Assembly (NCBI GenBank): GCA_013696965.1
Contig: JACCXN010000044.1
Span: forward strand, 70,756-134,755
Origin: Bacteroidota bacterium
GTDB lineage: Bacteria; Bacteroidota; Bacteroidia; JACCXN01
DNA: 64,000 nucleotides
Direction of reading: 5' to 3'
Numbering within the stretch: position 1 is the first letter of the stretch; every line of letters begins with the position of its first letter. A program made the translations under genes and the position numbers. Below, piece by piece: positions 1-64,000 of this stretch. Under the pieces are notes generated by a model. The model searched no databases and had not been told where the DNA came from. It saw nothing but the letters and a program-made list of their open reading frames with translations.

Positions 1-440
1 TGTTTTGGAGCTGTTCCATTAATATTGGTATTTGGTCCTGAGCTGCTGGGTTTTAAGTCAGCACTTAAATGGTACATTAGGTTTATATGATAATAGATGT
101 TCATTTTGCTTAAATTTGAAGCAAGGTCATGTTGAAAATAACCCTGGATACCAGAAAGATTAAATCTTTCCCTTTGAATATTGGGGCCAAGCGCGATTAA
201 GTTTTTTCTAAATGTATAATAAATACTTGGGTTCAAATTTAAACCCAATGCACTTCCAGTATAAGCTCCCGCTATATTTATTCCATAATTAGTATTAAAT
301 TGGGTGGATCTAAGCGTATCAACCTGGTTTTTTATTGGTGCTTCAGATACTGTTGCCTGAGCCATTGTTGGTAAAATTAGAACAGAAAAGTATGATGTAA
401 ACAGAATTGCGATATAAAGAAAGAAGTTAAAGTTTTTCAT
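1..440 (-). CDS. N-terminal part of an exported, probably outer-membrane barrel protein (runs off the window)
   Basis: Reading the minus strand from the ATG at 440 gives 146 codons with no stop before the window edge, so only the N-terminus is present. It opens MKNFNFFLYIAILFTSYFSV, a typical signal peptide that ends near an AQA cleavage site at about residue 27. The mature part alternates polar and hydrophobic residues with many Tyr, Asn and Gly (for example GLNLNPSIYYTF), as in transmembrane beta-strands of Bacteroidota barrel proteins. No named family is recognisable from this part. It is divergent from the gene at 623, with a 180-bp AT-rich gap between them. Confidence 0.7.
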   Translation of the reverse strand, partial: MKNFNFFLYIAILFTSYFSVLILPTMAQATVSEAPIKNQVDTLRSTQFNTNYGINIAGAYTGSALGLNLNPSIYYTFRKNLIALGPNIQRERFNLSGIQGYFQHDLASNLSKMNIYYHINLMYHLSADLKPSSSGPNTNINGTAPK

Positions 441-622
441 AATTAATTTGTAGTTTAACTTTACAATCCAAAAGATGAGCCAGTGTTTTTTAGCTTTTGA
501 TGTTTTTTAAGATGTGAATTATTTTCTTCATAATGAGAACTTTTAAGATTAAAAACAGCAATAATTAGAATTTAAACTTTGAGTAATTCAATAGTTTTAC
601 AAAAAATATATTTTGTTTACTT

Positions 623-2017
623 ATGGGGAAAAGTGCATTCATAGTTCTTTATTTTGCTCTTGCAATATTCAGTAAGGTTCCCCTGCTTGCCCAAGAAATC
701 ATGGTTGAGAATGAATCGCCAGAAATTATAATTTCAAAAGGATTAACGTTTTTGAGTGAATCCCAACAGAAAGAAACAATTGGTTTTAATTATTTTAAAG
801 GCGAGTGGGGTAGTTATATTAAAAACACGAATTATTTTCCCCTGTTCATAAAAAAGGGAAAATCAGCTTATGATTCCAATTGTTTCACAACCACTTCGGT
901 TCATAATCTGTTAGCCGAAATTTATCTTAATTATCCCAATTTTGAGATAATCCCAAGCATGCTGGAACCTGCAATGGAAAACATTCTATTGTATCAAAGC
1001 AATAGTACTTTTAATTTTTGGCATAATCTACCAAGTGTGAACCCTATTCAAAGAAGTAAACATGTTGAAAACAATCAGAAATACATGCAACACAGGCCCA
1101 ATAATTTTATTTTTAAATCAAAATTTATGAATAAATGCGCCAATATATGCAACGATGCGGATGATACGGCTTTGGGGTTTATGGCTTTAAAATTAAATAA
1201 TCAAGTCAAAAATAAATTAATGCTTGACTCTGCATTCCTTGTCCCGGATTCAATTGGCCATTATTTTTCCAGATACCGAAATTTAAAAAGAAAAAAAACA
1301 CATTATTATAACTTCTTTTTCGGAAAGAAAAAATACCTTAAGGGAACTTTTTGTACGTGGTTTGGTGAAGAAACACCTTTCACAGGAATTAGTTTTCTGC
1401 CCTTTTCAAGCAGGCAAAATCAATATATTCCTTATAATTCAAATGAAGTTGATTGTATAGTAAATGCGAATATACTTTTAGCTTTAAGCCACTTTGGTGA
1501 ACTAAATACTCCAGGAGTAAAAGAAGCTGTAATTATGCTCAAAAACAACCTGCTAACAAGCAATTGCAATTACTGTGGCATTTATTACCCTTCAGAATTT
1601 ACGCTTCATTACATCATTTCTCAACTTATTGCCCAAGGCATGACGGATTTTGAGGACTACATTCCTGTAATGGTTGATCGATTAACAAAAAATCAACGTG
1701 ATGATGGAACATGGAGAACAAAAATTAAAGGAAATGAACTACAAGTTACATTGTATGCATTAATTGCACTATTAAACATTGACCAGGTAGAAAAACACAA
1801 TACGCTGCCTTTCATAGAAAAATCGATGAACTTCATACTTAATCAAGCAATTGAAAATGAAAATCAGGTTCATTGGCCCGGAGGGGTGTTTTTTTCAGGA
1901 GGAACCGTAATAAGGGATTCCTTTTTATGGCGATCCGATGCGGTAACTACAGCCCTAGCCCTTACTGCAATATTAAAATACAATGAATTGAAAACGAAGA
2001 GGGAAGTTAAACAATAA
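623..2017 (+). CDS. Secreted protein with a terpene-cyclase-like alpha-toroid and DxDDTA motif
   Basis: 464 residues. The first ~24 are a signal peptide ending LLAQ, so the protein leaves the cytoplasm. Around residue 180 the sequence reads NDADDTALGF, which matches the DxDDTA motif used as the acid in class II terpene cyclases such as squalene-hopene cyclase. Near residue 355 QRDDGTWR resembles the QW repeat of the same alpha/alpha-toroid superfamily, and WPGGVFFSGG near the end is another cyclase-like Trp/Gly patch. At about 440 mature residues it is shorter than squalene-hopene cyclase (about 630), and an exported cyclase would be unusual. Family membership by fold is likely; enzymatic activity is unproven. 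It converges on the SDR gene that ends at 2026, only 8 bp away. Confidence 0.72.
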   Translation: MGKSAFIVLYFALAIFSKVPLLAQEIMVENESPEIIISKGLTFLSESQQKETIGFNYFKGEWGSYIKNTNYFPLFIKKGKSAYDSNCFTTTSVHNLLAEIYLNYPNFEIIPSMLEPAMENILLYQSNSTFNFWHNLPSVNPIQRSKHVENNQKYMQHRPNNFIFKSKFMNKCANICNDADDTALGFMALKLNNQVKNKLMLDSAFLVPDSIGHYFSRYRNLKRKKTHYYNFFFGKKKYLKGTFCTWFGEETPFTGISFLPFSSRQNQYIPYNSNEVDCIVNANILLALSHFGELNTPGVKEAVIMLKNNLLTSNCNYCGIYYPSEFTLHYIISQLIAQGMTDFEDYIPVMVDRLTKNQRDDGTWRTKIKGNELQVTLYALIALLNIDQVEKHNTLPFIEKSMNFILNQAIENENQVHWPGGVFFSGGTVIRDSFLWRSDAVTTALALTAILKYNELKTKREVKQ

Positions 2018-2025
2018 AGGGAAAT

Positions 2026-2841
2026 TTATTTCATCACTATCCAGTTTATAATTTTATTGAAAAATGAATCGGGCATTATTTTTCGGAAAAAGAGCATCAA
2101 TCCGGCTCCTGTACCTGCCGAATAGCGTAATTTATTTGAATTGGAAATAGCTGCACTGTAAATTACTTTTGCTACCTGCGCAGGAGTTCCTCCCTGGTCT
2201 ACAAAGCTTTGCATGTTTTTTATTGCTTTTTGATGATTCATTTCATAAACAGAAGATTTGCCTTCCGTTGAAAAATCCATTGAACGGGAATAAAATTCTG
2301 TTTTAATTGGTCCAGGTTCAATTACTTTTACTTTAATGTTGTAGGACAAAAGCTCATGTTGCAGAGATTCAGAAAATCCTTCAACGGCCCATTTTGTTGA
2401 ATGATATAAACTGTAAAAAGGAAAAGTTAATCTTCCTCCAACTGAAGCAACATTTATAATCGTTCCACTTCTCTTTGTTCTAAAATGAGGAAGTATAGCG
2501 CGACAAACATCGAAAAGTCCAATTACATTGGTTTGAAATTGCCTTTGAATTTGTTCTTTTGATGCATCCTCAAAAGGGCCGGTAAGGGCATAACCTGCAT
2601 TATTTACAAGAACATCAATTCTTCCAAAATGTGCAAGCCCCAATTCAATGGATTGTTTAATGCTTAAAGAATCGCATACATCTAATCTTGCAATTATAAG
2701 GCTGTCCGAATTAATCAACTCTGTTTCATTTTCTGGAGAACGCATACTGGCAACAACATTCCATCCATTTTTCAGAAAATAAACTGCTGTGGCTTTTCCT
2801 ATACCTGCGGAGCTTCCGGTAATAAACACTGTTTTTTTCAT
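2026..2841 (-). CDS. Short-chain dehydrogenase/reductase (classical SDR)
   Basis: 271 residues with a Rossmann fold. The N-terminal cofactor motif is TGSSAGIG (TGxxxGxG), followed by NNAG near residue 80, a catalytic Ser in NVASVGG, and the YHSTK (YxxxK) active site near residue 145. The arginine in ASMRSPEN after the second strand suggests NADP(H) preference. The PGPIKTEF stretch is the usual segment after the active site. Substrate cannot be told. It stands alone on the minus strand, separated from the beta-oxidation genes by a hairpin at 2933-2961, and converges with the gene ending at 2017. Confidence 0.88.
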   Translation of the reverse strand: MKKTVFITGSSAGIGKATAVYFLKNGWNVVASMRSPENETELINSDSLIIARLDVCDSLSIKQSIELGLAHFGRIDVLVNNAGYALTGPFEDASKEQIQRQFQTNVIGLFDVCRAILPHFRTKRSGTIINVASVGGRLTFPFYSLYHSTKWAVEGFSESLQHELLSYNIKVKVIEPGPIKTEFYSRSMDFSTEGKSSVYEMNHQKAIKNMQSFVDQGGTPAQVAKVIYSAAISNSNKLRYSAGTGAGLMLFFRKIMPDSFFNKIINWIVMK

Positions 2842-2932
2842 ATGTAATAATTTTTTTAATTTTTAAAAATTAGAAAGAATACGCCATATTATATTCATTC
2901 CTGTTTGTTACTTCGTGCATTGGGTAAAACAG

Positions 2933-2962
2933 AAAGAGCTGTTGGATGAGAACAGCTCTTTT
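2933..2962 (-). terminator. Hairpin downstream of the beta-oxidation genes
   Basis: Perfect 11-bp arms AAAGAGCTGTT (2933-2943) and AACAGCTCTTT (2951-2961) with a 7-nt loop. It lies 70 bp past the end of the acyl-CoA dehydrogenase on the minus strand. The U-tract is weak, so termination is likely but not certain. Confidence 0.6.
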
Positions 2963-3033
2963 AAACAATTTAATTTGTTGTTTTTGGTGTTTTAATCATA
3001 GAAAAGCAAAAACTTTAAATGTGCAACCTTAAA

Positions 3034-4824
3034 TTAAAAACAATATTTATTTTCTGAAATTAATTTTGCTGCAACCCTTCTTCTTGACTCTTTTGTATTA
3101 AATGGAGCAGATTTTGTGAACCTTTTGAGTCCCATAAGCATCATGCGCTGTTCGTCTCCTTCCGCAAAAGAATTTATGGCTTCTTTTCCTGCAGCGTTAA
3201 TCCTATCCGAAGCATCACTTATAAATACCCGCATCATATCAAGTTGATTTACGCAAGCCTCTTCCCCTCGCAGTGAGGTGAGCTTTTCAACCCTAAGCAA
3301 TATACTCTCCGCCAGGTAGGTGTCTATTAACATATCAGCAATATTCATGAGTATTTCCTGCTCTTTTGACAATTCCGCCATAAGTTTTTGAACAGATGCG
3401 CCAGCAACCATTAAAACAGCTTTTTTGAAATTCTCCACTGCTTTTTTCTCGGTACCAAACAATGTCATGTCTTCTTTTCCGAAATCAGGTATTGCAAGGA
3501 GTTCGCCTGCAACTTTTTGAGCAGGTCCCATCAAATCCAGTTCGCCTTTCATGGCTCTTTTTAGCATCATGTCAACTGTAAGCAACCTGTTTATTTCATT
3601 GGTGCCTTCGAATATTCTGTTTATTCGGGCATCACGATACGCTCTGTCCATTGGTGCTTCTGCAGAGTAGCCCATGCCACCATATATTTGTACGCCCTCA
3701 TCAACTACATAATCCAATACTTCGGAACCTACAACTTTTAATATAGCTGCTTCAATGGCAAACTGCTCTACACCTTTAAGTATGGCTCTTTCTTTTTCCA
3801 TTCCCTTTTCCATCAAATCATTTATGGCCTCTTCCGTATTGTGACTTGCCCTATATAAAGCAGACTCACAAGCATAGATTTTGATTGCTTGTTCTGCAAT
3901 TTTTCTTCTTATTGCTCCATACTTTGCAATGGGTCTCCCAAACTGTTGTCTTTCATTAGCATATTGAACGGATAAAGTACTTACCTTTTTAGATGCTCCA
4001 AGTGCTGCACCTGCAAGTTTCATTCTTCCAATGTTTAATATGTTTACAGCTATTTTAAACCCGTTTTCCCTATCAGATAATAGGTTTTCTACAGGCACTT
4101 TGCAATCATTAAAAAACACCTGCCTGGTAGAACTTCCCTTAATACCCATTTTGTGTTCTTCGGGATTTAAAGAAATACCACCAAAGCTTTTTTCTACTAT
4201 AAATGCACTTAAATTCTTATCGTCATCAATTTTGGCAAAAACAGTGAAAACATCGGCAAAACCTCCGTTAGTTATCCACATTTTCTGGCCGTTTAAAACA
4301 TAATGTTTTCCATCCGCTGTTAATGTAGCTCTTGTTTTTCCTGAATTGGCATCGGAGCCAGCACCGGGTTCTGTTAAACAATAACAAGCCTTCCATTCTC
4401 CTGAAGCTAGTTTTGGAATATATTTTGATTTTTGTTCAGAATTTCCATAATAAAGAATAGGCAATGTTCCAATCCCTGTATGTGCTGAAAGAGCAACAGC
4501 AAAGGAATGTCCAGCTCCGGTAACTTCTGTAGCAAGCATAGAGGTGGTAAAATCTTTTCCAAAACCACCATATTCCTCAGGAACAGAAATTCCAAGCAAA
4601 CCAAGAGCACCTGCTTTATCTAAAAGAGAAGGCATCAATCCTTCCTCCATGCTATCAATCCTGTCAAGATTAGGAAATACTTCCTGGTCAAGAAAGTCCT
4701 CGCAGGTTTGAGCTATCATTAATTGTTCTTCATTCCATTGTTCTGGAATAAATATTGAATCAGCATCAGTTTGGTGGATCAAAAACTCTCCCCCTTTTAT
4801 TGTTTTTTTACCTGTAGTTTCCAT
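3034..4824 (-). CDS. Acyl-CoA dehydrogenase, long form with C-terminal extension
   Basis: 596 residues, longer than the ~380 of medium-chain enzymes; the extra ~170 C-terminal residues match the VLCAD/ACAD9-like layout. It carries out the first, FAD-dependent step of fatty-acid beta-oxidation. FAD/substrate motifs CYCLTEPGAGSDA (about residue 147) and MWITNGG (about 182) are present, and the catalytic Glu lies in RIFEGTNEINR near residue 405. Transcribed last in the cluster marR, dehydrogenase/hydratase, thiolase, this gene, with a 31-bp gap after the thiolase. The electron acceptor is presumably ETF, not encoded here. Regulation by the MarR protein at 8649 is inferred from position. Confidence 0.93.
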   Translation of the reverse strand: METTGKKTIKGGEFLIHQTDADSIFIPEQWNEEQLMIAQTCEDFLDQEVFPNLDRIDSMEEGLMPSLLDKAGALGLLGISVPEEYGGFGKDFTTSMLATEVTGAGHSFAVALSAHTGIGTLPILYYGNSEQKSKYIPKLASGEWKACYCLTEPGAGSDANSGKTRATLTADGKHYVLNGQKMWITNGGFADVFTVFAKIDDDKNLSAFIVEKSFGGISLNPEEHKMGIKGSSTRQVFFNDCKVPVENLLSDRENGFKIAVNILNIGRMKLAGAALGASKKVSTLSVQYANERQQFGRPIAKYGAIRRKIAEQAIKIYACESALYRASHNTEEAINDLMEKGMEKERAILKGVEQFAIEAAILKVVGSEVLDYVVDEGVQIYGGMGYSAEAPMDRAYRDARINRIFEGTNEINRLLTVDMMLKRAMKGELDLMGPAQKVAGELLAIPDFGKEDMTLFGTEKKAVENFKKAVLMVAGASVQKLMAELSKEQEILMNIADMLIDTYLAESILLRVEKLTSLRGEEACVNQLDMMRVFISDASDRINAAGKEAINSFAEGDEQRMMLMGLKRFTKSAPFNTKESRRRVAAKLISENKYCF

Positions 4825-4855
4825 GAGTTTAAAGTGTTGTATTGTTTTAATTCAG

Positions 4856-6034
4856 TTAGTTTAGAAGTTCGAAAACCCCAGCAGCACCTTGTCCAGTTCC
4901 AACACACATGGAAACAAGGCCATATTTTTTTTGTCTTTTTCGTAATTCATTGAATATTTGAACGGATAGTTTTGTACCCGTACAACCTAGTGGATGGCCA
5001 AGTGCAATTGCTCCACCGTTCACATTTACTAAATCAGGGTTTAAATTCAAATCTCTGATAATTGCAAGAGACTGAGAGGCAAAGGCTTCATTAAGTTCTA
5101 TTAGGTCGATATCACTTTGCTTTAGATTAGCTCTTTTTAAGGCCTGTGGAATTGCTGCAATTGGTCCAATTCCCATTATCCTGGGGTCAACGCCTGCAAC
5201 TGCATAGGAAACAAGTCGGGCAATTGGTTTTAAACCCAATTCATTTACCATTTTTTCAGACATAACCATTACAAATGCTGCTCCATCTGAAGTTTGGGAG
5301 GAATTACCAGCAGTTACACTTCCAGTGGCAGAAAAAACAGGTTTCAAACTGTTTAATGCCTCAACTGAAGTTCCAGCCCTAGGCCCTTCATCTGTGTCAA
5401 CTGTATATTCTCTTGTTTGTTTTTTTTCGTTTTCATCCAGGTAATTTTCAATAACTTTTACCGGTACAATTTCATCCTTAAACCTTCCTTCTCCAATTGC
5501 TTTTAACGCTTTCATATGGGAATTATAGGAGAATTCGTCCTGATCCTGTCGTGAAATTTTAAAATCATCAGCAACGGCTTCTGCTGTAAGTCCCATTCCC
5601 CAATACCACTCAGGATGGTTTTTGGCAATGGCCGGGTTTGGCACAATCCTCCAACCGCCAAAAGGGATAGGTGACATCGTTTCAACTCCTCCTGCAATAA
5701 TACAATCCGCCATTCCAGAGCGGATTTTTGCAGATGCAATTGCAATTGTTTCCAACCCGGAGGAACAATACCGATTCACAGTCATTCCCGGAACCTTGTT
5801 GGTATCAAGGCTCATTAAAGAAATCATTCTTCCTACATTAAGACCTTGCTCAGCCTCTGGCGTGGCATTTCCTACAATTAAATCATCTATTCTTTCTTTT
5901 TCCAACTGTGGAAGTTGGTCCATAAGATGCCTTATTACTTTTACTGCAAGATCATCAGGTCTTGTTGAACGGAAAACTCCCCTGGGGGCTTTTCCTACTG
6001 CTGAACGATAACCTGCTACTATATATGCTTCCAT
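4856..6034 (-). CDS. fadA: Acetyl-CoA C-acyltransferase (3-ketoacyl-CoA thiolase)
   Basis: 392 residues, normal for a thiolase. It cleaves 3-ketoacyl-CoA to acetyl-CoA and a shortened acyl-CoA, the last step of beta-oxidation. All three thiolase signatures are visible: the nucleophilic Cys in NRYCSSGLE near residue 90, the His in GGAIALGHPLG near residue 345, and the second Cys in SMCVGTGQG near residue 377. It lies 39 bp after the dehydrogenase/hydratase and 31 bp before the acyl-CoA dehydrogenase, so the three are probably co-transcribed. A biosynthetic acetoacetyl-CoA thiolase is the alternative, but the neighbours argue for degradation. Confidence 0.94.
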   Translation of the reverse strand: MEAYIVAGYRSAVGKAPRGVFRSTRPDDLAVKVIRHLMDQLPQLEKERIDDLIVGNATPEAEQGLNVGRMISLMSLDTNKVPGMTVNRYCSSGLETIAIASAKIRSGMADCIIAGGVETMSPIPFGGWRIVPNPAIAKNHPEWYWGMGLTAEAVADDFKISRQDQDEFSYNSHMKALKAIGEGRFKDEIVPVKVIENYLDENEKKQTREYTVDTDEGPRAGTSVEALNSLKPVFSATGSVTAGNSSQTSDGAAFVMVMSEKMVNELGLKPIARLVSYAVAGVDPRIMGIGPIAAIPQALKRANLKQSDIDLIELNEAFASQSLAIIRDLNLNPDLVNVNGGAIALGHPLGCTGTKLSVQIFNELRKRQKKYGLVSMCVGTGQGAAGVFELLN

Positions 6035-6073
6035 TTTTTCTTGTATTTTTTTATTTACACTCTAGTTAAACGT

Positions 6074-8488
6074 TTAGTTTCTCAAGACCTTGCCACCAGT
6101 AATAATACTTTGCATTCTTTCCAGTGTTTTCCTTTCCGCACAAAGAGACACAAAAACTTCTCTTTCCATATCCAACAAGTATTGTTCAGAAACATCTGTA
6201 GCATTTGAGAGATCTCCCCCTGCCATTACATATCCTAATTTTTCGGATATTTTTTGGTCATGGTCTGAAATATAATTACCTGAACGCATTGAATTTGCAC
6301 CTGCATAAACCAGTCCCAAGACTTGGTTTCCCAATACTTTGATGTCTTTTCTCTGAACTGGTCTTGTGTAACCATCTTCTACCATTTGCAAAGCGTGTGC
6401 TTTGGCCTCGGCCAATAATCTTGGCCTTGAAACCACAACTACGTCAGTACCTTCTCTTAAATAACCCAATTCAAAGGCTTCATGGGCAGAAGTTGAAACT
6501 TTTGCCTGACCAATTGTAAGAAAACGGTTTCTAAATTGATTGGTTTCCATATCACCGGGGTTTAATTCATCTGAAAGCCTTAAGGCAAACTCTTTAGTTC
6601 CTCCACCTCCTGGGATTAATCCAGCGCCAAATTCAACTAAGCCTATATAACTTTCTGCATGTGCCACAACCTTATCGGCATGCATGGATAATTCACAGCT
6701 TCCCCCAAGGGTTAAATTGTGTGGAGCAACCACAACAGGAATGTCAGAATAGCGTATGCGCATCATTGTTTGTTGAAAGGCTCTTACAGCGAAATCAATT
6801 TCATCGTAATCCTGCTCTATGGCCATCATAAATACCATTCCCAAATTAGCACCTGCTGAAAAATGTGCTCCTTCATTGGAAATCACAAGGGCTGAATACT
6901 CCTTTTCTGCAAGGTCAATAGCCTTATTTATTCCCTCCAGAACTTCACTTCCCATAGTATTCATTTTGGTATGGAATTCAAGGTTAATAACACCATTGCC
7001 AATGTCTATAATGGTAGTTCCTGAATTTTTCCAAATTGTTTTTGTGGGGCGAAGGGTATCAAGCATGATATATTCTTCTGTTCCCGGGATAATTAAGTAG
7101 GATGAAGAATTTTTATCGTAATATTTCTTTTGGCCCTCTTCAATTAAATAAAAAGAATTAAAGCCTTTATCGAGCATTTCATAAATCCATGCTGCAGGTT
7201 TACTTCCCGCTTTTTCCATTGCCAGCACAGTTTCTTTAACACCCAATGCATCCCAGGCTTCAAATGGGCCAAGCTCCCATCCAAATCCTGCATTTAGAGC
7301 AGAATCTATTTTGTAAAGTTCATCAGAAATTTCAGGAATACGATTAGAAACATATTGAAACAGTCCGTAAAAAGAGCTGCGGTAAAATTCTCCTGCCTTA
7401 TCTTTACCTGAAATAAGAACTCTCATACGTGTTCTTAAATCTTCAATTGATTTAGTTGTTTCAAGTGTTGCAAATTTCACCTTTTGAGTAGGCCTGTATT
7501 CCATTGTTTTAAGGTCAAGAGCCAGGATTTCGCTTTTTCCTTCTTTACTTTTTACTTTTTTATAAAAACCTTGCCTGGTTTTATCACCAAACCATTTATT
7601 CTCTACCATTTTATTGATAAAAGAAGTAGGGGTAAATAATTCAAGGGCTTCATCCTGAGGACAATTTGCTTTAACACCATTGGCAACGTGCACAAGCGTA
7701 TCAATTCCTACAACATCACAGGTTCTGAATGTAGCAGATTTAGGACGGCCAAGTACCGGGCCGGTTAATTTATCAACTTCCTCGACTGTTAAATCCATTT
7801 TTTCAACCAAATGAAATAAGGCCATAATGGAATAAACTCCTATACGATTGGCAATAAATGCAGGAGTATCCTTGCAGAGCACAGTGGTTTTTCCAAGATA
7901 CAAATCTCCATAATGCATAAGAAAATCAGTCACTGCCTGATCCGTTTGAGGGGTAGGAATAATTTCAAGTAATTTTAAATATCTAGGGGGATTAAAAAAG
8001 TGAGTTCCACAAAAATGTTTTTTAAAATCATCGCTTCTTCCTTCAAGCATCATATGTATTGGAATTCCAGAGGTGTTACTTGTAATTAAGGTTCCGGGAG
8101 AGCGGAATTTTTCAACCTGATCAAATACTTTCTTTTTTATGTCAAGGTTTTCTATCACTACTTCAATAATCCAGTCACAATTTTTGATGTCTTTCATGTT
8201 GTCATCAAAGTTTCCCGTTGTAATTCTGTTTGCGAATGATTTTGTATAGATAGGGGATGGGTTTGATTTTAAGGCAAACTGAAGAGCTTCGTTTACAATT
8301 CTGTTTTTAACTTGTTTTTTCTCCAAGGTAAAACCTTTTGCTTTTTCAGCCTCAGAAAGTTCTCTTGGAACAATATCCATTAGCAAAACTTCTAAACCAA
8401 TATTGGCGAAATGGCAAGCAATTCTTGAACCCATAACTCCTGAACCAAGCACTGCTACTTTTTTTATTGAACGTTTCATTTTATTCAA
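6074..8488 (-). CDS. Fused 3-hydroxyacyl-CoA dehydrogenase / enoyl-CoA hydratase
   Basis: 804 residues doing the two middle steps of beta-oxidation. The N-terminus is the NAD-binding dehydrogenase domain (VLGSGVMGSRIACHFA, residues ~12-28), followed by its C-terminal helical domain (GTHFFNPPRY near residue 160, with the catalytic His). The hydratase/isomerase domain comes last, at about residues 490-700: GAHFSAGANL forms the oxyanion region, and the two catalytic Glu are in GGSCELSMHAD and GLVEFGAGLIPGGGG. This domain order is reversed relative to E. coli FadB/FadJ and is common in Bacteroidota. It is preceded by marR (160-bp gap) and followed by the thiolase. Confidence 0.94.
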   Translation of the reverse strand: MNKMKRSIKKVAVLGSGVMGSRIACHFANIGLEVLLMDIVPRELSEAEKAKGFTLEKKQVKNRIVNEALQFALKSNPSPIYTKSFANRITTGNFDDNMKDIKNCDWIIEVVIENLDIKKKVFDQVEKFRSPGTLITSNTSGIPIHMMLEGRSDDFKKHFCGTHFFNPPRYLKLLEIIPTPQTDQAVTDFLMHYGDLYLGKTTVLCKDTPAFIANRIGVYSIMALFHLVEKMDLTVEEVDKLTGPVLGRPKSATFRTCDVVGIDTLVHVANGVKANCPQDEALELFTPTSFINKMVENKWFGDKTRQGFYKKVKSKEGKSEILALDLKTMEYRPTQKVKFATLETTKSIEDLRTRMRVLISGKDKAGEFYRSSFYGLFQYVSNRIPEISDELYKIDSALNAGFGWELGPFEAWDALGVKETVLAMEKAGSKPAAWIYEMLDKGFNSFYLIEEGQKKYYDKNSSSYLIIPGTEEYIMLDTLRPTKTIWKNSGTTIIDIGNGVINLEFHTKMNTMGSEVLEGINKAIDLAEKEYSALVISNEGAHFSAGANLGMVFMMAIEQDYDEIDFAVRAFQQTMMRIRYSDIPVVVAPHNLTLGGSCELSMHADKVVAHAESYIGLVEFGAGLIPGGGGTKEFALRLSDELNPGDMETNQFRNRFLTIGQAKVSTSAHEAFELGYLREGTDVVVVSRPRLLAEAKAHALQMVEDGYTRPVQRKDIKVLGNQVLGLVYAGANSMRSGNYISDHDQKISEKLGYVMAGGDLSNATDVSEQYLLDMEREVFVSLCAERKTLERMQSIITGGKVLRN

Positions 8489-8648
8489 AATTTATTTAAA
8501 TGTAAAAATGGCTTATCAAAATTAATTTTTTAAATTGTATTTCATCTGAAAATTACTAGTTTTTGACGTTTAAATTTAAACTTAATGTAATAATTTTATC
8601 CTTTGTTTGAAAAACAATATACTTTATCTAACCTTTAAAGTTTTTAAA

Positions 8649-9083
8649 TTAATCAATATAGTTTTTTTCTGCAATTTTGTTTATTATTTCCATTACTTCA
8701 AAAAAAACATCAATCTTTTCTTTAGAAACTTCTTCACGTACTTTTTTATTAAAGTTTTTTACGGTTTTTTTTGAAATTTCTCTTTTTATCATTCCTTGCT
8801 CTGTTAGAAAAATCTTCACCGCTCTTTTATCTTTAATATCCTGTTTTTTAATTATGAGTTTTTTGTCTTCAAGTGTTTTAAGCATTCTAGTAAGGCTGGT
8901 TGATTCCATGCCAATAAGTGCAGCAATTTGAGTTGCTGTAGTACCTTCTGTTTTATCTATATTTAATAAAACATAACCTATTGAGGCGGAAAGTTCAAAT
9001 GGAGAACCATTAGAATTATACATTCTGGCCACTGTGTACCATGATGTTTTAAGATTAAAACAGATGCTTTCTTTTTGCTTCAT
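8649..9083 (-). CDS. MarR-family transcriptional regulator, likely of the beta-oxidation genes
   Basis: 144 residues, the normal MarR length. The central winged helix-turn-helix runs from about residue 45 (TEGTTATQIAALIGMESTSL) through LTRMLKTLEDKKLI to the wing KQDIKDKRAVKIFLT. The C-terminal helices are Lys/Glu rich. It is the first gene on the minus strand ahead of the dehydrogenase/hydratase, thiolase and acyl-CoA dehydrogenase. Many such regulators respond to acyl-CoA or lipid signals, so it probably represses or tunes this cluster. A perfect palindrome 22 bp upstream of its start (9105-9126) is the likely operator and would make it autoregulated. Confidence 0.9.
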   Translation of the reverse strand: MKQKESICFNLKTSWYTVARMYNSNGSPFELSASIGYVLLNIDKTEGTTATQIAALIGMESTSLTRMLKTLEDKKLIIKKQDIKDKRAVKIFLTEQGMIKREISKKTVKNFNKKVREEVSKEKIDVFFEVMEIINKIAEKNYID

Positions 9084-9104
9084 AGAAATTCAAAAGTAGT
9101 AAAA

Positions 9105-9126
9105 TTTATTATGCGTGCATAATAAA
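9105..9126. promoter_or_regulatory. Palindromic operator upstream of marR
   Basis: Two 10-bp arms, TTTATTATGC (9105-9114) and GCATAATAAA (9117-9126), are exact reverse complements around the 2-nt centre GT. Size and position, 22 bp before the marR start, fit a dimeric MarR-family binding site. Binding is inferred. Confidence 0.65.
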
Positions 9127-9347
9127 ACAGATTAAAATCAGATGTTTTTATTTTTTTTAATCGAAAGTAGTGAAATACACTTTTGCTGTGTAAAGACATT
9201 CGACTCCAATGTTGCTGAAAGCAACAAACGGTAGCCGGTAGTAAAATACTACAGGGTAATATAATTTTTAATTAGTTGAAAAAATCCTGTTTTGCAAAAT
9301 CAAGAAGGATTAAAATTCCAATTGTCCAAAAAGAATATGCTTTATTG

Positions 9348-11954
9348 TTAATTAAATTCTAAAGCCTTGTGAATATTATAAAGTACATGTTCCCTGTGGG
9401 CAATAACCTCATTGTTAATTCCTGGCTTTGCTTTGAGCAATTTTTCAACCTTGTTAATTTGGTATAGTACAATTGAAGATGTTCTGTGATCGTATTTTGA
9501 ATTGTCTTCTTCAATTACTTTAATCAATCTATTGATGTATTCCATTTGCAAATTTTGTCTGAATCCATTAACATTTGTATTAAGATCTTCTTTGAAAATG
9601 GCATCAGTTAAATCATTGAGCATTTCTGAAAGAGAATACTCATTCCCGTATAATTCACTATCATTTATTCTTTGAAGAACAGTTGGGTGAAGAATATGAT
9701 CAAATACATTTTTTTGAATTTGTAGAACCCGTGTATGAATTTTAGGATCTTCAGTTGCAGACATAAAGTTAAAACCCCTACGTTGCATTTGCAAGAAACT
9801 ATACAACTCAGAAGGAGTTTTAAAAGTAGAGGATGAGAAAACATATTTTGATAATGCCTGCATGGCTCTTTTTTGATCTTCGTAACTAACAGGATTAAAT
9901 GGAATTCCTGCCCCTGATTGACCGGAAAAAGACCTGTCTACATAAACTCCTCCAATGTATCTGGAAATAATCGATGAGGCTTTGTCTATTTCCATTGTAA
10001 GTAGGAGATAAGCATTGCGTAATTGATGGAATGATTCATCCTGAACAGAATATTTTTCCAGCAATTTATTTGTTAATCCATTTGCAAGGGTAATTCTTTC
10101 AACAGAGTATGTGATGGCATCGTTTGACATGTCGCCTATCATTACTCTTGGATCAATTCCTCTTCCTGGCTTTCGCATGTCATCACCATCATTGCCAAAC
10201 ATTAAAGCTGGTTCATTGGATCGGGAAAGAATAGTTTTAAGTCTTTGTTGTTCCTCGGTTTTATTCACTAAAGCTTCGGAATAGCCATATTGTATGGCCC
10301 ATTTATCATAGGGGCCTGGCTTAACAGTAAAATAATGACCTTGTTTTGTTTTGTCGGCAGAAAGATTAACAGCAGGATAATCCATCACAGAGCCACACAT
10401 TCCGGTTTTTGAAGTCAATTCTTTATTATGAATTTCCAATGGAGAATACAACTGACTCGCTTTCATATTATGATTCAAACCAAGCGTGTGGCCTACTTCA
10501 TGCAATACCAGGTAATACAGTGCGGATTTGATAAATTCCTCTTTTTCTTTTTCCTCTGCATCATTTACAACAAGTGAGGTTAAACCAAACAAACTGGAAG
10601 TGTGAAGGTGGTGTCCAAGAGAGCAAAAGTTTTCATCATCGTTTTCAAGCGTGCTTTCATGCATTAATCCAGCTGTTCCAAAAAGTGTTTCTTGCTTTAA
10701 TCTATTTGTGATTGAAACAAATTCAAGAATAATGTCAGCTCCAAGGATTTGCCCTGTACGAGGATTTACAAAACTTGGCCCATAACCCCCAAAGGGTGGG
10801 TTGGGGGAAGAAACCCACCGAATTACATTATACCTTATGTCCGATGCGTCCCAAAGAGCAGTATCTGGTTGAATATAAACTTCAATTGCGTTTTTAAAAC
10901 CAGCCTCTTCAAAGGCCTCATTCCATGCTAATACTGCAGACTCTATGGTTTTTCGGTATTCAACGGGGGTTGTGTTTTCAAGCCACCATACAATAGGGGT
11001 AACAGGTTCTGAAATTTTTTCTTTTTTATCTGTTTTTTCAAGATGCCAGCGGTGTATTAAATCCTTGTATGGGGTTGCACTTACCGAAGTCATATCGTTT
11101 ATTTCCCTTGTGAAAAAACCAACTCTTGGATCATCTTCCCTTGTTTTATAACCATTTTTAGGCATTTCAATAATACTGTGTTGTATTTTTATACTCACAG
11201 ACCTACCGTCAGTAACATCGCTACCGATTTTTGATGAGGATGATGGATTATCAAAAACGTATTCCACAATAATATTTGAATTTTTGGGAAAAGATTTGAT
11301 TTCTAGAAATTTGCTTTTGTATTTATTAAGAGAACCCAATGAAAATCCTCCACTCAACATTGCCATTAATCCCTGAGATTTTTTTATTTGTTGCAGGTAT
11401 TCTGAAAGAAAAATATCATCAGCCCTAACTAGAAATTGTGATTGGTCCTTGTCCTGCGCAATAATTGGTTGACTAATCATTGTTGATTTACTGATATTTG
11501 CATCAGCCGCTTTACTTAATGCATTTCTTTTGTCAAAATAAAAGGATGTGTTTTCAGTAACAAATTCAATTCTATTGAAATGTTTTTGTATTGTAAAAAC
11601 CTTATTGTCTTCATGGCTTCCTCTGTAATGACCCGTTGCAATAACCCCGTCAATAGTTTTGCTGAAATAAATGAATTCTTTATCCAATTGTTCTTTTTTT
11701 ACAAGCAAATAAACCGTGCCATTTACAGTATCCTGGTATAAATTCAATAAGCCCTCATACTTGTTACATCTTCTAATAACCGAGGCTATCGATTTAATAT
11801 CTTCTTTATCTACAATTACAGTTATCTCCTTTGTGTTTGCGACTAATGGATCCACTTTCTCTTTTTTTAAATTAAATTGAGCGGATGACTCAGAAAAAGA
11901 AAAAATAAAAAAAACGATTGGGATAAAAACGGGTAAACGAAGTTGGATTTTCAT
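9348..11954 (-). CDS. Exported zinc metalloprotease of the DUF5117/DUF5118 type
   Basis: 868 residues with a signal peptide (about residues 1-25, ending SSAQF). The gluzincin/metzincin motif HEVGHTLGLNH near residue 485 supplies three zinc-binding His and the catalytic Glu; GSVMDYPA some 35 residues later resembles the Met-turn. The region before it (residues ~45-230) matches the N-terminal domains seen in the large Bacteroidota zinc-dependent metalloproteases. The substrate is unknown; the location is periplasmic or outside the cell. It stands alone, with a 265-bp gap before marR. The 12-kb stretch to 16810 is all minus strand, but spacing suggests a separate transcript. Confidence 0.88.
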   Translation of the reverse strand: MKIQLRLPVFIPIVFFIFSFSESSAQFNLKKEKVDPLVANTKEITVIVDKEDIKSIASVIRRCNKYEGLLNLYQDTVNGTVYLLVKKEQLDKEFIYFSKTIDGVIATGHYRGSHEDNKVFTIQKHFNRIEFVTENTSFYFDKRNALSKAADANISKSTMISQPIIAQDKDQSQFLVRADDIFLSEYLQQIKKSQGLMAMLSGGFSLGSLNKYKSKFLEIKSFPKNSNIIVEYVFDNPSSSSKIGSDVTDGRSVSIKIQHSIIEMPKNGYKTREDDPRVGFFTREINDMTSVSATPYKDLIHRWHLEKTDKKEKISEPVTPIVWWLENTTPVEYRKTIESAVLAWNEAFEEAGFKNAIEVYIQPDTALWDASDIRYNVIRWVSSPNPPFGGYGPSFVNPRTGQILGADIILEFVSITNRLKQETLFGTAGLMHESTLENDDENFCSLGHHLHTSSLFGLTSLVVNDAEEKEKEEFIKSALYYLVLHEVGHTLGLNHNMKASQLYSPLEIHNKELTSKTGMCGSVMDYPAVNLSADKTKQGHYFTVKPGPYDKWAIQYGYSEALVNKTEEQQRLKTILSRSNEPALMFGNDGDDMRKPGRGIDPRVMIGDMSNDAITYSVERITLANGLTNKLLEKYSVQDESFHQLRNAYLLLTMEIDKASSIISRYIGGVYVDRSFSGQSGAGIPFNPVSYEDQKRAMQALSKYVFSSSTFKTPSELYSFLQMQRRGFNFMSATEDPKIHTRVLQIQKNVFDHILHPTVLQRINDSELYGNEYSLSEMLNDLTDAIFKEDLNTNVNGFRQNLQMEYINRLIKVIEEDNSKYDHRTSSIVLYQINKVEKLLKAKPGINNEVIAHREHVLYNIHKALEFN

Positions 11955-12068
11955 ATACGGGTTTATTAAATGGAACTGTTTTAAGCATTAATTGAGCAGA
12001 TGTATAACGGCCTGTTGCCCTGTTTAGTGTGCTTGCGAAGGTTTTTCTTTGTTTTAATACAAAAAGAA

Positions 12069-12105
12069 AATCCCCTTTAAAGAATAATATATCTCAAAGG
12101 GGATT
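12069..12105 (-). terminator. Terminator after the acyl-CoA synthetase
   Basis: Arms AATCCCCTTT (12069-12078) and AAAGGGGATT (12096-12105) pair perfectly. Read on the minus strand the hairpin is followed by TTTTCTTTTTG. It lies 34 bp past the stop at 12139. Confidence 0.75.
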
Positions 12106-12138
12106 CTGAAAAAACAGTTCTTGATTTTTTTAAAAAAA

Positions 12139-13920
12139 TCAGAGGTTCTCGTTTTTAAAGATCTTATCAATTAAAGCTTTATTAGTTTCTGTGATAATTT
12201 TTCTTTTGAGACTTAACTTGGGTGTCATTTCTCCTTTCTCTATTGACCAATCTCTTGGAAGAAGTTCGAATTTTTTTATGGTTTCGTATTGGGCAAGGGA
12301 GGCATTTACTTTGTTTATTTCTTCCTGGATGCGCTTTTTAACCTGGGGGTCGTTTATTATTTGCTCATTGGAGTCATAGGGAATGTTTTTTCGCTTACAC
12401 CACTCCGATAAATGAGCAAAAGCAGGTGCTATAAGGGCTGCAGCAAATTTTTGATTTTCTCCAATTACCATTACCTGTTCAATAAACATGGATTCTTTTA
12501 GCTTATTTTCAATAATCTGTGGTGCTATATATTTTCCACCTGAGGTTTTGAAGATTTCCTTTTTACGATCAGTTATTTTTAAATATTTTCCGTCCTCAAA
12601 TATTCCAATATCTCCTGTATGGAACCATCCTTGGCTATCAATAACTTCTGCAGTGGAATCAGGACGTTTAAAATAGCCCATCATAACATTGGGGCCTTTT
12701 ACAAGAATTTCACCATCCTCTGCAATTTTAACCGTAACCCCTTCAATAACTTTGCCTACTGTACCGAATTTGGTACCACCATTTTCCAATGTATTCACTG
12801 AAATTACCGGTGAGGTTTCAGTAAGTCCATATCCTTCCAGAACAGGAATTCCAGCGGCTGTAAAAACCCGGGCGAGTCTAGGTTGAAGAGCAGCTCCTCC
12901 CGATGCTATGGCCCTAACATTTCCACCAAGTGCTTCTCTCCATTTGTTAAAAATAAGCTTGTTGGCAATCTTTAATTGCAATTCGTACCAAAGGCCGTTT
13001 TTTCCATTTAATTCATACTTCAAACCTAAATCCAAAGCCCAAAAAAACAATTTATGTTTTACTCCAGTAAGATCAGTTCCTTTTGCCACAATTTTATCAT
13101 AAACTTTTTCAAGTAACCGCGGAACAGCTGAAAATACATGAGGTTGGATTTCCCTAATATTATCACCTATTGTTTCCAGGCTTTCGGCATAGTAAATAGA
13201 GGCTCCTTTAAACATATAAAGGTAGGTAAGCATTCTTTCAAAAACATGATTCAGGGGTAAAAAACTCAACACCCTGGAATCAATATCAAGAGGAGGTAAG
13301 TCGCGTACAGCGTAAAGATCACTTACAATGTTTTTATGTGAAAGCATTACCCCTTTTGGGTTTCCTGTGGTGCCTGAAGTGTACAGAAGAGTTGCCAATT
13401 CAGTGTCTTTTATGGAAGCTTTAACCTCTCCTAATTGATCAGCGAGTTTTTGAGAATTTTGTTTTCCTGATTCAACTAATTCAAGCCAATTTTTTACTCC
13501 ATTAATTTTATTGAATGAATAAATGTCTTTAATGGTTGAAACCTGGTTTTTGATCTTATTTACCTTGTCATAAATTTCCTGAGAGGAAACAAAAACGTAT
13601 TTAATTTCCGCATCATTGAGAATAAAAACAAGGTCCTGCTCACTTATTGTTGGATAAATGGGAACATTTATTGCTCCTGTTTGCATAATGCCCATATCAG
13701 TAAAATTCCACTCGGGCCTGTTGTTTGCAATCAAAGCAATTTTATCCTCTTTTTTTACGCCTAGCTCTAAAAGCCCATAACTAATGTGATTTGAATAATC
13801 AATGAATTGGCGGGTGGTGTATTTTACCCATTGACCATTTTCCATTGCTCCAAGTGCATCTTCCTTGTCGAAATTGTCAGCATACCTTGTTAGCAGGTCA
13901 AATATTCTAAAATTTTCCAT
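12139..13920 (-). CDS. fadD: Long-chain acyl-CoA synthetase (AMP-forming)
   Basis: 593 residues of the ANL adenylating superfamily. It activates fatty acids to acyl-CoA using ATP and CoA, feeding the beta-oxidation enzymes encoded at 3034-8488. The P-loop-like A3 motif LLYTSGTTGNPKGVMLSHKN is near residue 178, the A5 motif EGYGLTETSP near residue 360, the A7 motif GWFHTGDIG near residue 430, and the hinge/A8 KITDRKKEIFKTSGGKYIAP near residue 450. The length and the long-chain-type linker fit the FadD15/long-chain group. It has its own terminator and is not in an operon with the other fatty-acid genes. Confidence 0.93.
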   Translation of the reverse strand: MENFRIFDLLTRYADNFDKEDALGAMENGQWVKYTTRQFIDYSNHISYGLLELGVKKEDKIALIANNRPEWNFTDMGIMQTGAINVPIYPTISEQDLVFILNDAEIKYVFVSSQEIYDKVNKIKNQVSTIKDIYSFNKINGVKNWLELVESGKQNSQKLADQLGEVKASIKDTELATLLYTSGTTGNPKGVMLSHKNIVSDLYAVRDLPPLDIDSRVLSFLPLNHVFERMLTYLYMFKGASIYYAESLETIGDNIREIQPHVFSAVPRLLEKVYDKIVAKGTDLTGVKHKLFFWALDLGLKYELNGKNGLWYELQLKIANKLIFNKWREALGGNVRAIASGGAALQPRLARVFTAAGIPVLEGYGLTETSPVISVNTLENGGTKFGTVGKVIEGVTVKIAEDGEILVKGPNVMMGYFKRPDSTAEVIDSQGWFHTGDIGIFEDGKYLKITDRKKEIFKTSGGKYIAPQIIENKLKESMFIEQVMVIGENQKFAAALIAPAFAHLSEWCKRKNIPYDSNEQIINDPQVKKRIQEEINKVNASLAQYETIKKFELLPRDWSIEKGEMTPKLSLKRKIITETNKALIDKIFKNENL

Positions 13921-14031
13921 AGGAGAATGTGTAATATAATTTATTTCAAAATTAATAAATTAGTTAGTAAGCGAATAAATATAGTAAAATTTAAGTATCA
14001 GAAGAAATAGGAGTTGGTTTCCATGTTTCTT

Positions 14032-14682
14032 TTAATCTATAGAAGAGAATTCCTGGCGCTTTTTTCCACCATACACTATTACACCATTAAATCCATATTT
14101 TTTATGTCTTTCAATAGATACACCCGTGTATTGATAGTCGGAATTCAACATATTTTTTCTATGGCCTAAATTTTCTACACCCTCATCAATCAATAATAGA
14201 ATTACTATTAAAAGTCCATTTGCAGTTCCATAATTACAGTTTTCCCCTATTCCATTGTATTTTTTCATAACATCTTTGGTCCTTTCCTTAAAATCGAAAT
14301 GTCCTGTTCTGCCAGTTTTGCCCGATTTTTCTGCATGTTGTCTTGCAATTCCGGATAAATCTTTTTGAGGGATTAATGGGCTTAAAGAAGGACTGTTTTC
14401 AAGATCTTTTTTTAGGGATGCTATCCATTTATTGCTTCTAATGTTGTTTTTCTTTAAGTATTCTTCCAGAAATGTGCTGGCAAACAAAGGTCCATCTATG
14501 CGCGCAAGATTAGTATAATAAACAATCTCCTTTTCCTCATGGCTTAGGTATTTTATTTCTTTAGCAGTATTGGCCTGCTCAATTTTGATTTCATCCCATT
14601 TTGGCTGGGATTGGGCTTTGGTAAAAAACAAACTTGAGCCAGAAAGGGCAATTATCAGGGTGGTGTATAAAATATGATTCAT
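14032..14682 (-). CDS. Exported CAP-domain (SCP/PR1) protein
   Basis: 216 residues with an N-terminal signal peptide ending near FFTKAQS. The CAP fold is recognised by LARIDGPLFASTFL (the helix with the conserved N/R-x-x), then HAEKSGKTGRTGHFDF with the cavity His, the GENCNYG motif near residue 148, and the terminal GHRKNMLNSDYQYTGV. Bacterial CAP proteins are secreted and mostly of unknown role. It lies 53 bp after the SDR gene and may share its transcript with that gene and the membrane protein at 15500-16810. Confidence 0.87.
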   Translation of the reverse strand: MNHILYTTLIIALSGSSLFFTKAQSQPKWDEIKIEQANTAKEIKYLSHEEKEIVYYTNLARIDGPLFASTFLEEYLKKNNIRSNKWIASLKKDLENSPSLSPLIPQKDLSGIARQHAEKSGKTGRTGHFDFKERTKDVMKKYNGIGENCNYGTANGLLIVILLLIDEGVENLGHRKNMLNSDYQYTGVSIERHKKYGFNGVIVYGGKKRQEFSSID

Positions 14683-14735
14683 ATTCTAAATATTTCAGAT
14701 TAAACGAAATTTTGATCTGAAATGGTATAAGAAAT

Positions 14736-15494
14736 TTATAAATCCTTTAAAATGTGTACTGTGTTAGCCTGTGCGGTTGGTGTAACTACAATATCGTTTA
14801 TATTTACATGAGCTGGCTGAGATGCAACAAAATAGATAATTTCTGCTATATCCATTGGTAACAAGGGTTGAAATCCTTCATAAACCTTTGCTGCTTTTTC
14901 TTTATCGCCATTAAGCCTTACAATTGAAAATTCTGTTTCAACTGCACCAGGATTCACATTCGTTACTTTTATTTTATGTGGTAAAAGATCAATGCGCATC
15001 GATTTAGAAATTGCATCTACTGCATGTTTTGTAGCGCAATAAACATTTCCTTTCAGGTATACCTCTTTTCCTGCAATAGAACCTATATTGATAATATGAC
15101 CTTTGCCTTTTTCAATCATTAACGGCATTACGTGTTTAGAAACATATAAAAGTCCTTTAATGTTAGTGTCTATCATATTTTCCCAGTTTTCAATTACTCC
15201 TTCATCCATGGTGCCCAATCCTGCTGCCAATCCTGCATTGTTAACCAGTATGTCAATAGCTCTAAAATGTGGAGGAAGCGATTCAATTGCTGATTTTACT
15301 TGCTCTGGTTTTCGAACATCAAATTCAAGGGAAAATATATTTATAGGAAATTTTTTTAATTGGTTCTCAAGTTCCAGAAGCCTTTCTTTTCTTCGGCCGG
15401 TAATAATTAGATTGTAATTGTTTTGAGCAAATTTTTCAGCCGTTGCTTTCCCAATTCCAGAGGTTGCTCCCGTTATTAATATAGTTTTATTCAT
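14736..15494 (-). CDS. Short-chain dehydrogenase of the YdfG-like type
   Basis: 252 residues. Cofactor motif TGATSGIG at residues 7-14, TGRRKERL after strand 2 (the Arg pair points to NADP), NNAGLAAG near residue 87, catalytic Ser in NIGSIAG near 139, and YCATK active site near 152. The pattern NPGAVETEFSIVR fits the group of serine/3-hydroxy acid NADP dehydrogenases like YdfG; the substrate remains a guess. Only 5 bp separate it from the upstream membrane protein gene, so the two are probably one operon. Confidence 0.88.
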   Translation of the reverse strand: MNKTILITGATSGIGKATAEKFAQNNYNLIITGRRKERLLELENQLKKFPINIFSLEFDVRKPEQVKSAIESLPPHFRAIDILVNNAGLAAGLGTMDEGVIENWENMIDTNIKGLLYVSKHVMPLMIEKGKGHIINIGSIAGKEVYLKGNVYCATKHAVDAISKSMRIDLLPHKIKVTNVNPGAVETEFSIVRLNGDKEKAAKVYEGFQPLLPMDIAEIIYFVASQPAHVNINDIVVTPTAQANTVHILKDL

Positions 15495-15499
15495 GGTTA

Positions 15500-16810
15500 T
15501 TATTTTAAGAATTTAAAAAAGGAAAACTTTTCAATCAATTTATCTTTATCTAAGAAAATTATAAAAATAGTAAGTAAGAATGGAAGTAAGGGTATTTTAT
15601 ATCTTACTATTGCTCCAAGTATGGGGGTAACAAAACCTATAATAGCTGCCAGGGATAGTACAAAAAATACAGAAAAAAATAAAAGGGGAAGTTGTTCTTT
15701 ATTTGGTTTTTTATAAAAACAAATAAAAAGTATTGCAATACCCATAATCATGAGGTTTTCCAATGCCGCAGCAAGAATTAAAATACCTGTAGATTCAAAA
15801 ATAAAGGGTCTGGTTAGAACATTGAATACTGCTTCTGGAGTATTTAAAAACAGGGATTTCCAATTTGGTTCAAAAATCCTGGTTTTTATAAAGCTTTTAG
15901 CATCCATTAGTTCTGCTACATTAATAAAATCTTTTTGTTTTTGAAAAAGGTAAAACAATACATCAAATTCTTGGTCTATCCGGTATAAATTTATGGCAAT
16001 TAATAATACAACAAGATGTGTTAATGCAAACTTAAGCCCTATGTATTTGTTCGATGTTACTTTAATAACAGTAAGTGATGCAATACTGGGAATTAAGGCC
16101 AATAAAACATATCCTTTTGTGAAAATAAGGAGGATAAAAGTTCCTGTTATCCATGCCAAAGATTTAATGCTAAATTTTTCATAAACTATTTTATTAAAGT
16201 AATAGAGGAATAAGCCAAAACTAAACAGTAAAATTCCTTCTTTTAATACCCCTGATCCCCAGAATAATACCGATGGCAGTAAAAATACAGCAAAAACAAG
16301 TTCTTTGGTTTTATCTGTTAAAATAGGATGAATCATTTTGAATATCGCCACTAATCCACTTAAAGACAAGAAACACCAAAATACAATATGAACGGCATAA
16401 TGTCCGAATGAAAAAAGATATACAAAAGCATTAAGCCTTATCACTGTGCGGTTATCATTGTAAAGGCCGTAATCATATTCTTTAAACCAATGGGTGGTTT
16501 GTTCATAATAAACCATTAGATGCTCACCTTCAGCATTTACACCTGATAACATTTGCAAGAAGTGCAGTGGGTTTACAAAAAGCGAATTATAGATAATGGC
16601 TGCATCATCAAAATATTTAAAAGCATCACTTGTATCCCGGTAATTATAAAAGTGAGTATAAATGAGCCACAATATAAAACCGCATAAAATCTTTAGTAAA
16701 AAAATTCCGGGAATCGCTTTTGATGACAGGCCTTCAACTTTAAAAAAGTCTAGTCTATATATCAGAAAAATAAATAGTAAAGAATAGATTAAAGCAAGTA
16801 ATATTCCCAA
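15500..16810 (-). CDS. Polytopic membrane protein, possibly of a polysaccharide-polymerase or glycosyltransferase-like group
   Basis: 436 residues with roughly ten hydrophobic segments from residue 1 to the end; it has no cleavable signal peptide. Between segments it carries a Tyr/Asp-rich loop (DTSDAFKYFDDAAI, about residues 58-72) and the motif PSVLFWGSGVLKEG near residue 180. Similar motifs occur in EpsG/Wzy-like and glycosyltransferase-like membrane proteins of Bacteroidota, but I cannot assign a reaction. It is the first gene of a probable minus-strand run with the SDR (5-bp gap) and the CAP protein, and sits just after a strong terminator at 16862-16892. Confidence 0.75.
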   Translation of the reverse strand: MGILLALIYSLLFIFLIYRLDFFKVEGLSSKAIPGIFLLKILCGFILWLIYTHFYNYRDTSDAFKYFDDAAIIYNSLFVNPLHFLQMLSGVNAEGEHLMVYYEQTTHWFKEYDYGLYNDNRTVIRLNAFVYLFSFGHYAVHIVFWCFLSLSGLVAIFKMIHPILTDKTKELVFAVFLLPSVLFWGSGVLKEGILLFSFGLFLYYFNKIVYEKFSIKSLAWITGTFILLIFTKGYVLLALIPSIASLTVIKVTSNKYIGLKFALTHLVVLLIAINLYRIDQEFDVLFYLFQKQKDFINVAELMDAKSFIKTRIFEPNWKSLFLNTPEAVFNVLTRPFIFESTGILILAAALENLMIMGIAILFICFYKKPNKEQLPLLFFSVFFVLSLAAIIGFVTPILGAIVRYKIPLLPFLLTIFIIFLDKDKLIEKFSFFKFLK

Positions 16811-16861
16811 TGTCTTATCTTTTCAAAATGTAAAAGTAGCAGAAAGTCTGAGTTGAAAAAA

Positions 16862-16892
16862 ACAATACCCGGTTAATACAACCGGGTATTGT
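16862..16892 (-). terminator. Strong terminator after nrdJ
   Basis: 13-bp perfect arms ACAATACCCGGTT (16862-16874) and AACCGGGTATTGT (16880-16892), 5-nt loop, T/A runs on both sides. It lies 34 bp past the nrdJ stop and may also work on the plus strand. Confidence 0.85.
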
Positions 16893-16925
16893 TTTTTTTA
16901 TTTCAAAAATGATTTAGATAAAAGA

Positions 16926-19493
16926 TCAACCACATTTGGAATGTCCACAGCTTTTGCACTTAAGGCAGCCCTCTTCGTATATTAATCCATCCGGATCATT
17001 GCAACTTGGGCATTTATGACCTGGAGCTTTTGTTCCATCGGGAATAAACTTTTTAAGTGCCCTTTCAACCCCAACTTTCCAGGTGTTGATATTGTCACTA
17101 TATAAGTTCAAGTTGCTTATAAGTTCCACTACTTGTGGCAGAGGCATCCCATGCCTTAAAACCCCGGAAATTAATTTTGCATAATTCCAGAATTCTTCAT
17201 TAAATGATCTGGAAAGTCCTTCAATAGTAACTTTATATCCTTCCTTGTCCTTGTATTGAAAATCATACCGGGTTATTCCTTTTTCATTTTTGTTTTTAAT
17301 GATCCAACCGTTTTCCAACCAATAAGGAATAACAAAAGCATCTTCTGCTTTACCCGTGAATATTTCATATGGACGGCCATTAATAAGACCTACTACTGCA
17401 ATCCATTTCTCATAATCATTGGTAAAACGAATAATTTCAGCCTCGATTACTTTTGGTCGTTTTGGTGCCTGTGTCTCAACAATATCTGCTATTGTATCTT
17501 TTTTCTTCTCATCGTTTGAAATAAGTACACCGCTTCTTGAGCCATCACGGTAAACGGTTATACCTTTAAGTCCATGTTTCCATGCCTCCATGTATATTTG
17601 TCCAACTTTTTCAACAGATACATCCTGGGGAAGGTTGATAGTAGAACTAATGGAGTGGGTAACATATTTTTGAACAACAGATTGTATTTCCACCCGCTTT
17701 ATCCAGTCAATTTCAGGGGCAGTTGATCCAAAATAGGGGCTTTTGTTAATGTCTTTTTCACCAGTTATATCCATCCATTGCTTTAATTTAGAATGATAAA
17801 CAACAAATTCCTGCCAGGAATCTCCCATTTGGTCAACAAAATCCACCCGGGAATTCGGATCACTAGGATTTATCTTTCTTCTTCTTGTATAGGAGAGCAT
17901 AAATAGAGGTTCAAGACCTGATGAAGATTGAGCAAGCATACTAAGTGTGCCAGTAGGGGCAACTGTACTAATTGAAATATTCCTTCTGCCATGTTTCATC
18001 ATTCTTGTGTTGGTGTTTGGCAGTTCTTTCTCCATCATATGAATGAATTCTGATGTTTTTTCTATTTCAGGGTCAAATCCTACAAAAGCACCTCTTTCGA
18101 TTGCCATGTCAATTGAGCTTTCAAATTCGGCTTCGCATTTGGTTTTCATTATTTTCTCAATTTCTGCCAGCGCATCTGGAGAATCGAACTTAAAGCCTAA
18201 TGCAGCCATTGAATCACCAAGGGCTGTAAAGCCAAGACCTGTTCTGCGCCCCTTTTTACCTGCATTGTAAAGCAATTCCCATGTTTTAATTTCACTGTCT
18301 TTTATGTAATCAGGTTCCTTGTCGCTTTTTATTTTATCCATGATACGGTCAATTGCTTCCAATTCAAGATCTACAAGATCATCCATCAACCTTTGGGTTT
18401 CGTACGTGACTTCATAAAACTTTTTGTAATTGAATTTTGCTTTTGTGGTAAATGGATCTTCAACAAACCCATAAAGGTTCAGAGCGATTAATCTGCAACT
18501 GTCGCCTCCTTGCATAGCAATTTCAGAGCAAGGGTTGGTTGAAACATTTTTGTAGCCTGGATAAACCGATGAGGTAGAATACCAGTGTTGCCTGTCCCAA
18601 AATATCAAACCAGGTTCGGCTGTATTATGTGCACATTGTATTATAGTATTCCAAAGTTCTTGAGCCTTTACGCTGCGTTTAACTTCAGGATTAGCTGAAT
18701 CAATTGGCCAGCGTAAGGTATAATCTGTATTGTTTGCCACAGCACTCATAAATTCATCAGAAAGCCTGATTGAAATATTAGCCCCCGTAACCTTGGATAA
18801 ATCCTGTTTAATGGCAATGAATTTTTCTACATCAGGATGAGCAATATCAATGGTGATCATCAATGCTCCCCTTCTTCCATTTTGAGCTACTTCCCTGGTT
18901 GTGTTTGAAAATCTTTCCATGAAAGAAACAGCACCTGTGGTTGTTTCAGCAGCATTGGAAACTGAAAATCCCGCTGGCCTTAATGTGGAAATATCAATTC
19001 CTACTCCACATCTTCTTTTAAATAGTTGTGCCATTTGTTGATCTGTAAAAAAGATCCCTCCATAAGAGTCATAAATTTCAGGTAATACAACGCAATTTGA
19101 AAGAGATGCTATTATATAAGGATTGCCAAGAGTGGACATTACGCTTCCTTGCGGTATTACATGACTAAAATCTTTAAATAAGCTGTGAATTTTCTCTTCT
19201 GATAGAAATTCTCTTTTTTGGCCATATGCTGAAAGTAATTTTGCACTTCCATTTAAATTTATTTTATCCCTATATTCTGATTCTTTCCTTGCAAACTCCC
19301 TTGCCATTCTTCTATGCATATCCTCAGGGGTTAATTCAAGATAATTTCCCTCCTTATCCTTCATGCAATATTTATTAATCCAGGTTGATGCAGCAAGTTC
19401 ATCACCATCAAAGTAAGCAATAGACTTTTCCAAAACTTCTTTATAGGAATAAACTTTTTCCAGTGTTTTTTTTGAAATTTTTGCTGTCGTCAT
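16926..19493 (-). CDS. nrdJ: Adenosylcobalamin-dependent (class II) ribonucleoside-diphosphate reductase
   Basis: 855 residues. It makes deoxyribonucleotides using a cobalamin-derived radical, so it does not need oxygen. Residues ~130-140 (SLSNCVVLPE) hold the first redox Cys, NPCSEIAM near residue 323 holds the radical-site Cys and conserved Glu, and APTGTLSMLAQSSSGLEP (~515-532) is the phosphate-binding loop. The C-terminal CPSCNDPDG and CLKCKSCG cysteines form the zinc-ribbon tail seen in this clade. A cobalamin riboswitch was sought upstream and not found. The gene is single, with a 700-bp AT-rich gap before purL. Nothing here tells whether the organism also has class I enzymes. Confidence 0.95.
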   Translation of the reverse strand: MTTAKISKKTLEKVYSYKEVLEKSIAYFDGDELAASTWINKYCMKDKEGNYLELTPEDMHRRMAREFARKESEYRDKINLNGSAKLLSAYGQKREFLSEEKIHSLFKDFSHVIPQGSVMSTLGNPYIIASLSNCVVLPEIYDSYGGIFFTDQQMAQLFKRRCGVGIDISTLRPAGFSVSNAAETTTGAVSFMERFSNTTREVAQNGRRGALMITIDIAHPDVEKFIAIKQDLSKVTGANISIRLSDEFMSAVANNTDYTLRWPIDSANPEVKRSVKAQELWNTIIQCAHNTAEPGLIFWDRQHWYSTSSVYPGYKNVSTNPCSEIAMQGGDSCRLIALNLYGFVEDPFTTKAKFNYKKFYEVTYETQRLMDDLVDLELEAIDRIMDKIKSDKEPDYIKDSEIKTWELLYNAGKKGRRTGLGFTALGDSMAALGFKFDSPDALAEIEKIMKTKCEAEFESSIDMAIERGAFVGFDPEIEKTSEFIHMMEKELPNTNTRMMKHGRRNISISTVAPTGTLSMLAQSSSGLEPLFMLSYTRRRKINPSDPNSRVDFVDQMGDSWQEFVVYHSKLKQWMDITGEKDINKSPYFGSTAPEIDWIKRVEIQSVVQKYVTHSISSTINLPQDVSVEKVGQIYMEAWKHGLKGITVYRDGSRSGVLISNDEKKKDTIADIVETQAPKRPKVIEAEIIRFTNDYEKWIAVVGLINGRPYEIFTGKAEDAFVIPYWLENGWIIKNKNEKGITRYDFQYKDKEGYKVTIEGLSRSFNEEFWNYAKLISGVLRHGMPLPQVVELISNLNLYSDNINTWKVGVERALKKFIPDGTKAPGHKCPSCNDPDGLIYEEGCLKCKSCGHSKCG

Positions 19494-20132
19494 CGGATTT
19501 TTTTTTAAAAAGTAAGAAATATTTTCAATTGTTGTTTTAATGGAATTGTAAAATTACATTAATTAAATAAACTATTCCCCCTTGTTAATCAGGATGTTTT
19601 TAACATTAGAACCTTGATAATTATTTTTAATTTAATTATTTTAGGCAATAAGTTTTTAAAAAAAATGGATTTTATTTTTGTTTTTTTTAAAAAAAGCAGT
19701 TAAATAGTTAATTATTAAAACGCAGGAAAAAGAATGATATTTTCAAAAATGGCTTAAAGAACCTTTTGATTTTGCCCATTAATTTTCTTTCATTGCTTGT
19801 AGTTTTAATTAAATGTTTTTGCTTGCATTGATATTTTATTTCCCTACATTCTGTTTTTTATGCCAGTGCCCTGGGTAATTGACTTTATTACAAAAACGAC
19901 AAGAAATATAATCCGGCAAAAAATAATTATCCCATTTTTGAGAAGAATTTTTTTTGGATTTTGATGTTATTTAATACAAAGTAGATTAATAAATAAAATG
20001 AACAAAGCCTTTGGTTAAAACACTTGTTTATGAGTGATTTATAATAAAACCTGTAAATTTTGGTGTTCATAACTCCTTGCAATTCTTTAAAACTTAAAAT
20101 AAAAAAACAACTCTCATAAACCCTTATAATAT
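19494..20132. other. AT-rich intergenic stretch between divergent nrdJ and purL
   Basis: About 640 bp with many A and T runs and no convincing gene. A 78-residue open frame on the minus strand (19927-20163) has low-complexity Phe/Ile/Lys/Tyr composition and looks accidental. The promoters of nrdJ and purL must lie here; only the purL one at 20133 is recognisable. Confidence 0.6.
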
Positions 20133-20140
20133 TACTTTTG
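20133..20140 (+). promoter_or_regulatory. Minus-7 promoter box for purL
   Basis: TACTTTTG matches the Bacteroidota consensus TAnnTTTG exactly, 52 bp before the purL start. No clear minus-33 TTTG is seen. Confidence 0.55.
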
Positions 20141-20192
20141 TATTTAATTAAGTTATAAATCAAGTATCAGCAGTCAGCTATAATTATAAAAT

Positions 20193-22430
20193 ATGCAATC
20201 CACAACCAGTTTACAGGAAGTTACCGTTGAAACAGCAAAAGAATTAGGCCTTTTACCTGAAGAATACGAAAAGATAAAATCTATATTAGGGAGGAACCCA
20301 AATTTTACGGAATTAAGCATTTATTCTGTAATGTGGTCGGAGCACTGCTCTTACAAAAATTCTATAGCATGGTTAAAGACCTTGCCAAAAGATGGCCCAC
20401 ATATGCTTGCTAAGGCAGGGGAGGAAAATGCCGGACTTGTAGATATTGGTGATGGTTTGGCTTGTTGTTTTAAAATAGAATCACACAATCACCCCTCCGC
20501 TCTTGAGCCTTATCAAGGTGCTGCAACAGGTGTGGGTGGGATTAACCGTGATATATTTACTATGGGTGCAAGGCCGGTTGCTCAGCTTAATTCATTAAGA
20601 TTTGGAGATTTAAAATTAGACCGTACTAAATGGTTGGTTAAGGGTGTTGTGAAAGGGATAGGTGATTATGGTAATGCATTTGGAATTCCTACTGTTGGGG
20701 GTGAAGTTTTTTTTGATCCCTGCTACAATACTAATCCTCTTGTAAACGCTATGTCTGCCGGCCTTGTAAAAGTTGGACAAACTGTATCTGCTACCTCCTA
20801 TGGAGTTGGCAATCCTGTTTTCATTGTTGGTTCTGCAACTGGAAAAGATGGTATTCATGGGGCGGCTTTTGCATCAAAGGATATTACTGAGGAGTCAGCA
20901 AAGGATTTGCCTGCTGTTCAGGTAGGTGATCCATTTCAGGAAAAATTGCTGTTAGAGGCATCCCTTGAAGTCATACAAACAGGTGCGGTTATTGGCATGC
21001 AGGATATGGGAGCAGCCGGAATTGCTTGCTCTACTTCTGAAATGTCAGCAAAAGGTGAGCATGGAATGATTATTCATCTTGATCGTGTGCCTGCAAGACA
21101 AGAAGGCATGAAACCATTTGAATTTTTGCTTTCCGAATCTCAGGAAAGAATGTTAATTGTTGTGGAAAAAGGAAAAGAGCAAATGGTTCAGGCCGTTTTT
21201 GATAAATGGGATTTGAATTGTGTTCAAATTGGAGAGGTAACCCAGGGAGAAAGATTGAAATATTACATGAATGGAGAGCTTGTTGCAGATGTTCCAGCTG
21301 AATCACTTGTTCTTGGTGGCGGAGCCCCTGTTTATCATAGAGAATATTCCGAACCAGCTTATTTCGCAGAGGCTAATAAATTCAAAATAGAAAATGTAAA
21401 TCAACCTGAAAATTTAATAGAGGTTGGTAAATTTTTGGCTTCTCATCCTAATATTGCATCTAAAAAGTGGGTTTATGAGCAGTATGATTCAATGGTGGGA
21501 ACTGTAAATATGAATGTTAATTCGCCCAGTGATGCAGCAATTGTGAACATTAAAGGAACCAGCAAAGCAATAGCACTTACTGTTGATTGTAATTCAAGGT
21601 ATGTTCATGCCGATCCTGAAAAAGGTTGTGCCATTGCTGTTTCAGAGGCCGCACGTAACATTGTTTGTTCCGGGGGTATGCCAAGTGCCATTACCAACTG
21701 TCTTAATTTCGGAAACCCTTATTTGCCTGAAGTTTATTGGCAGTTTGTTGGTGCTATTAAGGGTATGAGCCAAGCTTGTCTTAAGTTCGGCACACCTGTA
21801 ACTGGTGGTAATGTTAGTTTTTACAATCAATCAACAATTGGTGATAAAACAATTCCTGTTTTTCCCACTCCAACAATAGGAATGTTGGGAGTTTTGCCAG
21901 ATAAATCATTAAAAACAGGTTTAGGATTTAAAAGCGAAGGTGATTTGATTTATTTAATAGGGGAGTCCAAAAATGACATTAACTGTTCTGAATACTTATA
22001 TAGTTTCCATAAAGTTAAACTTTCACCTGCACCATTTTTCGATCTGGATAAAGAATACGATATGCACCAGGCGATATTAAATTTAATTGAGGCAAAACTT
22101 ATTCAGTCAGCACATGATTGTTCTGATGGTGGCTTATTCATTACATTAATGGAATCGGCATTGGTAAATGGTTTTGGCTTTGATGTTACATCAGATGATG
22201 AATTCAGAAAAGATGCTTTTCTTTTTGGAGAAGCTCAGGGACGGGTGGTTGTATCTATTAAACCAGAAAATGAAGAGCGTTTTATTGAACAAATGGCTCA
22301 AAGCAATGTAGAGTTTAATATTTTAGGTGAAGTTAATTCTGGTGAGTTTTACATCGATGATGAGAGTTGGGGAACTGTTTCCTGGTATAAAGAAATGTAC
22401 CATACAGCATTAGGCAAGCTGTTGAGTTAA
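20193..22430 (+). CDS. purL: Phosphoribosylformylglycinamidine synthase, synthetase subunit (small PurL)
   Basis: 745 residues, the size of the stand-alone PurL that works with PurS and the glutaminase PurQ; the ~1300-residue fused form is excluded. It converts FGAR to FGAM with ATP in the fourth step of purine synthesis. [11 protein letters not shown] near residue 47 holds the catalytic His, followed by [20 protein letters not shown], then the nucleotide-binding [14 protein letters not shown] near residue 270. The second half repeats the AIR-synthase fold with [12 protein letters not shown] and HDCSDGGL. PurS and PurQ are not in the window. The next gene, an acetyltransferase, is 94 bp downstream and unrelated. 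Confidence 0.96.
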
Positions 22431-22524
22431 TTGGTGATTAGTGTAGGAAAAAATGTAAAACAGTCCTGCAAATTTAAAATAAGACTACTATAATACTTGT
22501 TCAATATATACAAACAACATTAAT

Positions 22525-22989
22525 TTGGGAATAATAATCAGAAAAGGAGAAAAGAAAGATCTTCCAGAAGTCTTAAGGCTTATTAAGGAACTTGCCGAAT
22601 ACGAAAAAGAGCCATTGGAGGTAAGTAATACTTTGGAAATGATGGAAGAGGATGGGTTTGGAAAAAAACCTGTATTTGATTTTTTTGTTGCTGAATCTTT
22701 AAATGGAATTACTGGAATTGCATTGTATTACACCAAATATTCAACCTGGAAAGGCAAATGCATCTTTCTTGAAGACATTATTGTAACAGAAAAAATGCGT
22801 GGCAATAAGATTGGCGACAAACTTTTCTCTGAAGTGGTGAAAGTAAGTCGGGAATTAAAGGTGGAGCGCATGGAATGGCAAGTTCTTAATTGGAATACGC
22901 CAGCAATTAATTTTTATAAAAAATACAATGTTCGCTTTGATGATGGCTGGATAAATTGCAAACTTGAATATAACCAATTACAGGCCTAA
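22525..22989 (+). CDS. GNAT-family N-acetyltransferase
   Basis: 154 residues; start is TTG, since no ATG precedes the conserved first strand IIIRKGEKKDLPEVLRLI. The acetyl-CoA-binding motif is EDIIVTEKMRGNKIGDKLFS near residue 88 (pattern R-x-x-x-I-G), and NWNTPAINFYKKYNV near residue 122 is the usual C-terminal NxxAxxFYxxxGF element. It resembles diamine/spermidine-type acetyltransferases, but the substrate cannot be assigned safely. Lies between purL and the aspartate kinase on the same strand with gaps of 94 and 67 bp. Confidence 0.9.
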   Translation: MGIIIRKGEKKDLPEVLRLIKELAEYEKEPLEVSNTLEMMEEDGFGKKPVFDFFVAESLNGITGIALYYTKYSTWKGKCIFLEDIIVTEKMRGNKIGDKLFSEVVKVSRELKVERMEWQVLNWNTPAINFYKKYNVRFDDGWINCKLEYNQLQA

Positions 22990-23056
22990 TTTAGCTTGCA
23001 CTAAAATTTCCCCAATACTATTTATAAAAATTAAAAGCGTTTAACATTCAAAAAAA

Positions 23057-24328
23057 ATGCAAGTTTTCAAATTTGGAGGCGCATCGGTAAAGGATGCAAG
23101 CGGAGTTAAAAATTTAACTGAAGTTCTCAGGAGATTTAAGGGTGAAAAGCTTGTGGTTGTAGTTTCTGCAATGGGAAAAACTACAAATGCCCTTGAAAGG
23201 TTGCTTGATGCATGGTATTACAAATCCTCTGATGTTTCCCCGCTACTTCAGGAGATAAAAGAGTATCATTTCACTATACTTGATTCCCTTTTTCCGGATA
23301 AAAAAAATTCAATCTATACTGATATTGCCAACACCTTTGTTGAAATAGAATGGACCATTGAAGATGAACCCCAGCGGGATTACGATTTTGAATACGATCA
23401 GGTGGTTTCAGTTGGTGAGTTGCTTTCTACAAAAATTGTAAGTGCATACCTTAAGGAACAGGGTATTGAGAATTTATGGAAAGATGTAAGGGATTTTCTT
23501 CAAACAGACAATACTTATAGAGAGGGGAAAGTACAGTGGGAATTAACAGAGAGCCTGGCAAAAGATCAACTTCTTCCTTTTTTTAAGGAGAATCCACAAG
23601 GAATAATTTTAACCCAAGGATTTATTGGTGGAACCTCCGAAAATTTCACTACAACCCTTGGCCGTGAGGGTTCTGATTATTCCGCATCTATTATTGCTTT
23701 TGTATTGGAGGCAACGTGTGTTACTATTTGGAAAGATGTTCCTGGTGTGCTTAATGCTGACCCGAAATGGTTTGATGATACTGTTATGATTGAGCAACTA
23801 TCCTACCATGATGCAATTGAACTTGCCTATTATGGGGCAAGCGTCATACACCCTAAAACTATAAAACCACTTCAAAATAAGCATATACCTTTGTATGTGA
23901 AATCTTTTATTCAACCTGATAGTGGAGGAACCACTATTAATTCTATTGAAAGCGCAGTTCCAATCCCTTCTTTTATTTTTAAAATGAATCAGGTATTAAT
24001 TTCCATTAAACCTCGCGATTTTTCTTTTATAGTAGAGGAAAATCTAAGTGATATTTTCAGGCTTTTTGCAAAACACAAAGTAAAAATAAACGTGATGCAA
24101 AATTCGGCAGTAAGTTTTTCTGTCACAATTGATGATCATGAAAAGAATGTAACTGAACTGGTAGAAGAATTAAAGCAAAATTTTTATGTGCTTTATAACA
24201 ATAACCTGGAATTGGTAACAATTCGTCATTATGATCAACCAACCATTGATCGTTTACTATTTAATAAAGAAGTATTGTTGGAATTAAAGACCAGAAATAC
24301 GGTACAAATGGTTGTGAAAAACCTTTGA
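23057..24328 (+). CDS. Aspartate kinase (monofunctional)
   Basis: 423 residues. It phosphorylates aspartate, the first step towards lysine, threonine and methionine. The kinase domain starts MQVFKFGGASVKDA (KFGG substrate/ATP motif), with VVVSAMGKTTNAL near residue 35, TLGREGSDYSA near 205, and IWKDVPGVLNADPKW near 230. The C-terminal 120 residues look like a pair of ACT regulatory domains (for example KHKVKINVMQNSAVSFSVTI), so feedback inhibition is likely. No homoserine dehydrogenase domain follows. A 283-bp gap to the next gene holds nothing obvious. Confidence 0.92.
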   Translation: MQVFKFGGASVKDASGVKNLTEVLRRFKGEKLVVVVSAMGKTTNALERLLDAWYYKSSDVSPLLQEIKEYHFTILDSLFPDKKNSIYTDIANTFVEIEWTIEDEPQRDYDFEYDQVVSVGELLSTKIVSAYLKEQGIENLWKDVRDFLQTDNTYREGKVQWELTESLAKDQLLPFFKENPQGIILTQGFIGGTSENFTTTLGREGSDYSASIIAFVLEATCVTIWKDVPGVLNADPKWFDDTVMIEQLSYHDAIELAYYGASVIHPKTIKPLQNKHIPLYVKSFIQPDSGGTTINSIESAVPIPSFIFKMNQVLISIKPRDFSFIVEENLSDIFRLFAKHKVKINVMQNSAVSFSVTIDDHEKNVTELVEELKQNFYVLYNNNLELVTIRHYDQPTIDRLLFNKEVLLELKTRNTVQMVVKNL

Positions 24329-24611
24329 TTTATTTTTGTGTTTATTTTATTTTCCATTGAAAAATCGAGGATAAAATCATTTAATAAATTAAAGCCTAAT
24401 TCTCGCCCTTTCACAAAGCTTTTACAATACCAAAAAAAACATTCAGTTCATTCTCTTTATATAAACTGGTATAAAGACAGACAGTGTTGTAAGGTTAAAT
24501 TTCTAAAGGTTTAGGGGAAATATATCATCAGTTATTCAAAAAAAACCTTTCCGTTTCTGATTCAAATTTATTGGGCACATTGCTTGGTTTTACTTTTGGA
24601 AATTATTTCCC

Positions 24612-24908
24612 ATGAAAAACCTGAGCATTTTATTTTCATTGTTGTTTTCATTTCAGGCATTTGCTTATGAAGTGAATAAAAGTCAAGTCAAATATTTTGA
24701 TGTTTCTTTCCTCAGAAAGGAACCCCTGCCAAACAATTTTGCTGTTAAAATTGCTGTTAACTCTGATTTAATAATTAAGCAGGAGGAATTACTGAATGAT
24801 AGGGAAAAGAACAAGAAAAAAGTAAAAAAGAACAGAAAGGCCCCCAATCAGATGGATAAAAAAAGAAGAATAAAAAAGAACAATAAAAGCAACTGCAACA
24901 AATGGTAG
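24612..24908 (+). CDS. Small exported lysine-rich protein, unknown
   Basis: 98 residues. The first 18 form a clean signal peptide (MKNLSILFSLLFSFQAFA), which is the main reason to trust this frame. The middle is ordinary, and from about residue 60 the chain becomes very basic (DREKNKKKVKKNRK and similar), with Lys, Arg and Asn making up most of the last 35 residues. I know no family for it. A basic exported tail could bind nucleic acid, acidic polysaccharide or the cell surface, but that is a guess. It converges with rnhA, 53 bp away. Confidence 0.55.
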   Translation: MKNLSILFSLLFSFQAFAYEVNKSQVKYFDVSFLRKEPLPNNFAVKIAVNSDLIIKQEELLNDREKNKKKVKKNRKAPNQMDKKRRIKKNNKSNCNKW

Positions 24909-24961
24909 CTTTGTTAAAGTTTTTAAAATGAAAATTACAATTCATTCTTAAAAATTAATGC

Positions 24962-25492
24962 CTATTCATTCCTTTTAAGGCTTGTTAGGCATTTAAATGG
25001 TTTAGTTACCTCTGTAATCTTCTTGCTATTGTTAACTCGCTCCCTTACAATTTTTCTTGCCAGTTTATCCACCTCCCTGTTGTAATTTATTGTTTCCCCT
25101 TGTTTTTGATGAGCCTTTACCTTTATAAAATCAAGCGTATGGGTTTCCATTTGATTGATTAACTTTTTTATTAAATCTAGATTTGGAATTGTTGAACCTT
25201 TATTCGTAAGAAAGCCCTTTTGCTTCAACTTTTCTTTTCTCTGTAGTAGGTTTATTACATATTGACTGTCTGAATAAATTTGAATTACACCCTTCGCCAA
25301 ATTATTCGATTCTAAATAATCTATTGCCTTAATTACTGCCAATAGTTCCATTCTGTTGTGCGTTGTTTCAAGCATTACATCTTTTAATATAACTTTTTGA
25401 AATGCAATAATAACAATGGCTGCCCAAGCACCTATTTGTAATTTTGTATTGCAACTACCATCCGTGTAAACCAGAATTTTATCAGGACTCAA
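24962..25492 (-). CDS. rnhA: Ribonuclease HI-like protein
   Basis: 176 residues. RNase H degrades the RNA of RNA/DNA hybrids. The four acidic active-site residues can be followed: Asp in ILVYTDGSCN (residue ~10), Glu in THNRMELLAVIKAI (~48), Asp in IYSDSQYVINLL (~72), and Asp in REVDKLARKI near residue 140. VKAHQKQGETINYN is the usual His-containing loop before the last Asp. The ~30-residue tail after the fold is poorly conserved. Transcribed on the minus strand, 170 bp after the HMA lipoprotein gene and separated from it by a terminator. Confidence 0.9.
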   Translation of the reverse strand: MSPDKILVYTDGSCNTKLQIGAWAAIVIIAFQKVILKDVMLETTHNRMELLAVIKAIDYLESNNLAKGVIQIYSDSQYVINLLQRKEKLKQKGFLTNKGSTIPNLDLIKKLINQMETHTLDFIKVKAHQKQGETINYNREVDKLARKIVRERVNNSKKITEVTKPFKCLTSLKRNE

Positions 25493-25618
25493 TATAGTGT
25501 AAGTTGTTGTTTTAAGGGAAATAAATAGATTAAGACTTTTCGTTTTTAAAGCTTAGCTCTTGTCAATCAAAAAAAAATTGAAATGTAAACGATTTAAATT
25601 GTGTAAAAACAAAAAGCG

Positions 25619-25646
25619 ATGCAAAAAAGGTATTACTTTTTTGCAT
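25619..25646 (-). terminator. Terminator after the HMA lipoprotein gene
   Basis: Perfect 11-bp arms ATGCAAAAAAG (25619-25629) and CTTTTTTGCAT (25636-25646) with a 6-nt loop. On the minus strand it is followed by CGCTTTTTGTTTTT. It separates the HMA operon from rnhA. Confidence 0.75.
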
Positions 25647-25662
25647 ACATACGGATAGAGTA

Positions 25663-26181
25663 TTAAATTATTTTTATTCGGAATAAATGAAAGATATTCG
25701 GAAAGGCAATAGATTTAAAAGGAGGTTCATAGCCTAATTTTTCAACTTTTTCATCCTGGCCTTTTTTAGCAGAATTAGGCTCATCTATTGAAATCTGTTT
25801 TTTTACTGTTTTTTCAATATTTACGTTTCCTGCCTTATATTGTCCCTCATTGAGTTCGTTTATCTTGCCAATTAATTGGTTTGCAGAAATTAGATCTGGA
25901 TCAAATGAAATTTTGGCGGTTTTTTCTTCAAATAATACCTCTGATAGAATTACGCCTTCCATTTTTGCAAGCTTTCCTTGTATATACCTGGCGCAACCTA
26001 CTTCACAGCTCATGCCTTCAATTTCTATATAAGCAATTGTGCTGTTTAGTTCACCTTCAATTATCTGTTCGGTTACAATGGCTGTGTTTTCAGAAGTACT
26101 TTCTGTGCCACAGGCTACCACAAAAAAGGCAAAGGCCAAAATTGTAAGGATAAAAAGTAACTGATTTTTTATTTTTCTCAT
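25663..26181 (-). CDS. Lipoprotein with a heavy-metal-associated (HMA) domain
   Basis: 172 residues. A lipoprotein signal ends in the lipobox FVVACGTES, so the protein is anchored to a membrane by Cys24. Residues ~48-115 form an HMA ferredoxin-like domain: IEGMSCEVGCARYIQGKL, then GVILSEVLFEEKTAKISFDP. The metal site is C-x3-C where copper chaperones have C-x2-C. The Lys/Glu-rich tail ends with no known domain. It lies 27 bp after the small HMA protein at 26209-26418 and is probably in its operon, so copper or zinc handling at the envelope is likely. Confidence 0.82.
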   Translation of the reverse strand: MRKIKNQLLFILTILAFAFFVVACGTESTSENTAIVTEQIIEGELNSTIAYIEIEGMSCEVGCARYIQGKLAKMEGVILSEVLFEEKTAKISFDPDLISANQLIGKINELNEGQYKAGNVNIEKTVKKQISIDEPNSAKKGQDEKVEKLGYEPPFKSIAFPNIFHLFRIKII

Positions 26182-26208
26182 GGTTGTATTTTATTTGCCT
26201 TGTAACAA

Positions 26209-26418
26209 TTATGCTGCCTTGTACATTCCTGAATCATTAATTACTTCAACTAATTTATCTCTTGATATCAAATCAGGGTTAATGGAAACAGTTGCATTTG
26301 ATTCATTTAAGTTAACATCCACAGCAATCACCCCCTCTTGCTCAGTTAATATGTTTTCTACTGCCTTTTTACAATGACCACAGGTCATTCCTTCTACTTT
26401 AATAACTATATTTTCCAT
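26209..26418 (-). CDS. Small HMA-domain metallochaperone (CopZ-like)
   Basis: 69 residues, a single heavy-metal-associated domain. GMTCGHCKKAVENIL supplies the canonical MxCxxC metal-binding motif at residues ~11-16, and VAVDVNLNESNATVSINPD-like strands follow (residues ~32-50). This is the size and layout of cytoplasmic copper chaperones; zinc or mercury binding is possible. First gene of a two-gene minus-strand unit with the HMA lipoprotein. No P-type ATPase is nearby. Confidence 0.9.
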   Translation of the reverse strand: MENIVIKVEGMTCGHCKKAVENILTEQEGVIAVDVNLNESNATVSINPDLISRDKLVEVINDSGMYKAA

Positions 26419-26521
26419 AAATGTATAAATAAATAATTTAATACTACTGCAAATATAATTCTATTGTTAGAATCAAATTAACAATATTTAATATCAGAAA
26501 TAAAAACGGAGTAATTTAGTT

Positions 26522-26529
26522 TATATTTG
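26522..26529 (+). promoter_or_regulatory. Minus-7 promoter box for the EamA transporter gene
   Basis: TATATTTG matches TAnnTTTG exactly, 18 bp before the ATG at 26548, giving a very short leader. Confidence 0.5.
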
Positions 26530-26547
26530 CGCCTTTTTAGTTAAATT

Positions 26548-27477
26548 ATGAATATTAATACCAAAACCGGACACTGGACTATATTGCTGATTTTGGCTTT
26601 TATTTGGGGTAGTTCTTTTATCCTTATGAAAAGAGGCCTTGAATCATTTTCGTATACTCAGGTAGCATCACTGCGTCTTTTCATTGCCTTTTTGTTTCTA
26701 ATTCCTTTTGCTTTGCCTCATTTAAAAATGATGTTTGGAAAAAAGGCCTTCTATATTATGTCGGTAGGTGTTATTGGAAATGGAATTCCGGCATTCTTAT
26801 TTACCTATGCACAAAAGGGACTTTCAAGTTCACTTACTGGTATGTTAAATTCACTTACTCCATTATTTACGCTTGTTCTGGGCATATTTGTTTTTAAATC
26901 GAAAATAAAATGGCACAATGGCCTGGGTGTGGTTGTAGGGTTAACCGGAGCTTTGGGATTAATAGCTGCCAATGAAAGCAACTCTTTTAATGGGAGTTTC
27001 CATTATGCATCCTATATTATACTTGCAACTATTTTTTATGCAACAAGCATAAATATTATAAAAAAACACCTGTCAGAAGTTACTTCGGTTCAAATTGCTT
27101 CCCTTGCACTTATGTTTGTTGGGCCCTTTGCAGGCATTTATCTTTTTTTCACTGATTTTACAACAGTTCTTTTTTCCAAACCTGGGGCATTTACAAGTTT
27201 GGGATATGTAGCAATACTTGCCATTGTTGGCACGGCATTATCCATTATTGTTTTTAATATTCTCATAAAAATGACAAATGCAATATTTGCATCCTCAGTT
27301 ACGTATATAATACCTGTATTTGCAATGCTGTGGGGAATCTTTGACAACGAAGTGATTTCCATAGTTCAATTAATATGGATAGGAATTATTTTATTGGGAG
27401 TTTACCTGGTAAATACTAAAAAAGAGATAATAAAAGAATTAAAGTTAAAAAAAGCAGAACTTAATTTGGGCGATTAA
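26548..27477 (+). CDS. EamA/DMT-superfamily permease
   Basis: 309 residues with ten hydrophobic segments arranged as two five-helix EamA halves. The first half has WGSSFILMKRGLESFSYTQV and the conserved FLFTYAQKGLSSSLTGMLNS; the second half repeats the pattern (TYIIPVFAMLWGIFDNEVIS). These are inner-membrane drug/metabolite transporters; the substrate cannot be read from sequence. Transcribed alone from the promoter at 26522, diverging from the HMA genes, and followed 70 bp later by the ribosomal genes, which have their own promoter. Confidence 0.9.
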   Translation: MNINTKTGHWTILLILAFIWGSSFILMKRGLESFSYTQVASLRLFIAFLFLIPFALPHLKMMFGKKAFYIMSVGVIGNGIPAFLFTYAQKGLSSSLTGMLNSLTPLFTLVLGIFVFKSKIKWHNGLGVVVGLTGALGLIAANESNSFNGSFHYASYIILATIFYATSINIIKKHLSEVTSVQIASLALMFVGPFAGIYLFFTDFTTVLFSKPGAFTSLGYVAILAIVGTALSIIVFNILIKMTNAIFASSVTYIIPVFAMLWGIFDNEVISIVQLIWIGIILLGVYLVNTKKEIIKELKLKKAELNLGD

Positions 27478-27488
27478 ATTTCTTTTTT

Positions 27489-27496
27489 TATCTTCG
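27489..27496 (+). promoter_or_regulatory. Near-consensus minus-7 box for rplU-rpmA
   Basis: TATCTTCG differs from TAnnTTTG at one base, and the following GCAGCCC resembles the start region also seen after the HU promoter at 45599. It is 53 bp before rplU. Confidence 0.45.
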
Positions 27497-27549
27497 CAGC
27501 CCGAAAATAATTTATTGAAGGGGATAATTAATTTAAAAAACACATTACA

Positions 27550-27870
27550 ATGTACGCAATTGTAGATATAGCAGGACAACAGTTTAAGGTTGAAAAAGAC
27601 AATAAAATATACGTAAACAGACTTCCAGGAGACGAAGGCTCTAAAGTAGAGTTTGACAATGTTCTTCTTGTTGAAAATGACGGAAAAGTAATTGTTGGAG
27701 TTCCTGCTGTTAAAGGAGGTAAGGTAACCGCAACGATAGTTTCTCATTTAAAGGGAGATAAAGTTATTGTTTTCAAAAAGAAAAGAAGAAAAGGGTATCA
27801 AAAATCAAATGGACATCGCCAGTATTTGAGCCAAATTCAAATTGAAGGCATTGCTGCTACAGGAATCTAA
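27550..27870 (+). CDS. rplU: 50S ribosomal protein L21 (bL21)
   Basis: 106 residues, full length for bL21. It begins MYAIVDIAGQQFKVEKD, the universal bL21 opening, and ends with the basic KKKRRKGYQKSNGHRQYL segment that contacts 23S rRNA. Followed by rpmA after 47 bp, the standard rplU-rpmA operon. Confidence 0.98.
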   Translation: MYAIVDIAGQQFKVEKDNKIYVNRLPGDEGSKVEFDNVLLVENDGKVIVGVPAVKGGKVTATIVSHLKGDKVIVFKKKRRKGYQKSNGHRQYLSQIQIEGIAATGI

Positions 27871-27917
27871 GTAAAAAAATATTGTTATCATAGTATTAAA
27901 ATTTAAAAAAATAAAAA

Positions 27918-28175
27918 ATGGCACATAAGAAAGGGGCGGGTAGTTCCAAAAACGGAAGGGAATCGCACAGTAAAAGATTAGGTGTTAAAATATTTGGTGG
28001 TCAAGCTGCCATTTCTGGTAATATTATTATCAGACAAAGAGGTACAAAACACCATCCGGGTACAAATGTTGGAATTGGAAAAGATCACACGCTTTTCGCT
28101 CTTACTGACGGAATAGTAACCTTCAGCAAAAAAAGAGATGATAAATCCTACGTATCTATTGAGCCTTTCGCTTAA
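27918..28175 (+). CDS. rpmA: 50S ribosomal protein L27 (bL27)
   Basis: 85 residues. [20 protein letters not shown] is the classic N-terminal arm reaching the peptidyl-transferase centre, and [18 protein letters not shown] follows. The start is directly at MAHKK, without the cleavable N-terminal extension found in Firmicutes. Ends the rplU-rpmA operon; a terminator follows at 28201. Confidence 0.98.
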
Positions 28176-28200
28176 TACTACAGCTTAAATCAAATTGAAA

Positions 28201-28229
28201 AAACCTGAAATTCGTTTCGGGTTTTTTTG
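28201..28229 (+). terminator. Terminator after rpmA
   Basis: AAACCTGAAA and TTTCGGGTTT pair around a TTCG-type loop (28201-28222), followed by a run of T. It lies 26 bp past the rpmA stop. Confidence 0.8.
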
Positions 28230-28292
28230 TTTTTGGGTTTTAGTTTTCTGCTCATAATTAATAACTTTACTCTATAATTAAATTTAAAATAA

Positions 28293-29564
28293 ATGTTACA
28301 AGTCAGTGTAATCAGAGAAAATACCAAAGAGGTAATTCAAAGGCTTGCCGTTAAAAATTTCCAGGCAGAAGCGATAATTAATAGTATTATTGATTTAGAT
28401 AACCAGCGCAAAAAAATCCAGACGGAACTTGATGCCATACTATCTGATGCAAATAACATAGCCAGAGAGATTGGAGAGTTGTTTAAATTAAACAAAGCAG
28501 CGGAGGCCAATGACTTAAAAAATAAAAGCGCAGCAATTAAAGAAACCAGCCGTGAATTGCAGGAAGAACTTAATAAAACGGAAGAAGAAATAAAGCAACA
28601 GCTTTATCTTGTTCCCAATCTTCCCCATAAAAGCGTTCCCAGGGGAAAAACTCCAGAAGACAATGAAATTGTGCACAGCGAGGGTGATATTCCTCAAATG
28701 GCTGAAGATGCAAAGCCTCACTGGGATTTGGCAAAAACATATGACATAATTGATTTTGAACTTGGAGTGAAAATTACAGGAGCAGGATTTCCTGTATACA
28801 AGGGCAAGGGCGCAAGACTTCAGAGAGGCTTGATAAATTTCTTTTTAGATGAGGCTCATAAAGCTGGTTATGAAGAATATCTTCCACCTTTAATGGTAAA
28901 TGAGGCCTCTGCAATTGGTACAGGCCAACTCCCGGATAAGGAAGCACAAATGTATCATGTTGGACTGGATAATTTTTACCTTATTCCTACGGCTGAGGTT
29001 CCAATTACCAATATTCATCGTGATGTAATTTACAAATCAGATGAATTGCCAATCAAAAACACCGCATATACTCCATGTTTCAGAAGGGAGGCAGGCTCTT
29101 ATGGAAAGGATGTTAGAGGATTAAACCGTTTGCACCAGTTTGATAAGGTGGAAATAGTGCAAGTACAGCACCCTTTAAATTCCTATACTGCATTAGAGCA
29201 AATGGTAGATCATGTTAAAGGATTAATGCAAAAGTTAAATCTTCCTTTCCGTATTTTAAGACTTTGTGGAGGAGATATGAGTTTTGCCTCTGCCTTAACT
29301 TATGATTTTGAAGTTTATGCCGCAGCCCAAAAAAAATGGCTTGAGGTAAGTTCTGTTTCTAATTTTGAATCTTTCCAGTCAAACCGACTTAAACTTCGTT
29401 TTAAAGAAAGAGATGAAAAGCCACAACTTGCCCATACACTAAATGGAAGCGCACTTGCTTTGCCGCGAATTGTAGCTGCTTTGCTTGAAAACAACCAAAC
29501 TTCCGAAGGTATTATAATGCCCGAGGCCATTAGGGCATACACAGGATTTGATAAAATAAGTTAA
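28293..29564 (+). CDS. serS: Seryl-tRNA synthetase
   Basis: 423 residues, normal length. It charges tRNA-Ser with serine in the cytoplasm. The N-terminal ~110 residues form the long antiparallel coiled coil (for example ELFKLNKAAEANDLKNKSAA) that grips the tRNA long arm. The class II core follows, with motif 2 in TPCFRREAGSYGKDVRGLNR near residue 258 and motif 3 in LNGSALALPRIVAALLENNQ near residue 383. The serine-binding region TAEVPITN near residue 230 is present. Single gene between the rpmA terminator and the lipoprotein/TPR pair. Confidence 0.97.
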   Translation: MLQVSVIRENTKEVIQRLAVKNFQAEAIINSIIDLDNQRKKIQTELDAILSDANNIAREIGELFKLNKAAEANDLKNKSAAIKETSRELQEELNKTEEEIKQQLYLVPNLPHKSVPRGKTPEDNEIVHSEGDIPQMAEDAKPHWDLAKTYDIIDFELGVKITGAGFPVYKGKGARLQRGLINFFLDEAHKAGYEEYLPPLMVNEASAIGTGQLPDKEAQMYHVGLDNFYLIPTAEVPITNIHRDVIYKSDELPIKNTAYTPCFRREAGSYGKDVRGLNRLHQFDKVEIVQVQHPLNSYTALEQMVDHVKGLMQKLNLPFRILRLCGGDMSFASALTYDFEVYAAAQKKWLEVSSVSNFESFQSNRLKLRFKERDEKPQLAHTLNGSALALPRIVAALLENNQTSEGIIMPEAIRAYTGFDKIS

Positions 29565-29624
29565 AATGCACTGAAACATCCCAGTAAAAAGACCGTTTGG
29601 ATTTTATTCAGTAACTTTAGAGTG

Positions 29625-30176
29625 ATGCGAATATTCTTAACCCAAATTACAGTGCTGTTTTTTATTTTTGCTGCTTTTTCCTGCACCAAAAATAAACATG
29701 CCGGAGAAATTCGTAGCCTTGATAGCTTATACCAGGGAATTATTAGTGTTGAAAAACAATTAAGTCAAATTGACACCCTGAAAATTCAAAGGACCTATGA
29801 GGAAATTGTTCGCAATATTAAGTTTATCCGTCAAAACTTCCATGGCACTTATGACAAGTCTTCAATAGAATTAATTACAGCATATAAGAATACTCGAAAA
29901 CCACTTTATAATTTCCAATTTAATAGTGTGCAAATATTACACGAACTTGATTATAGTAAAAAACAGTTGGAACACTTGGTATTTGACTTGAGAAAAGGAA
30001 CAATATCAGATGAAAATGCTTCAATTTATTTTTCAGATGAACGAATTGCTGCAAAAAGAATTCACGGTGAATCAAAATTGTTGGCAGATTCCTTAAATTC
30101 TGCATTACAAAAATTTCAGGAGCTTCACCCATTGGTTCAAGAATTTATTAACGAAAATATTATAAAAGCTTCTTAA
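29625..30176 (+). CDS. Predicted lipoprotein, unknown function
   Basis: 183 residues from the ATG at 29625; a GTG lies just before it but the ATG is preferred. The signal ends in a lipobox, FAAFSCTKNK, so Cys20 would be lipidated. The rest is predicted mostly helical, with heptad-like stretches (SLYQGIISVEKQLSQID and ELDYSKKQLEHLVFDL) but no known domain. It is separated by only 5 bp from the large TPR protein that follows, so the two probably form an envelope-associated operon. Confidence 0.75.
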   Translation: MRIFLTQITVLFFIFAAFSCTKNKHAGEIRSLDSLYQGIISVEKQLSQIDTLKIQRTYEEIVRNIKFIRQNFHGTYDKSSIELITAYKNTRKPLYNFQFNSVQILHELDYSKKQLEHLVFDLRKGTISDENASIYFSDERIAAKRIHGESKLLADSLNSALQKFQELHPLVQEFINENIIKAS

Positions 30177-30181
30177 AATTG

Positions 30182-32050
30182 ATGAAAATACAGTTGGCGA
30201 AAATATTTTTATTTGTTTTAGTGCTTTTACACTCTTTTGTAAATGCCCAAATAGAAACATCCCCTGATAATGAAGCACCGCAACCTACAGGTTCTGACGA
30301 ACAATTGGCCGCCCATTTCTTTCAAAACAAGGAATATGATAAGGCTGTAATTTATTACGAAAAACTTTTTGAAAAAAGCAGGCTTGATTTTTATTATGGA
30401 TATTACCTGGACTGTTTAATTGAGCTTAAAGAGTATAAAAAAGCTGAAAAAATAATTAAGAAGCAATTGAAGCAAAACCCCCTTAAACTGGGTTATCAGG
30501 TTGATCTGGGATATGTTTTGCAGAGTTCAGGTGAAAATGCCAAAGCGAAAAAAGAATTTGATCATGCATTATCACAGCTTTCACCAAGTCAGGGACAAAT
30601 TTTTGAAGTGGCCAATGCTTTCATAAAACGTAAAGAACTTGATTATGCCCTTTTAACTTATGAAAAGGGACGAAAATTGTTAAAAAATTCGTATCCTTTT
30701 AGTTTTGAAATTGCAGAGATTTATTTTCAAAAAGGAAATCTTGAGGGAATGATTAATGAATATTTAGACGTTCTTCTCATTAATGATGCCTATATACAAC
30801 AGGTTCAGAATTACCTACAGCGAATTTATGATACAGATATGCAGGGGGGATCTAAGGGAAGCGAACTTGTAAAAAATCAATTGCTAATAAGAATACAAAA
30901 ATATCCCGACAAAATAACCTATGCAGAAATGTTAATTTGGCTATTTATTCAGGAGAAGAACTTCAGCGCAGCTCTTATTCAAACAAAGGCAATAGATAAA
31001 AGGTTAAAAGAAGAAGGAGGAAGGTTAATTACTCTTGCTAAGACTTGTGTTTCAAACCATGATTACAAAACTGCTATAAGTGCTTATCAGGCAGTAATTG
31101 AAAAAGGCCCTGAAAATTATTACTATATAATTTCAAAAATAGAACTGCTGGAGGTTTTAAATAAAAAAATTATTGAACAAGTTGATTATACCCGTGAGGA
31201 TATTATTACTCTTGAAAAAAGTTACCTTTCAACACTCCAGGAACTTGGAAAATCTGCCAGTACTGCACCTTTGTTAAAAGGTTTGGGACATTTATATGCA
31301 TTTTATCTTTTTGATATTGAAAATGCCATAGCATTGCTTGAGGAAAGTTTAAAAATTCCGGGAGTTTCAAATACCTTTATGGCTGAAGTGAAATTGTTGC
31401 TTGCCGATATCTTGCTTATGAGCGGTGATATATGGGAAGCTTCGCTTTATTATTCCCAGGTTGAAAAATCTTTTAAGCATGACCCAATTGGTGATGAAGC
31501 AAAACTGCGTAATGCAAAAATTTCATATTATACGGGGGATTTTGCCTGGTCACAAGCCCAGCTTGATGTGCTCAAAGGCTCTACTTCAAAGTTAATTGCC
31601 AACGATGCAATGAGGCTTTCCTTGTTGATTACCGATAATTCTACTGTAGATACCACACTCCTTCCATTGGAGATGTATGCCAATGCTGAGCTGCTTTCTT
31701 TTCAAAATAAAGACGATGAAGCCATTTTAATTCTTGATTCTATTCATACTTTATTTCCTGGACATGCACTTGCGGATGAAATAGTATTTAAAAAAGCAAG
31801 CATCTTAATTAAAAAGCAGGACTATCAGGGCGCATCCAAACAGCTATTAAAAATAGTTAAAACCTATAGTTATGATATTCTTGCAGATGACGCCTTATTC
31901 AAGCTAGCTGAAATACACCATTTCAAGTTTAAAGATTTGGAAAAAGCTAAGGAATATTACCATAAATTAATGTTGGACTATCCTGGCAGCACACTAACTG
32001 TTGAAGCCAGGAAAAGATACCGGGAATTACGGGGTGATAAATTGAATTGA
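30182..32050 (+). CDS. Exported tetratricopeptide-repeat protein
   Basis: 622 residues from the ATG at 30182. A signal peptide (MKIQLAKIFLFVLVLLHSFV, cleaved near VNAQ) directs it out of the cytoplasm. From residue ~40 to the end it is built of TPR helices: HFFQNKEYDKAVIYYEKLFE, LGYVLQSSGENAKAKKEFD and SGDIWEASLYYSQVEKSF are clear copies, and the last, FKDLEKAKEYYHKLMLDYPG, resembles the outer-membrane assembly lipoprotein (YfiO/BamD-like) repeat. TPR proteins act as docking platforms; no partner is evident. Co-transcribed with the lipoprotein gene upstream. Confidence 0.85.
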   Translation: MKIQLAKIFLFVLVLLHSFVNAQIETSPDNEAPQPTGSDEQLAAHFFQNKEYDKAVIYYEKLFEKSRLDFYYGYYLDCLIELKEYKKAEKIIKKQLKQNPLKLGYQVDLGYVLQSSGENAKAKKEFDHALSQLSPSQGQIFEVANAFIKRKELDYALLTYEKGRKLLKNSYPFSFEIAEIYFQKGNLEGMINEYLDVLLINDAYIQQVQNYLQRIYDTDMQGGSKGSELVKNQLLIRIQKYPDKITYAEMLIWLFIQEKNFSAALIQTKAIDKRLKEEGGRLITLAKTCVSNHDYKTAISAYQAVIEKGPENYYYIISKIELLEVLNKKIIEQVDYTREDIITLEKSYLSTLQELGKSASTAPLLKGLGHLYAFYLFDIENAIALLEESLKIPGVSNTFMAEVKLLLADILLMSGDIWEASLYYSQVEKSFKHDPIGDEAKLRNAKISYYTGDFAWSQAQLDVLKGSTSKLIANDAMRLSLLITDNSTVDTTLLPLEMYANAELLSFQNKDDEAILILDSIHTLFPGHALADEIVFKKASILIKKQDYQGASKQLLKIVKTYSYDILADDALFKLAEIHHFKFKDLEKAKEYYHKLMLDYPGSTLTVEARKRYRELRGDKLN

Positions 32051-32560
32051 TTGAAAGTTCAAATCCACAAAATTTTTGGAATCTAAAATCACTCAAAAAA
32101 ATTCACTCGAAATTTACAAAGGAATTCAATAAAATCATTTCATATTTGATCCACAAAGGAAATCCTAAAAGCAAACTATAAAGCATTATTTTCTTAAGCT
32201 TTTGCATTCTTTCACTTTGGCATTTTTGCAGGGAATTTATCATTTCCAACGCACTATTTCCCTTGATGATAAATTTACTTCTGCTTTCTTCAAATAAATT
32301 TTAACATGGTTTAATTTAATGTGATAAAGGGAAACCAGACTTTTTTACATCAAAAAACCGTTATGTAAAAGACGCATTTATATACAATGATTTTTAAAAT
32401 GAACCCAGTGACATTTATGCAAGGTTCATTTTTAGTATATTCGCGAAAAGAAAAAATTGCAAAAAAATTCAAACAAACCACCTGGAAAAGTACTGTTTAA
32501 TCAAAATTTAATTGCAAATAATTAAAAGTATGATAGAAAATCATAAAAAATAAAATACAA
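32051..32560. other. 510-bp intergenic stretch with one hairpin
   Basis: No gene seen. An inverted repeat, AATGAACC (32398-32405) and GGTTCATT (32423-32430), is followed by TTTAG and could terminate plus-strand transcription or bind a regulator. TATATTCG just after it is close to TAnnTTTG and may be the promoter for the next two genes. Otherwise only AT-rich sequence. Confidence 0.5.
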
Positions 32561-32860
32561 ATGATAATTTACAATGTTACAGTTAATATAGAGAATGATG
32601 TGCGCGAGGAATGGTTAAAATGGATGAAAGAAGTTCATATACCCAATGTAATGAGTACAGGACTTTTTATAGAGAATCGTATGCTCAAAGTACTTGTTGA
32701 CGAAGAATCAGGAACAACATATTCCATACAATATACCTGCAAAAGAATGGAGGATATTCAAATCTATCAAAGGGACCATGCTCCACAATTGCAAAAAGAA
32801 CATATAGAAAAATACAAGGGGAAATTTGTTGCATTTCGTACTTTACTTGAAGTTGTATAA
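32561..32860 (+). CDS. DUF4286 family protein
   Basis: 99 residues. MIIYNVTVNIENDVREEWLK and MKEVHIPNVMSTGLF match the small ferredoxin-like DUF4286 family, common in Bacteroidota beside rsmA. The alpha-beta pattern with the conserved His in KWMKEVHIP suggests a dimeric alpha/beta barrel like antibiotic-biosynthesis monooxygenases, though no activity is known to me. Only 3 bp separate it from rsmA, so the two are translated from one mRNA. Confidence 0.85.
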   Translation: MIIYNVTVNIENDVREEWLKWMKEVHIPNVMSTGLFIENRMLKVLVDEESGTTYSIQYTCKRMEDIQIYQRDHAPQLQKEHIEKYKGKFVAFRTLLEVV

Positions 32861-32863
32861 AAA

Positions 32864-33640
32864 ATGGAAAAAGTTAGAGCAAAAAAACATTTAGGCCAGC
32901 ATTTTTTAAATGATGAAGGTATTGCCAAAAATATAGTTGATAGCCTTACTAAGGCGGGTTATAAAAAAGTAATGGAAATAGGCCCGGGAATGGGTGTGCT
33001 TACTAAATACCTTATTCTTGATAAGGAAATTGAACTTTCAGTAATTGAACTAGACAGAGAATCCATTGAATATTTGAAGAATCATTTTCCTGAATTGGAT
33101 AAACGGATTATTTCTGCGGATTTTTTAAAGTTTCCTTTGGAAGAGTATTTCCATGAATCTTTTGCTATAATTGGAAACTTCCCCTATAATATTTCCTCCC
33201 AAATCCTTTTTAAAGTACTTGAGCATAAAGAAAGTATACCAGAGTTGGTTGGAATGTTCCAAAAAGAAGTGGCACAAAGGCTTGCCTCGCCTCCTAAAAA
33301 TAAAGCTTATGGAATTTTAAGTGTGCTTTTACAGGCTTATTATGATATTGAATATTTATTTACAGTAAATGAAGATGTTTTTACTCCTCCTCCTAAAGTG
33401 AAATCAGCGGTTATTCGTATAAAGAGAAACAATAGAGTAAGCCTTGGATGTGATGATGCAGCGTTTAAAAAAGTGATAAAAATGGGTTTCAACCAGCGCA
33501 GAAAAACGCTCCGTAATGCACTTAAAGCAATGCTGCCAGAGGATAAGCAAGCACTTGAAAGTTCAGGGTACCTTACCAAAAGAGCGGAAGAACTTTCGGT
33601 GGAAGATTTTGTTGAACTCACTAAAATGTTGAATGTATAA
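32864..33640 (+). CDS. rsmA: 16S rRNA (adenine1518/1519-N6) dimethyltransferase
   Basis: 258 residues, full length (KsgA). It dimethylates two adjacent adenines near the 3' end of 16S rRNA during 30S assembly. KKHLGQHFLNDEGIAKNIV is the family opening, MEIGPGMGVLTKYL is the SAM-binding loop near residue 38, and NFPYNISSQILFKVLE near residue 106 contains the catalytic NFPY motif. The C-terminal ~70 residues (MGFNQRRKTLRNALKAML) are the rRNA-binding domain. Second gene of the DUF4286-rsmA pair. Confidence 0.97.
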   Translation: MEKVRAKKHLGQHFLNDEGIAKNIVDSLTKAGYKKVMEIGPGMGVLTKYLILDKEIELSVIELDRESIEYLKNHFPELDKRIISADFLKFPLEEYFHESFAIIGNFPYNISSQILFKVLEHKESIPELVGMFQKEVAQRLASPPKNKAYGILSVLLQAYYDIEYLFTVNEDVFTPPPKVKSAVIRIKRNNRVSLGCDDAAFKKVIKMGFNQRRKTLRNALKAMLPEDKQALESSGYLTKRAEELSVEDFVELTKMLNV

Positions 33641-33714
33641 GGGTATTAAATGTTTCAATTTATTATTGCCTGAATTTTCGCACCTATGACACTCCAAAAC
33701 CAGTTGGCCAACAA

Positions 33715-34650
33715 ATGAAAAATATCCTATTTCTTGATACAATGCACCCTTACCTTGAGGAGGAGCTGCTGAAAAAAGGCTATAATGTGGTTTTTGATTA
33801 TACCTGGCCAAAAGAAAAAATTGAAACAATTATTCATCAGTTTGATGGGCTGGTTTTAAGAAGCAGGTTTAAAATAGGATCAGACTTTTTAGATAAAGCG
33901 CTTAACTTAAAGTTTATTGCCAGAGGCGGTGCAGGTCTTGAAAATATTGATGTTGCATATGCCCTAAAGAAAGGAATCACTTGTTTGCATGCTCCCGAGG
34001 GAAACAGGGACGCAGTTGGAGAACATGCAATTGGAATGTTGTTAAGCTTGTTTAACAATTTGCCAAGGGCTGATAAGCAGGTAAGAGAAGCAGTATGGAT
34101 ACGTGAGGGGAATAGAGGAATTGAACTAAAAGGTAAAACCATTGGAATAATAGGATATGGCAATACAGGAGGAGCTCTTGCCAGAAAATTAAAGGGGTTC
34201 CAGGTTAAGGTTCTTGCCTATGATAAATACCGGGTTAATTATTCGGATGAATATGCCACAGAAGCCTCGGCTGAGCAAATCTTTGAACAAGCGGACATAC
34301 TTAGCCTGCATCTTCCATTAACCCAGGAAACAAAGTATTTGGTAAATTCCCAGTATATTAATAATTTCAAAAGAAACATTTTTCTTATTAATACTTCCAG
34401 AGGACCCGTAGTAAATACAGAGGACTTGGTTGAAAAAATTGAAACAGGCAAAATTTTGGGTGCATGCCTTGATGTGTTGGAATATGAGGCTGTTTCATTT
34501 GAAAATTTGGACAAGGAAAAACTTCCTAAAGCATTTCAATATTTAGTTAACAGTGATAAGGTTCTGTTATCGCCTCACATTGCAGGATGGACGCACGAAT
34601 CTTATTATAAAATATCCCAGGTTTTATTTAACAAAATCTGCCAATTGTAA
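33715..34650 (+). CDS. NAD-dependent D-2-hydroxyacid dehydrogenase (phosphoglycerate-dehydrogenase-like)
   Basis: 311 residues, two-domain enzyme. The substrate domain brackets the NAD domain, whose GxGxxG reads IGIIGYGNTGGALARKL near residue 143. Catalytic Arg is in NTSRGPVVNTEDL near residue 226, Glu in the ACLDVLEYE region, and His in SPHIAGWTHES near residue 283. The short form without an ACT domain fits a PGDH used in serine synthesis or a related hydroxyacid dehydrogenase; the usual serC partner is not adjacent. Same strand as rsmA with a 74-bp gap; converges with the gene at 34678. Confidence 0.9.
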   Translation: MKNILFLDTMHPYLEEELLKKGYNVVFDYTWPKEKIETIIHQFDGLVLRSRFKIGSDFLDKALNLKFIARGGAGLENIDVAYALKKGITCLHAPEGNRDAVGEHAIGMLLSLFNNLPRADKQVREAVWIREGNRGIELKGKTIGIIGYGNTGGALARKLKGFQVKVLAYDKYRVNYSDEYATEASAEQIFEQADILSLHLPLTQETKYLVNSQYINNFKRNIFLINTSRGPVVNTEDLVEKIETGKILGACLDVLEYEAVSFENLDKEKLPKAFQYLVNSDKVLLSPHIAGWTHESYYKISQVLFNKICQL

Positions 34651-34677
34651 TTTTGCTTTTGTTTGCTTATAAAATGC

Positions 34678-35310
34678 TTAAACTTTCGATTTCTTTAAAT
34701 TCAGATTAAAGCCAAGTCCAAAGGAAACCCGCAGTTCATCTAAAGAAATAGGTTGTGGAGCATCGAAAAGATATTTTCCATTGATATATTGTGTGCTCAT
34801 AAACAAATGGAAATATTTTGATGCATAATAATTAAAGCCAATAGAAAGGGATAAAAGGGGATTGGGGCTTGCATTATATAACATCAAACTTTCCTGATCT
34901 CCGTTTGTTCCTGGCTTTGCCAAAGAATAGGCAACACCTGGTTGAAAAGCAATATAAGGATCAATTGTTTTTTCCTTAAGTAAATGGTATGAAATACCTG
35001 CAAAAAGAGAATGATTGAATTCGAAAAAATGATTGTTCATTAATGAACCTAAAAAGTAATAGGATTCTCCTTTAATTGAAACCTGTTCGCTTACATAATA
35101 CTCCAAATCACCATTTAGATAAATATGTGTTACTGGTTGTTTTAACATGTTTCCCGTGGATAAAGTTGCTGTTGCACGGAGTATTCCCTCCTTTGGAAAA
35201 ACAGTTTTCTGAGCAATTAATGAAATTGGGAGCAAGCCCAAACATACAAGAATAAACAAAGAGTATTTCATTGCTAAATGGATTAAATGCTTTAACTTTT
35301 TAACTTTCAA
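34678..35310 (-). CDS. Exported probable outer-membrane barrel protein
   Basis: 210 residues from the ATG at 35310; the second Met at 35271 begins a cleaner signal peptide, MKYSLFILVCLGLLPISLIA, and may be the true start. The mature part has alternating aromatic/polar strands (NSLFAGISYHLL-like stretches, SFGLGFNLNL at the end) ending with a strand and a basic tail, typical of small barrels in Bacteroidota. No named family. It overlaps the end of the methyltransferase gene by 11 bp if 35310 is the start, so it is the last gene of a three-gene minus-strand operon. Confidence 0.7.
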   Translation of the reverse strand: MKVKKLKHLIHLAMKYSLFILVCLGLLPISLIAQKTVFPKEGILRATATLSTGNMLKQPVTHIYLNGDLEYYVSEQVSIKGESYYFLGSLMNNHFFEFNHSLFAGISYHLLKEKTIDPYIAFQPGVAYSLAKPGTNGDQESLMLYNASPNPLLSLSIGFNYYASKYFHLFMSTQYINGKYLFDAPQPISLDELRVSFGLGFNLNLKKSKV

Positions 35311-36124
35311 CTTTTTTCACAGCCTGGGCCTGAATAAAAGAACAGAAAAAAACACCTTGGGAATTATCAGCAATAAATGCAAATTCCTTTTTTACCTCTT
35401 CTGTTGTTTTATGGCTAACAAGGCCAGCATTTAATAAATTAGGTGCTGCACTTAATAAAAGTTCTGTCCAATATTCAATTGTTTTTCTTTTATATTTAAT
35501 GTCTCTGTTATCGGCATGGAAATATTTTGTTTTCGTTGTGATACTACTAAATTCTGCAGAAGCCAAAAGATTTCCCAATTTTGCTCCCACATTGGGGTCG
35601 CCACCTGCTTTCTCCTGGAATAAATTATACTGATTCCAGAATTCTTCTATATTCGGAGAAAAGGGAAAAGTATAAAAGGTAGCATTGAATACTTCAGAGG
35701 CAATTAGCACACCACCGGGCTTTAAAACTCGAAATGCCTCCTTTAAAACTTTCCCTGGATTATTAACATGCTCGAGTATCCAGCATAAAAAAACACTGTC
35801 AAAAGTAGCATCTTCAAAATCCATACACTCTGCATTCATTTGTTGCAAATCAAATCGTCCTTTAAAGCCGGGATTTTGATCCAGGTAATGTTTTGCTGTT
35901 TGAAGTTGGGTAGTAGAGGAATCAATTCCTGTAATATGAATAGCAGGAAATTTGTTTAATAAAATTGCAGATTGAGCCCCAACTCCAGAACCGATTTCCA
36001 ACAGGTTTTTAGCCGAGGATAAATCAATTTCTGAATAAACCATTTGCTCCAGGAATAATGCTTGCTGAACAAGCCTTTGTTGTTCCTTTTCCGAATACCC
36101 GTGAAGGTATATGCCCTCTACCAT
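35300..36124 (-). CDS. SAM-dependent class I methyltransferase
   Basis: 274 residues. Motif I reads LLEIGSGVGAQSAIL near residue 43, motif II DSSTTQLQTAKHYL follows, and DSVFLCWILEHVNNPGK near residue 110 is the motif IV/post-motif pattern of the UbiE/ubiquinone-type group. The N-terminal YLHGYSEKEQQRLVQQALFL matches a subgroup often annotated as UbiE/COQ5-like or juvenile-hormone-like methyltransferases. The substrate is unknown. The gene overlaps the preceding barrel gene by 7 bp and the following by 11 bp, so the three are tightly coupled. Confidence 0.87.
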   Translation of the reverse strand: MVEGIYLHGYSEKEQQRLVQQALFLEQMVYSEIDLSSAKNLLEIGSGVGAQSAILLNKFPAIHITGIDSSTTQLQTAKHYLDQNPGFKGRFDLQQMNAECMDFEDATFDSVFLCWILEHVNNPGKVLKEAFRVLKPGGVLIASEVFNATFYTFPFSPNIEEFWNQYNLFQEKAGGDPNVGAKLGNLLASAEFSSITTKTKYFHADNRDIKYKRKTIEYWTELLLSAAPNLLNAGLVSHKTTEEVKKEFAFIADNSQGVFFCSFIQAQAVKKVES

Positions 36125-36765
36125 AAATCTGTAATTGCTATATTAAGACTAACAGTGAATAGTAAATGACCTTCAAGGCTAAGGTTTTTTTGGTTGTCCT
36201 CTTTTATTCTAAGGAAGCTTTCACCATTAATTCCAGCCTTTTCGGTATGTATATCATTGCCAAGATGAGTCATATATTGAGCGGCAAGAGAAACGTCTGC
36301 CTTTGGTGAAATGTGAAAATGAGTACCTGCACCCAATTGAACAGCAGAGCTCCACCGGCTTAAATTATTTTTAAGAAGATTAATTTCGGGATTTGAGTTG
36401 GTGCTGATTTTTGTAAAATCAAAACAATGCCCTGCAAGAATATAAGGGGTAAATTTCGCTTCATTGTAATCTTTGAATGGATAGAACATTACGGACCAGC
36501 CAATATGTGCATCAACTCTATTTCCAAGCCCACCGATATCAGTAGTAATATAATCTGTGAACCATTCCGTATTTAATTTATTTGCCAATTTTAATCGTAA
36601 CTGACCACCAACTCCAGTTCCTATGTAACCATTACTCCCAAATGCACTAATAGTGCTTCGCATTCCGAGTTGCAAAAAACCTCCATCGTTTTTTGTTGGA
36701 GTGAGTTTCTGTGCACTTAAAAGGCAGGGATTTATTAAAAACAAACAAAGCAGGACTTTCTTCAT
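36118..36765 (-). CDS. Exported outer-membrane barrel protein
   Basis: 215 residues from the Met at 36765, which begins a proper signal peptide (MKKVLLCLFLINPCLLSAQ); another ATG at 36792 is possible. The open frame runs further to 36924 but that part reads through the structured repeat element and is unlikely to be translated. The mature part has Gly/aromatic strands (LGMRSTISAFGSNGYIGTGV, IGWSVMFYPF, VQLGAGTHFHIS) and ends in a strand, ITDLW, typical of 8-stranded barrels such as PorT-like proteins. First gene of the operon with the methyltransferase and the second barrel. Confidence 0.72.
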   Translation of the reverse strand: MKKVLLCLFLINPCLLSAQKLTPTKNDGGFLQLGMRSTISAFGSNGYIGTGVGGQLRLKLANKLNTEWFTDYITTDIGGLGNRVDAHIGWSVMFYPFKDYNEAKFTPYILAGHCFDFTKISTNSNPEINLLKNNLSRWSSAVQLGAGTHFHISPKADVSLAAQYMTHLGNDIHTEKAGINGESFLRIKEDNQKNLSLEGHLLFTVSLNIAITDLW

Positions 36766-36813
36766 AAATTCAGGAAATATGTTGCTATTCATACTGTTTA
36801 AAGTTTGTTTTTG

Positions 36814-36861
36814 TTTCAAATATCTTAATGTCCGGTATTTCAAATATCTTAATGTCCGGTA
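36814..36861. repeat. Two perfect tandem copies of a 24-bp sequence
   Basis: Copies at 36814-36837 and 36838-36861 are identical, with core CAAATATCTTAATGTCCGG. The second copy overlaps the left inverted repeat of the element at 36853-37002, suggesting a duplication at or during insertion. Confidence 0.85.
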
Positions 36862-37002
36862 AAAAAAGAAAATATTCCTCACTACACTGCGTTCGTTCGG
36901 AATGACATTGAAAGTGAGGAACATATGTTTTGGGAAACTAAAACGCTAGGAATGCCTGCTATTCCTAGCGTAGCGAGGAATCTAAAAAACTTTTACCGGA
37001 CA
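36853..37002. repeat. 150-bp structured element bounded by inverted repeats (MITE-like)
   Basis: Outer inverted repeats TGTCCGGTAAAA (36853-36864) and TTTTACCGGACA (36991-37002) are perfect 12-mers. Inside are two further perfect stems: TTCCTCACT (36875-36883) with AGTGAGGAA (36913-36921), and CGCTAGGAAT (36944-36953) with ATTCCTAGCG (36961-36970). It has no gene of its own and sits upstream of the barrel gene starting at 36765. Mobility is inferred from the layout. Confidence 0.75.
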
Positions 37003-37064
37003 GCAGTATTCAAATATAAATACAAAGTAAAATAATGATTAATTTTGAAAAATAATTTTTTTTC

Positions 37065-38117
37065 ATGTCTTCAAGTATAGATAAACCAATAATAGTTTGG
37101 CTTTTTACAGGTTGTACCCTTATTTTTTTAATGGTGGTAGTGGGGGGAATTACCAGACTTACCCAGTCTGGTCTTTCTATTGTAGAATGGAACCTTTTAA
37201 TGGGCACTTTTCCACCCCTCACAGAGCTTGCCTGGCAGGATCTGTTTTTAAAATACCAACAATCGCCCCAGTTTCAGCTTGTAAACACGCATTTTTCACT
37301 GCATGAGTTTAAATCAATTTTTTGGTGGGAATACATCCATCGTTTGTTTGGAAGATTTATTGGTCTGGTGTTTTTTATTCCTTTTGTCTATTTTTTGGTA
37401 ACTAAAAAATTCAATGTTACTTTACTGAAAAAATTACTGTTGATTTTTGTTCTTGGAGGTTTCCAGGGATTTTTGGGTTGGTATATGGTAAAAAGCGGAC
37501 TGGTAAAAGATCCGGCAGTTAGTCATTACCGACTTGCAGCACATTTGATAACCGCCTTCATTTCATTTGGATTTACTTTTTGGGTAGCCCTTGATTTGTT
37601 ACCTAAAGAGAAAAAGCAGCAGTCTGATTTTTCACCACTCCTTTACACATTATCCTTGTTGTTGTTTCTTGTGTTAACCATTCAGATTATTTATGGTGCA
37701 TTTGTAGCCGGATTAAAAGCAGGATATTCATATACAACTTTTCCAAAAATGGGTGATCAATGGATTGCAGAATCAGTAGGTTATACATACAATAAAATGG
37801 GGTTAATGAGCTTTTTTGAAAATCCGGCCAGTGTTCAGTTTATACACCGTTATATAGCATATGGTGTTGTTGCGCTAATAGGAATAATATGGTACGTTGG
37901 CTGGAAAAACGCTGTAAATGGAAATTTAAAAAGATCAATTGATTTACTTGTATCCCTAGTTTCTCTTCAATTTCTGCTAGGTATAATAACCCTTATTTAT
38001 TCCGTTCCAGTTGTATTTGGTGTATTGCATCAGGCAGGTGCATTTTTTACATTCGGAGCTGTAATTTATTTGTTCTTTCAGCTTTCCCTGTCAAAGCAAA
38101 ATTATTCAAAGGGTTAA
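37065..38117 (+). CDS. ctaA: Heme A synthase (CtaA/Cox15 family)
   Basis: 350 residues, eight membrane segments in two four-helix halves. It oxidises heme O to heme A for aa3-type cytochrome oxidases. VVGGITRLTQSGLSIVEWN in helix 1 is the family hallmark. The heme-ligand His are in WEYIHRLFGRF, SHYRLAAHL, FIHRYIAYG and VLHQAGAFF, one pair per half. The loop after helix 1, LLMGTFPPL, resembles the Cox15-type (type 2) enzymes. It stands alone, diverging from the minus-strand operon across the repeat element. Confidence 0.95.
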   Translation: MSSSIDKPIIVWLFTGCTLIFLMVVVGGITRLTQSGLSIVEWNLLMGTFPPLTELAWQDLFLKYQQSPQFQLVNTHFSLHEFKSIFWWEYIHRLFGRFIGLVFFIPFVYFLVTKKFNVTLLKKLLLIFVLGGFQGFLGWYMVKSGLVKDPAVSHYRLAAHLITAFISFGFTFWVALDLLPKEKKQQSDFSPLLYTLSLLLFLVLTIQIIYGAFVAGLKAGYSYTTFPKMGDQWIAESVGYTYNKMGLMSFFENPASVQFIHRYIAYGVVALIGIIWYVGWKNAVNGNLKRSIDLLVSLVSLQFLLGIITLIYSVPVVFGVLHQAGAFFTFGAVIYLFFQLSLSKQNYSKG

Positions 38118-38241
38118 TAAACGGGAAAAATAAGTATTGAACATTTAAACGCTTGAGAAGGAAAATAGCGCATTAAAAAGCATTTGCCTTCTAAATCAGG
38201 ATTGATTCAAAATATCTTTAATTAAGGATTGCCCCTGGTTT

Positions 38242-40626
38242 TTACCTAACAATAACCATCTTTTTAAAAGCAGTTTTGTTTTCTCCTGATTCAATAGTAT
38301 AATAATAAATCCCAGTTGCTAATTCTGAAGTATTAACCCGAATGCTTCCTTGTTGTTCATATACAGGTATTTCGGTTATAACAGAACCCAGGGAATTGTA
38401 TAGTATTATTTTATTGTTAGTATTCTGTGTTAAAACATTAAAGTTGATATAAGTATAATCATTTGCTGGATTAGGTTGGTTTTGAAACAAATATGTAAAA
38501 TGATGTTGTGAAGTAAGAGTTGAAAGACTTCCAGTTGTGGTTACAATAAGGTCATCAAAATAAAATCCATCTCCCGTTTCATAATTGTCGGAAACAATTT
38601 TGTATCTCAAAAATATTTCCTGGCCAAGATAATCACTTAAGTTTATCTCTTCCTTTACCCAAGTGGTTTGTAGGCCATCATATAAAGGTTCTCCTGATAC
38701 CTGGTTTGATGATCCCGGCTTGGTGTATTTACCGCATAATGGAGTCCAGGAGGAGCCATTTAAGGAGGCCATTACCTGAACATAATCATAGCCTGCTTCA
38801 ATATCCCATTTGGCCATAAAAGTTAACATCGCAGAGGTAGCATCAACCAAATTGATTTTTGAGAGTGAAGTAATTGTCTTATTGATATTGTTTGCATAAT
38901 TTCCATTAGGAGAATCTGTAATAGATGAAGAGGGTGAATAATAAGCATTTGAAGTTATTCCCCAGGTGCTTGTTTGCCAATTACCAAGATTGTTGCCATT
39001 ATCAGCCAATAGAACAACAGGCAAGCCATAAATTTTTGTAATGGTATCATAATGTGTATACATGCCATTGTTTACTGCCAAAACAAAACTAAAGGCCTGT
39101 CCATCGTTAATGGCGGGATTTAAAGCTATACTTATTGAATCGATTTTAGATTCAAGCAAGTCCAGGCCAGAAAAAACTTTTGGTGCAGCGGCTGATGAAA
39201 CATTGTTTAAAGGAATAATGCTTACGGTGAAATTTGCGGGATCCAGACCAAGTCTGACTATTTCAAAATCTATGTATGCATTTTTAACAGCAAGCATAGC
39301 AGGGGATTTATCCTTAGCCAGTGCAAATTTTCCTGCAAGATGTGCCATACTTAAATTCTGACGAATATTCACCATGCAAATGTCCTTTATCCTGGAAGAA
39401 GGGGGCCAGAATCCATCAGAACCTTCGCCTGCTTCTGGAGTCATTGCCATAGTTTTGTTTTTAGTAGTTTCTTCCCCGTACATCCAGTCATCAGAAGACC
39501 CATTAACTACATAGTTTACTGTTTGATCACCAGTTCCATATTTGTAATTGTTATCCCTGGTAAGTAACTGCGCATAGTTCACAAACAAAGCAGAATCTGG
39601 AGTATAATAAGAAGGCTGAAAGCCCCAGGGATAGATTAATAAATTTCCGTAAGTATGATAATTTAATGTGAGTTTAAAATCCCTTTGATTGCAAAAATCC
39701 CTTACAGCTTGGGTTTCGGGCTCTGAAAATGCTGCAGGGCCTCGGTACACATCTGAGCCACTTGAAGGAGATGATCCACTGTTGTCAAATCCCCAGGAAT
39801 AACCATAATTTCTGTTTAAATCAACGCCAAAAGTTCCATCGCCATTGTTTTTTCTGTTTTTTCTCCACATACCGCCGCCATTTGGATTGGTAGTATAATT
39901 GTAAACATATCCATCAGGGTTTACACAAGGCACAAAAAACATTTCAAGATTATCCACAAGGTATTTTACTTCCGCATTTGTATCATAGTTTTCAAGCAAA
40001 TACCACATATAATAGATTAACTGAGAAAGAGAGGCAGGCTCCCTGGCATGATGCAAAGCATTGTAAAACACTTCCGGCTTATTTTGATCCACGCTTGGAT
40101 TGTCAGAAATTTTAACGTGATAAATTGGTCTGCCTTCTACACTATTGCCAATGGATTGCTTTACAGAAATAAGGCTAGGATATTTACTTGCCATGCTGTC
40201 CAGATTGTTTATCATTTCCTGAAAGGTAAAAAAACCACCCATTGAACCTAACTGGAAATTTTGTGGGCTTGGATAAACAACAGGTGTGTTGCAACTATTT
40301 CTTGAATCCCTTGAATCACTGCTTAAATCAAGCGTATTTTGACTAATATAAAATTCAACAACATCGTCAATATTTATTTCATATTGAAATCCACTTTGTT
40401 GAATTAAATTTATTTCATGTTCAGAAAAATCAGAAATAAAATAAACATCCTTTTTTACTTCGCCATGATCAGTAGTTACTCCCAGGGCGCCCAAAGCTTT
40501 TAAACCACCCGGGAGGGAATTGGTGTAAACTTTAACCTTTGAATATTTGGGTAATTCCTGTGATAATATCGGAAAAGAAAAGCTAAGGATAATAAAACCT
40601 GCAATTGTTAAGAGTCGGATAGTCAT
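38242..40626 (-). CDS. Secreted M14 zinc carboxypeptidase with type IX sorting tail
   Basis: 794 residues. A signal peptide (residues ~1-22) is followed by a ~100-residue pro-region and the M14 catalytic domain, about 130-430. Zinc ligands are His and Glu in ALHHAREPAS and His in LNYHTYGNLL; substrate-binding Arg/Asn are in GVDLNRNYGYSWG; the catalytic Glu is in MTPEAGEGSDG. A ~180-residue beta-rich domain follows (570-700, with YFDDLIV), as in MAM/laminin-like modules. The final ~75 residues (PNPANDYTYINF ... GIYYYTIESG ... KKMVIVR) are a type A type IX secretion sorting domain, so the protein is attached to or released from the cell surface. Confidence 0.95.
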   Translation of the reverse strand: MTIRLLTIAGFIILSFSFPILSQELPKYSKVKVYTNSLPGGLKALGALGVTTDHGEVKKDVYFISDFSEHEINLIQQSGFQYEINIDDVVEFYISQNTLDLSSDSRDSRNSCNTPVVYPSPQNFQLGSMGGFFTFQEMINNLDSMASKYPSLISVKQSIGNSVEGRPIYHVKISDNPSVDQNKPEVFYNALHHAREPASLSQLIYYMWYLLENYDTNAEVKYLVDNLEMFFVPCVNPDGYVYNYTTNPNGGGMWRKNRKNNGDGTFGVDLNRNYGYSWGFDNSGSSPSSGSDVYRGPAAFSEPETQAVRDFCNQRDFKLTLNYHTYGNLLIYPWGFQPSYYTPDSALFVNYAQLLTRDNNYKYGTGDQTVNYVVNGSSDDWMYGEETTKNKTMAMTPEAGEGSDGFWPPSSRIKDICMVNIRQNLSMAHLAGKFALAKDKSPAMLAVKNAYIDFEIVRLGLDPANFTVSIIPLNNVSSAAAPKVFSGLDLLESKIDSISIALNPAINDGQAFSFVLAVNNGMYTHYDTITKIYGLPVVLLADNGNNLGNWQTSTWGITSNAYYSPSSSITDSPNGNYANNINKTITSLSKINLVDATSAMLTFMAKWDIEAGYDYVQVMASLNGSSWTPLCGKYTKPGSSNQVSGEPLYDGLQTTWVKEEINLSDYLGQEIFLRYKIVSDNYETGDGFYFDDLIVTTTGSLSTLTSQHHFTYLFQNQPNPANDYTYINFNVLTQNTNNKIILYNSLGSVITEIPVYEQQGSIRVNTSELATGIYYYTIESGENKTAFKKMVIVR

Positions 40627-40864
40627 ACTTGATTTTTTGACTAAGATAATCTAAAAAATAAATAGATGAAAGTAAAAAAGACTACAATAATTTTTGTTTC
40701 TAATTTTTTTTTTTAAAAATGACTTATTTTAAGAAATTATTTTTGCCTCAAATTCATGATATTATTTGTGTTTAATAGAAAAAAGAGCACTCTTATTGAG
40801 CAAAATTGCCATTAATTTAGTAAATTGCAACTAGATTCAAAAAATGACAATTAATTTCATTTAA

Positions 40865-41782
40865 ATGCGCCTGTTTTTTTTAAGTTTTGTTTGTTTTTTA
40901 ATTGCCCCTGTATTGTATTGTCAGACAGAAGTAATACAGCCGGTGCTAATTAATGATGCATATTTGAAAACAGCCAACCTAAGCCGTTCTGCATTTGAAA
41001 TGTCCAAAAAAATTTATTTTGCAGACAAGCCCGCAATTAAAAATGCTCTTTCAGACAGCCTTGTTCTTGTATTTAATGAACTCGTATTTAACACAGGAAT
41101 ATTGCTGAAAGAACAAAATATTCAAAAAAAAGTAAAATCAGTTATAGAGGATATAAATAAAAAAACAATTTCCTATACAGGAAAAGTAAAAGAAATTAGA
41201 AAAGCACCTACTCTTGAAGGAAAAGATGCAATTACAGAAAAAATCATTTTTTTTTGTGGGTCAATCGTGGTAAATTCTTATTATGCATTTCTTACAGCTT
41301 CTGATAACAATCCGAACATAAAGGGTAAACTTCCCAATAACACCAATTTGAATGACAGTCTCGAGCTCTTAAATGCAGACAAGTCAACAAATTTTCTTTT
41401 CATGAAAGAGTATATAGGCTACAACAGCGGTCTTTCCTTCCAGATAAGAGATCTTCAAAAATATTTAGCGACAACAATGCCTAAGGAAGAAAGAATAGAA
41501 ATGGAAAAACTGCTTGAAGAGTTAAAGGCAGAAAAATCAAAAAACGATCACCTTCTGTTTCTTACTGTGGAACAATTGAATGAAACCAGGGAAAAAATAA
41601 TCCAGACCATAATTGAGGGGTATAATTTACAGGAGGAGTTTAAAGCATACGATAGCAATAAAGATGGAAAAATTAGCATAGAGGAAATCTATGTTACAAT
41701 TGATCTGTTTTTGGAAGGAGGTGCAAATTTAAAGTCTGAAACAATTTATTCACTTATTGATTTTTATTTAGGCAGCGAATAA
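40865..41782 (+). CDS. Exported protein with a single C-terminal EF-hand
   Basis: 305 residues. A signal peptide (LFFLSFVCFLIAPVLYCQ) is followed by a largely helical body with heptad-like parts (MEKLLEELKAEKSKNDHLLF). At about residues 258-270 AYDSNKDGKISIEEIYV is a canonical EF-hand calcium loop (D-x-N-x-D-G-x-I-x-x-x-E). Only one loop is visible; EF-hands usually pair, so the partner may be degenerate or supplied by dimerisation. No family is recognised. Stands alone between the carboxypeptidase and gldD. Confidence 0.75.
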   Translation: MRLFFLSFVCFLIAPVLYCQTEVIQPVLINDAYLKTANLSRSAFEMSKKIYFADKPAIKNALSDSLVLVFNELVFNTGILLKEQNIQKKVKSVIEDINKKTISYTGKVKEIRKAPTLEGKDAITEKIIFFCGSIVVNSYYAFLTASDNNPNIKGKLPNNTNLNDSLELLNADKSTNFLFMKEYIGYNSGLSFQIRDLQKYLATTMPKEERIEMEKLLEELKAEKSKNDHLLFLTVEQLNETREKIIQTIIEGYNLQEEFKAYDSNKDGKISIEEIYVTIDLFLEGGANLKSETIYSLIDFYLGSE

Positions 41783-42012
41783 TTGATTTATTTAATTCCA
41801 TACCCTTTAAATATTGTTTTCCTAAAAACATTTCCCAAGCAACTGGAAAAATATATTTCTATCCTCAATCAGCCAACAAGTAAAACTTTAAATTAAATTT
41901 CAACGAATTTTTACTGTAAAGGAACTTGCATTAGCTGTAAAAAATAATCTTGTTTTACACCAAAATTGAGCCTTGAATTCTCAAGGTAGATGTTATTGAG
42001 AAAGGGAAAAAA

Positions 42013-42591
42013 TCAATTCCACTTAAAGGTTTCCATCAGGTGATAAATATCCTTTTTGATAAAGTCTATAACAGGAGCTAATGAATCCTGGTTGGGAGGA
42101 GCATTGAAATAAAGAGATCCCCTTACAAAATGGTTGGTACTGTCGGTGATATAAAACTGAATGTTTGTTGCTGCATCCCCTTTAATATCATATAAAAGCC
42201 CATAAGTTCGGGCGGAATCATTAATAAAAAGGTTTTCTCTTATGTCGGTAGCTTTTGAGGTGTGTTTGTAGGTTAAAGATCTTGAATTCTCAATAAAGGT
42301 TTCAAGATTATTGTCAATTGGCTTGTAACTTAAATGTATTCTGGCATTAAACCGGTGAAAGTCAATATTCATCCAGCAGGGTTCAGCCTCAGGCCGTTCA
42401 TCTTTCAAAACTTTCGCATAGGTTGGAAAATCAAATGAAAAAGGACATTGATCCTTGAGTTTTTGGTATTCTTTTTCAGGGAGATCAATCCTGAAATAGG
42501 CACGTGGTTTTGGAGAATAATCCTGTTCACAACTCTGTAAAAAGAGCACAATTGAAAGCAGGAATAAAACGTGTATTGTAAATTTTTTCAT
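42013..42591 (-). CDS. gldD: Gliding-motility lipoprotein GldD
   Basis: 192 residues. The lipobox FLQSCEQDY puts the lipid on Cys21. KPRAYFRIDLPEKEYQ is the characteristic start of GldD, followed by CPFSFDFPTYAKV and a C-terminal PDLAPVIDFI-like region. In Flavobacterium johnsoniae GldD is needed for gliding and for type IX secretion; the exact role is not settled. The ATG overlaps the gldE stop by 4 bp, so translation is coupled. The gldE-gldD pair following ssb and mutY is the conserved Bacteroidota order. Confidence 0.93.
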   Translation of the reverse strand: MKKFTIHVLFLLSIVLFLQSCEQDYSPKPRAYFRIDLPEKEYQKLKDQCPFSFDFPTYAKVLKDERPEAEPCWMNIDFHRFNARIHLSYKPIDNNLETFIENSRSLTYKHTSKATDIRENLFINDSARTYGLLYDIKGDAATNIQFYITDSTNHFVRGSLYFNAPPNQDSLAPVIDFIKKDIYHLMETFKWN

Positions 42592-43931
42592 TGTTTGTTT
42601 TTATCCAGATCTCCGTTGTTAATAGTTACTTTAACGGTTTTAATTCTCCTTGAATCTACCGACTCAATTTTAAACGTATAGATGTTGAAATTTATTTCCG
42701 CCCCTTTTGCAGGAAATGCACCTTCAAGTTCTAAAATAAAGCCAGCAAGGGTATCTGATTCGCCTTTTGTTTGTTCAAAAATATCACCATCTATATTCAG
42801 AACACGGTATAAGTCATTCAATGCAGTTTTTCCTTCAAAAACATAATTGTGTTCATCAAGCTTGGAATAAACGAGTTCCTCTTCATCGAATTCATCGCTT
42901 ATTTCACCAACAATCTCCTCCATAATATCCTCAAGGGTTACAATTCCTGATGATCCACCGTATTCATCAACAACTACAGCAAGATGTATTTTTTTTCGTT
43001 GAAACTCCTTTAAAAGATCATCTATCTTCTTGTTTTCAGGAACAAAAATGGGAGGACGTAATAATTTTTGCCATTCAAAACCTGCATCATTATTGAGGTA
43101 GGGCAATAAATCTTTAATATACAATATACCTGAAATAGTGTCAAAGTTTTCCTTGTATATTGGAATTCTTGAAAATCCGGATTCCACAATCTTGTCAAGT
43201 AGGGTTTTATAGTCAATATCATACTCAAAAGCAGAAACATTTACTCTTGATTTCATTATTTGTTTTACATCGGTATTTCCGAATTTCACAATACCTTTTA
43301 AAATTTGCTGTTCGTTGCCGGAAGTTTCTTCAGTTGTAGTTAATTCCAGTGCATGAGATAGATCACTAACTGAAATAGTATGACCCTTTTTCTTAAATCT
43401 CTTGTCAATGATTTTGGTAGAATTAACAAGTAATAAACTTAGTGGTTTAAAAACTTTTACCAGGATTAAAATAGGATAAGCCATTAATTTTGCCATAATT
43501 TTTTGATGTGTATTGGCATAAATTTTAGGAATTACCTCACCCATTAAGAGAATAAGAAATGTAACAAGCAAAACCTGGATAAAAAACAAAGCTACAGGAT
43601 CGGTAATCATGTAGAACAGCTTATCTGTAAGTACTGTAGATAAAACAACAATACTTACATTAATGAAATTGTTTGCAATAAGAATGGTGGCAAGTAACCT
43701 TTTGGGTTTTTCCAAAAGGTGCAAAACGGTTTTAGATGAATTATCGGATGCGGATTCCAGCTCCTCAAGATCTGCAGGGGAAAGGGAGAAGTAAGCTACT
43801 TCTGAACCTGAGACCAATCCAGATAATATAAGCAATAAAAGCATTGCCATACTTCCCATTAGAAAGTATTGGTCAATGCTTGAATTGGTTAATAAGGTTA
43901 ATAATGTTTCCAGTCCGCTCTGTTCGTCCAA
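42588..43931 (-). CDS. gldE: Gliding-motility-associated membrane protein GldE (CNNM/CorC-like)
   Basis: 447 residues. The first ~190 form a CNNM (DUF21) membrane domain (LILSGLVSGSEVAYFSLSPA near residue 36, LLMGEVIPKIYANTH near 128). Two CBS domains follow (about 205-330, with AVVVDEYGGSSGIVTLEDIM), and the C-terminal ~80 residues are a CorC/HlyC domain. It resembles magnesium/cobalt efflux proteins. In Flavobacteria GldE partly suppresses loss of GldD, consistent with the 4-bp overlap with gldD. Located 56 bp after ssb on the minus strand. Confidence 0.94.
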   Translation of the reverse strand: MDEQSGLETLLTLLTNSSIDQYFLMGSMAMLLLLILSGLVSGSEVAYFSLSPADLEELESASDNSSKTVLHLLEKPKRLLATILIANNFINVSIVVLSTVLTDKLFYMITDPVALFFIQVLLVTFLILLMGEVIPKIYANTHQKIMAKLMAYPILILVKVFKPLSLLLVNSTKIIDKRFKKKGHTISVSDLSHALELTTTEETSGNEQQILKGIVKFGNTDVKQIMKSRVNVSAFEYDIDYKTLLDKIVESGFSRIPIYKENFDTISGILYIKDLLPYLNNDAGFEWQKLLRPPIFVPENKKIDDLLKEFQRKKIHLAVVVDEYGGSSGIVTLEDIMEEIVGEISDEFDEEELVYSKLDEHNYVFEGKTALNDLYRVLNIDGDIFEQTKGESDTLAGFILELEGAFPAKGAEINFNIYTFKIESVDSRRIKTVKVTINNGDLDKNKQ

Positions 43932-43987
43932 CTTTTATAAATAATGAGTAAGATGCAATGTTTTTGAATTAAACAGAGCAAATATAG

Positions 43988-44407
43988 TTAAAAAGGTAAA
44001 TTATCAGTTGCTTCTTCAGAAGTAACTGCAATTTTTTCTGTGTTTCCAGAACTATTCATTGTTGTTGCATAATCCTCCTTTTTGTTCAACATAGTAAGGT
44101 TATCCCCTATAATCTCTGTAATGAACCGCTTATTTCCTTCTTTATCTTCCCAGGAACGTGATTTGATTTTGCCTTCAATGTATACAGTTGAACCTTTTTT
44201 TAGAAATTTCTCAGCAACTTCTGCCAAACCTCTCCAAAGTACAACATTGTGCCATTCGGTCTGGTCAATTTTGTTCCCGTTTTTGTCTTTGATGGTTTCG
44301 GATGTAGCAAGTGGAAATTTAGCTACTGCTATTCCGCCTTCCAAATACCTCACTTCTGGGTCTTTTCCCAAATTTCCAATTAAAATTACTTTGTTGATGC
44401 CTGCCAT
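43988..44407 (-). CDS. ssb: Single-stranded DNA-binding protein
   Basis: 139 residues. An OB fold (MAGINKVILIGNLGKDPEVR, EWHNVVLWRG, KGSTVYIEGKIKSRSWEDKE) followed by a short linker and the acidic C-terminal tip ending DNLPF that recruits repair and replication partners. The spacer is shorter than in E. coli SSB. It sits between mutY and gldE, as in other Bacteroidota, and is 67 bp downstream of mutY on the same strand. Confidence 0.96.
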   Translation of the reverse strand: MAGINKVILIGNLGKDPEVRYLEGGIAVAKFPLATSETIKDKNGNKIDQTEWHNVVLWRGLAEVAEKFLKKGSTVYIEGKIKSRSWEDKEGNKRFITEIIGDNLTMLNKKEDYATTMNSSGNTEKIAVTSEEATDNLPF

Positions 44408-44474
44408 AAAAAAAATGTTTAAGGTTAATATTGTTTATACAAAAATATAAAAAATATCGATAATAGGAAATTTA

Positions 44475-45533
44475 TTAGAGGGTTTCTAAGGTGGCTTTGC
44501 TGTTAAGGTATTTGTCGATTAAGCGAGGTATTGGAAATTGATTTAAAGTGTCAAAATGTATTGATTTTAATTCCTTTGGCAAGTTTTTCATCTCCTTGAT
44601 TTCTATTTCATAAAAAACAGCGTAAATAATTTGATGGGAGAGGATATGTTTATATTCAAGAGATACCTTAATTAGATCCCAATTCACTCCGGTTAATTCT
44701 TTAAAAAATGGGTGTTTTAATATACTTAAAGGCTTTTCCCTTGATTTTAATTCTATTAATGGAAATTCATATAAATTTTTCCAAATATCCTGACCTGTTC
44801 TCTTTTGTACAAAAAGCCAATCGTTACTCTTTAAATGCAGGTAATGAAAAAACCTTTCTTTTTGTTTGGTTTTCTTTGCTTTTACAGGGCGTGAATCAAT
44901 TGAATTGTGTTTCAAGGCAAGGCAATTTTGAGCAAAAGGGCATAAGGCGCATGAAGGTTGTTTAGGGGTACAAATAGTAGCGCCAAATTCCATTGTTGCC
45001 TGGTTGAACAAATCAGGCCTTTTAGCATCCATAAGATCTTTCGCCACTTCAAGAAATTGTTTTTTTCCTATTAATGAATCAATAGGAGTATTTATATCAA
45101 AGAGTCTAGAGAAAAACCGGAAAACATTTCCATCCACAACAGGATGAGGTAAGTTGTAAGCAAATGAAGCAATTGCAGCTGCTGTATAATCTCCCACACC
45201 CTTTAATTCCTTAAGCTTAATGTAATTATTTGGGAAAATCCCGTTATGTTCATTAGTGATTAGCCTTGCAGTAAAATGGAGGTTTCTAGCTCTTGAATAA
45301 TATCCTAATCCCTGCCACAATTTCAATACCTGGTTCTCGTCAGCTAAAGCCAGGTCGGAAACAGTGGGGAATGAGTGTATAAAATTAAGATAATAGGGCA
45401 AGCCTTGGTCAACTCTTGTTTGTTGAAGAATAACCTCTGAAAGCCAAATGAAATAAGGATTTTTGGTGTTTCTCCAGGGTAAATCCCTTTTGTGTTGAAG
45501 ATACCAGTTAATTAGAATCTCTGAGAAGTGCAT
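44475..45533 (-). CDS. mutY: A/G-specific adenine DNA glycosylase
   Basis: 352 residues, full length. It removes adenine mispaired with 8-oxoguanine. Catalytic Glu is in SEVILQQTRVDQ near residue 32, the helix-hairpin-helix is LKGVGDYTAAAIASFAYNL near 110, and the catalytic Asp is in VVDGNVFR near residue 133. The [4Fe-4S] cluster loop reads CTPKQPSCALCPFAQNC (C-x6-C-x2-C-x5-C). The C-terminal NUDIX-like domain that recognises 8-oxoG spans about 225-345. First gene of the mutY-ssb-gldE-gldD minus-strand run, diverging from HU. Confidence 0.97.
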   Translation of the reverse strand: MHFSEILINWYLQHKRDLPWRNTKNPYFIWLSEVILQQTRVDQGLPYYLNFIHSFPTVSDLALADENQVLKLWQGLGYYSRARNLHFTARLITNEHNGIFPNNYIKLKELKGVGDYTAAAIASFAYNLPHPVVDGNVFRFFSRLFDINTPIDSLIGKKQFLEVAKDLMDAKRPDLFNQATMEFGATICTPKQPSCALCPFAQNCLALKHNSIDSRPVKAKKTKQKERFFHYLHLKSNDWLFVQKRTGQDIWKNLYEFPLIELKSREKPLSILKHPFFKELTGVNWDLIKVSLEYKHILSHQIIYAVFYEIEIKEMKNLPKELKSIHFDTLNQFPIPRLIDKYLNSKATLETL

Positions 45534-45598
45534 CGGATAAGAGTTACATTTAAAAAGTCAAAAGTAAAGAATTATTTTTTTGTTTGATTTTTTAAAAT

Positions 45599-45606
45599 TA
45601 TCTTTG
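45599..45606 (+). promoter_or_regulatory. Minus-7 promoter box for the HU gene
   Basis: TATCTTTG matches TAnnTTTG exactly and is followed by CAGCCC. TTTG at 45579-45582 is a possible but slightly close minus-33 box. It is 67 bp before the HU start. Confidence 0.6.
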
Positions 45607-45673
45607 CAGCCCTTAAAACAAATAGTATTAACATATTAACATAAATAATTCAACAATTTTAATTTTTAGCATC

Positions 45674-45967
45674 ATGACAAAAGCGGATTTAGTAGCGGAA
45701 ATTTCTGAAAAAACCGGAATAGAAAAACTAGCAGTACAAACAACAGTAGAAGCTTTTATGAAGTCAATCAAGACTTCCCTTGAGAAAGAAAGAAATGTTT
45801 ATTTAAGAGGGTTTGGTAGTTTTATAGTTAAAAAAAGAGCAGAAAAAACAGGACGCAATATTTCTAAAAACACAACAATTATTATTCCTGCACACAACAT
45901 ACCATCATTTAAGCCGGCAAAATCTTTTGTAGAAAAAATTAAGAAAAACGTAAAAGTATCTAAATAA
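45674..45967 (+). CDS. HU/IHF-family DNA-binding protein
   Basis: 97 residues. MTKADLVAEISEKTGIEK begins the helical dimerisation part, and VYLRGFGSFIVKKRAEKTGR holds the GFGSF signature and the start of the DNA-bending arm, which continues into the basic IPAHNIPSFKPAKSF. It compacts and bends the chromosome. Its position divergent from mutY and upstream of the TPR and rng genes is conserved in Bacteroidota. Confidence 0.96.
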   Translation: MTKADLVAEISEKTGIEKLAVQTTVEAFMKSIKTSLEKERNVYLRGFGSFIVKKRAEKTGRNISKNTTIIIPAHNIPSFKPAKSFVEKIKKNVKVSK

Positions 45968-45973
45968 AAAAAG

Positions 45974-46789
45974 TTGAATAAGTTTCAATTGATTGTTCTT
46001 TCAGGAGCAATTTTAATGTTCGTTCTTTTATATTTTGCACCTAAAACCGAATCTTTGGTTGAAAAGGCAAAAATTGCTTCTGTGGATCATAATTTTGAAA
46101 CGCATGTTGCTGATTTTAAGGCCAAATTGCCTGCTGCTGAGCTTGAAAAGATTGTGCTGGTTGAAAAAGCATTGTCAAAATCCAGCAATCAGAATAGTTT
46201 GGTGCTGATTGATTCACTGATCGGATTATGGGATTTGAATAAAAACCCTGCTGCGGCTTCAATTTATGCTTTTCAAAAAGCAGAGATGACAAAATCAGTT
46301 GAGCATTGGCAAAATGCTGGGGAACGCTCATTTTATGCTGCCAGATTTGTTGAGGGCCATTTGTCCAAGCACATTTATGAACAGGCAATAAAAAGCTATG
46401 AAGAGGTTTTAAAAGTTCAACCCGGGAATTTAGATTCAAAAATAAATCTGGCAGTGTGTTTCGTGGAAAATTCTGTGGAACCCATGAAGGGGATCCTTTT
46501 GCTAAGAGAAGTACTTGAGGTTGATTCCTTAAATGTTAAGGCTCATCTTAATTTAGGATATTTTTCTCTAAAATCAGGACAATTTAATAAAGCAATAGAT
46601 CGTTTTGAAAAGGTAATTGAAATCAAACCTGATTATATGGAGGCATACCTTTATATGGGAGATGTATACGAAACCAAGGGTGATAATAAAAAGGCCATTG
46701 AATGTTATGAAAAATATCGAGATGGGGTTGATAATGCTTCCCTGAGTGCCGAAATAGCGAATTACATAGAGAAATTAAAAATAAAATAA
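45974..46789 (+). CDS. Membrane-anchored TPR protein
   Basis: 271 residues; the start is TTG at 45974, 6 bp after the HU stop, because the next ATG lies inside the membrane segment. A single N-terminal anchor (FQLIVLSGAILMFVLLYF) is followed by a soluble part with TPRs at about residues 140-260: AIKSYEEVLKVQPGNLDSKI, AHLNLGYFSLKSGQFNKAID and MEAYLYMGDVYETKGDNKKA are clear units. It probably scaffolds other proteins at the inner membrane. Co-transcribed with HU and followed 22 bp later by the mS38-like peptide gene. Confidence 0.88.
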   Translation: MNKFQLIVLSGAILMFVLLYFAPKTESLVEKAKIASVDHNFETHVADFKAKLPAAELEKIVLVEKALSKSSNQNSLVLIDSLIGLWDLNKNPAAASIYAFQKAEMTKSVEHWQNAGERSFYAARFVEGHLSKHIYEQAIKSYEEVLKVQPGNLDSKINLAVCFVENSVEPMKGILLLREVLEVDSLNVKAHLNLGYFSLKSGQFNKAIDRFEKVIEIKPDYMEAYLYMGDVYETKGDNKKAIECYEKYRDGVDNASLSAEIANYIEKLKIK

Positions 46790-46811
46790 TATAAACTTAA
46801 AAAAGAATATC

Positions 46812-46904
46812 ATGCCAAGCGGAAAAAAGAGAAAAAGACATAAAATGGCAACGCACAAGCGCAAAAAACGCCTAAGAAAAAACAGACACAAGAAAAAGAA
46901 ATAG
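46812..46904 (+). CDS. 30-residue mS38-like (AURKAIP1/COX24 domain) ribosomal protein
   Basis: Read directly from the sequence: MPSGKKRKRHKMATHKRKKR, then ten residues of which seven are Lys or Arg, then TAG. The spacing KRKRHKM-x-x-HKRKKRLRK matches the AURKAIP1/COX24 domain, whose mitochondrial relative mS38 is a small-subunit ribosomal protein. It starts at an ATG 22 bp after the TPR gene and 133 bp before rng. Too small for many gene callers, but its composition and fixed place between the HU/TPR genes and rng make it convincing. Confidence 0.88.
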   Translation: MPSGKKRKRHKMATHKRKKRLRKNRHKKKK

Positions 46905-47037
46905 TCTTTTTTTTCATAGATCAGTATTTGTTTCCAATACCGGACTCAATTCTGACTTACCATAATATATAATTAAAGGTAAGCCCTTGGTTTTAATAAA
47001 GCCATGGGCTATCTGTATTTAATTTAAAATAATTTTT

Positions 47038-48588
47038 GTGAATAATGAATTAGTAATTAATTCCTCACCCAACGAGGTAGTAATAGCCCTGCTTGAGAAT
47101 AAAAGGCTGGTTGAATTACATAAGGAAAAGAGAAACAATGCTTTTTCTGTAGGTGATATTTATTTGGGAAAAGTAAAAAAGGTTATGACAGGGCTGAATG
47201 CAGCATTCGTGGATGTTGGATATGAGAAAGATGCCTTTTTACATTACCTTGATCTTGGTCCCCAAGTGCAATCTCTTTTCAAATACGTTAAAAATACCAG
47301 GAACGGAAAACAAAACCACTCCTCTTTATTGTATTTTAAAACAGAAGAAGATATACCCAAAACAGGAAAGATTAACCAAATAGTGCAAAGCGGCCAGGAA
47401 ATAATGGTTCAAATTGCAAAAGAACCTATTTCAACCAAAGGGCCAAGGATAAGTTCCGAAATTTCTTTACCTGGAAGATATATAGTACTTGTTCCTTTTT
47501 CTGACAGGATTTCTGTTTCTCAAAAAATAAAGGATTCCGAAGAAAAAGAAAGATTGAAAAATCTTATAAAGAGTATAAAACCTAAAAATTTTGGTGTAAT
47601 TATTCGAACAGTTGCTGAAAACAAGAAGGTTGCTGAACTTGATGCAGACATCAAAGATTTAGTTGACAAGTGGAATTCTTGTTATGAATCCTTAAAACCT
47701 GCTAAAGCTCCAGAAAAATTATTGGGAGAACTCGATAGAACTTCAGCTTTTTTAAGGGATATGCTAAATGCTTCATTTAACAATATCAATGTTGATGATC
47801 CTGCATTGTATGATGAAATGAAAACCTACCTTCAGACAATTGCCCCTGATAAGGAAAAAATTGTGAAGCAATATAAAGGCGACCTTCCAATTTTTGAATC
47901 CTTTGGGATTGAAAAGCAAATTAAAAGTCTTTTTGGAAAGACGGTGAATTTAAAAAGCGGAGCTTACCTAATTATTGAGCATACCGAGGCTTTGCACGTT
48001 ATTGATGTAAACAGTGGTAACAGGGCTAAATCTGAAACCAGCCAGGAGGGCAATGCACTGGATGTAAATTTAGAGGCAGCAACTGAAATTGCTCGTCAAT
48101 TAAGGTTAAGGGATATGGGTGGTATTATAGTGGTTGATTTTATTGACCTTCATGATGCTACTAACCGTAAATTGCTGTATCAGAAAATGAAGGATGAAAT
48201 GGCCTTGGATAAAGCCAAACATACTGTACTTCCTCCAAGTAAATTCGGGCTCATTCAAATTACCCGCCAGCGCGTAAGGCCTGAGATGGATATTAAAACC
48301 ACTGAAAAGTGCCCTGCCTGTGGGGGTTCTGGAGAGGTACAAGCAAGTATATTACTTGTAGATGAAATTGAAAACAATTTAAGGTACATCATACAGGAGC
48401 AGAATGAAAAATCGCTTACACTTGGTGTGCATCCTTATATTGAAGCCTATTTAACCAAGGGTATTTATAACTTCCAAATAAAATGGTTGTTCAAATATAA
48501 AAGGTGGATAAAAATTAAGCCAGTAAATGCTTATCATTTTGTTGAATACCGTTTTTTTAATGCGGCTCAGGAGGAAATAATAAAATAA
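47038..48588 (+). CDS. rng: Ribonuclease G (RNase E/G family)
   Basis: 516 residues; start is GTG at 47038, with MNNELVINSSPNEVVIALLE matching the family opening. It is an endoribonuclease for rRNA maturation and mRNA decay. An S1 domain (about 38-125, AFSVGDIYLGKVKKVMTGLN) is followed by the RNase H-like and catalytic DNase-I-like parts with HVIDVNSGNRAKS (~320) and MGGIIVVDFIDL (~362), the latter carrying the Mg-binding Asp. The zinc-link CPACGGSGEV near residue 422 joins monomers. No C-terminal scaffold as in E. coli RNase E. A terminator follows at 48595. Confidence 0.96.
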   Translation: MNNELVINSSPNEVVIALLENKRLVELHKEKRNNAFSVGDIYLGKVKKVMTGLNAAFVDVGYEKDAFLHYLDLGPQVQSLFKYVKNTRNGKQNHSSLLYFKTEEDIPKTGKINQIVQSGQEIMVQIAKEPISTKGPRISSEISLPGRYIVLVPFSDRISVSQKIKDSEEKERLKNLIKSIKPKNFGVIIRTVAENKKVAELDADIKDLVDKWNSCYESLKPAKAPEKLLGELDRTSAFLRDMLNASFNNINVDDPALYDEMKTYLQTIAPDKEKIVKQYKGDLPIFESFGIEKQIKSLFGKTVNLKSGAYLIIEHTEALHVIDVNSGNRAKSETSQEGNALDVNLEAATEIARQLRLRDMGGIIVVDFIDLHDATNRKLLYQKMKDEMALDKAKHTVLPPSKFGLIQITRQRVRPEMDIKTTEKCPACGGSGEVQASILLVDEIENNLRYIIQEQNEKSLTLGVHPYIEAYLTKGIYNFQIKWLFKYKRWIKIKPVNAYHFVEYRFFNAAQEEIIK

Positions 48589-48594
48589 AAGAGG

Positions 48595-48629
48595 CCGTCT
48601 CAAAAGTAAAATTTTGAGACGGTTTTTTT
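48595..48629 (+). terminator. Terminator after rng (also overlaps a possible IS end)
   Basis: Perfect 11-bp arms CCGTCTCAAAA (48595-48605) and TTTTGAGACGG (48612-48622), then seven T. It sits 6 bp past the rng stop. Confidence 0.85.
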
Positions 48630-48697
48630 ATTTTGATTTTTATTTAACTAATACAGCATTATAATTTTCCCCCAGATATTATTTTGAATCAAGTATT

Positions 48698-49363
48698 TTA
48701 GGTAACAAAAAAGGCTCTGTGAACTGTTTTTAATGCTGACACCCATCTTTTCTTAATGTTATGGGCGATTGCAATAATGCCGAACTCTGTATTTACTTTC
48801 TTGATGCCTCTTAATCAAAAGCGCTTGAACTGCATGTTATGTTTTATTTGACTCGTTATCGTTTCTTTGTAATTTAATCTTTTGTTGTTCGGACAAATAT
48901 AACTGTCACTTGTTTCATCATATACCAGGTTTTCTAAACGATAAATGTTTTTCTTAAACTTTCTCGTCTGTTCATAATGGAAGTTCTGGAACTTTACATA
49001 TGCGGTGATCTCTTTCTCTTTTAAATATTCATAATTTTGCTTCACTTCCATAACCTGCATCTGCATTGATGTTTGAGGTAATTTTGGTAAATGATTTTCA
49101 AAAGCATTTTCAAGGTGCGGGATTAAAGTTGTGCTATCGGAAGGTTTTTGATGGATGCTATAAGATAAAATAAACCTGTCTTCTGTTGCCATCTGCACAT
49201 TGTAGCCAACCTTGAGTTGGCCATTTAACATATGATCTTCTTTCATTGGAATAACGGTTGCTTCCTGATCGGTCTTGCTGTAGCTAATACTATCGCCCAT
49301 AATTTCAAGATCAGTTTCATACTTTTCAAGCCGCGGCAGATAATCCTTTAGTTGAAGAAAAAA
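48698..49363 (-). pseudogene. C-terminal part of an IS1182-family transposase, broken
   Basis: The minus-strand frame from 49363 reads QLKDYLPRLEKYETDLEIMG, then YSKTDQEATVIPMKEDHMLN, GYNVQMATEDRFILSYSIHQ and on to HNMQFKRF, a stop, and LRGIKKVNTEFGIIAIAHNI, the typical IS1182 ending, finishing at 48700. So there is one in-frame TGA inside the conserved C-terminus and the whole N-terminal part is missing. The DDE-type core residues around GYNVQMATED are partly present. It cannot encode an active enzyme. Its missing N-terminus appears to lie at 51766-51867. Confidence 0.85.
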
Positions 49364-49590
49364 TTAAGGGGAGAAAATCATACTAGGACTTTACTCATTC
49401 TAATTTGAATTATTCATTTAAATTTTTGAACTATTTGTTATAACGTTTAACGAGCGGCTGGCGGCAAGAAGATAAAAGGGCAGTTTACGATAGCAATACT
49501 TTACATATAGATTGAATTAACATTCCTGTCGATGAAAAAATTGTTAATGTTTAGCTTTTTAGATTTTTATTTTTTTAATTAAAAAATAAA
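49364..49590. other. Non-coding gap with a GTTATAAC-type short palindrome
   Basis: About 230 bp between the transposase remnant and the lipoprotein terminator. Contains GTTATAACGTTTAACGAGCG (49438-49457), in which TTATAA and CGTTTAACG are palindromic or nearly so, followed by GCTGGCGGC. It recalls the GTTAT ends of the cassette units elsewhere in the window but cannot be aligned with them. Confidence 0.4.
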
Positions 49591-49623
49591 GCGCAACGGT
49601 AAGTTTTAAACTTACTGCTGCGC
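49591..49623 (-). terminator. Terminator after the lipoprotein gene
   Basis: Arms GCGCA (49591-49595) and TGCGC (49619-49623) enclose a strong inner stem GTAAGTTT/AAACTTAC. On the minus strand it is followed by TTTATTTTTTAATT. It lies 47 bp past the stop at 49671. Confidence 0.75.
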
Positions 49624-49670
49624 CTCTATAAAGCATTACTGTTTGAAAGGATTTAATTTTCTTTTATCAC

Positions 49671-50789
49671 TTATTTAGGTTGCGAAATGACAGCACAATT
49701 AATAATTAGTCCATTATTTTTTAAACCAGCTATTGTTGGATTCACAATACCCATGGCTGCGGGGTCAGGAATAACTAAACCTGCATCTAATAAGGTCTTT
49801 AGCTGGTTAAGATCTTTTACACGCTTTCTTTGTCCGGCTGCTATTGCAGCATCTGTCCACAAATAAACATGAGCATCCCACATAGCACTGTAATTACTAT
49901 TTGCTAGATCATTTTGAGGATCTTGCTGAAAAACATTGTTTGGTTCTAAACCTCCGTCTATGATAGTGGAGTTTAAGCCCTGACGCTCGGGATTATTTAT
50001 TCCTGTTTCACCATTGGCAACTAATGCAAATCCTCTGTTTACTGACGGATCAGCCAATGTGTTTTTTCCGAAAATTGGCAGATGTTTTAGCCTTTCAGCA
50101 TAGATGCCATTTTCTATTGTAGCAGGTACCGGGTCAGAAGCATCGGTAACAAGGTGATAAAAGAATTGATTGCCTAAATAAAAACCGTCTGACACCAAAA
50201 GTTCTACCTTCATCTCATCGTAATTGATGCTAAGTACCCTGTCCTGTACGCCTGAATTATTGGCGACTTGCGGTGCATTATACACGATGCCATTGGGCAA
50301 CACTAATAAGGGTGAGTAATTAGCATCTCCTACTGAACCCGGGACTGCTGTGGATGGAGGAAACGCATTGGGTGACCCCTGTATTAAAACTCTTACCGGA
50401 GAAAAATCAACCGTACCCATAAATTTTATTTTACCAACTAGGTCAAATGTTACATTTTGAACTGCTTGTGTGCCAATCGCATACTTCATGATAGGTGAAT
50501 AATTTACGCCAAGGCTTTTTGCATTTTCAAAATCGGATGACTCGGTAATTATATAATATGTTTTCTCCCCGTTGGCTGTCCAGCCTTGCAGCATAGGAAG
50601 CGTTACAGACTTAGCAGTCATGTTACTTAAATCCATGTCTATCGCACTTTTCATAAACACTGTTGGATCGGCATCATATTTTCCGCTTGGTTTTTGGGGG
50701 TATTGGGTAACAGGAGGATCGGTTTCGTCTTTTTCACAGCCAGCGATTACTACTAAAAAGGTTGCTAAATAAATTATTTTTCTTATCAT
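49671..50789 (-). CDS. Lipoprotein of unknown function (DUF7482-like)
   Basis: 372 residues. The lipobox VVIAGCEKDE places the lipid on Cys18. A low-complexity Pro/Thr linker follows, then a ~320-residue globular part with LQGWTANGEKTYYIITESSD, ANAKSLGVNYSPIMKYAIG-like and VPGSVGDANYSPLLVLPNG stretches, which recall DUF7482 proteins; this is from memory and not certain. Nothing suggests an enzyme. It is intact although it lies in a block of broken genes, so it may be cargo brought in with the surrounding remnants. It has its own terminator. Confidence 0.72.
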   Translation of the reverse strand: MIRKIIYLATFLVVIAGCEKDETDPPVTQYPQKPSGKYDADPTVFMKSAIDMDLSNMTAKSVTLPMLQGWTANGEKTYYIITESSDFENAKSLGVNYSPIMKYAIGTQAVQNVTFDLVGKIKFMGTVDFSPVRVLIQGSPNAFPPSTAVPGSVGDANYSPLLVLPNGIVYNAPQVANNSGVQDRVLSINYDEMKVELLVSDGFYLGNQFFYHLVTDASDPVPATIENGIYAERLKHLPIFGKNTLADPSVNRGFALVANGETGINNPERQGLNSTIIDGGLEPNNVFQQDPQNDLANSNYSAMWDAHVYLWTDAAIAAGQRKRVKDLNQLKTLLDAGLVIPDPAAMGIVNPTIAGLKNNGLIINCAVISQPK

Positions 50790-50834
50790 AATATGGTTTT
50801 TTTAGTTATTTTTTTTATTGACTTTTTACTTTAA

Positions 50835-50981
50835 TTATTTCTTTGGCAGCATCATTTTACCATTCATATCTATGCAATCACTATCTTTCATTTGCATGGT
50901 TGCACCATCCTTCATTTTAACTGAGCCATCCATCATCACCATTGTTCCATTCTTCATAGTCATGTTTTTATCCATCATCAT
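50835..50981 (-). CDS. Short Met/Asp/Lys-rich protein, probably a truncated DUF6799 protein
   Basis: 48 residues read by hand: MMMDKNMTMKNGTMVMMDGS, VKMKDGATMQMKDSDCIDMN, then GKMMLPKK and a TAA stop. The repeated M-x-[ND]-G-[TS] pattern matches the C-terminal half of DUF6799 proteins, which are usually longer and secreted; here a stop codon six codons upstream of the first Met removes the signal peptide and first repeats. The repeats are in frame, which argues it was once real. Fourteen of 48 residues are Met, so metal binding is possible but unproven. It lies 46 bp upstream of the lipoprotein gene on the same strand. Confidence 0.55.
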   Translation of the reverse strand: MMMDKNMTMKNGTMVMMDGSVKMKDGATMQMKDSDCIDMNGKMMLPKK

Positions 50982-51176
50982 AGTTTTTGCATCATTTTAT
51001 GAAGTTAATAAATATTTAAAAAAATTCAAAGTTCTAAAACCTGATTTTCAAGATGAAAACGTATTTCGGAGGGATTGGAGAATAATTAGGGAACCAAGTG
51101 AATAGGATGGCGAAGGGATAGGTGATCCATTCAAGTTTGATGGCGGAGGGATTAATAAAAGGCAGAAGCTCTTTTC

Positions 51177-51764
51177 TTAATTCCCCTCCACGATTTTTAT
51201 TTCTTCTTCAGTTAAATCGTAGAGTTTGTAAACGAGTTGGTCAATTTCTTTTTCATTCTCTTTTGAGTCTTCGCCTTTTTGTTTTTGTGAAATTATTTTA
51301 TCTGCCAATTCATTTATTTCTTTTTCTTGTTTATTGGTTGGAATTGGTATTTGCAATGGAGACAATGCTTAACACTAATAATCAAATCTACTGTTCCGGT
51401 TTTTGGTGCAAAATGGTTTAACTCGTTTTCAATTAGCTTAGAGTTTAAAACACCAACCAAATATTTTAAATGTTTGCCCGCAGCTATACAAGTACTGTCT
51501 AATGTATAAGTTCCCGTTTTATCAAAACTAAAGCGAAGATTGAACCTATTCGTTTTCAAATTAATTTGGCTTTTCAAAATCAAGATAATAATCACAGGCT
51601 CTTAATTCTCACCAAAAATCACCCTTATCCTGTCTTTTTTCAGAGCTTGACTTATATAGCAATAAATGTTTTTCAATTGCAGGGTAACTTTCTTTAAGCC
51701 ACATCCAAGCATCATCATATGGCAGTTCTCCATATCTTGGCGATGGTTCAGCAATATAATTAGC
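51177..51764 (-). pseudogene. C-terminal remnant of a type IIG restriction-modification enzyme
   Basis: Minus-strand pieces in different frames add up to the C-terminus of an Eco57I/TaqI-type enzyme. ANYIAEPSPRYGELPYDDAW and WLKESYPAIEKHLLLY are followed by GDFW, a TGA where a Trp is expected, and ELRACDYYLDFEKPN. A frameshift leads to FSFDKTGTYTLDSTCIAAGK and KYLVGVLNSKL (the TaqI-like specificity domain). Another near 51360 leads to LQIPIPTNKQEKEINELADK and the ending YDLTEEEIKIVEGN. So at least two frameshifts and one nonsense change are present, and the methyltransferase part is absent. The upstream edge abuts the transposase piece at 51766. Confidence 0.8.
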
Positions 51765-51765
51765 A

Positions 51766-51867
51766 TTTGTTAAGCATCTGAACTAAATGTTCCTGAGCAA
51801 TCAGCTCATCATAGGTATAAGGTAAAAGGCTTATCTGCAGTGGTGTGTTCGATTTAAAGACGACTTT
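51766..51867 (-). pseudogene. N-terminal fragment of an IS1182-family transposase
   Basis: Residues reading KVVFKSNTPLQISLLPYTYD and ELIAQEHLVQMLNK match the invariant N-terminus of IS1182 transposases (TPNQ...LLP...DELI...HLVR). It stops abruptly after LNK, where the restriction-modification remnant begins. Same strand as the C-terminal transposase piece 2.4 kb away, so both may derive from one element. Confidence 0.7.
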
Positions 51868-51954
51868 GTTTTTTTTGCTTTCATATCCCAAAACAACACT
51901 CAACATGCTGAATACCAATAATTTAAATATTATTTTATTCGCATAATTATTAAC

Positions 51955-51990
51955 AAAAAAAAGAGGCCATCCTTTTGGGACAGCCTCTAT
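51955..51990 (-). terminator. Terminator after the PA2169-family gene (also overlaps a possible IS end)
   Basis: On the minus strand GAGGC (51987-51983) pairs with GCCTC (51967-51963) around an imperfect inner stem GTCCCAAAAGGAT, followed by a run of T (51962-51955). It is 36 bp past the stop at 52027. Confidence 0.65.
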
Positions 51991-52026
51991 TATTTTATTA
52001 TACTTAATCCTATCCTTCAATTTAAT

Positions 52027-52473
52027 TTAAAATTTACTTTTTGTTGAATAGGTTTGAATATGGTTGTAAGCACTTTTTATTTCTGAAAGTTGTTTTTCAA
52101 GAATACTTCTAAGATCCATTGGAATTTCTTCATCCAATTCATCTTCATAATTCTTGATAGCATTTTCCTCACCTGTAACGGATGCATTTACAATTGCCTC
52201 ACGACCTCCGTCTGTTAAGGCAGCTTTCATGTCCATCCATACTCTCCAGGTGTCGGCAATAATTCTTGTCCCTGCTTCTTCTGGGGAGGATTTGTCACTG
52301 AATGGAAGTAATTCTTGCTGGAATTTTTTGGTCTGTTGAGCATATTTTTCAAAAACAGATTTTAATTCTACGTCTTTAACATTTTTAGCAGCATTCATGT
52401 ACCCTTCAATTCTTTCGTTGCAAACTTCCAGAATGTGATTTACATCTGATTGAACTTCTTTTTGATTTTTCAT
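52027..52473 (-). CDS. PA2169/DUF2383-family four-helix-bundle protein
   Basis: 148 residues, no signal peptide. VNHILEVCNERIEGYMNAAK begins helix 1, VFEKYAQQTKKFQQELLPF is helix 2, then GTRIIADTWRVWMDMKAALT and NYEDELDEEIPMDLRSILEK complete a ferritin-like bundle. The family is small, cytoplasmic and often stress-related in Bacteroidota, and its function is not established. A weak similarity to diiron ferritins exists, but the full set of metal ligands is not visible. Single gene with its own terminator. Confidence 0.85.
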   Translation of the reverse strand: MKNQKEVQSDVNHILEVCNERIEGYMNAAKNVKDVELKSVFEKYAQQTKKFQQELLPFSDKSSPEEAGTRIIADTWRVWMDMKAALTDGGREAIVNASVTGEENAIKNYEDELDEEIPMDLRSILEKQLSEIKSAYNHIQTYSTKSKF

Positions 52474-53089
52474 GTTATAAAATTTTAATGGTTAGTAATC
52501 TTTTTTCTGTATAAAAAATCGATCCAAATATTTTCCTGCAGTCTCTTTACTTGTTAATGCCAATTTACCAAGCTTTTCCCCCTGAAAAGTGCTTATTTCA
52601 GTAAAAACGCTCGTGTTTTATAATCATGTGCTAGTGTTTTATTTCCCCTTTTTGAGAATATTTTCCAAAAAATAGATGACATATAAAAATTCGAGCAAAT
52701 GAAATTGCAGGGTTAATAAAACCTTGTTTTTATTATTTAGATTTCTTGCCAGGGTATTTCATTAAATCTGAGGAAGCCTTGCCCCAAACTGTATAAAAAC
52801 CTCCATGAATTAACAAGCATTGTTAGGCTGTTCAGACCTGTGGGAGATGAAGCTGAAACAGGCTTATTCATTGGATTAGAAGCCTTAATTGTTAATTAAG
52901 GCATGGTATTTTATTAATAATTTTAGATAAATACAAACAGATAGATTGAATTTTTGACAGGTTTACAAAAGGGATAAGGGAAAAGCACCAATTCAAATCT
53001 GGAAGCTTTACTAATCAGAATAAAAAAATATAATTAATATAAGTTCATTTTTTAATAAACATCAAGGGCTTATTTAATAACAAGAGCTT
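52474..53089. other. 615-bp intergenic stretch with one palindrome
   Basis: No gene recognised. GCCTTAATT (52882-52890) and AATTAAGGC (52894-52902) form a perfect 9-bp hairpin with a 3-nt loop, which could be a terminator or an operator. The rest is AT-rich with scattered stops in all frames. Confidence 0.5.
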
Positions 53090-54253
53090 ATGGAAGTTTC
53101 CGAATTGAAATTTTTTTCTGAAAAAACTAGTCCTTTCATTAATTCAAAGGGGATTCAATTGAATTTTTTGAAAAACCAGTTGTTCGTAAAGTTTACATTT
53201 GATATGATGGTATTTACAGATACCAGTTGGGAATATATTAACCAGCGGCCGCGCCAAATTGTTCAAGAGATGGCCAAATACCAGCAAATTCTTTTTGTTG
53301 AAGAACCATTCATAGACCAAAGCATTCAAAAAGAACATTACCGCGTTATTAAAATAATTGATAATCTTATTGTTATTAAACCAGTGCTCAGGCATTTGGA
53401 CGATTTGAAAAATGTGATCCATTCCTTATCAAAAAACACCAACATTCCTGTTGGTTGGTTCTCTTCTGCCACTTATTATCCTCTTATAAAAGAGTTTAGG
53501 TTTAAAAAGATAATCTATGATATAGAAAATGAACTAATAAGGCCTTCTGATATTATGGAAAGCAATGAGATGAAACTTATAAAAAAGAGTGATATAATAA
53601 TTACTGGAAGTAAAGCCGAATTTGAATCAAAATCACTTTCACATAACAATGTTCATTGGATTCCAAGTCCGGTTGATGACATCTTTTTGGTGCAGGATAA
53701 AGAAATTTCATCCGCTCCTGCCAATCTGGTAAATCCCGAAAGGCCTATAATTGGGTATTGTGGTTTAATTGACAGCCGAATAGATTTTGAGTTTTTAGAG
53801 AAAGCAGCCATTAATATGCCATTTGCAACATTTGTTTTAATTGGCCCTGTTTTAAATTCAGGCAGGGAAAAGCTTCCGGAACATAGTAATATTTGTTACC
53901 TTAATCTTTCCAAATACAATTCAATGCCTAGTTATTTAAAAGCAATTGATGTGGCCATGGTTCCTATTGCAGTAAATGAAAATAATCGTTTTGTAAGTTC
54001 CTCCATTGTTTTAAAATACATGGCTGCCAATAAGCCCATTATTTCTACGGCTCTCTATGATATTGAAAGAGATTATCACCATTGCATTGATATAGTTAGA
54101 ACTCCGGAAGAATTTTGTGTTACTGCCTCAAGAAAGCTTATTCCAAATCAGGTTGCAAATGAGGAAAGATGGTTCTGTTACAACCAAATACTGAACAGAA
54201 ATTCCTGGACTGGAACTGCAATGGAAATCCAAAAATTAATTAATGGAAAATAG
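53090..54253 (+). CDS. Glycosyltransferase (GT1/GT4-like, GT-B fold)
   Basis: 387 residues. The opening DTSWEYINQRPRQIVQEMAK and ILFVEEPFI match a glycosyltransferase group usually starting WDFxWQRPQ...F.EEP. The C-terminal Rossmann half has PIIGYCGLIDSRIDFEFLEK near residue 217 and a sugar-nucleotide-binding stretch SSSIVLKYMAANKPIISTAL near 300, where the usual Glu of the EXE motif is replaced. It probably acts in surface polysaccharide synthesis; the donor sugar is unknown. The ~35 residues before the conserved start are unusual, so a later start is possible. Its TAG stop lies 1 bp before the first cassette unit. Confidence 0.82.
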   Translation: MEVSELKFFSEKTSPFINSKGIQLNFLKNQLFVKFTFDMMVFTDTSWEYINQRPRQIVQEMAKYQQILFVEEPFIDQSIQKEHYRVIKIIDNLIVIKPVLRHLDDLKNVIHSLSKNTNIPVGWFSSATYYPLIKEFRFKKIIYDIENELIRPSDIMESNEMKLIKKSDIIITGSKAEFESKSLSHNNVHWIPSPVDDIFLVQDKEISSAPANLVNPERPIIGYCGLIDSRIDFEFLEKAAINMPFATFVLIGPVLNSGREKLPEHSNICYLNLSKYNSMPSYLKAIDVAMVPIAVNENNRFVSSSIVLKYMAANKPIISTALYDIERDYHHCIDIVRTPEEFCVTASRKLIPNQVANEERWFCYNQILNRNSWTGTAMEIQKLINGK

Positions 54254-54508
54254 GGTTATTTGGCCTTACCCACTTTTCTAGAAAGTCACGATTAGTTTCG
54301 AATAGCACAACGGAAATGAATAGTGGCAGTTGGGCGGTGCGTGAGGGTGTTTGTTTTTTTCAATAGAGGTGGGATGAAAAATCAATATTCTTCTTGGGAG
54401 AGTTAGAAGCTTATTTGCAATTTTTGGTTTGAGAGCACGGCTTGCGGGAATTGCGAATATGCTTTTAACTGTGAAATAGTTTGCATTTCAATTAAAGACT
54501 TTTTGGTA

Positions 54509-54845
54509 TTATTGTTCAAGTAACAGATTGATTCCTGTTTCTAGATTACCTAATTCTCTTATAACTATTGCCCAAATTATTTCATCGGAAACGGTGTCAT
54601 ATCCGTGAATAACTTTATTTCTGGTATCAATTATCTTTCTTGCATTAACAATAGGAAAATCTGGATTTGATTAAAGGATTCTGTTCACGGCCTCTCCAAT
54701 TATTTCAATATTTCTCTCAATCGCTCTTTTTGTTTTAAGGACTCTTTGAAAAACATAAAAGTCTTTTTTATCTGGAAGAAAAACATTAAATTTCTGAAAT
54801 TGCTTGCTTTATGTCTGCAAGCCAAGTCATGATTTCATTTTCCAT
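54509..54845 (-). pseudogene. hepT: HepT-like HEPN ribonuclease toxin, broken
   Basis: Starting at the ATG at 54845, the minus strand reads MENEIMTWLADIKQAISEI, then a 1-nt shift, then NVFLPDKKDFYVFQRVLKTK, RAIERNIEIIGEAVNRIL and an in-frame TAA. It continues SNPDFPIVNARKIIDTRNKV, IHGYDTVSDEIIWAIVIREL and ends at 54509. The catalytic HEPN motif R-x4-H is intact in RNKVIHGYD, but the protein cannot be made whole. HepT is the toxin of the HepT-MntA module. The start overlaps the mntA stop by 11 bp, the usual operon layout. Confidence 0.88.
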
Positions 54846-55143
54846 AAATCAAGACTTTTGTTTTATCTATTTGTTCTTTAAGAAAGGGATTCCTAATCGC
54901 CTTTTGCTCTAATAAATCAATTTGTCTATGAAGTAGGTTTTCTAACTGAAATTTCAAATTAAAATAACTGTCTGAATAGGAAATTGGATCATTTTCTTCA
55001 ATATCAACTACTAAATCAATGTCACTATCCGGTCTGTACTTGTCCGATGTGATTGATCCAAATGCAAATAAAGTTTTAACCTTGTTCAGATAGCAAAGTT
55101 TTTTTATTTGGTCTATATGGGTAGTAATCTCTCTCATAGTCAT
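54835..55143 (-). CDS. mntA: MntA-like minimal nucleotidyltransferase antitoxin
   Basis: 102 residues, intact. FAFGSITSDKYRPDSDIDLV contains the GS-x10-D-x-D motif of the DNA-polymerase-beta superfamily, which binds NTP and metal. MntA proteins neutralise the HEPN toxin HepT by modifying it with AMP. The C-terminal half (LENLLHRQIDLLEQKAIRNP) fits the same family. First gene of the pair, ahead of a toxin that is broken here. A second Met at 55137 could be the start instead. Confidence 0.9.
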   Translation of the reverse strand: MTMREITTHIDQIKKLCYLNKVKTLFAFGSITSDKYRPDSDIDLVVDIEENDPISYSDSYFNLKFQLENLLHRQIDLLEQKAIRNPFLKEQIDKTKVLIYGK

Positions 55144-55451
55144 AAATGTACAAATTTTGTCAATTGTAATCTTAATTTCAGACTATTCTGATTAAAAATC
55201 GCAGAAAATGGGGCAGTGGAAATGGCTCTTTTTGTTTTTTTTGCGGGAAAAAATTTATGTGATTTGGCAAAAATAAAATGTGCCATTTCTTGGGATGGCA
55301 ATATTGATTTTTTAGTGCGTGAGGAAAAAAACAAGCAAGAAGCGATGGCATCTCCAGGTGTTGAAAGTTTGCAGAGAAGTTAACAAATGAAAAAGGCAAA
55401 AAAGGCCTGCAAGCCTTTGATACTTTTTGCTCTAAAAGGCTGACGCATAAC

Positions 55452-55697
55452 TGTGCACTTTCTGTTGTGGTTTTTGAGGCCTTTTTTATCTTTTTATTAA
55501 AATAGGTAAATTTTTCCTTATTGAAATTTATCTTCAAAAACTTTGAAATAGTATATGTATTGTTTTGGGTTGGATAAGCTGTTCTTTTTTTGCATTAAAT
55601 TTTTTTCTTCAACTGTATACTATTTTATTCATGCAAATGTTCTTAATTCCCTAGTACTATTGGTTTTTGATTAATCAGGGAGGTAAAACAAATTGCA
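55452..55697. other. AT-rich intergenic stretch
   Basis: Nothing seen except that the hydrolase promoter must lie here. The open frames in 55140-55540 run through the unit 1 right end and have no protein-like features. Confidence 0.5.
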
Positions 55698-56786
55698 ATG
55701 AAATTCATACTCATATTAGTAGCATTATTTACAACTTTTACTTTAATCACTTCATTTTCTCTTCCACCTAAGGAAATAGAATCAAGAATAAACTCACTTG
55801 TAGAAAAGTATTTAAGCAATCCGGAGAATGCCGGGTTGTGTATTGGAGTGGTAAAAGGGGATAAGGAAATGTGTTTTTGTTATGGTCAAAAGAATAAATT
55901 TACGCAAGCAGCTGTTGATTCGAATTCAATATTTGAGATAGGTTCTATTACCAAAATATTTACATCACTTATTCTTGCCCAGGAGGTTGAGCGTGGCAAA
56001 ATGAATTTGAAAGACAAGCTCTCTGATTATTTCCCAGGGGGGTTAATTAGTAAGGATTGCTCGGAAATAAATTTACTGCAGCTTGCCAGTCATTCTTCCG
56101 GCTTACCTCGCCTTGCAGATAATTTCTGGTCATCCGTTGGCGATAAAAAAAATCCCTATTGTGATTATTCGGAAAAGTATTTGCTTAATTATTTAACCCT
56201 TGCCAAGCCTTATTATAAAATTGGAACAAGGTATAATTATTCGAATGTAGGATGTGGCTTGTTGGGATTTGTTTTGTGCAGAAATATGCAGTCCTCTTAT
56301 CAGGAACTGGTAAATGAGAATGTTTGTTCTCCCTTGGGAATGAAGAACACTTCAGTAAATATAAATAACCTTCAACTTTTAAATCTTGCCTCGGGGCATT
56401 CAAAAGGCAGTGTAGTGAAAAACTGGGATTTTCAGGACGCTACGGCAGGGCAGGGGGCATTAAAATCAAATGTACTTGATATGATAAAGTTTATCAGGAA
56501 TAATTTATACCCGGATCAAAGTCCTTTTAATGGGGCAATAAGACAAACTCAACAGATCCATTTCATAGATTCAATGAATGGAATTCAAACTGGCTTAGGG
56601 TGGCATTTAGGCTATTTTTCCAATGAAAAATATTTAGAACATACAGGGGGAACGGGAGGGTACAGGAGTTTTCTTGGAATTATTCCTGAGAGTAAAATAG
56701 GAATTGTTGTGCTTAGCAATTCCGATAATGATGTATCTGTTTTAGGAAAGCAGATATTAAAAGAATTTCATAAGAATACATTTTAG
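55698..56786 (+). CDS. Exported beta-lactamase-fold serine hydrolase (class C/AmpC-like)
   Basis: 362 residues with a signal peptide (residues 1-20, ITSFSLPPK following). The serine nucleophile is in IGSITKIFTSL (S-x-x-K) near residue 78, the Y-x-N motif is YNYSNVG near residue 167, and HTGGTGGYR near residue 322 replaces the KTG triad with H-x-G. This pattern fits the large family of DD-peptidases, esterases and beta-lactamase-like enzymes; real beta-lactamase activity is not implied. It stands alone 185 bp before the repeat-rich lipoprotein. Confidence 0.88.
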   Translation: MKFILILVALFTTFTLITSFSLPPKEIESRINSLVEKYLSNPENAGLCIGVVKGDKEMCFCYGQKNKFTQAAVDSNSIFEIGSITKIFTSLILAQEVERGKMNLKDKLSDYFPGGLISKDCSEINLLQLASHSSGLPRLADNFWSSVGDKKNPYCDYSEKYLLNYLTLAKPYYKIGTRYNYSNVGCGLLGFVLCRNMQSSYQELVNENVCSPLGMKNTSVNINNLQLLNLASGHSKGSVVKNWDFQDATAGQGALKSNVLDMIKFIRNNLYPDQSPFNGAIRQTQQIHFIDSMNGIQTGLGWHLGYFSNEKYLEHTGGTGGYRSFLGIIPESKIGIVVLSNSDNDVSVLGKQILKEFHKNTF

Positions 56787-56970
56787 GGAAAAATTTTCTC
56801 AAAAAGCCTTTTTTTATTTAGCCTCATTTTTTATCACTTATTATATTTCTTTGATAACAGGCATTATTCTATAGAATTATTGGAACTACTAAGAAAGTGA
56901 CTTTCAGCATTGGTATGGTTTTTTGGGGTTAATAATTGTCAGATTAACTTAAATTAAAAATTATATACAT

Positions 56971-57414
56971 ATGAAAAAGTCATTTTTTTTAGCTTCGGTA
57001 ATCGCTATTAGTTTCTTTCTTTATGCCTGTGAACCAGGTGCGAATGATAGAAACGGTGCGCCTGGAGAAGATGAAACAACAACAACAAATGGTTACCAAG
57101 AGGAGCCTAATGGTGCAGTACGCGATAGGACAGATGAAGGTGTAATGCCTGGGGATACCGTGGAAAGATTTGAAGGCACAACGGGTGGATATGGCACCGA
57201 AGGCACAACGGGTGGATCTGGTACCCAAGGCACAACGGGTGGATCTGGTACCCAAGGCACAACTCAAGGAGGAGGAAGCGAAACTGAGGGTTATGGCACT
57301 CCGGAAGGTAGCCAGGGCACAACAGGAGGGCATAGTGGTCATGGTGGAGCCACAGGAGGAGCAACAGGTCAGGATACAATTGGTAGTCAAGGGACAACTG
57401 GAGGAAATAAATAA
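56971..57414 (+). CDS. Lipoprotein with Gly/Thr/Ser-rich tandem repeats
   Basis: 147 residues. The lipobox FLYACEPGAN puts the lipid on Cys20. From about residue 68 the chain is built of near-identical units GTTGGSGTQ, GTTGGYGTE and GTTQGGGSE, with later units such as GSQGTTGG. The units are about nine residues (27 bp) long and the DNA is repetitive too (57170-57270), so the number of copies is likely to vary between strains. No enzymatic domain; it is probably an extended surface or periplasmic stalk. Composition is very unlike its neighbours. Confidence 0.75.
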   Translation: MKKSFFLASVIAISFFLYACEPGANDRNGAPGEDETTTTNGYQEEPNGAVRDRTDEGVMPGDTVERFEGTTGGYGTEGTTGGSGTQGTTGGSGTQGTTQGGGSETEGYGTPEGSQGTTGGHSGHGGATGGATGQDTIGSQGTTGGNK

Positions 57415-57425
57415 TATTTGAATAC

Positions 57426-57470
57426 GTAATCCAGGATTTTTATTTGTTAATATTAAAAGTCCTGGATTAC
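57426..57470 (+). terminator. Terminator-like hairpin after the repeat lipoprotein gene
   Basis: Perfect 11-bp arms GTAATCCAGGA (57426-57436) and TCCTGGATTAC (57460-57470) with a partly paired 23-nt loop. It lies 12 bp past the stop; the T-tract is weak. Confidence 0.65.
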
Positions 57471-57530
57471 TTATTAATAGATTATTGGTAAAAAACAATT
57501 GAATAGACGATTCATTGACTCAGTTGTGAA

Positions 57531-59027
57531 ATGGAAAAAATCAGTACTTGCTTAAAAAACATTTTCACTTTAGAACTTCGCTCTCTTGCGCTTCTTCGCA
57601 TTGGTATGGGAGCAGTAATTCTTCTGGATTTATGTATACGAATTACAGATCTCAGAGCCTTTTATTCAGATGAAGGAGTTCTTCCTCTTGAAACCCTTTT
57701 TTCATACATTTGGAGTTCCTGGGGTATTTCCATTTATACTATTTCCGGGCTTTGGCAAATTCAGGCGTTGCTTTTTATGGTGTCCGCCTTGTTTGCGTTT
57801 TTTTTACTTATAGGGTATAAAACTCAACTCTCCTGTGTTCTTTGTTGGTTTTTCATGCTCTCGTTGCATGCAAGAAACCCATTGATATTGCAAGCAGGGG
57901 ATGATTTGCTTCGACTGGTTCTGTTTTGGGGTATGTTTCTTCCACTGGGTAACTATTATTCTCTTGATTCATTAACAAAACCAGCACCTTTAGCAAAGCA
58001 GGTTTTTAATGTAGCCACGGTGGGTTATTATATCCAGATTTTATCGGTATATTTTTTTGCTGCACTTTTAAAAACCTCCCCTGAATGGAGAAGCGAGGGA
58101 ACGGCAATATACTATGCATTAAGTCTTGACCAAATGGTATTGCCCTTGGGAAAGTTAATTTATCCCTATCCAAATTTATTGAAATGGATGACACATATGG
58201 TATGGTATTTAGAATTGCTTGTTCCTTTTTTATTTTTGATGCCTTATAAAACCTCTTTCTTTCGTAAGGCAGGAATTCTAGGATTAATTTTCCTACACAC
58301 AGGAATAGCACTTACTTTGTTTGTTGGATTGTTTTATATTATTGGAATAGTTACCCTGTTTGGAACAATTCCTAAGGATTGGGCAGTACGAATTGATAAG
58401 AAAATAGTGGGAATCAGGTTGTTTCCTTCCAGCATATTTGAGCAAGGGACTTATGGCATTGGCAAGTATTTTCACTTAAACCGGACTTTAAAAACCCCTT
58501 TGAATATGCCTGCCAAAATATTTTTGGTTCCGCGTAATTTTGTATTATCTTCTGTAATTGCCTATACTTTGTTACTAAATTGGCAAACAACAGAATATAC
58601 TATTAATTATTTGTATCGCTACGATATTGATTTTATTGGACAATTTTTAAGGATAAATCAAAAATGGGGGATGTTTTCACCTGCTGTATTTAAGGAAGAT
58701 GGATGGTATGTTTTAGCAGCCACAACATATAGTGGACATGTTATTGATATTGGAAGGAAAGGAAAAGCAGTGGATTATAAAAAACCTAAGAGCGTAGTTG
58801 CAATAATAAAAAATGACAGGTGGCGTAAATTTATGGAGAACAGTATTGCAGAACGGTATTCCTATATGGGCCCTCTTTATTGCAAGTTTATGTTTAAAAA
58901 ATGGAATGATGCAAATCCAAAAAACAGAATTAAAGATTTACGGATAATATATGTAATGGAAACAACAGGTGCTAATTACCGTAATGAAGAGCCCGTACAT
59001 ATAGAATTAGCTTTTATTTCCGATTAA
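57531..59027 (+). CDS. HTTM-domain membrane protein (gamma-carboxylase-like)
   Basis: 498 residues. The first ~300 contain about eight membrane segments with LLRIGMGAVILLDLCIRITD, DEGVLPLETLFSYIW and NPLILQAGDDLLRLVLFWG, the HTTM (horizontally transferred transmembrane) domain shared with vitamin-K-dependent gamma-glutamyl carboxylase. The C-terminal ~150 residues are soluble and poorly conserved. Bacterial members are of unknown function. It lies 43 bp before the DCC thiol-disulfide gene on the same strand; the two families are frequent neighbours, so a shared redox or carboxylation role is a reasonable guess. Confidence 0.85.
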   Translation: MEKISTCLKNIFTLELRSLALLRIGMGAVILLDLCIRITDLRAFYSDEGVLPLETLFSYIWSSWGISIYTISGLWQIQALLFMVSALFAFFLLIGYKTQLSCVLCWFFMLSLHARNPLILQAGDDLLRLVLFWGMFLPLGNYYSLDSLTKPAPLAKQVFNVATVGYYIQILSVYFFAALLKTSPEWRSEGTAIYYALSLDQMVLPLGKLIYPYPNLLKWMTHMVWYLELLVPFLFLMPYKTSFFRKAGILGLIFLHTGIALTLFVGLFYIIGIVTLFGTIPKDWAVRIDKKIVGIRLFPSSIFEQGTYGIGKYFHLNRTLKTPLNMPAKIFLVPRNFVLSSVIAYTLLLNWQTTEYTINYLYRYDIDFIGQFLRINQKWGMFSPAVFKEDGWYVLAATTYSGHVIDIGRKGKAVDYKKPKSVVAIIKNDRWRKFMENSIAERYSYMGPLYCKFMFKKWNDANPKNRIKDLRIIYVMETTGANYRNEEPVHIELAFISD

Positions 59028-59070
59028 TTTAGTGTAATATGCTGAAAATTTACAAGTTAAAACAAACCGA

Positions 59071-59481
59071 ATGAAAGAGTTAAAAGCACCAGTGATATTG
59101 TATGATGGTGTATGTAACTTTTGCAATGCAATTGTTACTTTTATTATAAAGCACGACAAGGAAAAGAAATTTCTATTTGCTCCTATTCAAAGCAAGCAGG
59201 CAAGGTTGTTGTTGCGAAACCTGGGAGAACCATTTGCAAACCTAAAAACTGTTTACCTTGTTGATTCAGGGCAAATTTACAAGAAATCAGGGGCAGTATT
59301 TAAAATCGTCCAAAAATTACATTACCCCTGGAAATTGTTATCCCTATTCAAAGTGCTGCCACTTGGGTTTACTGATTATTTGTATAGCTTAATTGCAAAA
59401 AACAGATACCATTGGTTTGGCAAAACCAATGAAATAATAAAACCAAATGAAAAAGTAAAGGAAAGGTTCTTAGCAGATTAA
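59071..59481 (+). CDS. DCC-family thiol-disulfide oxidoreductase (DUF393)
   Basis: 136 residues. VILYDGVCNFCNAIVTFIIK near residue 8 contains the DGxCxxC motif that names the family, so two Cys three residues apart form the redox site. FAPIQSKQARLLLRNLG near residue 35 and GAVFKIVQKL near 75 follow in order. No signal peptide, so it probably works at or near the cytoplasmic face of the membrane. Same-strand neighbour of the HTTM gene. Its stop overlaps by 4 bp the stop of a small gene on the other strand. Confidence 0.9.
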   Translation: MKELKAPVILYDGVCNFCNAIVTFIIKHDKEKKFLFAPIQSKQARLLLRNLGEPFANLKTVYLVDSGQIYKKSGAVFKIVQKLHYPWKLLSLFKVLPLGFTDYLYSLIAKNRYHWFGKTNEIIKPNEKVKERFLAD

Positions 59482-59657
59482 TCCACCCTTTGTTTTATAA
59501 GCTTTACTTTGTTTACCCTGAACAAAATTAGAGAACTTATAGCTAGCGTGGCAAGTATTTTAGAAAAAATAAGCAAATGCAAATCAAGATATGTAATCAA
59601 TAAATAAGAAAAGCAAAATAATAAAACAGCAACCAGAGAGATTAAAATTTTTTTCAT
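59478..59657 (-). CDS. 59-residue small membrane protein
   Basis: Read by hand on the minus strand from the ATG at 59657 to the TAA at 59478-59480: MKKILISLVAVLLFCFSYLL, then ITYLDLHLLIFSKILATLAI, then SSLILFRVNKVKLIKQRVD. It has two hydrophobic segments joined by a short turn and a basic tail, a plausible membrane hairpin. Sixty codons without a stop in such AT-rich DNA is suggestive rather than proof. No family known. The stops of this gene and the DCC gene overlap in TTAA. Confidence 0.5.
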   Translation of the reverse strand: MKKILISLVAVLLFCFSYLLITYLDLHLLIFSKILATLAISSLILFRVNKVKLIKQRVD

Positions 59658-59765
59658 GTTCTTTAAATATATTAATTAGAGAATTGAATTTCTTTTACTT
59701 AAAAAGAAGGAATTGGTTTCAATTTTTTTTTTTTACCTTTATGTAAGAAGTTAAAAACAAAATTG

Positions 59766-59773
59766 TATCTTTG
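59766..59773 (+). promoter_or_regulatory. Minus-7 promoter box for tRNA-fMet
   Basis: TATCTTTG matches TAnnTTTG exactly, 34 bp before the tRNA, and is followed by CAGTCC, resembling the CAGCCC after the HU promoter. Confidence 0.6.
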
Positions 59774-59807
59774 CAGTCCAAATAAAAAAAAGCGCAATAA
59801 AATATAT

Positions 59808-59879
<72 letters not shown>

Positions 59880-59887
59880 CTAATAAA

Positions 59888-59920
59888 AAAGCCTTCAAAA
59901 CTATATGTTTTGAAGGCTTT
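59888..59920 (+). terminator. Terminator after tRNA-fMet
   Basis: Perfect 14-bp arms AAAGCCTTCAAAAC (59888-59901) and GTTTTGAAGGCTTT (59907-59920) around a 5-nt loop, 8 bp past the tRNA. Confidence 0.8.
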
Positions 59921-60004
59921 GTAGCTTTGAGGAACAGGAAAGGAAATGGAGATTAATGAATAGGAGTTCTGCTGGATATACTCATCCACCTATGCCAAAA
60001 GAAT

Positions 60005-60214
60005 ATGAAAAACTATGAATCCGATCTAAGTAACCTGCTTGGTATGCCTCAACCCAAAGTAAGAAGGTATTTAAAAGAGTATTGTAATAATCGCCTCGGC
60101 AGAAAACTCTTTAATGACTTACACTTGGGAAAATTCAAAAAAGATAAAGGCTGTAAATTTTTATGTGCTTACATAGTTTTCCGGCTCTTCGAAAACCTCC
60201 ACATTTTTAGTTGA
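60005..60214 (+). CDS. Small hypothetical protein, doubtful
   Basis: 69 residues starting MKNYESDLSNLLGMPQPKVR, with a basic stretch LGKFKKDKGCK. The first 30 residues could be a helix-turn-helix-like pair of helices, but I recognise no family. It sits between the tRNA terminator and the recombinase. Length and composition do not exclude chance. The 240 bp between it and the recombinase hold nothing I can identify. Confidence 0.3.
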   Translation: MKNYESDLSNLLGMPQPKVRRYLKEYCNNRLGRKLFNDLHLGKFKKDKGCKFLCAYIVFRLFENLHIFS

Positions 60215-60457
60215 ATCAGAACATACGGTAATTGTTAGTATTGCCGAATCCGCTGTGATCATCTTTGTTCTATGGCTTTTGAAGCAATATTGAAGGAATC
60301 GTGTGATGATGGGATGGGATTTTCACAATAAAATAAGTGTGCTTAAAATGATCTGGACTTTTTGAAATTGGTGGTAAGGTTATTGTTTATTATTTGTTAA
60401 GGCGAATGATTAGGTTATAGATTGAATTTATTAAATTCATTTTAATGATTATCAATA

Positions 60458-62398
60458 ATGGAACAAGTAATTTTTAAGAAGCTTTTTCACAGGGGGAATT
60501 TTCAAATTGGCATTGTTTTTAGGCGCAATAATGAAATAGTAGAAAAACTAAAAACAATATTTTCACTCTGGAGTAAGACCCACAAATGTTGGTATGTTAA
60601 ATACAGCAAGGAGAATTACCAAAAACTTAAAGTTATATTTAATGATTCAGAAATAACCATTGAAAAACCGGAAGGGACACATACAGTTTTGGAGCCTGGT
60701 TTGGAAACTCACCAAGAAAATGCTCCCATAGAATCCAGCAATGGAATCGCACTTCAGCAGTTAGAAAATGATGAACATAATTCTTTCATAGAGAATGAAG
60801 GTTTAAGGGAAGAGCCTACTAGTTTGAAAGCTACTTCTCCACCAAATGTGTTGGCCAAAGGAATTTTAGATATTCAGGAGTCTGGCTTGGAAAAGGACCA
60901 GGAAAATGCTCCCGTAGAATCCAACAAGGGAATGGCCGTTCAGGAAATTGAAATTGATGGACAAAATAAAGAACAAGCAGGGTTAAAAGCAAAGTTTGAA
61001 GTGCATCCCGATATTGGAAAATATTGGGTGCTGAGTTTGGCTTATTCCAGACCAATAAGCATTGCCATGCTTAAAATCAAGGGTGTTTATTGGAGTAATA
61101 ATTACAAAGTGTATATGATTTTTCGTCATGTAAACGTAAAGAATAAGGTGGAGGCTTTGCTTGGCATAAAAGATCTTTTGCCTAGTAATTACTATGTAAA
61201 TGAACAGAATGACAAATTTACTGCCGGGGAAATAATTATCAGTGTATTTCTAAGTGGAAAAAAATGGATGAAAGTTCAGCTCCCGGAAATTGCTGCCATA
61301 ATTAACCAGGTTAAACGATTACAGGGAAGTAAATATAACATGGATGAAATGGTATATTTGCTTCCCGCGACACCCGGAGTACTTAAAAATTTAGCGATAA
61401 TTGCAGAACAGTTCGGCATCAAAGTTATAAATGAGCTTCCAAATGGATATGCTAATACAAGGAATGAATTAAACATAAAAAGTATTAAACTTCAGGAGGC
61501 CGCAGAAAATTTACGCAAGCAGGTTCCTGCATCGTCAGAGATTTATCTCACTTCAATGCTGGATTATCTATTGGCAAATAATTACAGTCACAATACCATC
61601 CGCGTTTACACATCATCATTTATTCAATTTTTGAGGCATTTTGGCTATAAAAATCCTGATGATTTAAGTCAGAATGATGTAGTAAAATATTTAGGAAAAA
61701 TGATGCTCAAGGGGCTGTCCGCATCTGCGGGTCACTCCCTGGTAAATGCACTGTTGTTTTATTACCGGAATGTATTAAAGCGAGAGCGTTTTGAAATAGA
61801 TTTACCCAGACCAAAAAAAGAAAAAAAACTTCCAGTAGTATTAACTATGGCAGAGTGCTTTAGTGTTTTTGCTGCCATAAAAAATCCTAAACACAAGTTG
61901 TTGTTGCTATTGGCCTATGGAACAGGTTTGCGGTTAAGTGAACTAACGCATTTAAAATGGGAAGACATTTTGTGGGCAGAATATAAAATACACGTAAAAC
62001 AGGCAAAAGGCAAAAAGGATAGAATTGTAGGATTACCACATTCCATCGTTGTTTATTTAGAGCATTATCGATCACTATATCCGAGTGCAATTTGGGTATT
62101 TGAGGGCCAATATAAAGATGAACCGTATAGTTCAAGGAGCGTACAAGCAGTAATGAAAAGAGCCATAACCGAAGCCGGCCTGGAAAAAAATGCCACAGTT
62201 CATACTTTACGGCATAGTTTTGCCACACATTTATTAGAATCCGGAACAGATATTCGATATATACAGCAATTGCTTGGTCACAACAGCATACAAACCACAA
62301 CTATATATACTCATTTAACAAGCAAAGCAGCCAAAAAGATCCAAAGTCCATTAGACAACATGGCACATCAGATAGTAAATAAAAAGAAGCTAGAATAA
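60458..62398 (+). CDS. Tyrosine recombinase with an unusual N-terminus of three repeated domains
   Basis: 646 residues. The last ~300 are a XerC/D-type integrase: a SAM-like core-binding domain (about 355-440, with NNYSHNTIRVYTSSFIQFL) and a catalytic domain with Arg in GTGLRLSELTHLKWED, the box HTLRHSFATHLLE near 582, LLGHNSIQTTTIYTHL and the Tyr nucleophile near 617. The extra domain that marks integron IntI proteins is not present. The first ~330 residues hold three weakly similar alpha/beta units (CWYVKYSKENYQKLK; SNNYKVYMIFRHVN; EMVYLLPATPGVLK) that might be DNA-binding; a HARP-like fold is only a guess. Two linker copies (QENAPIESSNG, QENAPVESNKG) separate the first two. It lies 139 bp before unit 2. 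Confidence 0.88.
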   Translation: MEQVIFKKLFHRGNFQIGIVFRRNNEIVEKLKTIFSLWSKTHKCWYVKYSKENYQKLKVIFNDSEITIEKPEGTHTVLEPGLETHQENAPIESSNGIALQQLENDEHNSFIENEGLREEPTSLKATSPPNVLAKGILDIQESGLEKDQENAPVESNKGMAVQEIEIDGQNKEQAGLKAKFEVHPDIGKYWVLSLAYSRPISIAMLKIKGVYWSNNYKVYMIFRHVNVKNKVEALLGIKDLLPSNYYVNEQNDKFTAGEIIISVFLSGKKWMKVQLPEIAAIINQVKRLQGSKYNMDEMVYLLPATPGVLKNLAIIAEQFGIKVINELPNGYANTRNELNIKSIKLQEAAENLRKQVPASSEIYLTSMLDYLLANNYSHNTIRVYTSSFIQFLRHFGYKNPDDLSQNDVVKYLGKMMLKGLSASAGHSLVNALLFYYRNVLKRERFEIDLPRPKKEKKLPVVLTMAECFSVFAAIKNPKHKLLLLLAYGTGLRLSELTHLKWEDILWAEYKIHVKQAKGKKDRIVGLPHSIVVYLEHYRSLYPSAIWVFEGQYKDEPYSSRSVQAVMKRAITEAGLEKNATVHTLRHSFATHLLESGTDIRYIQQLLGHNSIQTTTIYTHLTSKAAKKIQSPLDNMAHQIVNKKKLE

Positions 62399-62536
62399 TT
62401 AACCCCAATTGTTTAGTAGCTTTAATAAAAACAATTCAAATAAAAATTAATTTACCATTAAATTTTTGCCTAAATTGGCAGAAGCAAAAACAGAAAAACT
62501 TTTAAAAAAGTACTATGTTTATTCCGATATTTAAGA

Positions 62537-63875
62537 GTTATAAGCAAGCCTAGGGGGCTGTGCAGCAAACCCTTGTCTAGCAAGCCGCACCGCCCTTTGC
62601 CTATCCTTCTGTATTTTTTTATTTTTCCCCTCACGCACTTTTTTTAATTTAATTTTTGCCATTGCACACAAATGCCACATTTACTTTTGCCCTTCCCGCG
62701 AAAACCCTTCCCACCTTGCAAAAGTAAAAGAGGCATTTCTCCCACCCCTTAAACAAAAACCAAAAGTGCCATTATTCTTTTATTGCGTTTGTTTTTTTAA
62801 TTTTTTTAATAATTTATTTTTGTCTTTAAGAGTTTTAGCATCAGGAACTTTAGAAACAATTTGTCTGACAGTGGTTATTGAAGTGTTGAATTTAGTTGCT
62901 AATTCCTGTGCACTGTTTCCTTTTGAAAACAAGGCAATAATTGATTTTTCAAATTCTTGTTTTTTTAATTGTTTTATAGTTTTTTTTCTGACAAGAAATA
63001 ATTTTGCTCCTTGTTCTCTAATAATAACGAGTCTTATAGCTTCTGGAGTAAGCCTATATTTCATTGCTATTTCCTTTATTGACTTTCCTGCCATATAGGA
63101 CTTAATAATCTGTTTATTGCGTTCTATTCTTTCATGATTAATTTTATATTTTACTATATTTTCTTTTTTATAGACTTCTATTTCTTTTGTAAGTATTTCA
63201 GTATTTCCTTGTATTTTATCACGGAGATAAATAATATACTCCTTTTCCTTCTTAAGCTTAGATTTCACTATATTTATTGAATGAAGTACTGTTGCATGAT
63301 TTCGATTAAAAACTTGACCAGCTTTTATACTAGTGAATTTTAAATCATTTACTAAGAAATAAAAAATCAAAGCCCGGCAATATACAACTTCTTGTTTTCT
63401 AGTTTTAGAAGAAAGTATTTTTGGATTTAGTCTAAAATAATTGCAAACTAATTTGATTAGCTTTTCAGTTTCTTTTTCAGGCGAATTAATTAATTCCATT
63501 TAATTAAAGTTTCAATTAAGTTGATTTGCTATTCTTACAATCTTACGCTAAATAAATTAAAAACACATAATAATCCAAAACAAATTAATTTTATAAATTT
63601 CCATTATCTAAAGAGTGAATGACTGGAAACAGCCAGCCCACGGGAAAAGCACATTTCCAATTCACACCGCCAACCGCTCAAACCAAAAATTGTAAATAAG
63701 CTTCTCCCTTTCCTCCCCAAGAAAATTAAATTAAAAAAATCCCCCCTCAAAAATAAAAAAATACCCAAGTCGCACTAGCCATGCAAAGTATAGTACAGAC
63801 AATTAAGCACTATTCATAAAAGCCTTTGATAATGCAGCTTTCCAAGCATTAATGAACATAAGGCCAGCTTATAAC
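62537..63875. mobile_element. Cassette-like unit 2, carrying the DnaA-domain-IV protein gene
   Basis: Bounded by the 15-bp inverted repeats GTTATAAGCAAGCCT (62537-62551) and AGGCCAGCTTATAAC (63861-63875), which match at 13 of 15 positions. Read on the minus strand it has the same left end as unit 1 (GTTAT, GGCCTTA, ATGAATAGTG, GTGCG, GAAGCTTATTT, CAATTTTTGGTTTGAG). It then has a gene, then the same right end (GAAATGCCTCTTTT, GCGGGAA, GGCAAAAGTAAATGTG, AGTGCGTGAGG). Orientation relative to unit 1 is reversed. The gene inside reads towards the right end, unlike in unit 1. Confidence 0.65.
62780..63499 (-). CDS. Protein with a stand-alone DnaA domain IV and two helix-turn-helix segments
   Basis: 239 residues, cytoplasmic. 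Residues ~10-75 match DnaA domain IV, the box-binding domain: LVCNYFRLNPKILSSKTRKQ, YCRALIFYFLVNDLKFTS, then NRNHATVLHSINIVKSKL, where the NHATVLHSI stretch corresponds to the DnaA-box-recognition helix. The AAA+ ATPase domain III is absent, so it cannot be a functional initiator by itself. Two probable helix-turn-helix segments follow, at ~125-155 (YMAGKSIKEIAMKYRLTPEA) and ~190-220 (SKGNSAQELATKFNTSITTV). The whole is rich in Lys. It fills cassette-like unit 2. Possible role: binding DnaA-box-like or unit-end DNA. Confidence 0.8.
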   Translation of the reverse strand: MELINSPEKETEKLIKLVCNYFRLNPKILSSKTRKQEVVYCRALIFYFLVNDLKFTSIKAGQVFNRNHATVLHSINIVKSKLKKEKEYIIYLRDKIQGNTEILTKEIEVYKKENIVKYKINHERIERNKQIIKSYMAGKSIKEIAMKYRLTPEAIRLVIIREQGAKLFLVRKKTIKQLKKQEFEKSIIALFSKGNSAQELATKFNTSITTVRQIVSKVPDAKTLKDKNKLLKKLKKQTQ

Positions 63876-63876
63876 A

Positions 63877-63991
63877 TTGCATATCCTCAAGTGGCGGTCT
63901 AGGTGCTCTATTGCAAAGCCTTTGATTTCTATTAACTTTGCTGCTCGCGGTTTTTGGTTCGGTGCAATAATCGCCACCTGCGTATATGCAA
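63877..63991. repeat. Long imperfect palindrome abutting unit 2
   Basis: TTGCATAT (63877-63884), 6 nt, GTGGCG (63891-63896) face CGCCAC (63972-63977), 6 nt, ATATGCAA (63984-63991). Both arms keep the same 8+6+6 spacing. A further ATTGCA/TGCAAT pair lies inside (63910-63915, 63963-63968). It starts 1 bp beyond the end of unit 2 and is cut off only by the window end at its right flank. Folding into a bulged hairpin recalls attC sites, but the core sequences do not match a known attC. Confidence 0.6.
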
Positions 63992-64000
63992 ATAACGTTA

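Follow-up and report, generated by a model that had tools for sequence, protein, structure and literature searches.

A candidate integron lineage in Bacteroidia with an integrase that lacks the I2 region

We analyzed the terminal 64,000 nucleotides of a contig (C44) from a Bacteroidota genome, hereafter the window, and conclude that it very probably holds the start of an integron, consisting of an integrase gene, an attI site, and an array of cassettes that each end in an attC hairpin (Table 1). Integrons are natural gene-capture systems known for the spread of antibiotic resistance. The integrase represents a lineage that is widespread in Bacteroidia, lacks the IntI-specific I2 region, and carries an N-terminal domain instead; judged from its sequence, the system is an integron variant overlooked by surveys, with an integrase that is missing a part thought to be essential. 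Evidence for this reading comes from attC arrays, complementarity within individual cassettes, a covarying hairpin, an attI next to the integrase, co-orientation, and the sharp edges of shared cassettes. The original prediction had described two units with similar ends and unrelated cargo as a candidate cassette-like mobile family that did not follow an integron pattern; the pattern is that of an integron. The window breaks off inside the array, and many other contigs of the genome likewise start or finish in the repeat.

Table 1. Features of the integron region and of the isolated unit 1, in window coordinates
Feature	Position	Strand	Description
Integrase gene	60458..62398	+	646-aa tyrosine recombinase: SAM-like core-binding and catalytic domains, long N-terminal extension, without I2
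N-terminal extension	60470..61411	+	Three predicted beta-beta-alpha-beta-(beta)-alpha segments, residues ~5-61, 176-238, 258-318
Putative attI	62463..62540	+	Insertion point G62537^T62538
First cassette (unit 2 with its own attC)	62538..63997	+	Runs away from the integrase
5' conserved cassette block (RE, reverse complement)	62538..62780	+	From alignment of 5' blocks
Stem-loop within 5' block	62669..62739	+	19 bp, 3x3 internal loop; equivalents on other contigs
Cargo gene of unit 2	62780..63499	-	DnaA domain IV and helix-turn-helix repeats, 239 aa; PF08299 2e-14 and HTH families
3' conserved cassette block (LE, reverse complement)	63640..63866	+	From alignment of 3' blocks
attC-like hairpin	63867..64000	+	To contig end; crossover expected after G63997
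Unit 1	54255..55451	-	Both conserved blocks, without attC; isolated
Cargo of unit 1	54835..55143	-	Polbeta/MntA-type nucleotidyltransferase; PF18765 3.8e-15; NF047752 6.9e-13, below cut-off

A hairpin repeat of ~135 bp, unseen in the original prediction, lies next to almost every copy of the left end and accompanies such units on 23 of the genome's contigs, in the order GTT start, 5' block (RE), gene, 3' block (LE), terminal AAC, hairpin, and GTT of the next unit. We searched for it with two models, R1, built from the local attC, and R2, built from 40 diverse sites with 17 stem pairs. The window attC scored 93.3 bits with R2 (E=8e-21), the sole match below E=0.4 in the window, and was also matched by R1 (contig C44, 134622-134755). 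The source genome contains 44 to 50 attC matches (44 by R1), arranged so that every tandem cassette terminates in an attC that has R'' and R' boxes. All 17 stem pairs of R2 showed double-sided changes, and pairing was 93% versus 59% when shuffled and at most 46% when slid. At the one site compared, the bottom strand folded more stably than the top (-30.1 versus -21.2 kcal/mol). An Rfam search with the repeat returned no family matches.

Complementarity between cassette starts and R'' boxes, a classical property of integron cassettes when it holds within each cassette, was pronounced. The bases following GTT matched the reverse complement of the bases preceding AAC in the same unit at 88%, versus 49% when shuffled (13 pairs; 0 of 20,000 shuffles as high), and further sets gave 91% versus 47% (25 pairs) and 88% versus 44% (35 pairs). 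Cassettes at other loci gave 91% versus 40% over 98 pairs, 82 of them perfect. The R'' and R' boxes of one attC match at only 55%, which fits cassettes and not simple palindromic repeats. The first cassette begins with GTTATAAGC, to which the R'' of this cassette (GCTTATAAC, preceding the attC) is complementary.

The position of the array relative to the integrase gene is equally regular. The start GTTATAAG, predicted from the R'' of the first cassette, was found exactly 139 bp past the integrase stop, and in 31 of 39 other loci the predicted start was found exactly within 600 bp after the stop, mostly at ~105 bp. The attI motif of these loci resembles TATATACAA, with insertion at ^GTT; the window attI deviates from this consensus, and the window integrase forms a long branch in the tree. 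Among 78 related integrase genes, 143 of 145 attC matches were downstream and on the integrase strand. Downstream attC sites were present in 38 of the 48 loci where 1.5 kb or more of sequence was available on that side, and upstream sites on the integrase strand in 1 of 75. The integrase loci include named species of Flavobacterium, Kaistella, Cyclobacterium, Belliella, Pedobacter, Schleiferia, and others.

The integrase matches PF00589 (1.4e-38) and PF13495 (8e-12). It scored 223.6 bits against the IntI profile TIGR02249, under the curated cut-off of 265, and was also below the cut-offs of the XerC and XerD profiles (TIGR02224, 161.8 versus 335 bits; TIGR02225, 156.6 versus 330 bits). Its best PDB match by sequence is an integron integrase (2A3V), of which 67 chain residues are reduced to 25. 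In the I2 region, IntI1 exceeds the window protein and related Bacteroidota proteins by 31 plus 10 residues, and the I2 insertion was absent from all 33 family sequences aligned. TIGR02249 profile positions 178 to 239 were unmatched, and the predicted structure has just a short loop there. The catalytic residues R492, K517, H582, R585, H608, and Y617 are invariant across the family.

AlphaFold predicted a confident fold for a typical relative of 374 aa, with one N-terminal beta-alpha domain; in the model of the window integrase there seem to be three such segments, with low confidence in places. No relative with the 646-aa N-terminal architecture was found in named genomes. HARP and DUF5710 were considered as identities for the N-terminal domain, and each gave just weak matches below cut-off. 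Many family members are covered by NCBIfam NF040815, and NCBI already uses its name, “site-specific tyrosine recombinase/integron integrase.” A second I2-less integrase of 375 aa in the same genome (L074:2324-3448, minus strand) has its own array, whose attC is of a different subtype, near that of other Bacteroidia families.

We infer that the I2-less integrase is the recombinase and that the folded strand is its substrate. In this scheme the enzyme would cleave attC at G^TT on its folded bottom strand, and excised cassettes would be re-inserted at attI or between attC sites. The reported requirement of IntI1 for I2 in cassette capture (cited in PMC7790495) means that another recombinase, or recombination on double strands, might be at work here. 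The absence of I2, together with the alignment of the family to Xer and XerA structures, is the reason for considering an integron-like layout in which recombination is of the Xer/dif type, on double-stranded palindromic sites. We regard this as unlikely, though with an appreciable chance, given the long covarying stem, the strand-biased folding, and the one-base mismatches; moreover, own-cassette complementarity is understandable if the cassette is a circle that folds at its attC.

Cassettes in the sampled arrays had a median length of 916 bp; of their 142 ORFs, 129 were directed away from the integrase, unlike the DnaA-like gene of unit 2. Besides many unknowns, the cassettes carry genes for restriction-modification, nucleotidyltransferase, metal, and transport functions. 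Two gene-less cassettes of ~300 bp each occupy L019:130-965. Pieces of group II introns, which are known near the cassette arrays of other integrons, were observed in or beside arrays (L019:4245-4322; L101:3551-3722, 8612-8783, and 10274-10354). One cassette of 1,455 bp is common to genomes of two families (G048 and G097) at 96.6% identity; the shared stretch begins at GTT and diverges right past the GTT at its far end. Another is duplicated in a single array, with 99.7% identity over 1,089 bp. These near-identical copies, the intact catalytic residues, and the perfect complementarity of most start/R'' pairs make it improbable that the arrays are defunct and persist only as relic repeats without current mobility, as might be thought from the lack of attC in unit 1, the several contigs with attC but no integrase, and a shortened integrase at L065.

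Several elements of the original prediction were borne out. The left ends of units 1 and 2 are alike (local alignment score 118 against at most 61 in 200 shuffles, with 62% identity over 295 columns), as are the right ends (score 87 against at most 58 when shuffled, with 59% identity over 244 columns), and the left-end core, with up to 3 mismatches, occurs in 22 copies in the genome versus 0 in a reversed control. The cargo is indeed unrelated, and the view of the units as cassette-like and moved in trans is supported. What the prediction missed is the tyrosine-recombinase gene directly adjoining unit 2. The inverted outermost bases GTTAT and ATAAC are present as described but represent the core boxes R' and R'' of an integron. 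The end assigned to unit 2 (63875) had to be moved outward to include the hairpin. The refuting outcome named beforehand, ends that occur independently of discrete units, was not what we observed: LE and RE sit in discrete units at near-constant offsets (~160 bp from the 3' end and 176 to 187 bp from the 5' start, respectively), and the sharp GTT-core edges of the cassette common to two families also oppose it.

We rejected the proposal that LE and RE are the ends of a mobile or recombining element, because the arrays of other Bacteroidia families examined have only attC and complementary core boxes, with no LE/RE-type conserved flanks found. In the source genome, LE and RE are confined to the main cassette type, and most full cassettes of that type share alignable blocks of ~285 bp (5') and ~220 bp (3'). 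A covarying 19-bp stem-loop sits upstream of the cassette genes; in a 13-sequence alignment of the 5' block, 8 of its pairs had changes in both partners, a number that none of 500 shuffles reached. With the 5' stem-loop and the 3' block flanking the gene, LE and RE may serve cassette expression; a role of the 5' (RE) stem in expression or protection is our guess.

Unit 1, which starts with GTTATGCGTCAGCC and ends with AAGGCCAAATAAC on the minus strand, looks like a cassette relic without attC, and no R2 match was found near it. Its terminal AAATAAC (window positions 54255-54265) corresponds to the last bases of the local attC, which makes loss of the hairpin by deletion plausible on this comparison. 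Because unit 1 has LE and RE without attC, and both blocks are conserved in the source genome only, they could be the ends of a separate small mobile element for which the attC arrays are merely a landing place. This is likewise improbable: LE and RE keep a near-constant distance within attC-bounded cassettes, arrays elsewhere move without them, and the gene-less cassettes retain boxes and attC. Elsewhere in the window, an inverted pair with 90% complementarity (48577-48606 and 51972-52001) brackets 3.4 kb that include a transposase-like ORF (48815-49300, minus strand); the pair looks like IS ends enclosing other genes.

The system is common across the group. With R2, sites were detected in 209 of 295 sampled Bacteroidia genomes (E<=1e-3) and, across the phylum, in 141 of 296 genomes (E<=1e-5), some of the genomes counted having also contributed sites to the models. 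Scoring was limited to 11 candidates in each genome, which makes per-genome attC counts lower bounds. R1 had matches in 22 of 60 relatives. A profile of the I2-less integrase (E<=1e-80) matched 146 of the 295 Bacteroidia genomes, 137 of which also had attC (odds ratio 16, p=2.8e-19), and 72 had attC matches without an integrase above threshold. On a Chryseobacterium plasmid, R2 detected 7 sites, all on the integrase strand; it had no matches on a Sinorhizobium plasmid. Canonical IntI (TIGR02249 above cut-off) was found in 1 of the 295 Bacteroidia and not in the source genome. The sites do resemble attC, and known integrons use IntI, but these counts and the presence of the I2-less gene at the attI end of the arrays make it very improbable that an I2-bearing IntI elsewhere moves the cassettes and that the neighboring recombinase is incidental. 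The idea that the units are ordinary intergenic repeats with chance-like GTTAT/ATAAC ends has nothing in its favor beyond the repeat nature of the sequences, is contradicted by all the complementarity, covariation, and synteny tests, and can be dismissed.

The putative integron has much in common with sedentary chromosomal integrons (Vibrio cholerae IntIA, PDB 2A3V) and class 1 integrons (IntI1), including the integrase, attI, tandem cassettes, and attC hairpins with R''/R' boxes. Like IntI systems, it has a probable G^TT cut, cassette starts complementary to their own R'', mostly co-directed genes, diverse cargo, gene-less cassettes, and group II introns nearby. Unlike IntI, the integrase lacks I2, has an extra N-terminal domain, points toward the array, and falls below the IntI cut-off. 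R2 had no matches on a class 1 integron plasmid, and the IntI1 plasmid search returned near-identical IntI1 alone. Several contigs of the source genome would resemble CALINs, but an integrase is present here, without the domain by which surveys recognize IntI. The catalytic fold is shared with XerA and XerC/D, which act with dif; unlike these, the family forms a separate clade (99 SH-aLRT), is tied to attC arrays, and is not expected to have a dif role. Rhizobial IS91-associated tyrosine recombinases have a related catalytic domain and likewise lack I2 but adjoin an IS91 transposase and have no attC array.

A quick tree united the I2-less family with IntI and the IS91-associated recombinase in one group apart from Xer/XerA (99 SH-aLRT); IntI was placed beside part of the I2-less family at weak support (85; three IntI sequences only). 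Where PMC7790495 treats I2, it is described as unique to IntI, with no ancestor or intermediate known. We tentatively propose, with somewhat less than even confidence, that the I2-less Bacteroidota integrases recombine folded attC by another solution, perhaps through the N-terminal domain, for which HARP-like similarity is weak. The I2-less group may have given rise to canonical IntI as a side branch, so the lineage would preserve a pre-I2 state or represent an independent origin of single-strand cassette recombination.

In integron surveys, the additional domain serves to select the integrases (PMC2426708, PMC9024848), and Bacteroidota integrons would have been missed because of this selection on I2; IntegronFinder 2.0 names one complete integron in Bacteroidetes proper (Salinibacter ruber). 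The literature searched, which left out preprints and most subscription journals, contained no description of such an I2-less integron lineage, which is not proof of novelty. If our reading is correct, a major phylum has integrons in half or more of the sampled Bacteroidia genomes, including one on a Chryseobacterium plasmid, where standard surveys report almost none, and their cassettes move between families. Natural I2-less integrases beside their sites would make the question of whether I2 is necessary for cassette recombination testable.

Follow-up and report, generated by a model that had tools for sequence, protein, structure and literature searches.

Sequence comparison points to the Bacteroidota having an integron lineage of their own, a reading that we consider likely: its integrases would recombine folded attC sites without the I2 helix, it would be present in most Bacteroidia genomes, it would have escaped notice because IntI is what integron finders look for, and it would mobilise resistance genes, erm(F) among them, in strains from the environment or associated with animals. 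The protein at which the analysis started, encoded in the window (the 64,000-nucleotide stretch of DNA analysed here), joins DnaA domain IV to helix-turn-helix (HTH) segments and is the smaller point, an orphan DNA-binding regulator that would travel as a cassette; the larger result is the integron lineage. If the lineage is real, a full attI, attC and cassette anatomy without I2 breaks the rule that I2 defines integron integrases, and the origin of integrons becomes directly testable. No account of an I2-less Bacteroidota integron lineage was found in the literature searched, a body of work with subscription papers and preprints mostly outside its scope.

The integrase, the attI-like site and the repeat array

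The recombinase of the window (Table 1) combines an N-terminal extension of ~360 aa with an Xer/IntI-like catalytic region that lacks the IntI-specific insertion. It scores highest against the TIGR02249 integron integrase model (223.6 bits, below the cut-off of 265), followed by XerA (193), XerC (162) and XerD (157), and the distance from KGxxxR to HxLRH is 65 residues compared with 107 in VchIntIA (2a3v). Long integrases related to it, obtained in the class search and from the contig collection, are ~550-650 aa in length and carry a WSKTHxCWY motif in the N-terminal extension; in those examined the same distance is 65-68 residues. The insertion carrying the I2 helix was found neither in the window recombinase nor in the long-type integrases examined. 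I2 has been described as required for cassette capture, as unique to IntI, and as the acquisition that created integron integrases (PMC7790495), and archaeal IntIs are said to have an I2 domain too (PMC9668308); since I2 was looked for and not found, the platform is not a canonical IntI integron. Single-sequence structure prediction of the integrase was uninformative, with a pLDDT of 35. The linker of its N-terminal extension contains a 91-bp imperfect duplication (79%; window 60691-60967).

Table 1. Features of the integrase, the attI-like site and the first cassette (window coordinates).
Feature	Position	Strand	Basis
Integron-type tyrosine recombinase, 646 aa	60458..62398	+	TIGR02249 223.6 bits; best PDB match VchIntIA 2a3v
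attI-like junction, AAAGTACTATGTTTATTCCGATATTTAAGA followed by GTT	62507..62539	+	Best window match to attI consensus
Cassette head arm, GTTATAAGCAAGCCT	62537..62551	+	Complementary to 63861-63875 except for central mismatches
First cassette, DnaA-domain gene on opposite strand	62538..63997	+	Head and tail complementary
Cassette gene, DnaA domain IV plus two HTH segments, 239-aa protein	62780..63499	-	Intact ORF, ATG start
Second HTH segment, residues 187-217	62849..62941	-	HTH_28 2.9e-7; Mor and phage late-activator HTH
First HTH segment, residues 126-155	63035..63124	-	GerE 5e-5, CD3324_fam
DnaA domain IV, residues 12-76	63272..63466	-	Bac_DnaA_C E 2.1e-14
Block common to many cassettes, ~100-250 bp before attC	63614..63770	.	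~20 partial copies, 70-95% identity
attC-like site of first cassette, ends GTTA at contig end	63861..64000	+	Repeat family, folding, covariation elsewhere

Scored against an attI consensus taken from other genera, the attI-like junction matches at 20/30 positions, and the next best of the 2331 GTT sites on both strands of the 64 kb at 17/30. A conserved AAAGTTGTATATATTTGATGATATTTACTA followed by GTT stands just past the integrase stop, and it occupies the same place in more than 20 loci. Integrase and array are linked by position, co-orientation and conservation, and on these grounds the assignment of the recombinase as the platform integrase, with the attI-like site at 62537 as the predicted insertion point, is well supported.

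The DnaA-domain unit is located between this attI-like site, which follows the recombinase, and a hairpin attC-like site. Its head, GTTATAAGCaaGCCT at 62537, pairs with its own tail, AGGCcaGCTTATAAC at 63861, and the central mismatches of the head arm are of the same kind as those in other cassettes. The first-pass annotation had called the gene the only one of a cassette-like unit next to a recombinase; it is indeed the sole gene of any size from the recombinase up to the first repeat, and its integron-type matched ends take the unit beyond a mere likeness to a cassette. Over its first 210 bases the cassette shares 90% identity with the head of a different one (C68:4937-5283, L131) that lies after an attC-like site; this suggests that cassette heads are shared or recombined.

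The window ends with its contig, within a 130-bp repeat that is present in ~28 copies at high identity, or ~45 by covariance model, on ~24 contigs of the genome; with the contig stopping at the first attC, the array is distributed over ~24 contigs. In most complete units, a few imperfect or degenerate ones aside, the sequence that follows the preceding GTT can pair with the tail that the same unit carries ahead of its own repeat, which is the sequence signature of units with a circular form, closed at the point of recombination. Cassettes in this genome reach up to 7 kb. For the attC-like site of the window, the bottom strand folds (z -2.3) and the top strand does not (z -0.3). The same genome encodes a shorter recombinase of 375 aa (L064:1501-2628, minus strand) that has the N-terminal module in common and an attC-like site downstream at 143-281, perhaps a second platform.

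Related platforms in other Bacteroidota

Scanning with the N-terminal region of the integrase gave 62 loci in Flavobacterium, Psychroflexus, Algoriphagus, Ferruginibacter and other Bacteroidota. Searching 41 integrase loci with a site model built from the present genome alone gave 68 attC-like sites, every one of them on the plus strand and downstream of the integrase. The two ends of a unit, compared for 46 units from other genomes, match at 8.65 of 11 positions, against 4.43 for mismatched pairs; none of 20,000 within-locus permutations was as good, and the complementarity extends over 15 nt. Across 69 sites of other genomes, 93% of hairpin cells are paired and double changes number 409, compared with 116 in shuffled and at most 75 in slid alignments, figures to be read with the alignment having been fitted to the model and hence leaning toward structure. 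The cassettes at these loci mostly hold one sense ORF; erm(F), a toxin-antitoxin pair and genes for a glyoxalase-like protein and for a reverse transcriptase near Drt4 are among those carried. In Flavobacterium silvisoli, a reverse transcriptase near antiviral Drt4 (114 bits, below the cut-off) is encoded by the first cassette (L169:11499-13025, plus strand).

A broader model, R2, matched 229 of 345 genomes of the class at E values up to 1e-4, a count that serves as a lead only, R2 being uncalibrated on unrelated genomes. R2 sites often lie near shorter recombinases (~360-400 aa) related to the window integrase; of the 85 top sites, 31 lie no more than 60 kb from a listed integrase, and each of these loci shows a single orientation.

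Palindromic, multi-copy repeats could instead be ordinary dispersed elements of the REP or MITE kind, and the unit no recombining cassette. We rejected this reading, which we regard as extremely improbable, because the two ends of each unit match each other; it is further opposed by the mostly single ORF per unit, by the strict co-orientation of the repeats downstream of the integrase in many genera, and by the conserved attI.

The platform instead has the anatomy of an integron and, judged from its sequences, probably works like one. A tyrosine recombinase stands beside the array with attI next to it, and the attC-like sites are conserved in structure, variable in sequence and folded from the bottom strand. 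With sedentary integrons such as that of Vibrio cholerae (VchIntIA) it has in common the tyrosine recombinase beside attI, the structured attC that folds from the bottom strand, the GTT(R) crossover, mostly one ORF per cassette, and a cargo of toxin-antitoxin, defence-like and resistance genes. Unlike VchIntIA, the present integrase lacks the I2-carrying insertion and has a long N-terminal extension; unlike in sedentary integrons, the outer arms of attC are ~15 nt long and cassette-specific, and cassettes are as large as noted above. Transcription of the integrase runs toward attI, a feature in common with Treponema integrons (PMC3607928). For comparison, IntegronFinder 2 reported one complete integron in Bacteroidetes proper, in Salinibacter ruber (PMC9024848).

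A mechanism consistent with these observations would run as follows. Each unit of the array would be bounded by an attC-like site that can fold as a single strand, with outer arms drawn from the unit's own two ends, as the sequences support; the integrase would recombine attI with the bottom strand of attC in its folded form, in the manner of IntI but without the I2 helix; and the N-terminal module of the WSKTHKCWY type, common to long and short members, may replace I2 in hairpin recognition.

The DnaA-domain protein as probable cassette cargo

The first-pass annotation had placed DnaA domain IV at the N-terminus, and the profile match to residues 12-76 confirms it (Bac_DnaA_C of Pfam, 53.7 bits, cut-off 31.5, E 2.1e-14), the same residues being matched by NCBIfam DnaA models. 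The annotation was also right about the missing ATPase: in Pfam and NCBIfam, no AAA+ ATPase, no DnaA domains I-II and no enzyme domain were matched in the 239-aa protein, only domain IV. Both attached HTH modules hold up as well, the second as a clear match (residues 187-217; HTH_28 2.9e-7, Mor HTH 7.5e-8) and the first more weakly (residues 126-155), GerE at 5e-5 being just under the cut-off and the segment by eye resembling the second. The full-length Mor domain is absent, with model positions 55-105 of 107 covered, that is, the C-terminal HTH only, and the Pfam/PHROG late-activator match is likewise limited to the HTH. Single-sequence structure prediction of the protein was uninformative, with a pLDDT of 52.

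The host genome has a separate, normal DnaA of 474 aa elsewhere. Its domain IV reads SKTRKREVVQARQ...GGKDHATVLHAC and that of the cassette protein SKTRKQEVVYCRA...NRNHATVLHSI, with the SKTRKxEVV and HATVLH stretches common to both. In E. coli DnaA numbering, the cassette protein keeps the Arg399 position and HATVLH, has Asn at the Asp433 position, and is one residue shorter than host DnaA ahead of it.

Relatives of the protein are few and lie elsewhere. No full-length homologue was found in the 345 genomes of the class, and single-sequence queries, which reach close relatives only, found no close homologues in the contig collection, viral contigs or plasmids. A phage scan gave six weak matches to domain IV. 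One comparable protein is gp011 of Cellulophaga phage phi46:3, also short, which has DnaA domain IV but lacks AAA+ (32% identity over residues 4-119); its neighbours are replication and methylase genes and it lacks the tandem HTH, whereas the cassette protein is encoded alone in its cassette. A further five stand-alone DnaA_C proteins in the class occur mostly in phage-type neighbourhoods (Mu-like, tail and DnaB-like genes), and no attC-like repeat was found in the 3-kb stretches around them, a result that comes close to what the annotation had named as refuting its proposal, homologues always away from such repeats. The cassette protein took no firm place in a tree of DnaA domain IV. Subclass 2.1 of the REP-associated HUH transposases has Bac_DnaA_C as a C-terminal domain (PMC6006769), a likeness in that a DnaA-type HTH is re-used in a mobile-element setting; unlike these transposases, the cassette protein gave no Pfam match to an HUH/Y1 nuclease domain.

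The annotation had further proposed that the protein recognises the unit ends or organises recombination, and the evidence does not support this: none of the 62 other loci with a related integrase has a DnaA_C homologue, this genome has a single copy of a stand-alone DnaA_C protein, and no exact TTWTNCACA DnaA box occurs in attI, attC or the DnaA-domain cassette, one-mismatch boxes being fewer there than by chance. Because of these three results, the lack of a homologue in the class and the phage-type relatives, we hold with good confidence that the DnaA-domain protein is cargo of the attI-proximal cassette in a chromosomal integron-like array, and we read it as standing outside the recombination machinery. 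Its probable source is a phage or another mobile element. With its DnaA-type HTH and tandem HTH of the late-activator type the protein would be a sequence-specific DNA-binding regulator, acting in trans on a transcriptional or replication target.

Two other roles can be set against the cargo reading. The protein might regulate the integron, binding attI, attC or the shared block before attC to control recombination or cassette expression; the gene does lie beside attI, the shared block at 63614-63770 is just upstream of its start codon, and the REP-associated transposases offer a precedent for the fusion of a DnaA-like HTH (PMC6006769), but its absence at the 62 related loci, its single copy, the lack of DnaA boxes in attI, attC and cassette, and the different first cassettes elsewhere (erm(F), reverse transcriptase, glyoxalase-like protein and others) make such a role very unlikely. 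It is also unlikely, in our view, that the protein is a DnaA antagonist that occupies DnaA boxes (TTATCCACA), whether at oriC or on a replicon entering the cell, and so prevents initiation in the manner of an interference or abortive-defence factor. Domain IV retains most DNA-contact positions of host DnaA and comes without an ATPase, and the lineage has a Drt4-like reverse transcriptase and a toxin-antitoxin pair among its cassette genes; against this, the Asp433 position is Asn, so that binding specificity may differ, and a search of defence families with PADLOC gave a weak CARF match and no other.

Resistance genes and Riemerella

Cassette-borne resistance genes recur on a plasmid of Riemerella anatipestifer (NZ_CP072192.1, L222), where seven attC-like sites space estT, erm(F), ere(D), blaOXA and others, and where five of six units have ends that match over at least the first nine bases. 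In the same species, passages of a 2026 report describe how the resistance gene aph(3')-IVb integrates without homology and how its 140-bp 3' segment folds like attC (PMC13148043), a parallel to the related attC-like sites of the present lineage on the Riemerella plasmid; these passages name no recombinase or attI and leave the mechanism open. If the lineage is real, it would be a candidate mechanism for this unexplained homology-free gene uptake, and for the clustered resistance genes of Bacteroidota. In Algoriphagus formosus, the first cassette carries erm(F) (L152:11827-12627, minus strand; 611.8 bits, cut-off 575), and the gene is antisense to attC, as is the DnaA-domain gene.
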